Shown here in pieces: positions 1-38,033 of a DNA stretch of 38,033 nt (the stretch's first letter is position 1; each line of letters opens with the position of its first letter). Source of the DNA: an uncultured Bacteroidota bacterium (GTDB lineage: Bacteria; Bacteroidota; Rhodothermia; Rhodothermales; UBA10348). The DNA lies in assembly GCA_937877085.1 (NCBI GenBank), contig CALEEY010000332.1:1-38033 (forward strand). Direction: 5' to 3'. The translations under genes and the position numbers were made by a program. The notes beneath the pieces were generated by a model. The model was given only the letters and a program-made list of their open reading frames with translations, did not search any database and was not told the origin of the DNA.

Positions 1-125
1 AAAAGTGCCTGACACAACGCACTAAGATCAAGCCATTTGACTTTTTCTCCTGTTCTTTTTTCTACATCACTTAATGAGTGATACAGATTAAAACCATCGA
101 TTAGAAATGATGCACGTTTCGGCAT
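1..125 (-). CDS. NYN-domain protein (LabA/PIN-like RNase family), N-terminal 41 residues only
   Basis: The gene enters the window from its start codon at 125 and runs off the left edge; only 41 codons are visible. The protein begins MPKRASFLIDGFNLYHSL, the typical opening strand of NYN domains (PIN-like nuclease fold), with the conserved acidic residue in LIDGFN at about residue 10 and the later KWLDLSALCQAL helix usual for this family. Members are thought to be metal-dependent RNases or RNA-processing factors; that role is family knowledge and is not tested here. The start is well fixed because the core strand begins at residue 5. There is no Shine-Dalgarno sequence: nine T residues from a hairpin end three bases before the ATG. 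The rest of the gene, including the other acidic residues, lies outside the window. Confidence 0.75.
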   Translation of the reverse strand, partial: MPKRASFLIDGFNLYHSLSDVEKRTGEKVKWLDLSALCQAL

Positions 126-128
126 GGT

Positions 129-159
129 AAAAAAAAACCCATGGATCGAAACCCATGGG
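129..159 (-). terminator. Hairpin plus T9 tract (intrinsic terminator or attenuator) directly before the NYN start codon
   Basis: On the minus strand a 7-bp stem CCCATGG/CCATGGG with an 8-base loop (arms 153-159 and 138-144) is followed at once by nine T residues (137-129), the form of a Rho-independent terminator. It lies 210 bases downstream of the M28 peptidase stop and only 3 bases upstream of the NYN gene ATG. It may end the peptidase transcript, but its position means it would also sit in the leader of the next gene. Confidence 0.6.
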
Positions 160-372
160 CGGCCACTAATCGCGCTTTTGGCACAGATAGAGTGGGGTAG
201 AATTGTACTTCAATGTACGTAATTGTTGATATATGTTGCCAACAGACACTTCGAATTCACACGATTGTAATCGGCCACGATCGCCAAAGTTGAAGCGATA
301 CATGAGTAATTTACACGAATAGGACACCAAACATGATTCAGCATAACACGCAAATGTTACCGATTCCCACCT
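160..372. other. Intergenic stretch, no gene seen
   Basis: AT-richer spacer between the M28 peptidase stop and the hairpin. I found no open frame with family features and no tRNA-like cloverleaf. A promoter for the NYN gene on the minus strand could lie here (TTG-like and TA-rich elements are present), but none matches a consensus well enough to call. Confidence 0.4.
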
Positions 373-2607
373 CTACCTGTTAGTGTCTTTCACTTCTCCC
401 ATCGATGCCGCGTTTTTGATGGTGTTCATGGCGTTCGTTACGGCTTTCAGCATTTCCGCGACCTGCACCATTTGCTGGTTCATTTCATCCCATTTCAGTT
501 CTTCGGCCGCTTCTCGGATGCCTGGCAGTGTTTTCACCCCATACCCCGTGTAAAATCCAGGAGCGTAGATTTGGTGGCGGTACCACGGCCTACGCGGAAG
601 TCCTTTGTCCGAAGCCATGGCTCGCTCGAGTTGGGCGATAGCCACATTGAGCGCGGCAGACGCTTCGGCATTGGCAACAGCCGTATCCGCATCTTTTGCC
701 GCGGCCAAGAGGTCGACCATGGCGTTTTTGACGATGGCAAACGAGATAAAAGGCACGTTTTCCTTGGCTTTTGGCGCTGAAATGGACTCAGTTGGGTCGA
801 GTGCCAGCTGAAAAGCGCCAGAAGCGACCAGTTTGTTGTGATTTTCGGTTTTGGTACGGGTGTCGTCGACTAGCTTTTCGATTTCCTCGACATAGTCCCC
901 TACGTGGCCCACAAAGGTCTCAAAGCGAAACGGGAGGATGTCCGCACCAGCCAAACGCATCGTGGAGCGCCCCATCACCTTAGCAAGTGTCACGCCATAC
1001 GCAAAATCGGGGTCGCCGAAGCGTTTGTAGTGGTCGTAGGAGTCAAAAATAGAGTGATACGATCCGCCGCCGCTTTCTCCTCCAAATCCAATGTTGAGGG
1101 AAGCGATTCCCATGTGCTGGAGATAAGGGGAGTAGTCGGATCCGGAGCCTAGCGGCTCGATCGGGATATCGCCCTTTTCAGGCGTTTCCTTGGAGCCGTT
1201 GGCAAGGTCTCGGGCTCGGCGGCGTTCGAGGACCGAAACGCCGGTCTGAGGATCTACCACGTCCGCTGCAATTTGATTGATGAACGCCTGCATGGTGTGC
1301 GACCCGCCCATGCCAATAAAGCCACGGCCACTGCCATCGGTGTTGAGGTAGGCTACCATCTTTTCATCGATTTCGTCGCGGTGATATTCCACCCACTCGG
1401 TAGATCCCAAAAGCCCAGGTTCTTCACCATCCCAAGACCCATACATAATGGTCCGTTTGGGTCTATACCCTTGTTTTGCAAGGGCGCCAATAGCTTTTGC
1501 TTCTGCAAGCATGGCTACTTGGCCACTGATGGGGTCGGCAGCTCCAAAAACCCATCCATCGCGGTGATTTCCGCGCATAATCCATTCATCCGGAAATTCG
1601 CTGCCCTTCATGCGGGCAATTACGTTGTAGGCTGGCACGATGTCCCAGCTGAATTTCAGTTTCAAATGAACCGTGGCAGGCCCTGGTCCGATATGGTAGG
1701 TTATAGGTAGAGCGCCTCTCCAAGCAGCCGGTGCTACCTGCCCGTCAATGGCAGCCAGGAGCGGAAGGGCGTCTTGGTAGGAGATAGGGAGCACCGGAAT
1801 TTTCATTACCGTCGGAGATTCTTCGGGCGTCATGCGCTTGGTGTTTTCCTTCGCTCCCACAAACGGTGTTAGCGGATCCCCTGGATAGAGCGGCATATCG
1901 GCTACGGAGCCGCGCTGGGCTCCCATGGCCATTTTGTAGGCGCCTTTGGGGTAAACATCGCCCTGGAAGTATCCATCGTCGCGCGGGTCTGAATACAGAA
2001 TGGTACCTATTGCGCCGTGTTCGTAGGCCACTTTGGGCTTAATACCGCGCCAAGAGCCGCCGTATTTGGCGATCACAATTTTACCTTTAACCGAGATGCC
2101 TAAGCGTTCTAATTCGTCGTAATCAGCTGGAATTCCTTGATTTACGAACACCAATTCGCCCGTAACATCGCCATCGGCCGAATAGGCATTGAAGGGTGGC
2201 AGCATGTCTTCGCGGACGTTAGAAGTGGCGTCTTCTTCTAGCACGGGTTCGTCCAGGATGGCGGTATACTGGGTAGGAGCAATGAGTTCGAGTGAACGCT
2301 CAAGCGGCGTTGGAAAAAGAACGTGAAATACTTCGATTTCCGTTTCATATCCCCAAGATTTGAACAGATCGGCCACATATTCCGCATTCGCTTTGCTCAT
2401 GGGCGACCCCACATGTTGGGGCTTGGACGTCATATGCTTCATCCAGCCATCCAAATCGGATGGGTTCAGTAAGCCATCATATGTGGCCTCTAGCGCGTGC
2501 TGAGCGTCAGATCCACTTTCGGAGAATCCAATGATGCGTTCCCCAGCGATGGGGGAAGCAGCCAAAAGGAGAAGGAGGCAGATAGAGAGCAGGGAGCGTC
2601 GTAGCAT
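373..2607 (-). CDS. M28 family metallopeptidase, glutamate carboxypeptidase II (PSMA)-like, secreted
   Basis: A 744-residue dizinc exopeptidase of the M28B type. A signal peptide (residues 1-22, LLSICLLLLLAASPIAG) sends it out of the cytoplasm. A PA domain covers roughly residues 145-290, the peptidase domain about 320-560, and a transferrin-receptor-like dimerisation region the C-terminus. All metal and catalytic residues are in place with GCPII spacing: H348 (NHRDGW), D358, E395 and E396 (SWDGEE, the first being the catalytic base), D424 (NTDGS) and H518 (YHSIFDSY). Family members remove C-terminal or N-terminal residues from peptides; the exact substrate cannot be read from sequence. The gene lies 72 bases behind the DapA-family gene on the same strand, so the two may be co-transcribed. 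Start ATG at 2607. Confidence 0.92.
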   Translation of the reverse strand: MLRRSLLSICLLLLLAASPIAGERIIGFSESGSDAQHALEATYDGLLNPSDLDGWMKHMTSKPQHVGSPMSKANAEYVADLFKSWGYETEIEVFHVLFPTPLERSLELIAPTQYTAILDEPVLEEDATSNVREDMLPPFNAYSADGDVTGELVFVNQGIPADYDELERLGISVKGKIVIAKYGGSWRGIKPKVAYEHGAIGTILYSDPRDDGYFQGDVYPKGAYKMAMGAQRGSVADMPLYPGDPLTPFVGAKENTKRMTPEESPTVMKIPVLPISYQDALPLLAAIDGQVAPAAWRGALPITYHIGPGPATVHLKLKFSWDIVPAYNVIARMKGSEFPDEWIMRGNHRDGWVFGAADPISGQVAMLAEAKAIGALAKQGYRPKRTIMYGSWDGEEPGLLGSTEWVEYHRDEIDEKMVAYLNTDGSGRGFIGMGGSHTMQAFINQIAADVVDPQTGVSVLERRRARDLANGSKETPEKGDIPIEPLGSGSDYSPYLQHMGIASLNIGFGGESGGGSYHSIFDSYDHYKRFGDPDFAYGVTLAKVMGRSTMRLAGADILPFRFETFVGHVGDYVEEIEKLVDDTRTKTENHNKLVASGAFQLALDPTESISAPKAKENVPFISFAIVKNAMVDLLAAAKDADTAVANAEASAALNVAIAQLERAMASDKGLPRRPWYRHQIYAPGFYTGYGVKTLPGIREAAEELKWDEMNQQMVQVAEMLKAVTNAMNTIKNAASMGEVKDTNR

Positions 2608-2679
2608 GAATCGAGCGGGTTTAATGTTCGATTGAATGTACGGGTGCGAGGCGAACGAGGCTACCCCTAAGACCAGTAC

Positions 2680-3621
2680 CTAGGCGGATTTCGCTTTGGG
2701 GCTGATGGCAGTCTTCTGAAGCGTTTTAACTTCGGCGAAGTTTGGAAGCGTCCCGGTTGAATCGACAATTTGCTCGAGACGCTGCTGATGCGCCACCGAA
2801 AGCTCCGTTAGCGGTGGACGGACCAAGTTCAGGCCCGGCTCATTGTGATATTCCGCGAGTAAGAATTTCATGGTCGATACAAAGGGAAGGGCTTCAAGCG
2901 CTTTTCTGACCTTGATCATGCGGTCGGCTTCCCCTTTTTCGCCGTCGTAAACAGCGCGCGCTAAGCGGGATGTAACGTTGGCCGTGGCCGAAATGCACCC
3001 GACACCGCCTTCGCGAATGGCATACGGCAGAAGTGCCTCGGAGCCTGCAAAGACCGCGAAATCTTCGATTTCGCGGCAATAGTGCGTCAAATTGTCCGTA
3101 TCCCCGCTGGAATCCTTAATGCCGACGATTTGGCTCCCAAACTCCTCTTTCAGCCGGTGGATGACCGGCACAGAATATCCGATTCCCGCCATGCGAGGGA
3201 AGTGATATAAAATCACCTTCATCGATTCCCGATCTACTTTATCGATGGTAGACGAAATGGTGTTTACCAACCCATCATCCGAAACCGATTTGTAGTAAAA
3301 CGGAGGAAGCAACAAAACGGCGGCGCAACCAGCGTCAACCGCGTGTTGAGACAGTTCAACCGAATCAGGAACCGCGCTACACCCAGTTCCAACCACAATT
3401 TTAGAAAGATCGACGCCTTTTTCGAATAATTCTTCGATCAGCCGCCGCCGTTCCAGCACGGAAAATGAGTTGGCTTCGCCGGTAGTACCAAACAATACGA
3501 CTCCGTGACAGCCTTCGGAATGAAGCCAGTTTATGTGTCGTGCTAAACGATCGGCATCTGGGGAAAGGTCAGGGGAAAGGGGGGTAATTGACGCCGCCCA
3601 AACTCCGCTCAATACACTCAT
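2680..3621 (-). CDS. DapA-family (class I, Schiff-base) aldolase/lyase
   Basis: A 313-residue TIM-barrel protein of the dihydrodipicolinate synthase/N-acetylneuraminate lyase superfamily. Visible marks are the GTTGE substrate loop (residues 45-49), the catalytic Tyr in ILYHFPRMAG (Y139) and the Schiff-base Lys in GIKDSSGD (K169). In true DapA the motif after the Tyr is YNVPSRT, whose Arg binds the carboxylate of aspartate semialdehyde; here it reads YHFPRMA, so that Arg is shifted or missing. The enzyme therefore may not be the lysine-pathway DapA but a relative acting on another 2-oxo acid, such as a sugar acid or hydroxyproline-type substrate. It is upstream of the M28 peptidase on the same strand. 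Start ATG at 3621, with a typical family length of about 300 residues. Confidence 0.85.
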   Translation of the reverse strand: MSVLSGVWAASITPLSPDLSPDADRLARHINWLHSEGCHGVVLFGTTGEANSFSVLERRRLIEELFEKGVDLSKIVVGTGCSAVPDSVELSQHAVDAGCAAVLLLPPFYYKSVSDDGLVNTISSTIDKVDRESMKVILYHFPRMAGIGYSVPVIHRLKEEFGSQIVGIKDSSGDTDNLTHYCREIEDFAVFAGSEALLPYAIREGGVGCISATANVTSRLARAVYDGEKGEADRMIKVRKALEALPFVSTMKFLLAEYHNEPGLNLVRPPLTELSVAHQQRLEQIVDSTGTLPNFAEVKTLQKTAISPKAKSA

Positions 3622-3801
3622 TAACTATCCGCCAATAACTATCTGGAAAAACGCTGGTCACGAGATTGTGAGGAGGCTCTCTATGACGAGAATCGTAGGG
3701 AGTTCCGCTTCAAATATACTTCACATCTTGTGGTAATAATTGAGAATTTTGCTATGGTTTTATGTCCGGCCGGCTGGCCTGCAGAAATGGGTTTGAGGGC
3801 G

Positions 3802-4001
3802 CTAAAAACGCACGCGAAAGAGATCTTCATCCGAAACCTGGGCCATCGAGCGCTCCGCCATTTTTTTATACTTTTCCATTTGGTCAATGGCGTCTTCGAG
3901 GAATAACGTCGAGGAATAACGTCGAGGAATAACGTCGATGGATTCAGAGGACGATTTTCGATTAAGCTGAAGGAGGCTTGGGTTGCACCCCAGGACACCA
4001 T
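3802..4001 (-). pseudogene. DUF1572/DinB-like protein, frameshifted and truncated remnant
   Basis: Read on the minus strand, one frame gives ENRPLNPSTLFL and another gives LEDAIDQMEKYKKMAERSM followed by AQVSDEDLFRVRF and a TAG stop at 3802. Joined, they give the N-terminal helix of DUF1572 proteins, members of the DinB-like four-helix bundle fold. The frame switch falls exactly in three tandem copies of a 13-bp unit (3898-3936); one copy in place of three joins the halves in frame. Nothing resembling the remaining roughly 130 residues of the family follows the stop, so the gene is truncated as well as shifted. ATG at 4001 is a possible start; the first 20 or so residues may not be coding. 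Unlikely to make a functional protein. Confidence 0.6.
3898..3936 (+). repeat. Three perfect tandem copies of a 13-bp unit
   Basis: GAGGAATAACGTC occurs at 3898-3910, 3911-3923 and 3924-3936 without mismatch. The period is not a multiple of three, and the array sits inside the DUF1572-like remnant, where the two extra copies (26 bp) shift its reading frame. Confidence 0.95.
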
Positions 4002-4085
4002 AATCGGTTCATGAGCGCCAATATGGCGTGTTAGGAACCTGCAAATGGGAGGTCTGTACGCGGGGATCACCCACCCAATTGTTTT

Positions 4086-5120
4086 ATGTCCCGTCCTGTC
4101 GCACGCCAAGGATCCCGCCCCAAGCCTCGGCCAATGCCCCGCTCCTCGTCAGGCTCAAAATCGCGCCTCTCGATCATCCTTGTCTTACTTGTCGTCTTCG
4201 TTCTGCTTGCTTTGGCGGGACCACGCGTTGAGATTGACACGGAATGGACAGATGTCCAAGTCCCGTCGGATATGGACGGGTGGCTGGCCGCGTCGGAAGG
4301 AGTCGTTCCAAATATGAGGCCGGGCCTTCAAAAACAGATCATTTGGGCCGATTCGACCCATGCAAAAACACCCATCTCCGTGGTGTATGTGCACGGTTTT
4401 TCATCCTCCAGATTCGAGACTTCGCCGTTTTCTGATTCCATAGCCGTAGCGCTAGGCGCCAATCTGTTTTACACCCGGCTTCGGGGCCACGGCCAGAGCG
4501 GGCTGGAAATGGGAGCATCGAAAGCTCAAGAGTGGATCCAAGACACCGTTGAAAGTATCCGCATTGGTGAGGCCATCGGGGATAAGGTCATTCTCGTTGG
4601 GACATCGACAGGTGCCACGTTGGTTGCTTGGGCCGATTTTCAACCGGAATTATTGGAAAACGTGGTTGCGCAGGTTTGGGTCAGCCCCAATTTTGGCCCA
4701 GCCGACTACAAATCGGATATGCTTTTGTGGCCGTGGGGTCGACAATTGATGAAGGCTGTTCTGGGCGATACCTACTCCTATGTCCCGCAAAACGAGCTTC
4801 ACGATGCTTCAGGGACGTCTAGTTATGGCACAGATGTGCTCCTCCAGATGATGGGATTGGTGGATGTGGTTCGAGAGTCGGATTTTTCAACCGTAACCAT
4901 TCCCACCTACATGGTCTATGCTCCATCGGACCGCGTAGTCGATCAAAATATTTCTGTTCGGATGTACGGGGAGATGAAAGCGGCCGAAAAGGACTCGATG
5001 GTGGTTCTTCAAGCTCTAGATACGTACGACCACGTGATTGTGGGCGATGCTTTGGGACCGGAGAATACGATGCCGGTGGCGCGCCGAGTCATTGAGTTTC
5101 TGAAAAGCCTAGAACTCTAG
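4086..5120 (+). CDS. Alpha/beta hydrolase, membrane-anchored
   Basis: A 344-residue protein with a basic N-terminus and one hydrophobic segment (about residues 28-45), so probably an inner-membrane anchor with the catalytic domain outside the cytoplasm. The fold marks are in order: the oxyanion region VVYVHGFSSS (about 99-108), the nucleophile elbow GTSTGA (S174), an Asp in APSDRVVDQ (D282) and a His in TYDHVIVG (H316). The substrate is unknown; esterase, lipase or acyltransferase-like chemistry are all possible. The stop lies four bases from the stop of the convergent TonB receptor gene. The upstream region has no Shine-Dalgarno sequence. An 11-bp stretch (GTTTTATGTCC) at 4081-4091, covering the start codon, is repeated exactly at 3757-3767. 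Confidence 0.85.
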   Translation: MSRPVARQGSRPKPRPMPRSSSGSKSRLSIILVLLVVFVLLALAGPRVEIDTEWTDVQVPSDMDGWLAASEGVVPNMRPGLQKQIIWADSTHAKTPISVVYVHGFSSSRFETSPFSDSIAVALGANLFYTRLRGHGQSGLEMGASKAQEWIQDTVESIRIGEAIGDKVILVGTSTGATLVAWADFQPELLENVVAQVWVSPNFGPADYKSDMLLWPWGRQLMKAVLGDTYSYVPQNELHDASGTSSYGTDVLLQMMGLVDVVRESDFSTVTIPTYMVYAPSDRVVDQNISVRMYGEMKAAEKDSMVVLQALDTYDHVIVGDALGPENTMPVARRVIEFLKSLEL

Positions 5121-5124
5121 CGCC

Positions 5125-8076
5125 CTAAAATGCGTGGGTTAGGCGAAGCAGCGTTAGTCGTCCAATTTCAGGGACAAACACGAATTCTCGGTGCCTGTTA
5201 TCCGTGAGGTTTTGGATGGTTAGGTTGAGATTGGTGTTTGTGGAGAAGGGTAGTTCGTATTGCAAGGAGCCATCGAAGACCACGAAGGAATCCACTTCGC
5301 CCACGTATACGTCGCTGCGAACGGGGTAGCCTTGAACATATCGGCCTCGAATCGAAAAGCCGAGCCGCCCATCTTCGGTTTCATAGGCCACTTGGCCGCC
5401 GCCTTTGTGGCGCGGGGCATTCAAACTTATATCGTCGATTCCCGCCACGTTTCGAAAGTAATTGTCGGAGATCCACGAATACATCAGCCCAACCCGTAGT
5501 TGGCGGCTCAAAAAGGCCATAATATTTACATCCAGGCCCCTAACGGTCACTTTCCCGAAATTTCGTCGCATCAACATTACCGCCGTAGGATCGAATGCTT
5601 CCGCGGGGGTTACCGTCCCAAAGGGTATGGCTCCTGCCACACCTGCGGCCACAAGGAAGGCCAATTCGGATGATGGGTCGCCGTCGGAATTGCCCAATAC
5701 GCCGGGAGACGTATCCAACCGGGCTAAAGCTGCCGCCGCCGATGCATTGGCTGGATCGGATAGCGCACTTCGAATGGCGGGAATCAGATACGCGTTTAAA
5801 GTGCCACTTTCTAGAAAAATGTTGGGCGTACCTACAGCGAAAGGACCGATAAAATTGCTGACCTCGGATTGATATAAGTCCGCGGAGGCAATTATGCCGC
5901 CCGCAATAATGCCTTTGTATCCGAATTCCAGCGTCCGGGTTCGGACGACTTCCAGCTTTTTAAAATCGTCCACATGCGAAGAGGGAATAAACGACTGGCT
6001 GGCTAGATTTAACACCTGCATCGCGTTAGATACGCCGGTAACCTCTTGGGGGAGAACGGCTTCAAGCGCTGCGGTTAAGGCTGCAGACTGCGATGGCAAA
6101 ATGACCCCTTGACCTACCAAGTTGTCTGCCAATCCGGCTATCGTGGCTTGGCGCGCCACGTCCCACATCACATTGGTAAATACCGGATCGTTCTGATCGA
6201 TATAGTCAGCAGTGGATAGGCCTCGAGGATCAAGAGGGGCAAACGGCGATCGGAAACGGGGCAGACCATTGGCACCTTGTTCAAAATGGAAGCCATTTTG
6301 CATGCCTTGAACTCTCAGATCGGTGGTCGGAGCAAAGCCCAATAACGATTCCATACGGCCCAGGGTGAAGACGTCTGCGCGACCAAGGACATCGGCAAAC
6401 AGGTCGTTTGGAAGGGGCGTTCGAAAGGCTTGATTGAATGTAAATCGGGTGGTGTGGGCTTTTCCGGGTTTAAAGACGATGGCGGCGCGCGGCGAGAAGG
6501 TGTAGAGTCCCAATTTATCATGGTAATCGACGCGCGCCGCGCCCACCACGTTCAACCGATCAGAAAAGCGTGTCTCTGACTGGACATAGACCCCGATTTC
6601 GGTGACGTTATCGTCCTTTTCGTTTCTACCGTTAACGGTGCCTTCGCCCTGCGGAATCGTATAAAAACCGTCCATTCCGTACGTAAAACGCTGGTTTGCA
6701 TTCAACTCCGTGAAGTGTTGCACCTGTGCAACAAACAACCGCGAGACGTCTCGAAAAACCTGCCCAGTTCGCAGGAAATAGGAGGCCCCCGAGTTCATGA
6801 GGTTGGCATAGGTTTGGGCAAAGAGACGCCCCGTTCGAAACCGCAGTTGGCCGTAAGAAATACGGGCATTTTCAACTTGAGCGGCCCCCGTAGGCGTGAT
6901 TTCAATGTTGTTACCGCGCGTTACGCCGGCGCTGAACACCAAGGAAGTCGTCGGGGAAAACCGATAATCCAAACGGGTATTCACGGCCAAATTTCGTACG
7001 CCGAAGTCCCGGCGGCCAATTAATAGGGTATCGGCAGCCGCGCCGGCCTGCAGCGCCTGACTGCGCGCCTCGATTTCTTCCGGATCGAAGTATTCGAAAT
7101 CGGTCCCGGCATAGTACTGGGCGGCCACTTTGTACCCAAACTTAGTCCCTCGCGTGCCAGCGTGTCTGATGGAAGCCAATGCCACATCTTGCTGGCCCCG
7201 CGCAAAACTTACGGAAGTGCCTTTCGAATCGAATGGGCTTTTGGTGATCATGTGCACCACCCCATTGGCGGCGTTTGGGCCATAAAGAGCCGAGGCCGGA
7301 CCAGAAACCACTTCAATTTGGTCTAAATCTCCATTCGACATCGGAATAAGTTGTAGAGCAGTTAGTCGGACGGAAGGCGCCGCTGCTATTCGGTTGTCGA
7401 CTAGGGTCAAGAGGGAAGTGGCTAGATTATCATTGAATCCTCTGATTACAATTCTGGATGATATTAAGCCGGTGGTTATTAGATCGACACCTGGCACCGA
7501 CGCAAGGTGAGCAGCGGCGGTTAAAACGGTGCGCGTCTCCAATTCACGCGCTTCTAAGACGGTGATGGACGCTGGTGCCTCCAATAATTTTTCGGGACGT
7601 CGAGAAGCCGTAACCGTGATGGGATTGATCAGATAAGTCGTTGGTTGCAGGGCGAAATTGAACTCAATACGTGTATTTGCCTCTATTTCTACGGTTTGCG
7701 GGGTACTTGATTCATACCCTACGAATGATACCAATACATTATATATGCCTGCTGGAAGGGATATTTCGTATTGTCCGAGGACGTCTGTGGCTGTTCCCGA
7801 AGGGGCTTCGGCGCTTTGGGGGCGGCCGTTGGGCGGGCGGCCGGAGTCAGTTGGCGCTGGGTCGGAAGTTTTCCCCAAGGGAGAAGCCTTGAAAAACTGA
7901 ATGTTGGCCGAAGGTAATAGGTCGCTTGTCGCGGCGTCCTTAACAATTCCAAACACCGTTCCCGAATCTTGAGCATACACCAGGGAAGGCGACCACGCCA
8001 AAAGGGCAGCCAACACAATAGCATTTGTACCTAGATGCCTCAAAAGGGCATAAATTGTCGATTTCTGAGAAGACAT
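5125..8076 (-). CDS. TonB-dependent outer-membrane receptor with CarboxypepD_reg-like domain
   Basis: A 983-residue outer-membrane beta-barrel receptor. A signal peptide (about residues 1-36, ending SLVYAQ) is followed by a CarboxypepD_reg-like domain (GTVFGIVKDAATSDLLPSAN to NFALQP). That domain carries an unusual Pro/Gly/Ser-rich insert of about 30 residues (KASPLGKTSDPAPTDSGRPP and onward). Next come a TonB-box-like segment (NPITVTASRR), the plug (GVDLITTG, IVIRGFNDN, IEVVSGPASALYGPNAANGV) and a long barrel. The chain ends in Phe (RLTHAF), as expected for the barrel-assembly signal. Such receptors import siderophores, vitamin B12 or glycans using TonB energy. No matching partner (SusD, siderophore or B12 permease) is adjacent, so the ligand is unknown. 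The gene is divergent from the MATE remnant. Confidence 0.92.
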   Translation of the reverse strand: MSSQKSTIYALLRHLGTNAIVLAALLAWSPSLVYAQDSGTVFGIVKDAATSDLLPSANIQFFKASPLGKTSDPAPTDSGRPPNGRPQSAEAPSGTATDVLGQYEISLPAGIYNVLVSFVGYESSTPQTVEIEANTRIEFNFALQPTTYLINPITVTASRRPEKLLEAPASITVLEARELETRTVLTAAAHLASVPGVDLITTGLISSRIVIRGFNDNLATSLLTLVDNRIAAAPSVRLTALQLIPMSNGDLDQIEVVSGPASALYGPNAANGVVHMITKSPFDSKGTSVSFARGQQDVALASIRHAGTRGTKFGYKVAAQYYAGTDFEYFDPEEIEARSQALQAGAAADTLLIGRRDFGVRNLAVNTRLDYRFSPTTSLVFSAGVTRGNNIEITPTGAAQVENARISYGQLRFRTGRLFAQTYANLMNSGASYFLRTGQVFRDVSRLFVAQVQHFTELNANQRFTYGMDGFYTIPQGEGTVNGRNEKDDNVTEIGVYVQSETRFSDRLNVVGAARVDYHDKLGLYTFSPRAAIVFKPGKAHTTRFTFNQAFRTPLPNDLFADVLGRADVFTLGRMESLLGFAPTTDLRVQGMQNGFHFEQGANGLPRFRSPFAPLDPRGLSTADYIDQNDPVFTNVMWDVARQATIAGLADNLVGQGVILPSQSAALTAALEAVLPQEVTGVSNAMQVLNLASQSFIPSSHVDDFKKLEVVRTRTLEFGYKGIIAGGIIASADLYQSEVSNFIGPFAVGTPNIFLESGTLNAYLIPAIRSALSDPANASAAAALARLDTSPGVLGNSDGDPSSELAFLVAAGVAGAIPFGTVTPAEAFDPTAVMLMRRNFGKVTVRGLDVNIMAFLSRQLRVGLMYSWISDNYFRNVAGIDDISLNAPRHKGGGQVAYETEDGRLGFSIRGRYVQGYPVRSDVYVGEVDSFVVFDGSLQYELPFSTNTNLNLTIQNLTDNRHREFVFVPEIGRLTLLRLTHAF

Positions 8077-8164
8077 GGACGCTTGGGTCTGGGTGGACCA
8101 ACATTCAGTAGCTGGCCTAACATCGATACTACAACAACGTGATTCAAGCCTTAATTTATTTTGA

Positions 8165-8917
8165 GTCCTTCACCCCGAACACCTGAGTCCATTGTCAGCC
8201 CTTTCTTCTTCGCCGTCCATCTTTTGGATTTTCAACTTTTTGGGCATCGCAACGCAGACGGACGTCGCGAAAGCGCATGGAAAAGGAAATACAGAACTCC
8301 GGAGCGAAATTACCGGGTTGGCCATGCTGGTAGCTGGTGCGATGGGGACCCGAAAGGCCACGGTTCTGGGACCCGAATCGGGGGCTGTTCATCAAGCCAT
8401 TCGACAGTTTTGGATATTTACGGCTCTCTTTTTGGATTCGTTTGCCGTCGCAGGCCAAAGTCTGGTGGGCTATTTCATGGGGTCTGACCGAGTGGAAATG
8501 GCTAAACGGGTGGCCAAAACCATCCTTCAGTGGTCTTTTGGGCTGGGATGTGCCTTGTCGCTGGGTATGTGGGTAGGCGAAACCCCCTTGGTGGCCATTT
8601 TGGTGCCAGAATCCGCCCGGAATGCATTTTCAGCTCCCTGGATGGTTGCACTCATCATGCAACCTATCAACGCAATGGCCTTTGGGACCGACGGCATTCA
8701 CTGGGGCACCTCCGATTTTAGATTTCTGAGAAATGCCACGATTACGGCTACGTCGGTCGGCATTACCTTGCTATATGGCTGGGCGCTGTTTTTTGAGCAA
8801 AGCATTCTCTCCATTTGGATCGTTACCAGCATCTGGATCGCCATACGGGTTCTTTTTGGTATGGCCCGCATTTGGCCCGGATATGGAAATGCGCCGTTAA
8901 AAACGCCCATAAATTGA
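8165..8917 (+). pseudogene. MATE family efflux transporter, N-terminally truncated and internally deleted
   Basis: Two separate parts of a MATE (DinF-like) transporter are fused in one open frame. The first, SIFWIFNFLGIATQTDVAKA and on to GLAMLVAGAMG, matches the second and start of the third helix of the N-terminal half. The second, TRKATVLGPESGAVHQAIRQ and on to FLDSFAVAGQSLVGYFMG and the C-terminal helices, matches the second half. Between GAMG and TRKAT roughly 150-200 residues usual for the family are missing, and about 35 residues before SIFWIF are also absent (the frame opens after a TGA at 8162). About 240 residues remain of about 440. A MATE pump needs both six-helix halves, so this is very probably non-functional. 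The only start codons near the front are weak (TTG at 8192). An assembly error is the alternative. Confidence 0.7.
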
Positions 8918-9013
8918 ATCAATCTTGTTCAGGTCCCGTGTTTGGTGGTCGCTTTTGTGCCGTCCGGGAGCTAGTTTTCATCCGTTAAAAAAATCATTCC
9001 AATCCAGTTTCCT

Positions 9014-9463
9014 ATGCCCACAGCCCATTACGACCGAGTCAAAGCATTCATGCAAAAAGTGGGGCAAGCCACGCCAGAAGTTGCCACCATTCCCGACCAT
9101 AAAATTAGAATATTGAGGGCCAAGCTCATCCTAGAGGAAGCACTGGAAACCGTTGAGGCCCTTGGGGTTCACGTTCACATTGGGGGCATAGAAGTCCTTG
9201 AAGAAGGGTTGGAGTATAGCGCAACGAACAACGTCAACTTGCAGGAAGTGGCCGATGGCTGCGCGGATATTTCCGTCGTCACGATTGGTACATTGATTGC
9301 CTTTGGAATCGACGATGAACCCCTCTTGGAAGAAGTCGATGCATCCAATTTGCGCAAGTTTGGAGAGGGCAGTTATCGCCGGGAGGATGGCAAATGGATG
9401 AAACCTCCGGGATGGACTCCCCCAGACATTATGGCGGCCATTGATAGGGGTTATGGTCAATGA
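9014..9463 (+). CDS. MazG/PRA-PH-like all-alpha nucleoside triphosphate pyrophosphohydrolase
   Basis: A 149-residue protein of the all-alpha NTP pyrophosphohydrolase superfamily. The metal-binding pattern EXXE...EXXD is visible: EEALETVE (E42, E45) and EVADGCADI (E78, D81, with D85 next). The C-terminus (SNLRKFGEGSYRREDGKWMK and PPGW) is like that of phosphoribosyl-ATP pyrophosphohydrolase-like proteins found outside his operons. The likely reaction is hydrolysis of a nucleoside triphosphate or a related compound to a monophosphate plus pyrophosphate; the substrate is not known. Start ATG at 9014. Its TGA overlaps the ATG of the next gene (ATGA), so the two are translationally coupled, although no functional link is evident. 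Confidence 0.85.
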   Translation: MPTAHYDRVKAFMQKVGQATPEVATIPDHKIRILRAKLILEEALETVEALGVHVHIGGIEVLEEGLEYSATNNVNLQEVADGCADISVVTIGTLIAFGIDDEPLLEEVDASNLRKFGEGSYRREDGKWMKPPGWTPPDIMAAIDRGYGQ

Positions 9464-10677
9464 AAAGCCTCGTTTCAGCGTTTTTAGTCCTATTGGCAGG
9501 CTTGGGCAGCTACTTCGCTCCCCTCGGAGGCACGCTCACTCCGAATGAAAACGCCCCGACCGTCACGCCAATCCCTTTTCCAACAAAAGGCATTGCCGGC
9601 GAACCATTTTTAACTAAAAGCCCCGAAGGAAGCATATTTGCTTCTTGGCTGGAGCGTCAGGGCGACGTCACCTCGTTTATGTGGTCTCGACTGGATGGAT
9701 CGGCTTGGTCGGCTCCACACCCCATTTCATCAGGATCCAACTGGTTTGTGAATTGGGCCGATGTGCCCTCGCTCGCTGTCGCGAGCTCGGGCCGCATGAT
9801 GGCTCATTGGTTGGAACGCTTGGGCGAAGACAAATATGCGTATGGAATCCGATTTTCCGTTTCTTCCGACGCAGGAAAAACGTGGTCTACTCCGGCTTGG
9901 CTACATGAGGACCGCTCGCCAACCGAACACGGGTTTGCCAGCATTGAAGCCGCTCCAGACGGGTTTGTAGCTGTATGGCTGGATGGAAATGGGTACGCTA
10001 CCGAACGGCAGGAGATGGCGGTTCACAGTCGCACCATCGGATTCAACGGCCAGCTTGGAAAAGAAAGCGTGGTCGATTCCCGGACCTGCGATTGTTGCCC
10101 CACGACGCTGACGAGGCTAGGGGATGGGAGGATGGTTACATTATATAGAGATCGATCGGGTGAAGAAGTCCGAGATATTCAAGCCTCGTTTTGGAAGAAT
10201 GAAACGTGGTCCAAACCCGTTGTCCTGCACGAGGATGAGTGGAAAATAAACGCTTGCCCGGTAAACGGACCGTCTGTCCATGCCCTAGGGAATGAATTTG
10301 CGGCTTCCTGGTTTACAGCGGCTGGCGGTGGGCCCAAATTACAGGCCTTGTTTTCCAAAAGTGGCGGAACGGCCTTTGGCGATCCCGTTCGGCTCGATTT
10401 AGGTAATGCGGTAGGCCGTGTTTCCGTTCGCATGCGTACGCCTACGGAAGCAGCCGCTCTGTGGATCGAAGGGGCATCGTCCACGCCCAACGGACTGGTT
10501 TTAAAGTCGTTTTCGGCAGACGGCGCCGTTTCGGAGGCGATTCAGGTTTCTCCGATATCAGAAGGCCGTAGCTCTGGATATCCGCGGTTGGAAACCGACG
10601 GCAAATCTCTGATTGCCATCTGGACAGTGTCCTCGGATCCGGCAACCATAAAAACCGCCCGAATTTCGTGGAATTAG
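9460..10677 (+). CDS. Exported sialidase-like (Asp-box propeller) protein of unknown substrate
   Basis: A 405-residue protein with an N-terminal signal peptide (SLVSAFLVLLAGLGSYFAPLGG). It is built of repeated beta strands with Asp-box elements (SSDAGKTWSTP about residue 130; others are weaker), as in the six-bladed sialidase/BNR fold. A Cys-rich loop, SRTCDCCPTTLTRLGDG, lies in the middle. The Arg triad and the Tyr/Glu pair of true sialidases cannot be confirmed, so calling it an exo-alpha-sialidase would be an over-call. CDCCP loops of this kind are common in uncharacterised exported propellers. It overlaps the upstream pyrophosphohydrolase by 4 bp and the downstream acetyltransferase remnant by 10 bp. 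Confidence 0.75.
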   Translation: MKSLVSAFLVLLAGLGSYFAPLGGTLTPNENAPTVTPIPFPTKGIAGEPFLTKSPEGSIFASWLERQGDVTSFMWSRLDGSAWSAPHPISSGSNWFVNWADVPSLAVASSGRMMAHWLERLGEDKYAYGIRFSVSSDAGKTWSTPAWLHEDRSPTEHGFASIEAAPDGFVAVWLDGNGYATERQEMAVHSRTIGFNGQLGKESVVDSRTCDCCPTTLTRLGDGRMVTLYRDRSGEEVRDIQASFWKNETWSKPVVLHEDEWKINACPVNGPSVHALGNEFAASWFTAAGGGPKLQALFSKSGGTAFGDPVRLDLGNAVGRVSVRMRTPTEAAALWIEGASSTPNGLVLKSFSADGAVSEAIQVSPISEGRSSGYPRLETDGKSLIAIWTVSSDPATIKTARISWN

Positions 10678-10904
10678 AACAAGCGACCCCGCTGGATCTG
10701 GATCGGATATTGTCTCTTTTAGGACAAGCCAATGACGTATTCTTACTTACCGAAACGGCAGAACCTTTTTTTGTTCGATTTGGGTTTGAGCGCGTCTCTA
10801 GAGAGGAGGCCCCCCCGCAACTTCGGGCCTCTGAAGAATTTCGGTGCCTTTGTCCGGAATCCGCAGCCTTTATGCGGCGTTCGGTAGGAGCCGGTCCTGT
10901 TTAA
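10668..10904 (+). pseudogene. ArsN2-like GNAT acetyltransferase with internal in-frame deletion
   Basis: The 78 residues join two ends of a GNAT protein. The start, ELEQATPLDLDRILSLLGQA, is the usual first helix. The end, VFLLTETAEPFFVRFGFERV with APPQLRASEEFRCLCPESAA and MRR, is the C-terminal part typical of the arsenic-resistance-associated ArsN2 family. About 60-70 residues between them are absent, including the RGxGxG/A acetyl-CoA pyrophosphate loop, so acetyltransferase activity is not expected. The start is GTG at 10668, overlapping the end of the sialidase-like gene. No arsenic genes are nearby. A sequencing or assembly deletion is possible, but the join is in frame and clean. Confidence 0.65.
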
Positions 10905-10968
10905 GTTTACTATTTGGTCCGATCCTTCGGATATTTTCATTCATTCTGAACGTTTCTGATTTTACACC

Positions 10969-12234
10969 ATGGCAAAAGAATCTCGTCGTAACCCACGCGC
11001 CAAGAAGAGCAATCAATCAGGGTACAACCGCATGGCCTTATGGGCCGCTGTCGGTTTTGCCGTTTTAGGGGCCGGTTTAGCCTATTATGCGACGACCATG
11101 ACCTTCAACATTGAAAGTCAAGGATTGGTCGAGGCCAGCGGATGTTCACTCAACGATTTCGTCAATTGCGATGTAGCCAGTGCTTCGAGCTACGCTAAAA
11201 TGCTGGGTGTGCCCGTTGCTTGGTGGGGATTCATGTTCTATTTGTTTGCTGGCCTATCGGCCGTTGTGGGAGTTACGGCCACCAATAAATCAGGCAGTGC
11301 GCCCTTTGTAGCCGCCTCCTTTGTTTTAAGTATCTTTTCGATCCTTTTCACCTTTGTTAAAGCCTACCACCTATTTAGCCTCGGCGTGCTCTGTTTGGTA
11401 TGCGTCGGGATGTACGTCTCCAACTTTGGAATAGCCGTTTCGCTAGGGCTAGGACTCGGATTCGGACCCGGAGGATGGGGTTCATTTTTGGGCTCTTATG
11501 TATCTGGTATCAAGGGTGATACCGAAAAACTTGGCTTTTCTCCTCAGATTGTGAAGGTGGCCATTGTTGCCGTTTTAGTCTTTGGGATTGGGTTCGCAGG
11601 TGCATTGAATCATCAGCGAGATCTGACGGGAACCAACGGATTTGACCTAGACTTGGCGGTATCCGGCCATTTTAGACAGGCCCCCATTGAGGTCGGAACG
11701 AACGAAAACGCGGCCGTTTGGGGTAATCCAGAAGCGGACATCACCATTGTTGAATATGCTGATTTTCAGTGCCCAGCCTGCCGGGAATCGGCTTTTCACC
11801 TCAGACCGGCCCTTTTTGAGTTTCAAAAAGACGTCAAATTGGTGTTTATGAACTATCCGCTGGACAGCAACTTCAACACATCGATGCAAGCTCAGTTACA
11901 TACCATGGCAGGTCCAGCAGCCTTGGCAGGTGTTTGTGCGACGGAGTTTGGCGACTTTTGGGGCTATCACGACCTCATTTATCGCGATCAGGTATCTCTT
12001 TCCAACCAATTGTTGACCAAGTCTGCGGAAGATTTGGGATGGGACAGTCGTGCGTTTGCCGAATGTATGGTTCGGGACGACGTCAAGGCACGCGTCCTTT
12101 CCGACCTCGCCATGGGCGCGATGACCCAGCTTAATTCAACGCCGACGCTATTTTTGAATGGTCGCAAGCTGACATATTGGAGAAATACAGACTTTATTCG
12201 CGCGGTCATTCGGGAAGAAAAAGCTAGATTGTAG
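10969..12234 (+). CDS. VKOR-DsbA fusion: vitamin K epoxide reductase-like quinone oxidoreductase with thioredoxin-fold domain
   Basis: A 421-residue membrane protein that makes disulfide bonds in exported proteins. The N-terminal VKOR domain (about residues 20-165, four or five helices) has the loop pair C59/C67 (CSLNDFVNC) and the quinone-side CLVC motif (C142, C145), with the usual YAKMLGVPVAWWG between them. Another helix lies near residue 195-212. The C-terminal half is a DsbA/thioredoxin-fold domain with the active site CPAC (C268, C271) in VEYADFQCPACRES and the cis-Pro loop NSTPTLFLNG. Electrons should flow from substrate to CPAC, to the VKOR cysteines, to quinone, replacing a separate DsbA/DsbB pair. 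The CYTH gene begins 9 bases downstream and is probably in the same operon. Confidence 0.93.
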   Translation: MAKESRRNPRAKKSNQSGYNRMALWAAVGFAVLGAGLAYYATTMTFNIESQGLVEASGCSLNDFVNCDVASASSYAKMLGVPVAWWGFMFYLFAGLSAVVGVTATNKSGSAPFVAASFVLSIFSILFTFVKAYHLFSLGVLCLVCVGMYVSNFGIAVSLGLGLGFGPGGWGSFLGSYVSGIKGDTEKLGFSPQIVKVAIVAVLVFGIGFAGALNHQRDLTGTNGFDLDLAVSGHFRQAPIEVGTNENAAVWGNPEADITIVEYADFQCPACRESAFHLRPALFEFQKDVKLVFMNYPLDSNFNTSMQAQLHTMAGPAALAGVCATEFGDFWGYHDLIYRDQVSLSNQLLTKSAEDLGWDSRAFAECMVRDDVKARVLSDLAMGAMTQLNSTPTLFLNGRKLTYWRNTDFIRAVIREEKARL

Positions 12235-12242
12235 GCGCACTA

Positions 12243-12815
12243 ATGCCCGAATCCAATTTTGGGGTGCCTGAGTCGAATCTGGAGTCCAGCGGCGTTAAGG
12301 TTAATGTTGAAATAAAGGCGCGATCATCGAATCACGACGGTATACGTCGGGTTTTAGAGGGTCGAGGAGCTCGTTTTGTTGGCAAGGACCACCAGGTTGA
12401 CACCTATTTCAATGTTTCGGAGGGACGGCTAAAGCTTCGCGAAGGAAATATTGAAAACAGTTTAATTTTCTATAAGCGAAGCAACCAGTCGGGGCCCAAG
12501 CAATCGGACGTCGTCTTGGTGCGAGTCCAGCCCGATCCAGCGCTACGTGCGGTTCTTTCGGCCTCAAATGGGGTCAAAGTGGTTGTCGATAAACAACGAG
12601 AGATTTGGTTTGATGGTAACGTCAAATTTCACCTCGATCAGGTGGAAGGCCTTGGTTCTTTTGTTGAAATCGAAGCAATCGATGCGGATGGATCCAAAAA
12701 AAGCCCAGCATTGGAAAAACAGTGCCGCTTCTATATGGATTTGTTTGGCATCGTAGAGGCCGATTTGATTGATCGATCGTATTCAGATCTCCTCATCGAA
12801 CGTCCGTCAGATTAG
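12243..12815 (+). CDS. CYTH-domain protein (CyaB/class IV adenylate cyclase-like or triphosphatase)
   Basis: A 190-residue protein of the CYTH superfamily (triphosphate tunnel fold). The N-terminal strand NVEIKARS is the form of the ExExK signature seen in CyaB-like proteins. It is followed by GKDHQVDTYFNVSEGRLKLR, then KVVVDKQREIW and FHLDQVEGLGSFVEIEA, with basic and acidic residues alternating along the tunnel strands. The family includes class IV adenylate cyclases, thiamine triphosphatases and inorganic triphosphatases, and sequence alone does not separate them. The first 20 residues look disordered. It directly follows the VKOR-DsbA gene, with no obvious functional link. ATG at 12243. 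Confidence 0.85.
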   Translation: MPESNFGVPESNLESSGVKVNVEIKARSSNHDGIRRVLEGRGARFVGKDHQVDTYFNVSEGRLKLREGNIENSLIFYKRSNQSGPKQSDVVLVRVQPDPALRAVLSASNGVKVVVDKQREIWFDGNVKFHLDQVEGLGSFVEIEAIDADGSKKSPALEKQCRFYMDLFGIVEADLIDRSYSDLLIERPSD

Positions 12816-12849
12816 GTAGACCCAACGTTTTGGGGGCGCCTCCGAAGTA

Positions 12850-12878
12850 TTGTTGCGTGCGGTACAAGCTCTTATACT
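12850..12878 (+). promoter_or_regulatory. Candidate sigma-70-type promoter of the aquaporin gene
   Basis: TTGTTG (12850-12855) and TATACT (12873-12878) are separated by exactly 17 bases. The -10 matches the consensus at five of six positions, the -35 at three of six. A transcript would start near 12885 and leave a leader of about 50 bases to the ATG at 12935. That leader contains a GAGG (12925-12928) six bases before the start, one of the clearer Shine-Dalgarno sequences in the window. Confidence 0.4.
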
Positions 12879-12934
12879 CAGCCCAGGGGAGTTTCGCGAT
12901 TCGTCGAGTTAAGAAAATCAATCTGAGGTACGCA

Positions 12935-13567
12935 ATGAATAAACTATTGACCGAATTGATCGGTACGTTTTTTCTAGTTTTGACCGTTGGTCTGGTAGTT
13001 TCATCCGGTACACCACTCGCTGCATTAGCCATTGGGAGTGTATTGGTGGGTATGGTATACATGGGATGCCACATTTCAGGGGCTCATTACAATCCGGCGG
13101 TTACGCTTGGGGTGATGATGCGTGGAAAAATTGAAAGTGGCGAAGCCATCCAATACATGGTTGCCCAATTTGTAGGAGCCATCCTTGCTGCTTTCGCATC
13201 TTTGCATCTAACGGGCGGAGATACGTTTGCTCCTGCGCCTGGCGCCGGCGTGTCGGTCTCGATTGCAATTCTGGCTGAATTGTTGTTCACGTTTGCTTTG
13301 GTCCTCGTTTATTTGCAAACAGTTACCAACGATAAAACGGCAGGCAATTCGTATTACGGGCTGGCCATAGGCTTTACCGTTATGGTTGGGGCATTTGCCG
13401 TCGGAGATATTTCTGGTGGCGCCTTCAACCCGGCGGCGGCTGTTGGATCTGTATTGGTGAATGCCTTGATGGGCTCCGGTAATTTTGGAGATCTGTGGTT
13501 GTATCTAATAGGCCCCTTTGCGGGCGGAGCGCTGGCAGCTCTTGTTTATAAAGTCCAAAGTGCTTGA
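12935..13567 (+). CDS. MIP/aquaporin family channel
   Basis: A 210-residue, six-helix channel with both half-helix motifs: HYNPAVTLG in the first repeat and AFNPAAAVG in the second. The frame is open further upstream, but ATG at 12935 starts at MNKLLTELIGTFFL, the normal beginning of helix 1, and has a GAGG six bases before it. In water channels and GlpF the second NPA is followed by Arg, part of the selectivity filter; here it is Ala. Water, glycerol or other small solutes are therefore all possible. The gene stands alone between the CYTH gene and a repeat/hairpin region. Confidence 0.9.
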   Translation: MNKLLTELIGTFFLVLTVGLVVSSGTPLAALAIGSVLVGMVYMGCHISGAHYNPAVTLGVMMRGKIESGEAIQYMVAQFVGAILAAFASLHLTGGDTFAPAPGAGVSVSIAILAELLFTFALVLVYLQTVTNDKTAGNSYYGLAIGFTVMVGAFAVGDISGGAFNPAAAVGSVLVNALMGSGNFGDLWLYLIGPFAGGALAALVYKVQSA

Positions 13568-13607
13568 TCCAACCTCCAGGGTTTCGGCAGGAACCGTTTA
13601 TGTTGGA
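13568..13607 (+). terminator. Possible hairpin after the aquaporin gene
   Basis: Starting right after the aquaporin stop, TCCAAC (13568-13573) pairs with GTTGGA (13602-13607), and GGTT pairs with AACC inside. No T-run follows, so this is a weak candidate for transcript ending or stability. Confidence 0.25.
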
Positions 13608-13640
13608 GTGTAACCTTGAACCATTTAGAGGATAGGTAGT

Positions 13641-13700
13641 GTACAATAGTGTGCCATAGTGTGCCATAGTGTGCCATGGTGTGCCATGGTGTGCCATGGT
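13641..13700 (+). repeat. 10-bp tandem repeat, six units
   Basis: Six consecutive 10-bp units: a diverged GTACAATAGT, two copies of GTGCCATAGT, then three copies of GTGCCATGGT (13671-13700). The array runs directly into the start (GTACC) of the perfect hairpin at 13704. It is noncoding: frames across it encode only a repetitive peptide. Confidence 0.95.
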
Positions 13701-13703
13701 GTA

Positions 13704-13736
13704 CCGGGGGCCGGCCGCTTCGCGGCCGGCCCCCGG
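13704..13736. other. Perfect 15-bp GC-only stem-loop
   Basis: CCGGGGGCCGGCCGC (13704-13718), loop TTC, then its exact reverse complement (13722-13736). All stem pairs are G-C. It lies between the tandem repeat and the PH-domain gene start at 13782. There is no T-run on either side, so it is not a standard intrinsic terminator; it could stall polymerase, protect RNA ends, or be an extragenic palindrome. Confidence 0.85.
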
Positions 13737-13781
13737 CTGTCCAACTCCTATTTCGACCTTTTCCCACCGATTTTCTACCCC

Positions 13782-14288
13782 ATGATCTCGCTCTCCGAAA
13801 AACCTTCTTCCTTTCATGACATGAAGGAACTAGCCCCCCAAATCGTAAAGATTTGGAGGCTAAAATCGGGGATGTGGCTGGGCGTTTTGTTCGTTATTGC
13901 CCTGGTCGTAGACGTAATCAATTTTTTCGATACTGAAAAGATGCTTCCCTTCGGCGTTTTACCCGGCCTCGTCATTCTTTTCTGCTTAGGATTTGTGCTT
14001 TGGATCCCCCGACTCCGATTCAAATATTGGAGATATGCGCTTCGACCCACTGAATTGGTTTTGATTCGGGGCGTATTCAATCGCGTATATACGATTGTGC
14101 CCCTTCGCCGCATTCAGCATTTGGATGTCTCCCAAGACCTTTTTGAGCGGGAGTACGACCTGGGAAAGCTAGTCATTCACACGGCGGGGACCAGAAGCTC
14201 AGAGGTTATTTTACCCGGATTGCGTCTTGAAGAAGCCGAACGCTTACGTGATGAAATGAAAAAGGTAATCACGGATGAAGCCCTCTGA
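13782..14288 (+). CDS. Bacterial PH-domain (DUF304, YdbS-like) membrane protein
   Basis: A protein of 168 residues from ATG at 13782; a second ATG at 13821 is possible, and longer frames would run into the repeat and hairpin. Two hydrophobic segments (about residues 25-42 and 58-75) are followed by one bPH2/DUF304 domain: YWRYALRPTELVLIRGVFNR, YTIVPLRRIQHLDV, FEREYDLGKLVIHTAGTRSS. This is the arrangement of YdbS. Its end overlaps the ATG of the YdbT-like gene by 14 bases, so the pair is almost certainly one operon. YdbS/YdbT in Bacillus are linked to resistance to some bacteriocin-like compounds; that is family knowledge, not something seen here. Confidence 0.82.
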   Translation: MISLSEKPSSFHDMKELAPQIVKIWRLKSGMWLGVLFVIALVVDVINFFDTEKMLPFGVLPGLVILFCLGFVLWIPRLRFKYWRYALRPTELVLIRGVFNRVYTIVPLRRIQHLDVSQDLFEREYDLGKLVIHTAGTRSSEVILPGLRLEEAERLRDEMKKVITDEAL

Positions 14289-15885
14289 TCCATTTGGCAG
14301 CGAAAGTCGGCTACAACCTAACCACGACTCCTCCGAGGTGCCAGGAGATACGCGGGAGGAGGAGTCAGTAGGCCCAAAGCGTCTGCATCCGCTGACCTTG
14401 GTTCAGCGGCTAATCGTAAGTTTACCAGGACTTTTCTTCATCCTGTGGCCCTTGTTCAGGGAAACGGATTCTACGGCATGGATAAATCTCATTATTGCCG
14501 GCCTCTACGCCCTTTTTGTGCTGCCTTGGATCGTGGTGTATTACATGCGGTTTCGATATTGGGTGACGCCTACCGAAATGATTATTCACTCCGGTGTGAT
14601 GACTAGGCGGGAACGCAATATTCCTATTGATCGGATTCAAAACATTGAAATAGAACAAGCACCCTTGCAACGCCTTTTGCGAACGGCAAAGGTGGCCGTG
14701 TATACGGCAGGAAGCTCGAATGCCGAAGGCATACTTGAATATGTGTCGATCGATGAGGCTCGCGATATCCGAGCGAGCGTGCGTCAACTGCAGACAGAGA
14801 TCAAACGGGAAGAAGGATGGACAGCCAGCGTTGGAGCCCATCAATCGATGGCGGAAAAGCGGATGTCGGTTCCAGCGGAACGCGAAGAGCTAGCGACAGA
14901 ACCCCATTCCGCCGTACCGCTGTTCCAGATGTCCACCCAAAGAGCCTTTCTCTCGGGTGCATTCCACTTTTCACTTTTGTATATCGCTGGGATCTTCTCG
15001 CTGATCCAATACATCGAACCGGATCCGACCATATTCTTCTCGGGGCTTCTTCGGGGTCCAATGGAACCCTGGAAAGCAACCATTGACGCCTCTCCGCTAA
15101 CCGCCATCGCATTTGGTATTTTTGCAGCCGTGTTTTTAGGCTGGGCAACAGGCGTACTGCTAACGGTCAACAAGAATTATAGGTTTAGCATTACGCTTCA
15201 GGATAAAAAATTACATCGACGTAATGGACTGCTGACCCTAGCCGAAGGGACCATACCCCTCAAGCGAATCCAAAGTCTGATTATCCGAACCAACCCGGTG
15301 ATGCGATTTTTTGGATACTACCGGTTGGAGGTCCAAACCATGGGCATCGATTTGAAAGAAAGTGGATTTCAGTTGGCTGCCCCATGTGCCCGGCAGGATG
15401 AAATTGAGCCATTTCTGGCGGCCATCGGGGGCCTTCCGTTTCCGACAGATTGGAATCCGGTGTCCCCCATAACCATGCGTCGTTTTTCGCTCCGGTATAG
15501 TGGGTTGGTTGTTCTTGCTTTGGCGGGAATCTATTATTTCTTCCCGGAAATATTTCCCGTCGCTTGGTTGGGCCTGTTGGTGATCCCCGTCATTTTGAGA
15601 CTCTCCGTAGCCAGATATCGTAACATGGGATATGCGTTGGGGGACAAGGGGTTGTCAATAAGGAGAGGCATTTTTAAACAACATATCTGGCTCATCCCCA
15701 TCGGGAAATCGCAAACATTTACGCTCGGCGCTAATTACTTCCAGCGCCGTTTGGGGCTAGAAAATTTGTATATAGATACGGCGGGAGCTTCGCCGATGGT
15801 GGCCGCAGAATTGTACGATATACCTGCGGAGACCGCTCATTCGCTCTTGGAATCGCTTTATTCGCGGTTTCAACGCCGCGATTGA
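14275..15885 (+). CDS. Bacterial PH-domain (DUF304, YdbT-like) membrane protein with three PH repeats
   Basis: A 536-residue polytopic protein with three DUF304/bPH2 domains, each after a pair of membrane helices: YWVTPTEMIIHSGVMTRRER with IPIDRIQNIEIEQAP (about residues 85-170); FSITLQDKKLHRRNGLLTLA with IPLKRIQSLIIRTNP (about 300-380); and YALGDKGLSIRRGIFKQHIW with YFQRRLGLENLYIDTAG (about 455-530). This is the YdbT layout. An acidic, low-complexity stretch links the first two domains (about residues 170-215). It starts inside the end of the YdbS-like gene. A membrane-associated stress or resistance role is likely from the family; the molecular job is unknown. Confidence 0.82.
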   Translation: MKPSDPFGSESRLQPNHDSSEVPGDTREEESVGPKRLHPLTLVQRLIVSLPGLFFILWPLFRETDSTAWINLIIAGLYALFVLPWIVVYYMRFRYWVTPTEMIIHSGVMTRRERNIPIDRIQNIEIEQAPLQRLLRTAKVAVYTAGSSNAEGILEYVSIDEARDIRASVRQLQTEIKREEGWTASVGAHQSMAEKRMSVPAEREELATEPHSAVPLFQMSTQRAFLSGAFHFSLLYIAGIFSLIQYIEPDPTIFFSGLLRGPMEPWKATIDASPLTAIAFGIFAAVFLGWATGVLLTVNKNYRFSITLQDKKLHRRNGLLTLAEGTIPLKRIQSLIIRTNPVMRFFGYYRLEVQTMGIDLKESGFQLAAPCARQDEIEPFLAAIGGLPFPTDWNPVSPITMRRFSLRYSGLVVLALAGIYYFFPEIFPVAWLGLLVIPVILRLSVARYRNMGYALGDKGLSIRRGIFKQHIWLIPIGKSQTFTLGANYFQRRLGLENLYIDTAGASPMVAAELYDIPAETAHSLLESLYSRFQRRD

Positions 15886-15961
15886 TCGTAATCAAAACCC
15901 AAGCGCCACAAGGAGTAGCCCCGAGGCCGCCTCCCGACGCCGCCCCACGTTGCCTGAGAAG

Positions 15962-16717
15962 TTATTTCGAAGATTGTGGCAAGCGTTCGCGCAAGGAGCA
16001 AAGCCCTAGATACAGCACAATCGGAATCGTTTTTCTCCTAGCGGGACCTTGAAGGTCGATCGTGGTCCATCCGATGGAAAGCGTCCACGCGGCCGGTCCA
16101 ATCCAGGATACCCACCACGGCATACGGCCAACCAAAAAGGTGAAGAGTTTTCCAGCGAGCTGAGATCCAATAATTTTGGCTATCGTCCCGAAAATGATCG
16201 TTTTTATGAGCCCTTGAACCACCACAATATTGAATGCTTCAATCAGCATGGGGAGGGCGAAAACACCAGCCGAGCGTTTGAGGAAAGCAGCCGCTTTTTC
16301 TTTCTCTACTCCAAGTTCTTCCAACATTTTTTGTTGTTCTTCGACGGAAAGATGGGCGAACTGCTGCGTGGCATAGTCCGTAGCCACTTTTTCGACCATT
16401 TCGCGGGGCGTTGCGGCGGCCGGGTTAGCCACTTTTAAACCGCCAGCCACATCCCGAACTATTTCTTGAAAAGACACGCCTGGTTCGGATCCGGTCACCG
16501 ATCGAAACGCATAAGCGAAGTCAGAACTACCTAAATAGCGCAGATTGGATACAAATTCGGTTTGTACGGCATCCCTGCCTTCTTTGGTGTCTTCCTTTTC
16601 TAAAGCTCCGACCAAATCAGTAAACTTCGCGTCGTTCGACAAATTGAACGGGCTTTCCATGATACCGGCTAGAAATCTAAAATCGGTCGGTTGAAGGACG
16701 GATAGGAGGTCGTTCAT
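15962..16717 (-). CDS. UPF0174/YaaW-like protein with C-terminal membrane region
   Basis: A protein of 251 residues from ATG at 16717 (MNDLLSVLQPTDFRFLAGIM); the frame is open to 16774, but the extra 19 residues look unlike family starts. The N-terminal half is a soluble helical region with SSDFAYAFRS and GVSFQEIVRDVAGGLKV, like the GANS..RG..YxEILxDV pattern of YaaW. The C-terminal half has Ala/Gly-rich hydrophobic helices, then SWIGPAAWTLSIGWTTIDLQ and GPARRKTIPIVLYLG, close to the YaaW ending. YaaW has no firmly established function. The gene is divergent from malQ across about 170 bases; the two may share a promoter region, but a functional link is not shown. Confidence 0.65.
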   Translation of the reverse strand: MNDLLSVLQPTDFRFLAGIMESPFNLSNDAKFTDLVGALEKEDTKEGRDAVQTEFVSNLRYLGSSDFAYAFRSVTGSEPGVSFQEIVRDVAGGLKVANPAAATPREMVEKVATDYATQQFAHLSVEEQQKMLEELGVEKEKAAAFLKRSAGVFALPMLIEAFNIVVVQGLIKTIIFGTIAKIIGSQLAGKLFTFLVGRMPWWVSWIGPAAWTLSIGWTTIDLQGPARRKTIPIVLYLGLCSLRERLPQSSK

Positions 16718-16889
16718 CTTGGATTGGTTTTTCGAGGTGAGGTGCGTCCCGACTGTCAGAATGGCGTATCTCATATGCTACGCTACTTCCGCGCCTACAG
16801 TTACGAAAAAGCGCGTAAAAACGAAGTTCACAAAGAAGTTTTCAATCGGATAAAAACCGACGGGCTTTCGAGGTATCTTGAAGCCTTGA

Positions 16890-18473
16890 ATGTTCATTTG
16901 GTACCTCGCATACACCCCCGTGCAACTTACTTCCTCACCCACGAGCGGACTCCTGCTTCACATCTCATCACTGCCGGGCTCCTACGGAATTGGAGATCTG
17001 GGGTATGAAGCGTACGCTTTTGCAGACTTTTTACACGCGGCTCGTCAGTCCGTCTGGCAGGTGCTTCCCATTGTGCCGGTAGGTCACGGAAACTCTCCTT
17101 ATTCGTCCCCATCGACTTTCGCTGGCAATATCTTGCTGGTTTCGCCCGATCTACTACTCGACTATGGGCTATTAACAGAGGACGATTTGGCCACTTCTGC
17201 AGACCCCCGTCCACAAACGGTCCATTTCAAACAAGCTTTAGACTTAAAGCATAAGGTGCTGAGCACCGCTTGGAGACGTTTTTCCGAAGGAAATTTCGCC
17301 GAGTTGAAGGTCGAATACGAATCGTTTCGGGTTAAAAACGGGCACTGGTTGACGGATTATGCCCTTTATGAGGCCATAAAAACCGTTCAAAACGGTTCCG
17401 CTTGGACAGAATGGCCTGCGGGATTACGAGACCGTGAAACGACGGCCGTTGCAGATTTTGTGCTCGGCCGCGGGCCATCGATAGAACAGATCATGTTTTC
17501 ACAGTTCGTATTCGACAAACAGTGGACTGCGCTGAGAGCCTATTGCGATGACAGGAAAATTGCTCTGTTCGGGGATTTGCCCATTTATGTGGCCCAAGAT
17601 TCTGCGGATGTTTGGGCCAACCGGGATATTTTCTTTTTGGACGCAGCTGGTCATCCGACCGTAGTATCGGGCGTTCCGCCGGATTACTTCTCCGAAACTG
17701 GACAACGCTGGGGAAATCCTCTGTATCGTTGGGAGGTGTTAAAGTCGCGGGACTACGACTGGTGGGTAGCCCGCATGCAGCGCATTTTAGATCAGTTTGA
17801 TCTGGTCCGGTTAGACCATTTTAGAGGATTTGAGGCGTACTGGGAAATTCCGTCTACGGAGGCTACTGCGGTTCGCGGCACCTGGAGGGATGGGCCCGCA
17901 GAAGATTTGTTCGAATCTCTAGAACGACACTTAGGAACGCTTCCCGTCATTGCGGAGAACTTGGGCGTCATTACCGAAGGAGTAACCCGCCTGATAGACG
18001 CCTTTGGATTTCCTGGAATGGCTCTTCTCCAATTCGCTTTCGATTCGGGTCCCGAAAACGGTTTTTTACCTCATAACTACGACGAAAACATCGTGGCCTA
18101 CACGGGTACGCACGATAACGACACCATGGTGGGTTGGTGGACCGATACGAGTAGTACTCAAAATGCGGATCAGATCGAACGAGAACGCCAATATTGCGCT
18201 GAATATTTGGAATTGAGCGATTCGAAAAAGAACTTTAGTGGGTCAGAATTGACGTGGAAAGCCATTAGCGCCCTCATGAATTCGAGCGCTCGATTTGTGA
18301 TCACACCGGTTCAAGACGTGCTGTCTCTAGATAGCTCGGCGCGCATGAATACACCGGGGACCACGGATCATAATTGGGCTTGGAGAATGCAAAAGGGCTC
18401 TTTGACACCCGAAATAGCCGCTAAGCTGGGAATGCTTACTCGGGAAACCCATCGGGCTAGGAAAGCTAACTGA
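16890..18473 (+). CDS. malQ: 4-alpha-glucanotransferase (amylomaltase, GH77)
   Basis: A 527-residue GH77 enzyme that moves alpha-1,4-glucan segments between chains in maltodextrin and glycogen turnover. Residues counted from ATG at 16890: the N-terminal GLLLHISSLPGSYGIGDLG, the acceptor loop HGNSPYSSPSTFAGN, FGDLPIYVAQDSADVWANRD, the nucleophile D309 in VRLDHFRGFEAYW, the acid/base E356 in VIAENLGVIT, and D409 in GTHDNDTMVGWW. All are intact and correctly spaced. A GTG at 16920 (VQLTSSPTSGLLLH) may be the true start, since the ten residues before it are unusual. It is convergent with glgX, only 21 bases apart, and belongs to a three-gene glycogen cluster with glgX and glgB. Confidence 0.93.
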   Translation: MFIWYLAYTPVQLTSSPTSGLLLHISSLPGSYGIGDLGYEAYAFADFLHAARQSVWQVLPIVPVGHGNSPYSSPSTFAGNILLVSPDLLLDYGLLTEDDLATSADPRPQTVHFKQALDLKHKVLSTAWRRFSEGNFAELKVEYESFRVKNGHWLTDYALYEAIKTVQNGSAWTEWPAGLRDRETTAVADFVLGRGPSIEQIMFSQFVFDKQWTALRAYCDDRKIALFGDLPIYVAQDSADVWANRDIFFLDAAGHPTVVSGVPPDYFSETGQRWGNPLYRWEVLKSRDYDWWVARMQRILDQFDLVRLDHFRGFEAYWEIPSTEATAVRGTWRDGPAEDLFESLERHLGTLPVIAENLGVITEGVTRLIDAFGFPGMALLQFAFDSGPENGFLPHNYDENIVAYTGTHDNDTMVGWWTDTSSTQNADQIERERQYCAEYLELSDSKKNFSGSELTWKAISALMNSSARFVITPVQDVLSLDSSARMNTPGTTDHNWAWRMQKGSLTPEIAAKLGMLTRETHRARKAN

Positions 18474-18494
18474 GGCGAAGGTCTCGGGCCTTGA

Positions 18495-20582
18495 TTACGG
18501 ATGAGAGTCTGCTCGGAGCACCGTAACGGACTGGGCAGCGACGTCAATTCGAGCGCCTTCGGGGGAAATGCTCTCTTCTGAAAAAGGAGGACACGTGGTC
18601 CAGGTGCCACCCCAAGTAGGGAGCACCATTTCCTTGACGTCTTCGGAAGGATTAAATGCTACCAAGAAGGTGTCATCCCGAAGCGGGGAGCCGTCTTGTG
18701 CAACATCACCCATTCGATCTCCAAGCAAAATCAATCCAAAAGCTTTCAGGCCAGCTTCTTGCCATTCGTGTGATTCGATTCGGCGACCATCTGGATGCCA
18801 CCAAATTCCTTGTTCCGCTTCGGACTCGGCGGGGACGCTGTTTAAGAAATGGCGTCGATAAAAGGTGGGATGAGCTTTGCGGAAGGCAATTGCTTCTCGG
18901 CAAAACTGAAGCCAAGATAATTTTTCGGTATCCAAGTCCCAGTTGAACCAATTCAACTCGTTATCCTGGCAATAGGCATTGTTATTTCCTTGGAGCGTTC
19001 GGCCCAATTCGTCGCCGCCCAGCACCATAGGGACGCCCTGAGAGAGCAAAAGGGTGCTCAGTAGCGCCTTTTTGACCCGCGCCCTCCGTTCAATTATTTC
19101 CAACTGATCGGATGCTCCTTCAACGCCCCAATTCCGGGAAAAATTGGGCTCGTGGCCGTCTTTGTTATGTTCAAGATTGGCTTCATTGTGCTTGTTTTCG
19201 TACGAAACCAAGTCTTGCAACGTGAAACCATCGTGAGCCGTCACAAAGTTGATGGAGGCATTGGGCCTTCGCTTTCCGAATAAATCGCTACTTCCTGAAA
19301 TTCTAGTCGCCAACGACCCTACCTGTCCAGGGTCGCCACGCCAAAACTGGCGAACGGTATCCCGATATTTGCCATTCCATTCAACCCAAGGAGAAGGAAA
19401 AGAGCCCACCTGGTACCCGTTGGGCCCAAGGTCCCAAGGCTCGGCAATGAGTTTCACCGTCGATAACACCGGATCCTGATGCAACATGGTTAATAAGGGG
19501 GCCTGCATATCGACCGTATTATCCTCTCGAGCCAACGAAGTAGCCAGGTCAAATCGAAATCCATCCACTCCCATTTCGGTGACCCAATATCGCAGGGAGT
19601 CCGCGATCAATCTCAATACCATGGGCTGATTGGCATCCAGCGTGTTGCCCGTACCCGTAAAATCCTCTAAAAATCGAGGTTCTGTAGGGTTTTTTCGATA
19701 GTAACTGGCGTTATCAAACCCCCGAAACGACAACGTGGGGCCCAACCGATTGCCTTCGGCTGTATGATTGTACACCACATCCAATATCAATTCGATTCCT
19801 TCCTCATGGAGCACCCGAGCCATGGTTTGAAACTCAGCGATGGCGTGCTCCGCAACGGAAGCATAGCTTGGTTCAGGAATGAAATAGTTGATTGGATTGT
19901 AACCCCAATAATTAGTCAGCCCCGCATCAAACAGATGCTTTTCGGTCATCTGAAGGTGCACCGGTTGTAGCTGAACAGCGGTGACTCCAAGCGACTTTAG
20001 ATGATTCAGGATTGGCCTAGAACACAGCCCCAGATACGTACCGCGAATGGCGGGATCCACCTCGGGATGCAGCATAGAAATGCCCTTGACATGGGTCTCA
20101 TAGATTACGGAATCCTTCCAATGAATTTCGGGTCTTGAAGGCAGGGACGGCGGCGGTACGCTTGGGCGAATAGCGCGTGCTACGGCCGCAAATGGGGCCG
20201 AATTTTGGTCGTTGAAAGTGGTATCGTCCTGCTCCGCGTAGCCCAATATCGCACTGTTCCACGCGGCAGCCTTCGCCAAATCTTTGGCGTACGGGTCGAG
20301 CAGCAATTTATGGCGATTGAAGCGGTGTCCGCGGGTCGGTTCAAACGGTCCGTCCACTCGGTACCCGTATAGCGCGCCCTCCTTTGCCCCCTTAACAAAT
20401 CCATGCCAAATCGGTCCACAGCGTTCTACCAATCGAAACGAAGTGCACTCTTCCAGGTCTTCCGTGTTATTAAAAAGGCAGAGCTCAATGCCCGTGGCAT
20501 GTGCGCTAAAAACGGCAAAATTTATACCATCGTCCGAGACGGTAGCGCCTAATGGGAATGATTTTCCAGGTAATAGAATCAA
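18495..20582 (-). CDS. glgX: Glycogen debranching enzyme (GH13_11, GlgX/isoamylase type)
   Basis: A 695-residue debranching enzyme that cuts alpha-1,6 linkages, usually of short side chains left by phosphorylase. An N-terminal CBM48-like domain (GKSFPLGATVSDDGINFAVF, about residues 1-90) precedes the GH13 barrel. Catalytic residues are D345 (VDGFRFDLATS), E381 (LIAEPWDLG) and D451 (FVTAHDGFTLQDLVSYENKH), with the typical QGNNNAYCQDNELNWFNWD segment later. The start is TTG at 20582; an in-frame TGA lies just upstream and the family N-terminus begins at residue 4, so no longer version is possible. It is divergent from glgB across 149 bases and convergent with malQ. No glycogen phosphorylase, GlgA or GlgC is in the window. 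Confidence 0.93.
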   Translation of the reverse strand: MILLPGKSFPLGATVSDDGINFAVFSAHATGIELCLFNNTEDLEECTSFRLVERCGPIWHGFVKGAKEGALYGYRVDGPFEPTRGHRFNRHKLLLDPYAKDLAKAAAWNSAILGYAEQDDTTFNDQNSAPFAAVARAIRPSVPPPSLPSRPEIHWKDSVIYETHVKGISMLHPEVDPAIRGTYLGLCSRPILNHLKSLGVTAVQLQPVHLQMTEKHLFDAGLTNYWGYNPINYFIPEPSYASVAEHAIAEFQTMARVLHEEGIELILDVVYNHTAEGNRLGPTLSFRGFDNASYYRKNPTEPRFLEDFTGTGNTLDANQPMVLRLIADSLRYWVTEMGVDGFRFDLATSLAREDNTVDMQAPLLTMLHQDPVLSTVKLIAEPWDLGPNGYQVGSFPSPWVEWNGKYRDTVRQFWRGDPGQVGSLATRISGSSDLFGKRRPNASINFVTAHDGFTLQDLVSYENKHNEANLEHNKDGHEPNFSRNWGVEGASDQLEIIERRARVKKALLSTLLLSQGVPMVLGGDELGRTLQGNNNAYCQDNELNWFNWDLDTEKLSWLQFCREAIAFRKAHPTFYRRHFLNSVPAESEAEQGIWWHPDGRRIESHEWQEAGLKAFGLILLGDRMGDVAQDGSPLRDDTFLVAFNPSEDVKEMVLPTWGGTWTTCPPFSEESISPEGARIDVAAQSVTVLRADSHP

Positions 20583-20731
20583 TGCGAGGAGTGCTGGGTG
20601 TCAGAAAAAGATAGCCTAGCGAATATACTCGAACTTGTACTGCGTGTGTAACAGAAGTTGAGGCAATTTCCACTCTGCCAGCAATAGAATGACGCAAATC
20701 CCGTACTTTCCATCAACACGAATTCAAGTTT

Positions 20732-22618
20732 ATGCCGAAAGTATCCGCGTTTGACCTGCACTTGTGGGGGCAGGGTCGTCTTTTTGAAGCACATCACACG
20801 TTGGGGGCGCATCCTAATCGGGGCGGTACCTGGTTTCGGGTGTGGGCTCCACGGGCAGATGCTGTTTCCGTGATCGGCGATTTTAACGGTTGGAATCCTG
20901 AAACGAACCCCATGGAGCCCATTGGTTCGGGGATGAGCCGTTTGTGGGAAGTATACATTCGGGGAGCGCTCATTGGACAAAAGTACAAGTTTAGTATTCG
21001 TCGAGGATCGAAGAGGATAGATAAAACCGACCCATTCGCTCGGCAGATGGAGCCTCCTGCATTCGGTGGCAGCGCGCTGGAAGGCCTTTCAGCCATAGTT
21101 ACGGAATCCGATTTTGAATGGAACGATAACGAGTGGTTGCAAAAAAGGAAGGGCCCTGAATCGCTTTCTGAAGCGGTTTCCATGTACGAAGTGCACATTG
21201 GCTCGTGGCGGCGCAAAGAAGACGGTGGATTTTTATCCTACCGAGAATTAGCAGAACCGTTGGCGGAATATGTTCGAGAGATGGGGTTCACCCATGTTGA
21301 ATTCCTGCCCGTTCAAGAGCACCCTTTCTATGGATCGTGGGGTTATCAAACCGTGGGTCTTTTCGCTCCAACGTTTCGTTACGGCACGGCGGACGACTTG
21401 AAATATCTTGTTAACCATTTGCACGCCAACGACATAGGCGTCATTTTGGATTGGGTACCAGCCCATTTCGCCACCGATCCGCAAGGTCTTTCCATGTTCG
21501 ATGGACAACCGCTGTTTGAGTACGAAGACCCGGGGATGCGGCATCATCCGGATTGGGGCACGTTTATTTTTGATTATTCGCGGCCGCAAGTTCAAAACTA
21601 TTTGGTTTCCAACGCCCTGTATTGGTTAGAAGAGTTTCATGTGGATGGGCTTCGCTTTGATGCGGTTGCTTCCATGCTTTACCGGGATTATTCGCGCAAA
21701 AAATGGACGCCCAACGCGCAGGGTGGCCGCGAAAACCTAGAAGCGGTGGAATTTCTAAAGCTCATCAATGAAACGGTCTTTTCCTCGTTTCCGAATGCCA
21801 TGATGATAGCAGAAGAGTCTACAGCTTGGCCGGGAGTGTCGCACCCCACCTACAGTGGGGGACTCGGTTTTCTGTATAAATGGAATTTGGGTTGGATGCA
21901 CGACACCTTCCAGTTTTTCAAGGAAGATCCGGTACACCGCAAATTCCATTACCACGATTTCACATTCCCACTGGTGTACGCGTGGGCGGAGAACTACCTG
22001 TTATCCCTTTCGCACGATGAAGTCGTCCACGGAAAAGGCAGCCTCTTGGGGAAGATGCCCGGTGACGATTGGCAAAAAGCGGCCAACATTCGGCTCCTTT
22101 TCGCGCATTTGTTTGGCCACCCGGGTAAAAAGCTCATTTTTATGGGGATGGAATTTGGGCAGGGAAGGGAATGGAGTCACGATCGCGGCCTGGACTGGTG
22201 GCTGTTGGAAAAGGACATCCATAAGGGAACGCAGGAGTGGATGAAAGCCCTCAACATGTTGTACCGAATCTCTGACGCGCTTCAAAACGAAACGCACAAT
22301 GGGTTTGAGTGGATCGATTACAAAGACACGGCCAATACCACGGCTTCCTATATCCGAAAAGCGTCGGACGAAGTGTTGATGTTCGTCTTTAACTTCACCC
22401 CGGTACCGCGGCCCATGTACGAAGTGGGAGCACCTCAGGAGGGGAACTGGAGCGTGATTCTAAATAGTGACGAAGCACGCTTCGGAGGAAGCGGAACGGG
22501 ATCTACTGGGTCCTGTGAAGCAAGAAAAAAGGCGTTTCATGGCCAACCGGCGTCCTTTCAACTAGACCTTCCACCGCTAGGAGTGCTGGTGCTTCGTTCG
22601 ACCTCGAAACGGAAGTAG
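20732..22618 (+). CDS. glgB: 1,4-alpha-glucan branching enzyme (GH13_9)
   Basis: A 628-residue branching enzyme that makes alpha-1,6 branches in glycogen. It is the shorter type without the extra N1 module: one CBM48 domain ([20 protein letters not shown], about residues 35-125), the GH13 barrel and a C-terminal beta domain. Key residues: [10 protein letters not shown] (about 152), [16 protein letters not shown], nucleophile D310 ([17 protein letters not shown]), acid/base E361 (MMIAEEST) and D429 in [17 protein letters not shown] at 20732 has no Shine-Dalgarno sequence. With glgX (divergent) and malQ it covers building and trimming of branches; the chain-elongating enzymes must be encoded elsewhere. 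Confidence 0.95.
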
Positions 22619-22686
22619 CTGAGCGTCGCGGAACGTGCGCTCGTCCTTCGCGGCAGGGGTGGAGCACGCAAATCGTGTCCCCTACA

Positions 22687-23328
22687 TCAGGGAATCCCAA
22701 GCAATTTGTGAGTTTGCAGGCTCAATCTCCATTTCGGATGCCTCAAACAATACGCTGTGGCCTCTTTCGTAAATCGCTCGGCCTCAGGTCCGTCCATGGG
22801 CTGTAAATAAAAATGGTCGAACGCGAGCTCTTCAAATCGAGAGGGAGGCGCTTTTTGTTGGTACCACACCAGTTTTAATTCATGTCCGCTCTTCTGTACG
22901 AGCGGCGCGTCGGCCTTTGGAGATACACAAATCCAGTCTAATCCCGTTGGCGCAGCGATCGTGCCGTTAGTTTCGACCGCGATCTCACAGGACTGGGCAT
23001 GCAGCGCCTCGATCAGGTCTGTATCTATCTGAAGGAGTGGTTCGCCGCCGGTGCAGACTACAAATGCCGAACCCGTTGGGGACACCGATGCGTCCCAAAT
23101 GCCCCTGATGTGTGTAGCCAGGGCCTCTGCGGTCTTGAATTTGCCTCCTCCTGGTCCATCGGTGCCCACAAAATCGGTATCGCAAAATGTGCACACGGCA
23201 TTCGCCCGATCCTGCTCGCGACCCGTCCACAGATTACAGCCAGTAAAACGCACGAATACGGCGGCGCGGCCCGTGTGGTACCCTTCGCCCTGAAGCGTGC
23301 AATAAACTTCTTTTACGGTATAGGCCAT
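22687..23328 (-). CDS. queE: 7-carboxy-7-deazaguanine synthase, radical SAM (queuosine precursor pathway)
   Basis: A 213-residue radical SAM enzyme that converts carboxytetrahydropterin to 7-carboxy-7-deazaguanine, a step to preQ0 and queuosine. The start VYCTLQGEGYHTGRAAVFVR is diagnostic. The cluster-binding cysteines are C31, C46 and C49 (CNLW...CTFCDTDFVGTDG), the CX14CX2C form used by QueE of the E. coli type rather than the simple CX3CX2C. It is followed by the TGGEPLLQ SAM motif and an ETNGT motif. QueC, QueD and QueF are not in the window. ATG at 23328. Confidence 0.94.
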   Translation of the reverse strand: MAYTVKEVYCTLQGEGYHTGRAAVFVRFTGCNLWTGREQDRANAVCTFCDTDFVGTDGPGGGKFKTAEALATHIRGIWDASVSPTGSAFVVCTGGEPLLQIDTDLIEALHAQSCEIAVETNGTIAAPTGLDWICVSPKADAPLVQKSGHELKLVWYQQKAPPSRFEELAFDHFYLQPMDGPEAERFTKEATAYCLRHPKWRLSLQTHKLLGIP

Positions 23329-23349
23329 GAATCTAGAAAAGGACTATTT

Positions 23350-23428
23350 GCAGACATGGAAACGGTGGACTACTGGCAGACATGGAAATGAAGCCCGCCG
23401 ATGGGCAACCGGCTTTGAAACGGTGGAC
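23350..23428 (+). repeat. Interleaved short direct repeats upstream of the SDR gene
   Basis: GCAGACATGGAAA occurs at 23350-23362 and 23376-23388; GAAACGGTGGAC occurs at 23359-23370 and 23417-23428. The two units overlap in the first copy. The stretch is noncoding and lies between the divergent queE and SDR genes. Confidence 0.85.
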
Positions 23429-23480
23429 GTCGATCTATAACAAGCTCTGAAACTAAACTATTTCGGTCGACCACGAACGA

Positions 23481-23529
23481 TTTCCTCATCCCTTCAAGGT
23501 TTTCCTCATCCCTTCAAGGTTTTCCTCAT
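23481..23529 (+). repeat. 20-bp direct repeat, two full copies plus a 9-bp third
   Basis: Copies of TTTCCTCATCCCTTCAAGGT lie at 23481-23500 and 23501-23520; the first nine bases recur at 23521-23529. The array ends exactly where a candidate -7 box begins, so it could be a regulatory site for the SDR gene or simple replication slippage. Confidence 0.95.
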
Positions 23530-23537
23530 TAGTTTTG
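23530..23537 (+). promoter_or_regulatory. Candidate Bacteroidota-type -7 box (TAnnTTTG) for the SDR gene
   Basis: TAGTTTTG matches the TAnnTTTG element of Bacteroidota vegetative promoters exactly and lies about 42 bases upstream of the SDR ATG. A good TTG -33 element is missing; that position falls inside the 20-bp repeat. One short match can occur by chance. Confidence 0.3.
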
Positions 23538-23578
23538 CACCCAACGCCTAAGTCCACCAAAAAATCCAACAGGTCACC

Positions 23579-24346
23579 ATGCAAATTAAGGGAAATACAT
23601 TTTTAGTTACGGGCGGGAGTTCAGGCCTCGGCGCTGGGACTGCCGATAGACTCATTGAATTGGGCGCGAACGTAGTCATTGCCGACGTAAACGAAGCTGC
23701 AGGGAATGCCAAAGCCGACTCGTTAGGCCCTCGCGCCATTTTTGTCCTGACCGACGTAACAAGCGAAGAAAGTGTTCAGGCTGCCGTCGATGCAGCTACC
23801 ACTACCTTTGGAGGTCTTCATGGGGTCGTTGGCTGCGCGGGTATTTTGGTAGCCAAAAAAACGGTTGGACGCGATGGAGCCCATGATTTGGCCAGTTTTG
23901 CGCGGGTCATCACCGTCAATTTGGTTGGGACGTTTAATGTTATCCGATTGGCCGCTGTTGCCATGTCGAAGAATGAGCCGAATGAAGAAGGGGAGCGGGG
24001 CATTCTAATTAATACGGCATCCGTTGCCGCTTTCGACGGGCAAATGGGACAAGCCGCCTATTCTGCATCGAAAGGAGGCATTGTTGGGATGACGCTGCCC
24101 ATTGCGCGCGATCTATCCAGAAATGGGATTCGATGCATGACCATCGCCCCTGGGATATTTGAAACGCCCATGGTTGCCGGTATGCCTGCCGATGTCCAAG
24201 CCTCGCTCATCAGTCAAATTCCATTTCCTAACCGACTTGGAAAACCCTCGGACTATGCCTTTTTGGCGCAACACATCATCGAAAATGTGAAGCTGAACGG
24301 GGAAGTAATCAGATTGGATGGTGGTGTGCGGATGGGGGCTAAGTAA
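23579..24346 (+). CDS. SDR family dehydrogenase, 3-hydroxyacyl-CoA dehydrogenase type II-like
   Basis: A 255-residue Rossmann-fold NAD(P)-dependent oxidoreductase. TGGSSGLG (residues 11-18) binds the cofactor, IADV after strand 2 favours NAD(H), CAGI (about 87-90) is the NAG-like motif, and the active site is N114, S148 (INTASVAAF), Y161 and K165 (YSASK). The C-terminal [14 protein letters not shown] and [14 protein letters not shown] are like human HSD17B10 and bacterial 3-hydroxyacyl-CoA dehydrogenases, so fatty-acid or branched-chain beta-oxidation is the likely use; other alcohols cannot be excluded. ATG at 23579. It is convergent with the aldehyde dehydrogenase gene. Confidence 0.9.
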
Positions 24347-24428
24347 CGTCCTCCCAAAGAGGCGTTGCCTATTGTCCTGCGTGCCGCATACCGTCTTTAT
24401 GGAAGGGGTTGGTGGGCGGGAGGAATTC

Positions 24429-25829
24429 CTATCCGAGCCTGCGCAGCACGTTCATGAAAAAAGTCGACCGTGGAGAATAAGGCGGATGGAACAGTTGCAG
24501 AATGAAGGCCCCCCATCGTCTTTTCAAAATGACTTGTTCATTGCAAAAGGCCCTAAAACCTGCTTCCCCGTGCGACCGACCAATGCCCGAATTTCCTTCA
24601 CCGCCGAATGGCCCAAAGGGCTGGATGAATTGTAATAAGGTGGTGTTGGCACAAATGGCCCCGGTACGAATCTGGGTTGAAAAGTGCTCCGCCAGGCCTT
24701 TTTTGCTCGAATACAGGTAAACGGACAGCGGTGGTGGTCTAGATTTAATTTCAGCGATCGCAGCTTCTTCCGAAGCAACAGCGATGAGGGGTAGCAGCGG
24801 ACCGAAAATCTCCTCTCGTAAAAGCGGGAGCCCCTGAGGCACGTCGTCCAGTAGGGTAGGTTCGATATAGCGACTTTGAGGGTCCACCTCGCCGCCAAAC
24901 AGAACGCGTGCTCCTGCGTCCACCGATTCCTTCAACAGGAGGGCCAAACGGTCGAAGTGACGCCCATTAATTATGCGGGCGTAATTGGAGGTTTTTCTGT
25001 CGGCCGCCGAGGCGCCATAAAATTGCTTGATGTGGCGCTCGATTTCCTCCACGAGCTGAGTTTTAACATCTTCCTTTACCAGGACGTAATCTGGGGCGAT
25101 ACACGTCTGCCCTGCATTTGAGAACTTCCCGAAGCAAATTCCGCGGGCCGCGTCACCAAGGTCCGCGGTTTCATCGACGTAAACCGGCGATTTTCCTCCT
25201 AATTCGAGCGTAACACTCGACAAATGCTTCGAGCCAGCCGCCATGACCACTTTCCCAACGCCTACGCTCCCCGTAAAATGAATATGGCTAAACGGGAGTT
25301 CTAAAAAGGCGTTGGCTACCGAAGCGTCTCCTTCGAATACCATGGCTTCTTCTCTAGGGAAAACCGACTCAATGATCTCTTTTAATAATTTGCTGGCGTT
25401 TGGCGTGTTTTCAGAGGGCTTTACAACAAAAGGGCAGCCCGCTGCCGTAGCGTGAACAACGGGTCCAATGGTCAACAAAAAAGCATAATTCCAGGGCGTA
25501 ATGATCAAACTGGGGCCTTTGGGCTGGAATACAACGTCTGTAGACGTTCCAATCAGGTACAAGGGCGTTTTTTTCCTAACCGGTTTGGTCCATTTTCGAA
25601 GATGCCGGATCGCGTGAGTCACTTCAAACATGGTCGCCGCGATTTCGGTCAGGTCTACTTCGTAACGAGGTTTGTTAAAATCATTCCAAAGGGCCTGTCG
25701 AACGTCCTCTTGCCGCGCAATCAAGACCCTACGGAGCGCTCTTAACCGTTCCAAGCGATGCGCGATGCTCGAGTGGGGGTGTTTTCTGAATTGTTCAGAA
25801 AGCGTAGCAAAGGCGGCTTCTGGCGTCAA
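24429..25829 (-). CDS. Aldehyde dehydrogenase, class 3 / fatty-aldehyde type
   Basis: A 466-residue NAD(P)-dependent aldehyde dehydrogenase. Marks: the TPWNYAF motif (N114), cofactor Lys in FVVKPSENTPN (K137), the FTGSVGVGK loop, general base E209 in LELGGKSPVYVD, nucleophile C243 in SNAGQTCIAPDYVL, and the C-terminal PFGGEGNSGIGRSHGEAGFR followed by a hydrophobic tail, all as in ALDH3-like enzymes that oxidise medium- or long-chain aldehydes. The start is TTG at 25829: an in-frame stop lies 21 bases upstream and a GGAG sits nine bases before the TTG, which supports it. It is divergent from the threonine dehydratase-like gene. Confidence 0.93.
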   Translation of the reverse strand: MTPEAAFATLSEQFRKHPHSSIAHRLERLRALRRVLIARQEDVRQALWNDFNKPRYEVDLTEIAATMFEVTHAIRHLRKWTKPVRKKTPLYLIGTSTDVVFQPKGPSLIITPWNYAFLLTIGPVVHATAAGCPFVVKPSENTPNASKLLKEIIESVFPREEAMVFEGDASVANAFLELPFSHIHFTGSVGVGKVVMAAGSKHLSSVTLELGGKSPVYVDETADLGDAARGICFGKFSNAGQTCIAPDYVLVKEDVKTQLVEEIERHIKQFYGASAADRKTSNYARIINGRHFDRLALLLKESVDAGARVLFGGEVDPQSRYIEPTLLDDVPQGLPLLREEIFGPLLPLIAVASEEAAIAEIKSRPPPLSVYLYSSKKGLAEHFSTQIRTGAICANTTLLQFIQPFGPFGGEGNSGIGRSHGEAGFRAFCNEQVILKRRWGAFILQLFHPPYSPRSTFFMNVLRRLG

Positions 25830-25928
25830 CGCGGTTGTCTCCGATAATTAAGGTCTAGTACGACACAAAATATACAATTCAAAGGTGAAGATGGGCCTCC
25901 AAAAGCGAAGAGTTATGTACCTTGACGC

Positions 25929-26894
25929 ATGATTTCAATCCAGCTCATACACGAAGCCGCAGCTCGCATTAGCGGAGCCATTAGGAAAACCCCGGTCGAG
26001 GAATGCCCCATCCTGTCCGACCTTTTGGGGGTACCTGTATGGCTAAAGCTGGAAAACGAGCAGATTACGGGCAGTTTTAAAGCTCGAGGCGCTTTGTTTT
26101 CACTCCTAAAGGCCAAAGATAGTGGCATACAGCGCGTAGCGACCTGTTCAGCGGGCAATCACGGAAAAGGAATGGCTTGGGCCGCTAGGCAGTTGGGAAT
26201 GCAAGCAACCATTTTCGTCCCTAGCTCCGTAGACCCCACCAAATTAGACGGAATGATTCGCATGGGAGCCGATGTGCATACCTCTAGATTTCCGGGGTAT
26301 GACGAAACAGAGCATTGGGCCAAGCATGAATCTAGCCGACTGGGATTGCCTTTTATAAGTGCCTTTGACGATGACTGGGTGATGGCTGCGAACGGAGGAA
26401 CCGTCGCAAAAGAGGTGCTGGAGCAGATTCCGGATCTTGAGACGCTGGTTCTACCGGTGGGCGGCGGTGGGCTTTCCGGGGGAGCTTCGTATTTGGTCAA
26501 AGAACTCAAACCGGATTGTCGCATCATCCTTTGCCAGCACCAAGGGTCGCCGGCGTTCCAAAAGAGTATGGAGGCGGGTGAAGCGATCCTCGAAATGCCA
26601 GCCATTGAAACCGTGGCCGGTGGGCTGGAAGGCGGCATTGGGCGGCTCACATTTGAGGTTTTAAAGACTCGATACGACGCTATCGAGCTCTTGAATGAAG
26701 AAGAAATTCAGCGCGCCATGGCCTGGACCATCAAAAATCATCAGATGATTATAGAAGGATCTGCTGCCGTCGTGGTGGCCGCGTGCTTGCGTTCGGAATT
26801 CCGTAAACCAAAGGGCCCCACCGTTTTGGTACTATCCGGTCGAAACGTCGCCGCATCTACCATTGCACACGTTCTGCACGGAAATCGTTTGTGA
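25929..26894 (+). CDS. PLP-dependent threonine/serine dehydratase-like enzyme
   Basis: A 321-residue fold-type II PLP enzyme. K51 in GSFKARGAL is the cofactor Lys, SAGNHGKGMAWAA holds the substrate and cofactor loop, and VGGGGLSGG binds the PLP phosphate. The chain stops after the catalytic domain, without the C-terminal ACT-like regulatory domain of biosynthetic IlvA, so it is of the catabolic/TdcB or serine racemase-like short type. Deamination of threonine or serine to the 2-oxo acid is most likely; racemase activity is an alternative. ATG at 25929 follows TACCTTGACGC, with no Shine-Dalgarno sequence. The gene for the large Asp-box protein follows 55 bases later on the same strand. Confidence 0.88.
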   Translation: MISIQLIHEAAARISGAIRKTPVEECPILSDLLGVPVWLKLENEQITGSFKARGALFSLLKAKDSGIQRVATCSAGNHGKGMAWAARQLGMQATIFVPSSVDPTKLDGMIRMGADVHTSRFPGYDETEHWAKHESSRLGLPFISAFDDDWVMAANGGTVAKEVLEQIPDLETLVLPVGGGGLSGGASYLVKELKPDCRIILCQHQGSPAFQKSMEAGEAILEMPAIETVAGGLEGGIGRLTFEVLKTRYDAIELLNEEEIQRAMAWTIKNHQMIIEGSAAVVVAACLRSEFRKPKGPTVLVLSGRNVAASTIAHVLHGNRL

Positions 26895-26949
26895 AGTACC
26901 TTGTTCAGGTCGACTGTTTTATGATCTGAATACTCTTGGTTTAAACGAT

Positions 26950-29900
26950 ATGTCTCGATACGCTTCCAAAGGACTCGCATCCACCGGTTTCGCCTCTAGC
27001 GCCGCCTCCATTTCGCGCAGTTTCTCCTATTTACTAGGCTGCCTTCTTTGTTTAAGCCTGTTTGCCCTTTCGGCTACGGCGCAGCGGCAAAACTTGACGC
27101 CGGAAATGAACAGCTTAGTGAAAGCGAGTTCTCCGGAGGCCCGACGGGCAGCGTTCAATCAGCGCAAAGCCTTGTTTGATCGCTCGCTTCTTTCAGACGT
27201 TCCGGTAAAAAATATTGGTCCCTCCATTATGAGTGGCCGCGTTGTGGACGTGGACGCATGGAGCAAGGATGCCTCCCATTTTGTGGTGGCCTATGCCTCT
27301 GGTGGACTTTGGATTACGAGGAATAACGGACAATCCTTTGATCCGCTGTTCGACCATGAAGGGGTTATGACCATTGGAGATGTCGCGGTCAACTGGGAGA
27401 CGGGAGTGATGTGGGTAGGCACGGGAGAAAGCAATTCCAGCCGCTCTTCGTATGCGGGCGATGGGATCTACAAGAGTACGGACTGGGGAAAAACGTGGAC
27501 CCACATGGGGCTTGACGGAACACATCGGACGGGCCGAATTGTTCTTCACCCAACGAATGCCGAGACCATTTGGGTCGCGTCTTTGGGCGCCCTGTATTCG
27601 CCCAACGCCAATCGAGGAGTCTACAAATCGACGGATGGGGGAAAGACCTGGAAGAAAACGTTGTATGTGGACGATAAAACAGGAGCCGTAGATCTGGTCT
27701 TGGATCCAAACAACCCCAATATCTTGTACGCAGCCATGTGGGAACGGGATAGACGGGCTTGGAATTTTGTTGAAAGCGGCGCAGGATCGGGCGTTTTCAA
27801 AAGCACCGATGGGGGAAACACATGGTCAAAGATCAGTGGCGGAGCTTCAGGTCTGCGCGATGGAGCCGGTGTTGGAAGGATCGGCGTCACGGTGTTTCCG
27901 GGCAATTCAAACATTTTGTACGCTTCCGTAGACAACCAAAATGTAAGGCAGGAAAGCACTACGACCGAAAAAACTAAAGGCCTATCGAGGGATGACCTTA
28001 GAAAAATGACCACCGCTGCTTTTGTGGCATTGGAGAAGGATGCGATTAAGGGATATCTGGAAAGCGAGAATTTTCCGTCGCAATACACGGTCGACGTGGT
28101 TCGGGACATGGTATCTAAAGGCACCATCCAGCCAGCAGCCTTAGTCGAATACGTTGACGATGCCAACGCCCAGCTCTTCAACACGACCATTATTGGCCTA
28201 GAGGTCTATCGATCCGAAGATGCTGGGGCGACGTGGACCCGCACCCACACAGAGGATCTGGACGGCGTGTACAACACGTACGGATATTATTTTGGGGTCA
28301 TCCGTGTGGCGCCAGACAACGACCAACAAGTTTTTGCTCTCGGTGTGCCCATTATTCGCTCCGACGATGCCGGTAAAACGTGGAAATCGGTAGGTGCGGC
28401 TCACGTTCACTCCGATCATCAGGCGCTCTGGATGAATCCATCGCGCCCAGGACACATTATCAACGGGAATGATGGTGGTTTAAATATGTCGTACGACGCC
28501 GGTGAGACCTGGTCCAAGGTCAACATTCCGCCCGTGGGGCAGTTCTATTATATCACGACAGATAACGCCGAGAATTACCGCGTCTACGGTGGTCTTCAGG
28601 ATAACGGGGTTTGGGTAGGTCCGCACACCTATCAAGCGAGTTACGGATGGTACGACGACGGAGACTATCCGTACGACAACTTGGGGGGAGGAGATGGCAT
28701 GCAGGTCCAAGTGGACACGCGCACCAATGAATTGGTGTACTTCGGATCCCAATTTGGCGCTTATTCTCGGGTTGACCGCACGACGGGTCAGCGCATAGGA
28801 ATCCGCCCGCGTCACGAACTGGGCGAAAAACCACTTCGTTTCAATTGGCAAGTGCCCATTCTATTGTCTCCGCACAACCAGGACATTTTTTACTACGCGG
28901 CTAACCGATTGTATCGCTCGATGAACAAGGGCGAAGATCTGAAGGCGATTTCACCAGACTTGACCCATGGTGGTCGGCCGGGAGACGTTCCTTATGGTAC
29001 CCTATCGACAATCGACGAATCGAAGCTGCGTTTCGGTTTGATTTACACGGGTAGCGACGATGGGATGATTCATGTGACCAAAGACGGAGGCGTTTCGTGG
29101 AAGCGAATCGACCAAACGCTGCCGCAGAATCTTTGGGTAAGCCGGGTGGTCGCGTCAGGGCACTCTGAAGGGAGGGTCTACGTAACGCTAAACGGCTATC
29201 GGTCAGACCATTTTGATTCGTATGTCTATGGCTCGGATGATTACGGAACGACCTGGAAACGGCTCGGGACCGATCTACCGATGGAGCCCGTAAACGTGGT
29301 TCTGGAAGATCCATCCAACCAAAATATTGTCTACGTCGGAACGGATCATGCCGTTTATGTATCGCTAGATCGGGGTACGACCTTTATGGGACTCGCCAAA
29401 GACATGCCCAACGTACCCGTACACGACCTAAAAATTCAAGCTCGGGACAAAGACCTATTGGTTGGAACGCACGGCCGCTCGATTTATTTGGCAGATATCT
29501 CGATCATTCAACAACTCACTTCTGAGATGTTGGCAAAGCCCGTTCATTTGTTTGAATTGGCAGATGTGGCCTACAACGCATCTTGGGGGGTTAAAAGAGT
29601 GGCCTATGCCCCGGCGCAAGAAGCAGACATGACCTTAACGGTTTATGCTTCCAAAGCGGGAACGGCCACTTTTTCGATTGAGGACAAAGACGGCGGCGTT
29701 CAGAACACCTTCGAAACGGCATTGAAACCGGGCCTGAACTACGTAAGCTACGATTTGACGTTGAACGCAGCCGCAGCTAACTCCTTGGGAGACAAAGTCA
29801 AAGCGGCAGATAATGGAAAGACGTATATCTTGGCGGGAGAGTACACGGTGAAGGTAAGTGTAAACGGCTCAGAAACGACTTCGAAGCTTAAAGTGGTAGC

Positions 29901-29970
29901 CAGGACTAACAATCGGCGCTTTGGCGAGCCGGATGCGGCTCCCGATGCGCCCTACGAAATTCGGAAATAA
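26950..29970 (+). CDS. Large exported Asp-box (BNR/sortilin-like) beta-propeller protein
   Basis: A protein of 1006 residues from ATG at 26950; the frame is open to 26863, but MSRYASKGLAST with the hydrophobic stretch SYLLGCLLCLSLFALSATAQ is a clear signal peptide. At least nine Asp-box repeats are visible, such as STDWGKTW, STDGGKTW, STDGGNTW, SEDAGATW, SDDAGKTW, SYDAGETW, TKDGGVSW, SDDYGTTW and SLDRGTTF, as in paired multi-bladed propellers of the VPS10/sortilin and GH74 type. A helical insert of about 60 residues interrupts it (KTKGLSRDDLRKMTTAAFVA onward). The C-terminal 150 residues form a beta-rich domain (AKPVHLFELADVAYNASWGV onward). GH74 catalytic Asp residues cannot be assigned, so the enzymatic or binding role is unknown. 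Such proteins are common in Bacteroidota and relatives. Confidence 0.87.
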   Translation: MSRYASKGLASTGFASSAASISRSFSYLLGCLLCLSLFALSATAQRQNLTPEMNSLVKASSPEARRAAFNQRKALFDRSLLSDVPVKNIGPSIMSGRVVDVDAWSKDASHFVVAYASGGLWITRNNGQSFDPLFDHEGVMTIGDVAVNWETGVMWVGTGESNSSRSSYAGDGIYKSTDWGKTWTHMGLDGTHRTGRIVLHPTNAETIWVASLGALYSPNANRGVYKSTDGGKTWKKTLYVDDKTGAVDLVLDPNNPNILYAAMWERDRRAWNFVESGAGSGVFKSTDGGNTWSKISGGASGLRDGAGVGRIGVTVFPGNSNILYASVDNQNVRQESTTTEKTKGLSRDDLRKMTTAAFVALEKDAIKGYLESENFPSQYTVDVVRDMVSKGTIQPAALVEYVDDANAQLFNTTIIGLEVYRSEDAGATWTRTHTEDLDGVYNTYGYYFGVIRVAPDNDQQVFALGVPIIRSDDAGKTWKSVGAAHVHSDHQALWMNPSRPGHIINGNDGGLNMSYDAGETWSKVNIPPVGQFYYITTDNAENYRVYGGLQDNGVWVGPHTYQASYGWYDDGDYPYDNLGGGDGMQVQVDTRTNELVYFGSQFGAYSRVDRTTGQRIGIRPRHELGEKPLRFNWQVPILLSPHNQDIFYYAANRLYRSMNKGEDLKAISPDLTHGGRPGDVPYGTLSTIDESKLRFGLIYTGSDDGMIHVTKDGGVSWKRIDQTLPQNLWVSRVVASGHSEGRVYVTLNGYRSDHFDSYVYGSDDYGTTWKRLGTDLPMEPVNVVLEDPSNQNIVYVGTDHAVYVSLDRGTTFMGLAKDMPNVPVHDLKIQARDKDLLVGTHGRSIYLADISIIQQLTSEMLAKPVHLFELADVAYNASWGVKRVAYAPAQEADMTLTVYASKAGTATFSIEDKDGGVQNTFETALKPGLNYVSYDLTLNAAAANSLGDKVKAADNGKTYILAGEYTVKVSVNGSETTSKLKVVARTNNRRFGEPDAAPDAPYEIRK

Positions 29971-29975
29971 GACCC

Positions 29976-31265
29976 TTAGGGAGCGGCGACCGCAGCGTGC
30001 GCATCGATCATGGGAAATCTAGACTTAGGCGTCGGAACGATGGGCGTGGCCAACTGAACCATGTAGGTATCACGCAGAATTTCAAAGTCGTTCATATACT
30101 GAACAGGAATCGGGCCACTCGACGCCATTTTCTCACGCCTGTGGTCGACCTGTTGGCCATTTTTCCAAAAACGGTAGCAGACGTGGTTGCCCGTGGCTAA
30201 TCCTGTCGCACCCACATAACCGATGGTCTGACCTTGACGGACTCGAGTGCCTGGCCTCATGCCAGAAGCAATCTTGGACATATGTAGATACTGGGTGGTG
30301 TACGTCTCATTATGCTTGATTTTGACGTAATTGCCGTTGTACTGGCCGTATGTAGCCGCTATTACCACGCCGTCTCCGGTGGCTCTAATAGGAGTTCCTC
30401 TGTCTGCGGCGTAATCAGTGCCAAGATGCGCTTTATATCGTTTTTGTACGGGGTGAAAGCGGTTGGACGAAAATCCTGAGCTGATTCTGCTAAAGTCAAC
30501 CGGTGCCATGAGAAAGGCTTTGCGAAGACTTTTGCCGCTCTCGTCGTAGTGCTCCTGAATATCTCCCTCGTGGAAAAAGAACCCGTAGTAGTCGGCATTC
30601 ATATGAACAAAGCGGGCCGCTAGGATTTCTCCAACGCCGACCATTTCGCCGCCAACCAATTGTTCTTCGAAAATAATCCGGAAAGCGTCGCCTTTTTGAA
30701 TACGATAAAAGTCAATTTGCCAAGCGAATACTTCCGACATCCGACCGGCTACGGCCGGGTGAATATTTTGATCGAGGAGGGTTGCATAGAGCGAGTTATC
30801 GATAACGCCGCTCACATCTCGAATGACGTTGGTTACTTCTTTATTCTCTAATTGAATCTTGGGATTTTCGCTTAGATCGAACACTACATAGCTGGTTAGA
30901 TCTTTTTCATACACCATGAGCCGCGCCACACCCGCCGAATCCGTGTAAACCCTGTAAGGTCGCCGAGCTCTAAGTTGCCTTACATCAAAAATGTTACGCC
31001 CTTCAGAGGCCAGCTGCACAATACGTTGATAATCGACATTGTACGGGGTCAATAAGTCAGAAAACGTCTCATTATTGGCTACAACGGCGTCCAACACTTC
31101 GTATTGGGATTGGTCAATTCCGTATTCGTCGACAGAAAGCGAAGCCGTCTTGATCAGGCCGTCCATAGATCGCTCGCTTCCGATAGGCAGGCTGTTGGCT
31201 TGAATTACCAAAAATGTGCCAACTGCGATGAGCGCAGCAATTACTAGCAAGGGACGGTCTCGCAT
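29976..31265 (-). CDS. M23 family peptidoglycan endopeptidase (LytM/gametolysin type) with membrane anchor
   Basis: A 429-residue envelope enzyme. Residues 6-23 form an uncleaved signal-anchor or signal peptide. The middle (about 50-250) resembles the LysM-like/OapA-like region common before M23 domains in this phylum. The M23 domain starts at about 262. Metal and catalytic residues: H280 and D284 in HLGTDYAA, H328 in YLHMSK, and the last motif NHVCYRFWKNGQQVD, in which H361 is present but the usual final His ligand is C363. The HVCYRFW form is, from memory, the normal one in Bacteroidota relatives, so a Zn site with a Cys ligand is plausible. It cuts peptide cross-links in the wall during growth or division. 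It lies downstream of the cobalamin genes on the same strand. Confidence 0.88.
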   Translation of the reverse strand: MRDRPLLVIAALIAVGTFLVIQANSLPIGSERSMDGLIKTASLSVDEYGIDQSQYEVLDAVVANNETFSDLLTPYNVDYQRIVQLASEGRNIFDVRQLRARRPYRVYTDSAGVARLMVYEKDLTSYVVFDLSENPKIQLENKEVTNVIRDVSGVIDNSLYATLLDQNIHPAVAGRMSEVFAWQIDFYRIQKGDAFRIIFEEQLVGGEMVGVGEILAARFVHMNADYYGFFFHEGDIQEHYDESGKSLRKAFLMAPVDFSRISSGFSSNRFHPVQKRYKAHLGTDYAADRGTPIRATGDGVVIAATYGQYNGNYVKIKHNETYTTQYLHMSKIASGMRPGTRVRQGQTIGYVGATGLATGNHVCYRFWKNGQQVDHRREKMASSGPIPVQYMNDFEILRDTYMVQLATPIVPTPKSRFPMIDAHAAVAAP

Positions 31266-31389
31266 GGCTAAAAAGGGAAAATTCTGAACGATGAGAAGTG
31301 GCTAGTAGCAATTCATGCGTGACCCATGATCATCGGTAAAATATGTTATCGACCGGTAAGTTTCTATGATATAATCAAAATCAATGAAA

Positions 31390-32025
31390 TTAAGTCGTTT
31401 TAGTCGGCACCCACGTGGGTTCTTCGACCCCAAATTCGTGATTAATCCACCGTGCAGCCGTAAAAAGGGCATCTGAAAGCCGATTCAAATAAATTAAACA
31501 AGCCGAGTTTATGGACTCCGTTTCGGACAGGGTAATAACCCGTCTTTCGGCCCGTCGACAAACAGTTCGGGCCAAATGAAGCGCGGAGGAGGCAGCGTGA
31601 CCGCCAGGTAGTATAAATGCCTTCAAAGGCTCAATAGACTCGTCGAAAGCATCAATTTCCTCTTCCAGACGCGTAATGGCTATGACTGGAAAGCGGGTAA
31701 TCTTAACTTTAGTGTCCATCGGTGTAGCCAAATCTGCACCCAAGTCAAACAGTTCACTTTGAATGCGATCCAGCCACACATCCATCAGTTGGGTAGTTGT
31801 TTTGGGCGTTGGCGCCATCTCAATGGGCGCCCCTTCGCTAGTAATTTCAGCGCCAAAGAAATGGCCCGGGGTGGGGCGGGGAAGGGCGCTTCGAACCATT
31901 CCTAGTACCGAGTTTAGCTCGTCTACGGTACCGTAGGCCTCAATTCGAATATGGTCTTTAGAGACGCGCGGGCCGCCAAAAAGCCCAGTCGTACCGTCGT
32001 CCCCAGTGCGGGTATAAATTTTCAT
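31390..32025 (-). CDS. Corrinoid adenosyltransferase, PduO type (ATP:cob(I)alamin adenosyltransferase)
   Basis: A 211-residue enzyme that makes adenosylcobalamin. PduO-type signatures are intact: TRTGDDGTTGLFGG (residues 5-18, ATP binding), EAYGTVDELNS, the SELFDLGADLATP helix and LPGGHAASSALHLARTVCRRAERR. An insert of about 25-30 residues between the first and second helices (RPTPGHFFGAEITSEGAPIE onward) is longer than usual. The ATG overlaps the TAA of the upstream ABC ATPase gene by one base (TAATG), so the two are translationally coupled, which ties that transporter to cobalamin or a related corrinoid. Confidence 0.92.
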   Translation of the reverse strand: MKIYTRTGDDGTTGLFGGPRVSKDHIRIEAYGTVDELNSVLGMVRSALPRPTPGHFFGAEITSEGAPIEMAPTPKTTTQLMDVWLDRIQSELFDLGADLATPMDTKVKITRFPVIAITRLEEEIDAFDESIEPLKAFILPGGHAASSALHLARTVCRRAERRVITLSETESINSACLIYLNRLSDALFTAARWINHEFGVEEPTWVPTKTT

Positions 32026-32801
32026 TAGGTCAGAGGAGTTTCATAATGGATGCGTATCGATCCTTCCGAGGTGTGATGAACTTGGGCATTCATGCGAAAA
32101 ACCCGGGCCAACAGTTCAGCGTCCAGTACCCCTTGAGGGGATCCGTCCGCAGAAATTTGCCCACCCGAAAAAACAATCAGGTGATCGCAAAACCGAGCGG
32201 CCAATTCTAAATCATGGAAAGCTCCTACGACGGTTATGCCATTATCTACCAACGAACGAACGTGCTGTAGGAATTCGTATTGATGATGCACATCTAAATA
32301 GGTCGTAGGTTCATCCAGAAGTAAAATATCGGCTTCTTGGACCAGGGCCTGCGCTAAAAACACCCGCTGCTGCTCTCCACCCGACAAGGATGCGTAGGAT
32401 CGGGAGGAAAAACCGGACATATCTACCAATCGCAGGGCGTCCCTGACCAACGAAAAGTCGGACTGATCATACGAAGACAGTAAATTTTTGTGAGGTGATC
32501 TCCCCAGTAACACGAGTTCCTCGACTTTGAAATCAAATGGAATCATGTGAGACTGACGCACGAAGGCCAGTCGCGTAGCCATGGCCCGTGGAGACCACGC
32601 ACTAACCGGCTTGTTTTCCAGCAAAAGGGATCCCGAAAAAGGAATCAGGCCAGCCATGGCCCGCAACAAGGTCGTTTTTCCGCTGCCGTTTGGGCCTAGA
32701 ATACCCGTAAAGGAACCCCTTCCAATCTGAAAGGAGACGTCCCTAATAATGGGTTCACCAGAAAGAGCAACTTGAAGGCGAGATGCAGTGATTACGGGCA
32801 T
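32025..32801 (-). CDS. ABC transporter ATP-binding protein, BtuD/FecE/HmuV type
   Basis: A 258-residue ABC ATPase of the type II importer group (iron, heme, B12). Walker A is GPNGSGKTT (36-44), Q-loop VRQ (81-83), signature LSGGEQQRV (139-147), Walker B ILLLDEPTTYLD (159-170) and H-loop AFHDLE (H196). It overlaps the adenosyltransferase gene, so vitamin B12 import (BtuD) is the best guess, though siderophore import is possible. The BtuC-like permease and BtuF-like binding protein are not next to it; immediately upstream is a divergent lipoprotein gene. I see no cobalamin riboswitch in the short upstream region. ATG at 32801. Confidence 0.88.
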   Translation of the reverse strand: MPVITASRLQVALSGEPIIRDVSFQIGRGSFTGILGPNGSGKTTLLRAMAGLIPFSGSLLLENKPVSAWSPRAMATRLAFVRQSHMIPFDFKVEELVLLGRSPHKNLLSSYDQSDFSLVRDALRLVDMSGFSSRSYASLSGGEQQRVFLAQALVQEADILLLDEPTTYLDVHHQYEFLQHVRSLVDNGITVVGAFHDLELAARFCDHLIVFSGGQISADGSPQGVLDAELLARVFRMNAQVHHTSEGSIRIHYETPLT

Positions 32802-32884
32802 AATTGAACGTTGGAACCGGGAACGTGATGGGAGAGGAACGGTAGTCTAGGCAATTCATCATCCCACGCCTGAGCAAGAATACG

Positions 32885-33358
32885 GTGATACGTAGACTTT
32901 CGGTACTCGTTCTACTCTTCTTTACGCTTTCCTCTTGCGACTCCCAGCAACAGCAGGAAGATTTTGTGCAATCGGCTAGCGAAACGCCCAATGGCTTCGC
33001 CAGAACAGATAGCCAGGGCACGATTCTCGACGATGATGAAGACGATTGGAGGGTTGCACCCATTTACGGAGGCAAAGTTCGCGTTGATCCGGCCTATCCC
33101 AATCCAGCAACCATCGATTTTGTTACGATTCCTGTAACCGTCCTCGAGTTTAATTCCGTCCAGGGTGGGTTGTCTATCCGAGGCCGCGACGCTTCCGGCA
33201 CGCTTCGGACGTTGGACGATATCCTCGATGCAACCGACCCTGGAGCGTATATCTTTCGATTCAGCCCAGCACTTTTGGCTCGTTCAGGCTTGGTCAGACT
33301 GTTTATTTTTGACCGATTGGGAGAACTGGTGTCCTACGGCGATTTGATGGTGCAGTAG
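32885..33358 (+). CDS. Small lipoprotein of unknown function with a YPNPA-containing domain
   Basis: A 157-residue protein with a lipoprotein signal: RRLSVLVLLFFTLSSC with the lipobox LSSC, so Cys18 is the likely acylated residue. An acidic disordered stretch follows (DSQQQQEDFVQSASETPNGF to DDDEDDW). The rest is a beta-rich domain that begins VRVDPAYPNPATIDFVTIPV and ends RLFIFDRLGELVSYGDLMVQ. The YPNPA.x.x.I pattern and the final strands resemble a Por-secretion (type A) C-terminal domain fold, yet here nearly the whole mature protein is that domain. The start is GTG at 32885. It is divergent from the ABC ATPase gene and convergent with the lipase gene. Function unknown. Confidence 0.7.
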   Translation: MIRRLSVLVLLFFTLSSCDSQQQQEDFVQSASETPNGFARTDSQGTILDDDEDDWRVAPIYGGKVRVDPAYPNPATIDFVTIPVTVLEFNSVQGGLSIRGRDASGTLRTLDDILDATDPGAYIFRFSPALLARSGLVRLFIFDRLGELVSYGDLMVQ

Positions 33359-33367
33359 GTTAGTGGG

Positions 33368-33385
33368 CCACTTCAATTGAAGTGG
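33368..33385. repeat. Perfect 18-bp palindrome between convergent genes
   Basis: CCACTTCAATTGAAGTGG is its own reverse complement (7-bp stem with an AATT turn). It lies 10 bases after the lipoprotein stop and 29 bases from the stop of the convergent lipase gene. No T-run follows on either strand; it may act as a weak bidirectional terminator or a dimeric-protein site. Confidence 0.6.
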
Positions 33386-33413
33386 AAGCATTCGGAGTCT
33401 AAACGCGGCGTGG

Positions 33414-34271
33414 TTAGAAGCCCATTTCCGCGAGCAATCGTACTTGATCTGCGAAAAATTCTGAGGACGAGAACGAGCTCGACGGCATCAAATCTATTCC
33501 AATTTGCTGTGCGTGGTCGGCTTCGATTTCGCCTTGATAATCACCCCATTTAGCCGAACTAACCGATACGAGACCGTCATTTACTCCCTCTCGGGCGTAC
33601 ATCAAGGAATTAAAGGGGCGCAAAATAGGATTGATTGAATGCAACGTGCCCTTCCCGGAAGCGCCGGCATAGGATCGGTACAGCACATTGGGGTGGTCTA
33701 AGACTTCCAAATTGAATGACTCCTTCAGGGCCGTCGGGGTCAACTGCTGAATAGCGCTGTGAAAATCTGCACCGCTATTGCTCATGGCATTCTGCCCTAT
33801 CCAATTGGCCGCGTCTTGGAGCCATTCTTGGACCTTTCCTGGCTGTTCGAGCACGATTTCGGCGAGAGAACTCCCTCTATGCGGGCTGGCAATGGTGGTC
33901 AAAGTGGCCACTCGGTCATGCAGGCCACACTTGCTTACGAGGTAGCGCGCGTCCAGCCCACCCATAGAATGGGCAATTAAATTTACTTTTTCAGCGCCTG
34001 TGGTTTTTAAAATGAACTCCACGCGCTCCCGCCACATATTGGCCCGGTCCGCAATCGTGTGGTAGGGCGAGACATTGGGAGCAAACGCCAGAATGCCCCT
34101 CATCCTGAGGTACATCGCTTCTTCGTGCAAGTGGCCGCCCTTGGCCAAAAAGGCTAGCAAACCAAAACCGTGCATGAGCACGATGGGGTAGCGCACTCGG
34201 ATTGTTTCAGGCTGAGGAAACGGCACTAACCCAGCGATGCGTCGAATTGCCGTTTTGGTAAGTTTAGCCAC
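33414..34271 (-). CDS. Lipase/esterase of the alpha/beta hydrolase fold (triacylglycerol lipase-like)
   Basis: A 285-residue hydrolase. YPIVLMHGFGLLAF (about 28-41) is the oxyanion-hole strand of Burkholderia/Pseudomonas-type lipases, and NLIAHSMGGLDARYL carries the nucleophile S102 in AHSMGG. The following ATLTTIASPHRGSSLAE and NDGLVSVSSAKWGDY (Asp near the C-terminus) with DHAQQIG (probable catalytic His) complete the triad in the expected order. There is no signal peptide, so it may act in the cytoplasm or at a membrane. The start is GTG at 34271; no ATG lies in frame after the upstream stop. It is convergent with the lipoprotein gene. Confidence 0.85.
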   Translation of the reverse strand: MAKLTKTAIRRIAGLVPFPQPETIRVRYPIVLMHGFGLLAFLAKGGHLHEEAMYLRMRGILAFAPNVSPYHTIADRANMWRERVEFILKTTGAEKVNLIAHSMGGLDARYLVSKCGLHDRVATLTTIASPHRGSSLAEIVLEQPGKVQEWLQDAANWIGQNAMSNSGADFHSAIQQLTPTALKESFNLEVLDHPNVLYRSYAGASGKGTLHSINPILRPFNSLMYAREGVNDGLVSVSSAKWGDYQGEIEADHAQQIGIDLMPSSSFSSSEFFADQVRLLAEMGF

Positions 34272-34362
34272 CGGTGGAGTATCCAGGAAAAAGAGCCTGT
34301 GGGGTAGATCGAAGGTTCAATTTCGCCAAAAAAGATCCCGCGCGTTTGTAAGAATGGCTGAA

Positions 34363-35001
34363 TTACAAAAAGGCTCCCATAGCCAATAAAAATAACGCGC
34401 CTCCCACCGGCGCAACAATATTGTCATTCATTGGAAGGGGAGCGGCTTCAAGGCTCCCAGCAACCAATACGGCTCCAATGAGCGACACCGAAGGAAAATC
34501 AAACGGAGCAAACGGTACCATGGCGGACCCTAAAAGATGGGACACCACCAGGCCCGATATCATAAAAGAAAGGGTCCCTTCCCATGAGCTTCCGCCGGAG
34601 CCCAACCGATGCTTACCAATCTTTCGCCCCACAATGGCTGCCATAGCATCCCCGATCATAAAAGACACAAATGAAACAATGGCGATGGGACCAGAAAAAA
34701 ATATGATGAGCACAGTGAAAGATGCCGTAACCCACGATGCGCCGTTAATGGGAGGCCTTTCAGGGTTGAAAGACCGCTCTTCCGGCCGCATCATGAAGCC
34801 GAAGGTTCGATCAAAAAGGGCGTGAACGGATTTGTTTTTAGCCCTTAAAATATCCAACACAATCGCGGTACTACTCAGTGGAATCAAAATCCAAAGTGCC
34901 CACGAGCGGCCCAAAATCATGTACCCAACCGGATACAAGAGCGCCAAGAGATGGAGGCTCTTTCTGTAGAGTTCACCCGAATAATTTAAAGTGGTCGACA
35001 T
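34363..35001 (-). CDS. Diacylglycerol/dolichol kinase-like (SEC59/VTE5 family, CTP-dependent) membrane protein
   Basis: A 212-residue protein with about six membrane helices. ELYRKSLHLLALLYPVGYM is the usual first helix of SEC59/phytol-kinase/phosphatidate cytidylyltransferase-like proteins. The later FMIGDAMAAIVGRKIGKHRL with SWEGTLSFMISGLV is the CTP-binding signature (GDAxAxxxGxxxG...SxEG). Family members use CTP to phosphorylate isoprenoid alcohols or diacylglycerol. The actual lipid here is unknown. ATG at 35001. The lipase gene lies 91 bases downstream on the same strand and may be in the same transcript, which fits a lipid-turnover pair. Confidence 0.85.
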   Translation of the reverse strand: MSTTLNYSGELYRKSLHLLALLYPVGYMILGRSWALWILIPLSSTAIVLDILRAKNKSVHALFDRTFGFMMRPEERSFNPERPPINGASWVTASFTVLIIFFSGPIAIVSFVSFMIGDAMAAIVGRKIGKHRLGSGGSSWEGTLSFMISGLVVSHLLGSAMVPFAPFDFPSVSLIGAVLVAGSLEAAPLPMNDNIVAPVGGALFLLAMGAFL

Positions 35002-35061
35002 ATTGCGATGGGGAACTATGCCTTGTCGGGAAGGGTCGGAGAGCCACCCAAAGACAATTAA

Positions 35062-35415
35062 ATGTTAGAAACTATTTACGAATATTGTCGCGCAAAAGCC
35101 TGTGTGGAAGAAGGGTTTCCGTTTGGCGAAGAAACGCTGGTATTTAAAGTATCAGGTAAAATATTCGTACTCCTGTCCTTGGACGCTACTCCATGGCAAA
35201 TAAACTTGAAATGTAATCCGCTGTGGGCCATTGAGTTGCGTGAAAATTATGAATCGATTCGGCCGGGATATCACATGAATAAAAACCATTGGAACACTGC
35301 GGTGTTAGATGGATCGATTCCGACTTCGTTGATATTCGAGATGATTGACCACTCCTATGAATTAGTGGTCGCTGGATTAACAAAAGCCCAAAGAAAGGCC
35401 GTTCTAAACCTATGA
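35062..35415 (+). CDS. MmcQ/YjbR family DNA-binding-fold protein
   Basis: A 117-residue small protein of the MmcQ/YjbR family. CVEEGFPFGEETLVFKVSGK IFVLLSLD, a run of two conserved segments, then INLKCNPLWAIELRENYESI and NKNHWNTAVLDGSIP show the double-wing-like core usual in this family. Function is uncertain; a DNA-binding role is suggested by structure in the family. The TGA overlaps the ATG of the RluA-type gene (ATGA), so the two are coupled. ATG at 35062, without a Shine-Dalgarno sequence. Confidence 0.88.
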   Translation: MLETIYEYCRAKACVEEGFPFGEETLVFKVSGKIFVLLSLDATPWQINLKCNPLWAIELRENYESIRPGYHMNKNHWNTAVLDGSIPTSLIFEMIDHSYELVVAGLTKAQRKAVLNL

Positions 35416-36101
35416 ATCTTCCCATTGTATTTGTTGACAATCACGTATTGGTGGTTGAAAAGCCCGCTGGGATGCTTTCGCAGGAGGATCGGACGAAGGA
35501 CGAGGACGTTCTGAGCGTCGCCAAGCAATGGGTGAAAGTTCAATTCGAAAAGCCAGGGGACGTGTTCTTAGGATTGGTTCACCGGTTGGATAGGCCCGCT
35601 TCTGGATTAATGGTCATTGCCCGTACTTCGAAAGCCGCTGCCCGTCTAAGCGAGCAGTTCAAATTAAGAACCGTCCAGAAAACGTATTTGGCTCTGGTAG
35701 ACGGTCACCCGGTGAAAGGAGACGTCTACGAGGACTGGCTCAAAAAATGGGATGAAAATGTTCGCATTGTAGAACCCAATAAACAGGGGGCAAAACTGGC
35801 GAAATTAGTTATAGAAGAGGTCCATACATTTGGCACAGCGGCTTTGGTGCGCATTGAGTTATCGACAGGCCGCGCACATCAAATTAGGGTTCAATTAGCA
35901 GGTCGGGGATTTCCCATTGTAGGAGACTTTAGATACGGATCGAGAACTAGACTCGACGGAAAAAACCTAGCTCTTCATGCGGGTAGATTGGCCTTTGACC
36001 ATCCGACCAAGAAAGAATTGATGGTATTTACCAGCGAACTCCCCCGATCTTGGCCGCCCGAAGTCCGCGAAAAGGCATCTCAAATACTGCGAAAGATCTA
36101 G
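35412..36101 (+). CDS. RluA family pseudouridine synthase
   Basis: A 229-residue enzyme that isomerises uridine to pseudouridine in rRNA or tRNA. The catalytic Asp lies in LVHRLDRPASGLMVIARTSK (D60); the later YLALVDGHP, ALVRIELSTGRAHQIRVQLA and GDFRYGS segments are standard. It lacks an N-terminal S4 domain, like the short RluA/RluC-related and TruC types, so the target position cannot be assigned. It overlaps the MmcQ gene by four bases. ATG at 35412. Confidence 0.93.
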   Translation: MNLPIVFVDNHVLVVEKPAGMLSQEDRTKDEDVLSVAKQWVKVQFEKPGDVFLGLVHRLDRPASGLMVIARTSKAAARLSEQFKLRTVQKTYLALVDGHPVKGDVYEDWLKKWDENVRIVEPNKQGAKLAKLVIEEVHTFGTAALVRIELSTGRAHQIRVQLAGRGFPIVGDFRYGSRTRLDGKNLALHAGRLAFDHPTKKELMVFTSELPRSWPPEVREKASQILRKI

Positions 36102-36320
36102 TAAGCCATCCTCGGAAGCCTTTTCGAGTGGTTTTGGTAGTGATTTCTGGCCTCCACGTAGCGATGCTACCCTCTGAAGAGATGGGGTATTCGCAATTTT
36201 TGGATGTCCGTTGGTGAAAAGTGTGAGAAATGATGTCGCCTTCATCAAGTCTGAAAACAGCGATGGCACGTCTTCGAATAGATTGGCAGATACCAAACCA
36301 AGTGTTCGCCCGTCCGATTG
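36102..36320. other. Intergenic stretch, nothing assignable
   Basis: About 220 bases between the RluA-type gene and the ferrochelatase-like gene. Open frames on both strands continue through parts of it, but none resembles a known protein, and I see no strong hairpin with a T-run and no consensus promoter. Confidence 0.4.
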
Positions 36321-37610
36321 ATGTCCCTGAAAGAAACCACAAGCATTCCAAGCCCTCAAGTTCGACCCTTCGGAAGTCGTTCTTTTTCCGCCGATCCTAT
36401 AAATGTAGGACGTGGGGATAAGGTGGGTGTGGTTCTTTTGTCGCCCGGCGCACCTGAGACAGAGGACGAAGTTTTTGGCTACCTGCACAAGCATTTCATG
36501 CTCCCAAGTGGCCCGCAGAGGGGCTTCCGCTTTTGGATTTCAAATCTTAAGTCCCGAGTAAAAGCGCGTCTCGCGATTGAACGAGTATTGACTGAATATC
36601 GGGCCATAGGAGGCGGTCATTCGATCAATCGATTTAATCGCGAACAGGCTGCCGACCTAAAACGTCGCCTAAAAGCAAGTGTGGTCATTCCAGATGGCGT
36701 TCAAATTGGTACCTACCTAGCGTCTCCCTTTGGAAGTCCTTCGATGCTGGACGCTGCTCAACAAATGCTGAAGGATGGCATTACCCATGTTGTTTTGCTT
36801 CCGTTGTTTCCACAGTTTGCCATGGATACGACCGGTCGGGCTCTCGCTTACTGGGAGAAAATGGTCTCGGAAACGAAAATAGCGGGCCTACCAACCGTTG
36901 CGATCTGGGAATTTGCCATTCGCGAGTCTTTTATTGAGGCCATGAACGAGCGCATTGAACAAGCTGTTCAGCGCTTCCCTCGTTCCGCCCGACCTGAAGT
37001 TGCCATTTTATTTACAGCCACTGGCAAAGGATTAAATCCTATAGATGACAAAGGCGACCCATATTGCTGTTTGGTCCATCACTCGGTCGAGCAATTAATG
37101 GCTCTCCAAGGGAAAGATCGGGCCCATTTTTTGTCGTTTGTCCCACAACGTAGCTGGCGAAATGGGGTTGGGCCCAGCCAGAAGGATACCATTGATGCGA
37201 TGGTGGCGTCTGGGCATCGAGCGGTGGTTGTGGTCCCCGTCGATCACGTTTCTGAACAATTTGATTCCGCCTATTTTTTAGAGGTGGATCTTCGAAAATT
37301 AGCCGAAGCGAAAGGTATTCATCACTACCACGTGGCATCGGGATTAAACTGCCATCCATTATTTATGGAAGGGTTAACGGACCTCGTGATCGAATCCATT
37401 GTGCCTTCGAGTCGCGTATCCGAAACCGACGCCTGTTTGCAAACGTGTCCTCGCCCATCGTCGAATGCGAGCGATGGACGAGGAGGCCGAGCTTGCTCGT
37501 TGTGCCCGTATGCGGAAAAGAATGTGGAAGACTCAGTAGAGCGACCATCGCGCAGGCATGTTCATGCAGCAACACCCGGACGCAGGCCTGCCGCTCAAAA
37601 GAAGCCGTAA
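36321..37610 (+). CDS. Divergent ferrochelatase (HemH)-like protein with a four-cysteine tail
   Basis: A protein of 429 residues from ATG at 36321. The ferrochelatase fold is clear: VGVVLLSPGAPETEDEVFGYL, IGGGHSINRFNREQAADLKR, THVVLLPLFPQFAMDTTGRAL, GDPY, VVVVPVDHVSEQFDSAYF and GLNCHPLFMEGLTDLV. Two active-site positions differ. The SAHxxP motif with the catalytic His reads TATGKG (T234 region), and the Glu of the xxHxExLYE motif aligns with an Asp. The tail from about residue 370 has C372, C376, C392 and C395 (C-X3-C-X15-C-X2-C), which could hold an iron-sulfur cluster, followed by a basic, disordered end. Metal insertion into a porphyrin is possible but doubtful; a regulatory or other tetrapyrrole role is an alternative. 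No other heme genes are nearby. Confidence 0.8.
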   Translation: MSLKETTSIPSPQVRPFGSRSFSADPINVGRGDKVGVVLLSPGAPETEDEVFGYLHKHFMLPSGPQRGFRFWISNLKSRVKARLAIERVLTEYRAIGGGHSINRFNREQAADLKRRLKASVVIPDGVQIGTYLASPFGSPSMLDAAQQMLKDGITHVVLLPLFPQFAMDTTGRALAYWEKMVSETKIAGLPTVAIWEFAIRESFIEAMNERIEQAVQRFPRSARPEVAILFTATGKGLNPIDDKGDPYCCLVHHSVEQLMALQGKDRAHFLSFVPQRSWRNGVGPSQKDTIDAMVASGHRAVVVVPVDHVSEQFDSAYFLEVDLRKLAEAKGIHHYHVASGLNCHPLFMEGLTDLVIESIVPSSRVSETDACLQTCPRPSSNASDGRGGRACSLCPYAEKNVEDSVERPSRRHVHAATPGRRPAAQKKP

Positions 37611-37709
37611 GCCTTTAAAGTGCAGGGATAGAACCGCTCCTTAAACCCTTTCCGCGCAATTTCGTCTGATAAACATTCACCTCGGGGCATCCAATAGGCC
37701 TGAAACGAC
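37611..37709. other. Intergenic between convergent genes, no terminator recognised
   Basis: About 100 bases between the ferrochelatase-like gene and the convergent ABC ATPase gene. No hairpin with a T-run is evident. Confidence 0.35.
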
Positions 37710-38033
37710 CTACGTTGCGGAGGCCGATTCCTCAGAAGCGAAAAATGTATTGAGTTCAGCCAGCGTTTCGGGCGACGTTTCTATATCTCGACTGATTTTC
37801 CCTTCTGCCAGTAGCGTAATACGGCCGCAAACTTCCATCACGTGACCGAGGTCGTGACTGGATATGATCATCGTAGTGTGCTCGACTCGAGCTGCTCGGA
37901 TCAAAAGGTCTTTCAACCGAATCTGCGATGGCGGGTCAAGGTTGGCAAACGGTTCGTCCAGGATGACCAATTCGGGCGTGGGGAAAAGAGCCGCGAGGAT
38001 ACCCACTTTTTTGGCGTTTCCCGTCGATAGGTC
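37710..38033 (-). CDS. ABC transporter ATP-binding protein, C-terminal part (runs off the window)
   Basis: The frame is open to the right edge, giving the last 107 residues. The visible part begins DLSTGNAKKVGILAALF, an LSxG signature variant with Asn in place of Gln or Glu. It continues with Walker B LVILDEPFANLDPPS and the H-loop MIISSHDLGHV, then a short C-terminal region ending FFASEESASAT. This resembles the ATPase subunit of ABC-2 type exporters or gliding/drug-type systems. Walker A and any permease lie outside the window, so substrate and direction cannot be judged. Confidence 0.85.
   Translation of the reverse strand, partial: DLSTGNAKKVGILAALFPTPELVILDEPFANLDPPSQIRLKDLLIRAARVEHTTMIISSHDLGHVMEVCGRITLLAEGKISRDIETSPETLAELNTFFASEESASAT

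Follow-up and report, generated by a model that had tools for sequence, protein, structure and literature searches.

What does a ferrochelatase homologue do when its catalytic histidine is gone and the heme pathway upstream of it is missing from the genome? The question is raised by an open reading frame of 429 amino acids with an ATG start (positions 36321-37610, plus strand) in the 38,033-nucleotide stretch of DNA analysed here, called the window throughout, which comes from a 90%-complete metagenome-assembled genome (MAG; G000); all genome data in this analysis are MAGs. The best reading, at a probability of about 0.75, is that of a pseudo-ferrochelatase that does not chelate, has been re-specialised and has a promoter of its own. 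Profile, tree and fold model place the protein in the ferrochelatase family PF00762 (E 1.1e-49, residues 34-358), and within it in the clade named EQFD below. It scores 140.5 bits against the NCBIfam hemH equivalog, above the cutoff of 124.6, and its AlphaFold model (mean pLDDT 79) has the ferrochelatase fold, with a TM-score of 0.80 to human ferrochelatase (1hrk) when normalised to that target. The sequence-only reading of a HemH homologue that keeps the fold motifs and the GDPY motif (G245-Y248, 37053-37064, plus strand, by alignment) is borne out by these results. Identity as one of the class II chelatases CbiX, CbiK or SirB was rejected, as a fold search with the model matched ferrochelatase far better (E 9e-24) than SirB (E 1e-6) or CbiK (E 1e-5), and a search for viral relatives found none. 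A profile search of the 90%-complete MAG returned this single PF00762 protein; a second canonical hemH was looked for there and not found.

The window protein shares with the HemH/PpfC/CpfC enzymes of PF00762 the fold, the family profile, GDPY and a Rhodothermales-type Cys tail, but differs from them at the positions of human H263, H341, E343, N75, R115, R164, Y191, Q302, W310 and F337, and its genome lacks the upstream heme pathway. Of what marks a functional ferrochelatase, H263, the H341/E343 network and the porphyrin-pocket residues N75, R115, R164, W310 and F337 are absent. As was noticed from the sequence, the SAHxxP segment (SAHSLP in human) reads TATGKG and the catalytic His is gone: alignment and codon comparison set Thr234 (codon ACT, 37020-37022, plus strand) at H263. 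The sister genome G003 has AAC (Asn) at this codon and the relative G002 has CAC (His); since the His is missing from the sister MAG too, and through a different codon, a sequencing error in the window contig was rejected. The human helix SDHIETLYELD reads SEQFDSAYFLE in the window protein, so that the Asp for Glu noted earlier is E343 to D315, accompanied by changes that had gone unlisted, H341 to Q313 and D340 to E312. In a published review (PMC9133952), every studied H263 variant is inactive, proton abstraction is assigned to a network of hydrogen bonds among H263, H341 and E343, and the change E343D is said to disturb a step that follows chelation. To judge from its residues, the window protein is very probably unable to insert iron.

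These losses belong to a clade and not to one gene. By alignment and tree across relatives from 60 genomes, the window protein lies in a single clade (SH-aLRT 100) of 16 genomes in which EQFD replaces DHxE, all within the window's uncultured Rhodothermales family, of which the collection holds 27 genomes. The aligned stretch H309-V-S-E312-Q313-F314-D315 (37245-37265, plus strand) covers the human F337, D340, H341 and E343 positions, and its EQFD is fixed in 16/16. Beyond the acidic helix, where the whole clade has D340 to E, H341 to Q and E343 to D, the pocket is altered at N75 (V; S in the window), M76 (P), R115 (A or L), R164 (P), Y191 (F), S195 (A), Q302 (V), W310 (variable) and F337 (H, Y or Q), the window protein having S, A, P, G and H at N75, R115, R164, W310 and F337. 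The comparison set of 25 canonical Rhodothermales HemH is near-invariant at most of the mapped positions; at human R164-Y165, for example, aligned with P136-F137 of the window protein (36726-36731, plus strand), Pro in 16/16 of the clade stands against Arg in 25/25 canonical sequences. The pocket lip (human L92, L98, V305, W310 and P266) is variable or replaced. Nineteen columns are fixed both in the clade and in canonical HemH, each group in a different state, and the new clade-fixed set comprises P42, P136, F163, V274, E312, Q313 and D315, with V41 and H309 nearly fixed. The active-site losses other than H263 are common to all 16 genomes. The catalytic His itself is kept, within AAHG, in 14/16, and these members may retain some activity; it is absent only from the window protein and that of G003. 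The loss of the His was only the final stage of an active-site loss that runs through the clade. The proposal of a re-purposed or lineage-specific variant accordingly holds in that this is a lineage-specific, non-canonical HemH, and fails in treating the Cys tail as its special feature.

The named copies of the clade are known from MAGs only, whose isolate names suggest the Caspian Sea, San Francisco Bay and Delaware Bay as sources. Independent degenerate HemH occur in other Rhodothermales families as well (L063, L065, L067 (AAFG); L039, L061 (AEH); L068, L064, L066), some in HemB-less genomes and some in genomes that also have a normal HemH. G034, which is 97% complete and has no HemB, encodes an otherwise canonical HemH (L026) that reads SAQGTP, Gln having replaced His; this loss may be recent and independent.

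The pathway that would supply such an enzyme is missing from most of the clade. HemB, HemC, HemE (by the URO-D profile) and HemY (counted over its cutoff) were surveyed in 31 genomes, in which they occur together or vanish together, two HemB-less genomes having a weak URO-D match only. All four are lacking in 13/16 EQFD clade genomes, and no match to HemB, HemC or HemE and no HemY over the cutoff was found in the window's genome and its relatives with EQFD as their only HemH, among them G017 (two contigs, 96% complete) and G002 (100% complete). Absence from a MAG is never proof; the agreement of four genes across many genomes is strong evidence. Cytochrome oxidase subunit COX1 is present in 31/31 genomes and heme A synthase CtaA in 30/31, the exception being the 62%-complete G026, and heme is therefore used. 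With the pathway genes absent and the heme-copper oxidases and heme A synthase kept, the 13 EQFD genomes look, by gene content, like heme auxotrophs. Across the 60 genomes, all 32 that are HemB-positive have a HemH with H263 and E343, and 26 of the 28 that are HemB-negative do not (exceptions G044, 83% complete, and G047), an association with a Fisher probability of 5e-15, uncorrected for relatedness. What was found has the marks of a pseudo-ferrochelatase in a heme auxotroph, of the type known from C. elegans, and relatives up to 100% complete agree.

The role of the protein is nevertheless not tied to auxotrophy, since three clade genomes (G015, G019 and G022) keep the EQFD protein alongside HemB and another HemH with H263 and E343. 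A separate HemH class (L042-L046), with SAHGTP and EQSETLAELD, occurs in G014, G015, G019, G022 and G045 and in the first four lies near hemB/hemE/hemY; the arrangement suggests a substitute cluster of heme genes, perhaps an acquired one. Elsewhere in the window (31390-32801, minus strand) a cobalamin adenosyltransferase gene adjoins one for a BtuD/HmuV-like ABC ATPase, and this pair in a genome without HemB and HemC suggests that corrinoid import is relied on.

The position of the gene speaks to its origin. Upstream lies the conserved rluA-type pseudouridine synthase gene (35412-36101, plus strand), a marker of the ancestral hemH locus, and downstream the conserved convergent ABC ATPase gene (37710-38033, minus strand), cut by the window end, whose partner permease in relatives is DUF5687; the order is rluA, the hemH-like gene and, facing it, ABC ATPase, DUF5687 permease and RNase R. 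Other families also have rluA beside a Cys-tailed hemH (L012, L017, L028, L034), and because canonical copies share this synteny the window gene goes back to the ancestral hemH. Its neighbours give no functional link to heme, and inferring function from operon context was rejected, as rluA, the ABC transporter and RNase R are old synteny. The locus lacks a hemH in G006, G010, G014 and G021, each of which has a canonical or other HemH elsewhere, and in the auxotrophs G018 and G027 it is intact apart from the missing gene, which is therefore not required for heme auxotrophy; G001 was left out of these calls as its contig ends within the ATPase gene. A 97-amino-acid gene with no Pfam family lies between rluA and the hemH-like or ABC ATPase gene (L055, 5930-6220), and genes of this type are conserved in several families.

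Between rluA and the hemH-like gene stands a 51-bp element (36212-36262, plus strand), a TGAA-N22-TTCA dyad followed by a CCTGAAAACAGG-like block, which is found at constant spacing at 16/16 EQFD genes. A matrix built from it gives its members scores of 47-64. In 2.9 Mb of fetched sequence, which takes in the window, the loci of canonical hemH and 1.2 Mb from G017, no other site scores above 14. These members also served to train the matrix, and they score 35-60 when left out one at a time. Matching sites lie in L047-L062 (for example L060, 5527-5577, minus strand). About 20 bp 3' of the TGAAAAC block, TAGATTGG (36279-36286, plus strand) resembles TAnnTTTG, the -7 box of Bacteroidota, and on account of this box the element is read as a putative gene-specific promoter/operator, possibly an operator for some regulator. 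Other identities were rejected: a regulon, as no second full copy occurs in 1.2 Mb (43%) of G017; a known RNA, as Rfam gave no match at gathering score and weak ones at chance level only, and folding yields just a weak 5-pair helix; and, by eye, a short leader ORF, as several copies have in-frame stops.

Is such a gene still at work, or is it a dying relic, an enzyme decaying after pathway loss? The relic has something to commend it. The window protein is 75% identical to that of G003, against 84-92% for the neighbours, and so evolves faster; active-site residues have been lost stepwise; G018 and G027 have deleted the gene from the same locus; and HemH copies of other auxotrophs degrade too. 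Against decay, the ORF is full-length in 16/16 clade members at identities to the window protein down to about 42%, and the other 14 members have 88 invariant columns in common, of which 81 are kept and 7 changed in the window protein (6 changed in G003). Between the window's genome and G003, pN is low at 0.159 and pS, at 0.755, is saturated, so that an exact dN/dS is not obtainable. The gene is under purifying selection. The new residues are fixed, not scattered, and three genomes keep the gene beside another HemH and HemB. Purifying selection, the 19 refixed columns and the element present at every clade gene argue together against a dying relic, which is improbable, and selection for another function is likely.

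A second alternative would have the protein remain a ferrochelatase of salvage, putting iron into imported porphyrin by means of a different catalytic residue. Precedent exists in Haemophilus influenzae, likewise a heme auxotroph that keeps a ferrochelatase homologue, whose lone HemH reportedly catalyses a reversible insertion of iron into protoporphyrin IX (PMC6550540); GDPY is kept here, as is the AAHG His in most of the clade. The H. influenzae enzyme is active, however, whereas the window protein lacks H263, H341, E343 and the porphyrin anchors needed for iron insertion, and EQFD proteins also persist where another HemH has H263 and E343. Another His in the active site, the finding named beforehand as able to overturn the sequence-only reading, does exist, as His309 lies in the old pocket, aligned with human F337 at its back; it is no substitute for H263. 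It was rejected as a replacement because His-keeping relatives, most of the clade, have it as well, and because only 13/16 members have His there (2 Tyr, 1 Gln); no new conserved His takes the place of H263. Salvage is accordingly quite unlikely. Weakest, and very unlikely, is a chelatase or dechelatase re-purposed for another metal or tetrapyrrole through the new E-Q-D-H set, for although E312, Q313 and D315 are fixed and H309 nearly fixed within the old active site, and the class II chelatases SirB and CbiK use other metals and rings on the same fold, another tetrapyrrole pathway is not expected without HemB and HemC and the ring-holding lip residues are variable.

For the re-specialised pseudo-ferrochelatase, the following course is envisaged. 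Its positional ancestor is the Rhodothermales hemH at the rluA locus; heme synthesis would have been lost in the family, leaving a Cys-tailed ferrochelatase behind; the porphyrin-contacting and proton-abstracting residues were exchanged for the clade-fixed set, and in the window lineage H263 went as well; ferrochelatase fold and tail Cys remain, with expression probably from the gene's own conserved promoter/operator. What the protein does can be addressed only tentatively. The leading guess, at less than even odds, is a part in trafficking or sensing, with imported heme or a tetrapyrrole derived from it as the ligand. That the propionate anchor R115 and the pocket lip are lost or variable speaks against porphyrin binding of the usual kind and weakens this guess; a role in contacts between proteins, or a ligand other than porphyrin, has about the same probability. 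A more specific and doubtful proposal is that EQFD proteins form a new regulated class of pseudo-ferrochelatase in which the old pocket, perhaps with the tail Cys, would sense or carry imported heme under an activator-dependent promoter.

The tail, C372-x3-C376-x15-C392-x2-C395 (37434-37505, plus strand), has exactly the spacing first given for it, and C376, C392 and C395 occur in 15/16 of the clade. Contrary to what had been supposed, it does not set the protein apart. Alignment finds C-terminal Cys in canonical Rhodothermales HemH too, from which the tail is, by its sequence, inherited, and cluster motifs at the C-terminus are listed for Rhodothermus marinus and Salinibacter ruber (PMC8529089); an Fe-S tail was on these grounds rejected as a novelty. 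Those ferrochelatases, too, have a Cys-rich tail and come from the same bacterial order, but in S. ruber the catalytic His has not been lost, and the window's spacings of 3, 15 and 2 fall outside the published [2Fe-2S] motif CX(1,11)CX(1,11)C. C344 (in GLNCHPLF, 37350-37352, plus strand), invariant in 13 aligned clade sequences, is a possible fourth ligand, and together with the tail Cys it could hold zinc or a cluster through four Cys.

HmuS, a de-chelatase of Bacteroidota, is a CobN-like protein and not a member of PF00762. It likewise concerns heme-dependent bacteria that handle imported heme (PMC12583661). A related precedent is the pseudo-ferrochelatase of C. elegans, also ferrochelatase-like, without the catalytic His and in a heme auxotroph (PMC9133952, PMC8529089), but that case is eukaryotic and independent, whereas the window protein is one of a bacterial clade whose members have a new residue set in common and an upstream element of their own. 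Homologues lacking the His are in themselves known, 14 such sequences having been discarded in an earlier survey, 11 of them duplicates (PMC8529089). Pseudo-ferrochelatases are not new; what appears to be new is a bacterial clade of them, under separate regulation, in heme auxotrophs.

The implications extend beyond a single gene. One bacterial family shows the fate of the last heme enzyme after pathway loss, and with an active site gone and the protein kept, refixed and separately regulated, it offers a testable conversion of enzyme to pseudoenzyme. Because this orphan scores above the HemH equivalog cutoff, annotation and pathway scores will falsely credit such genomes with a ferrochelatase. 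Finally, candidate heme auxotrophs are added, which may aid the cultivation of these uncultured bacteria.
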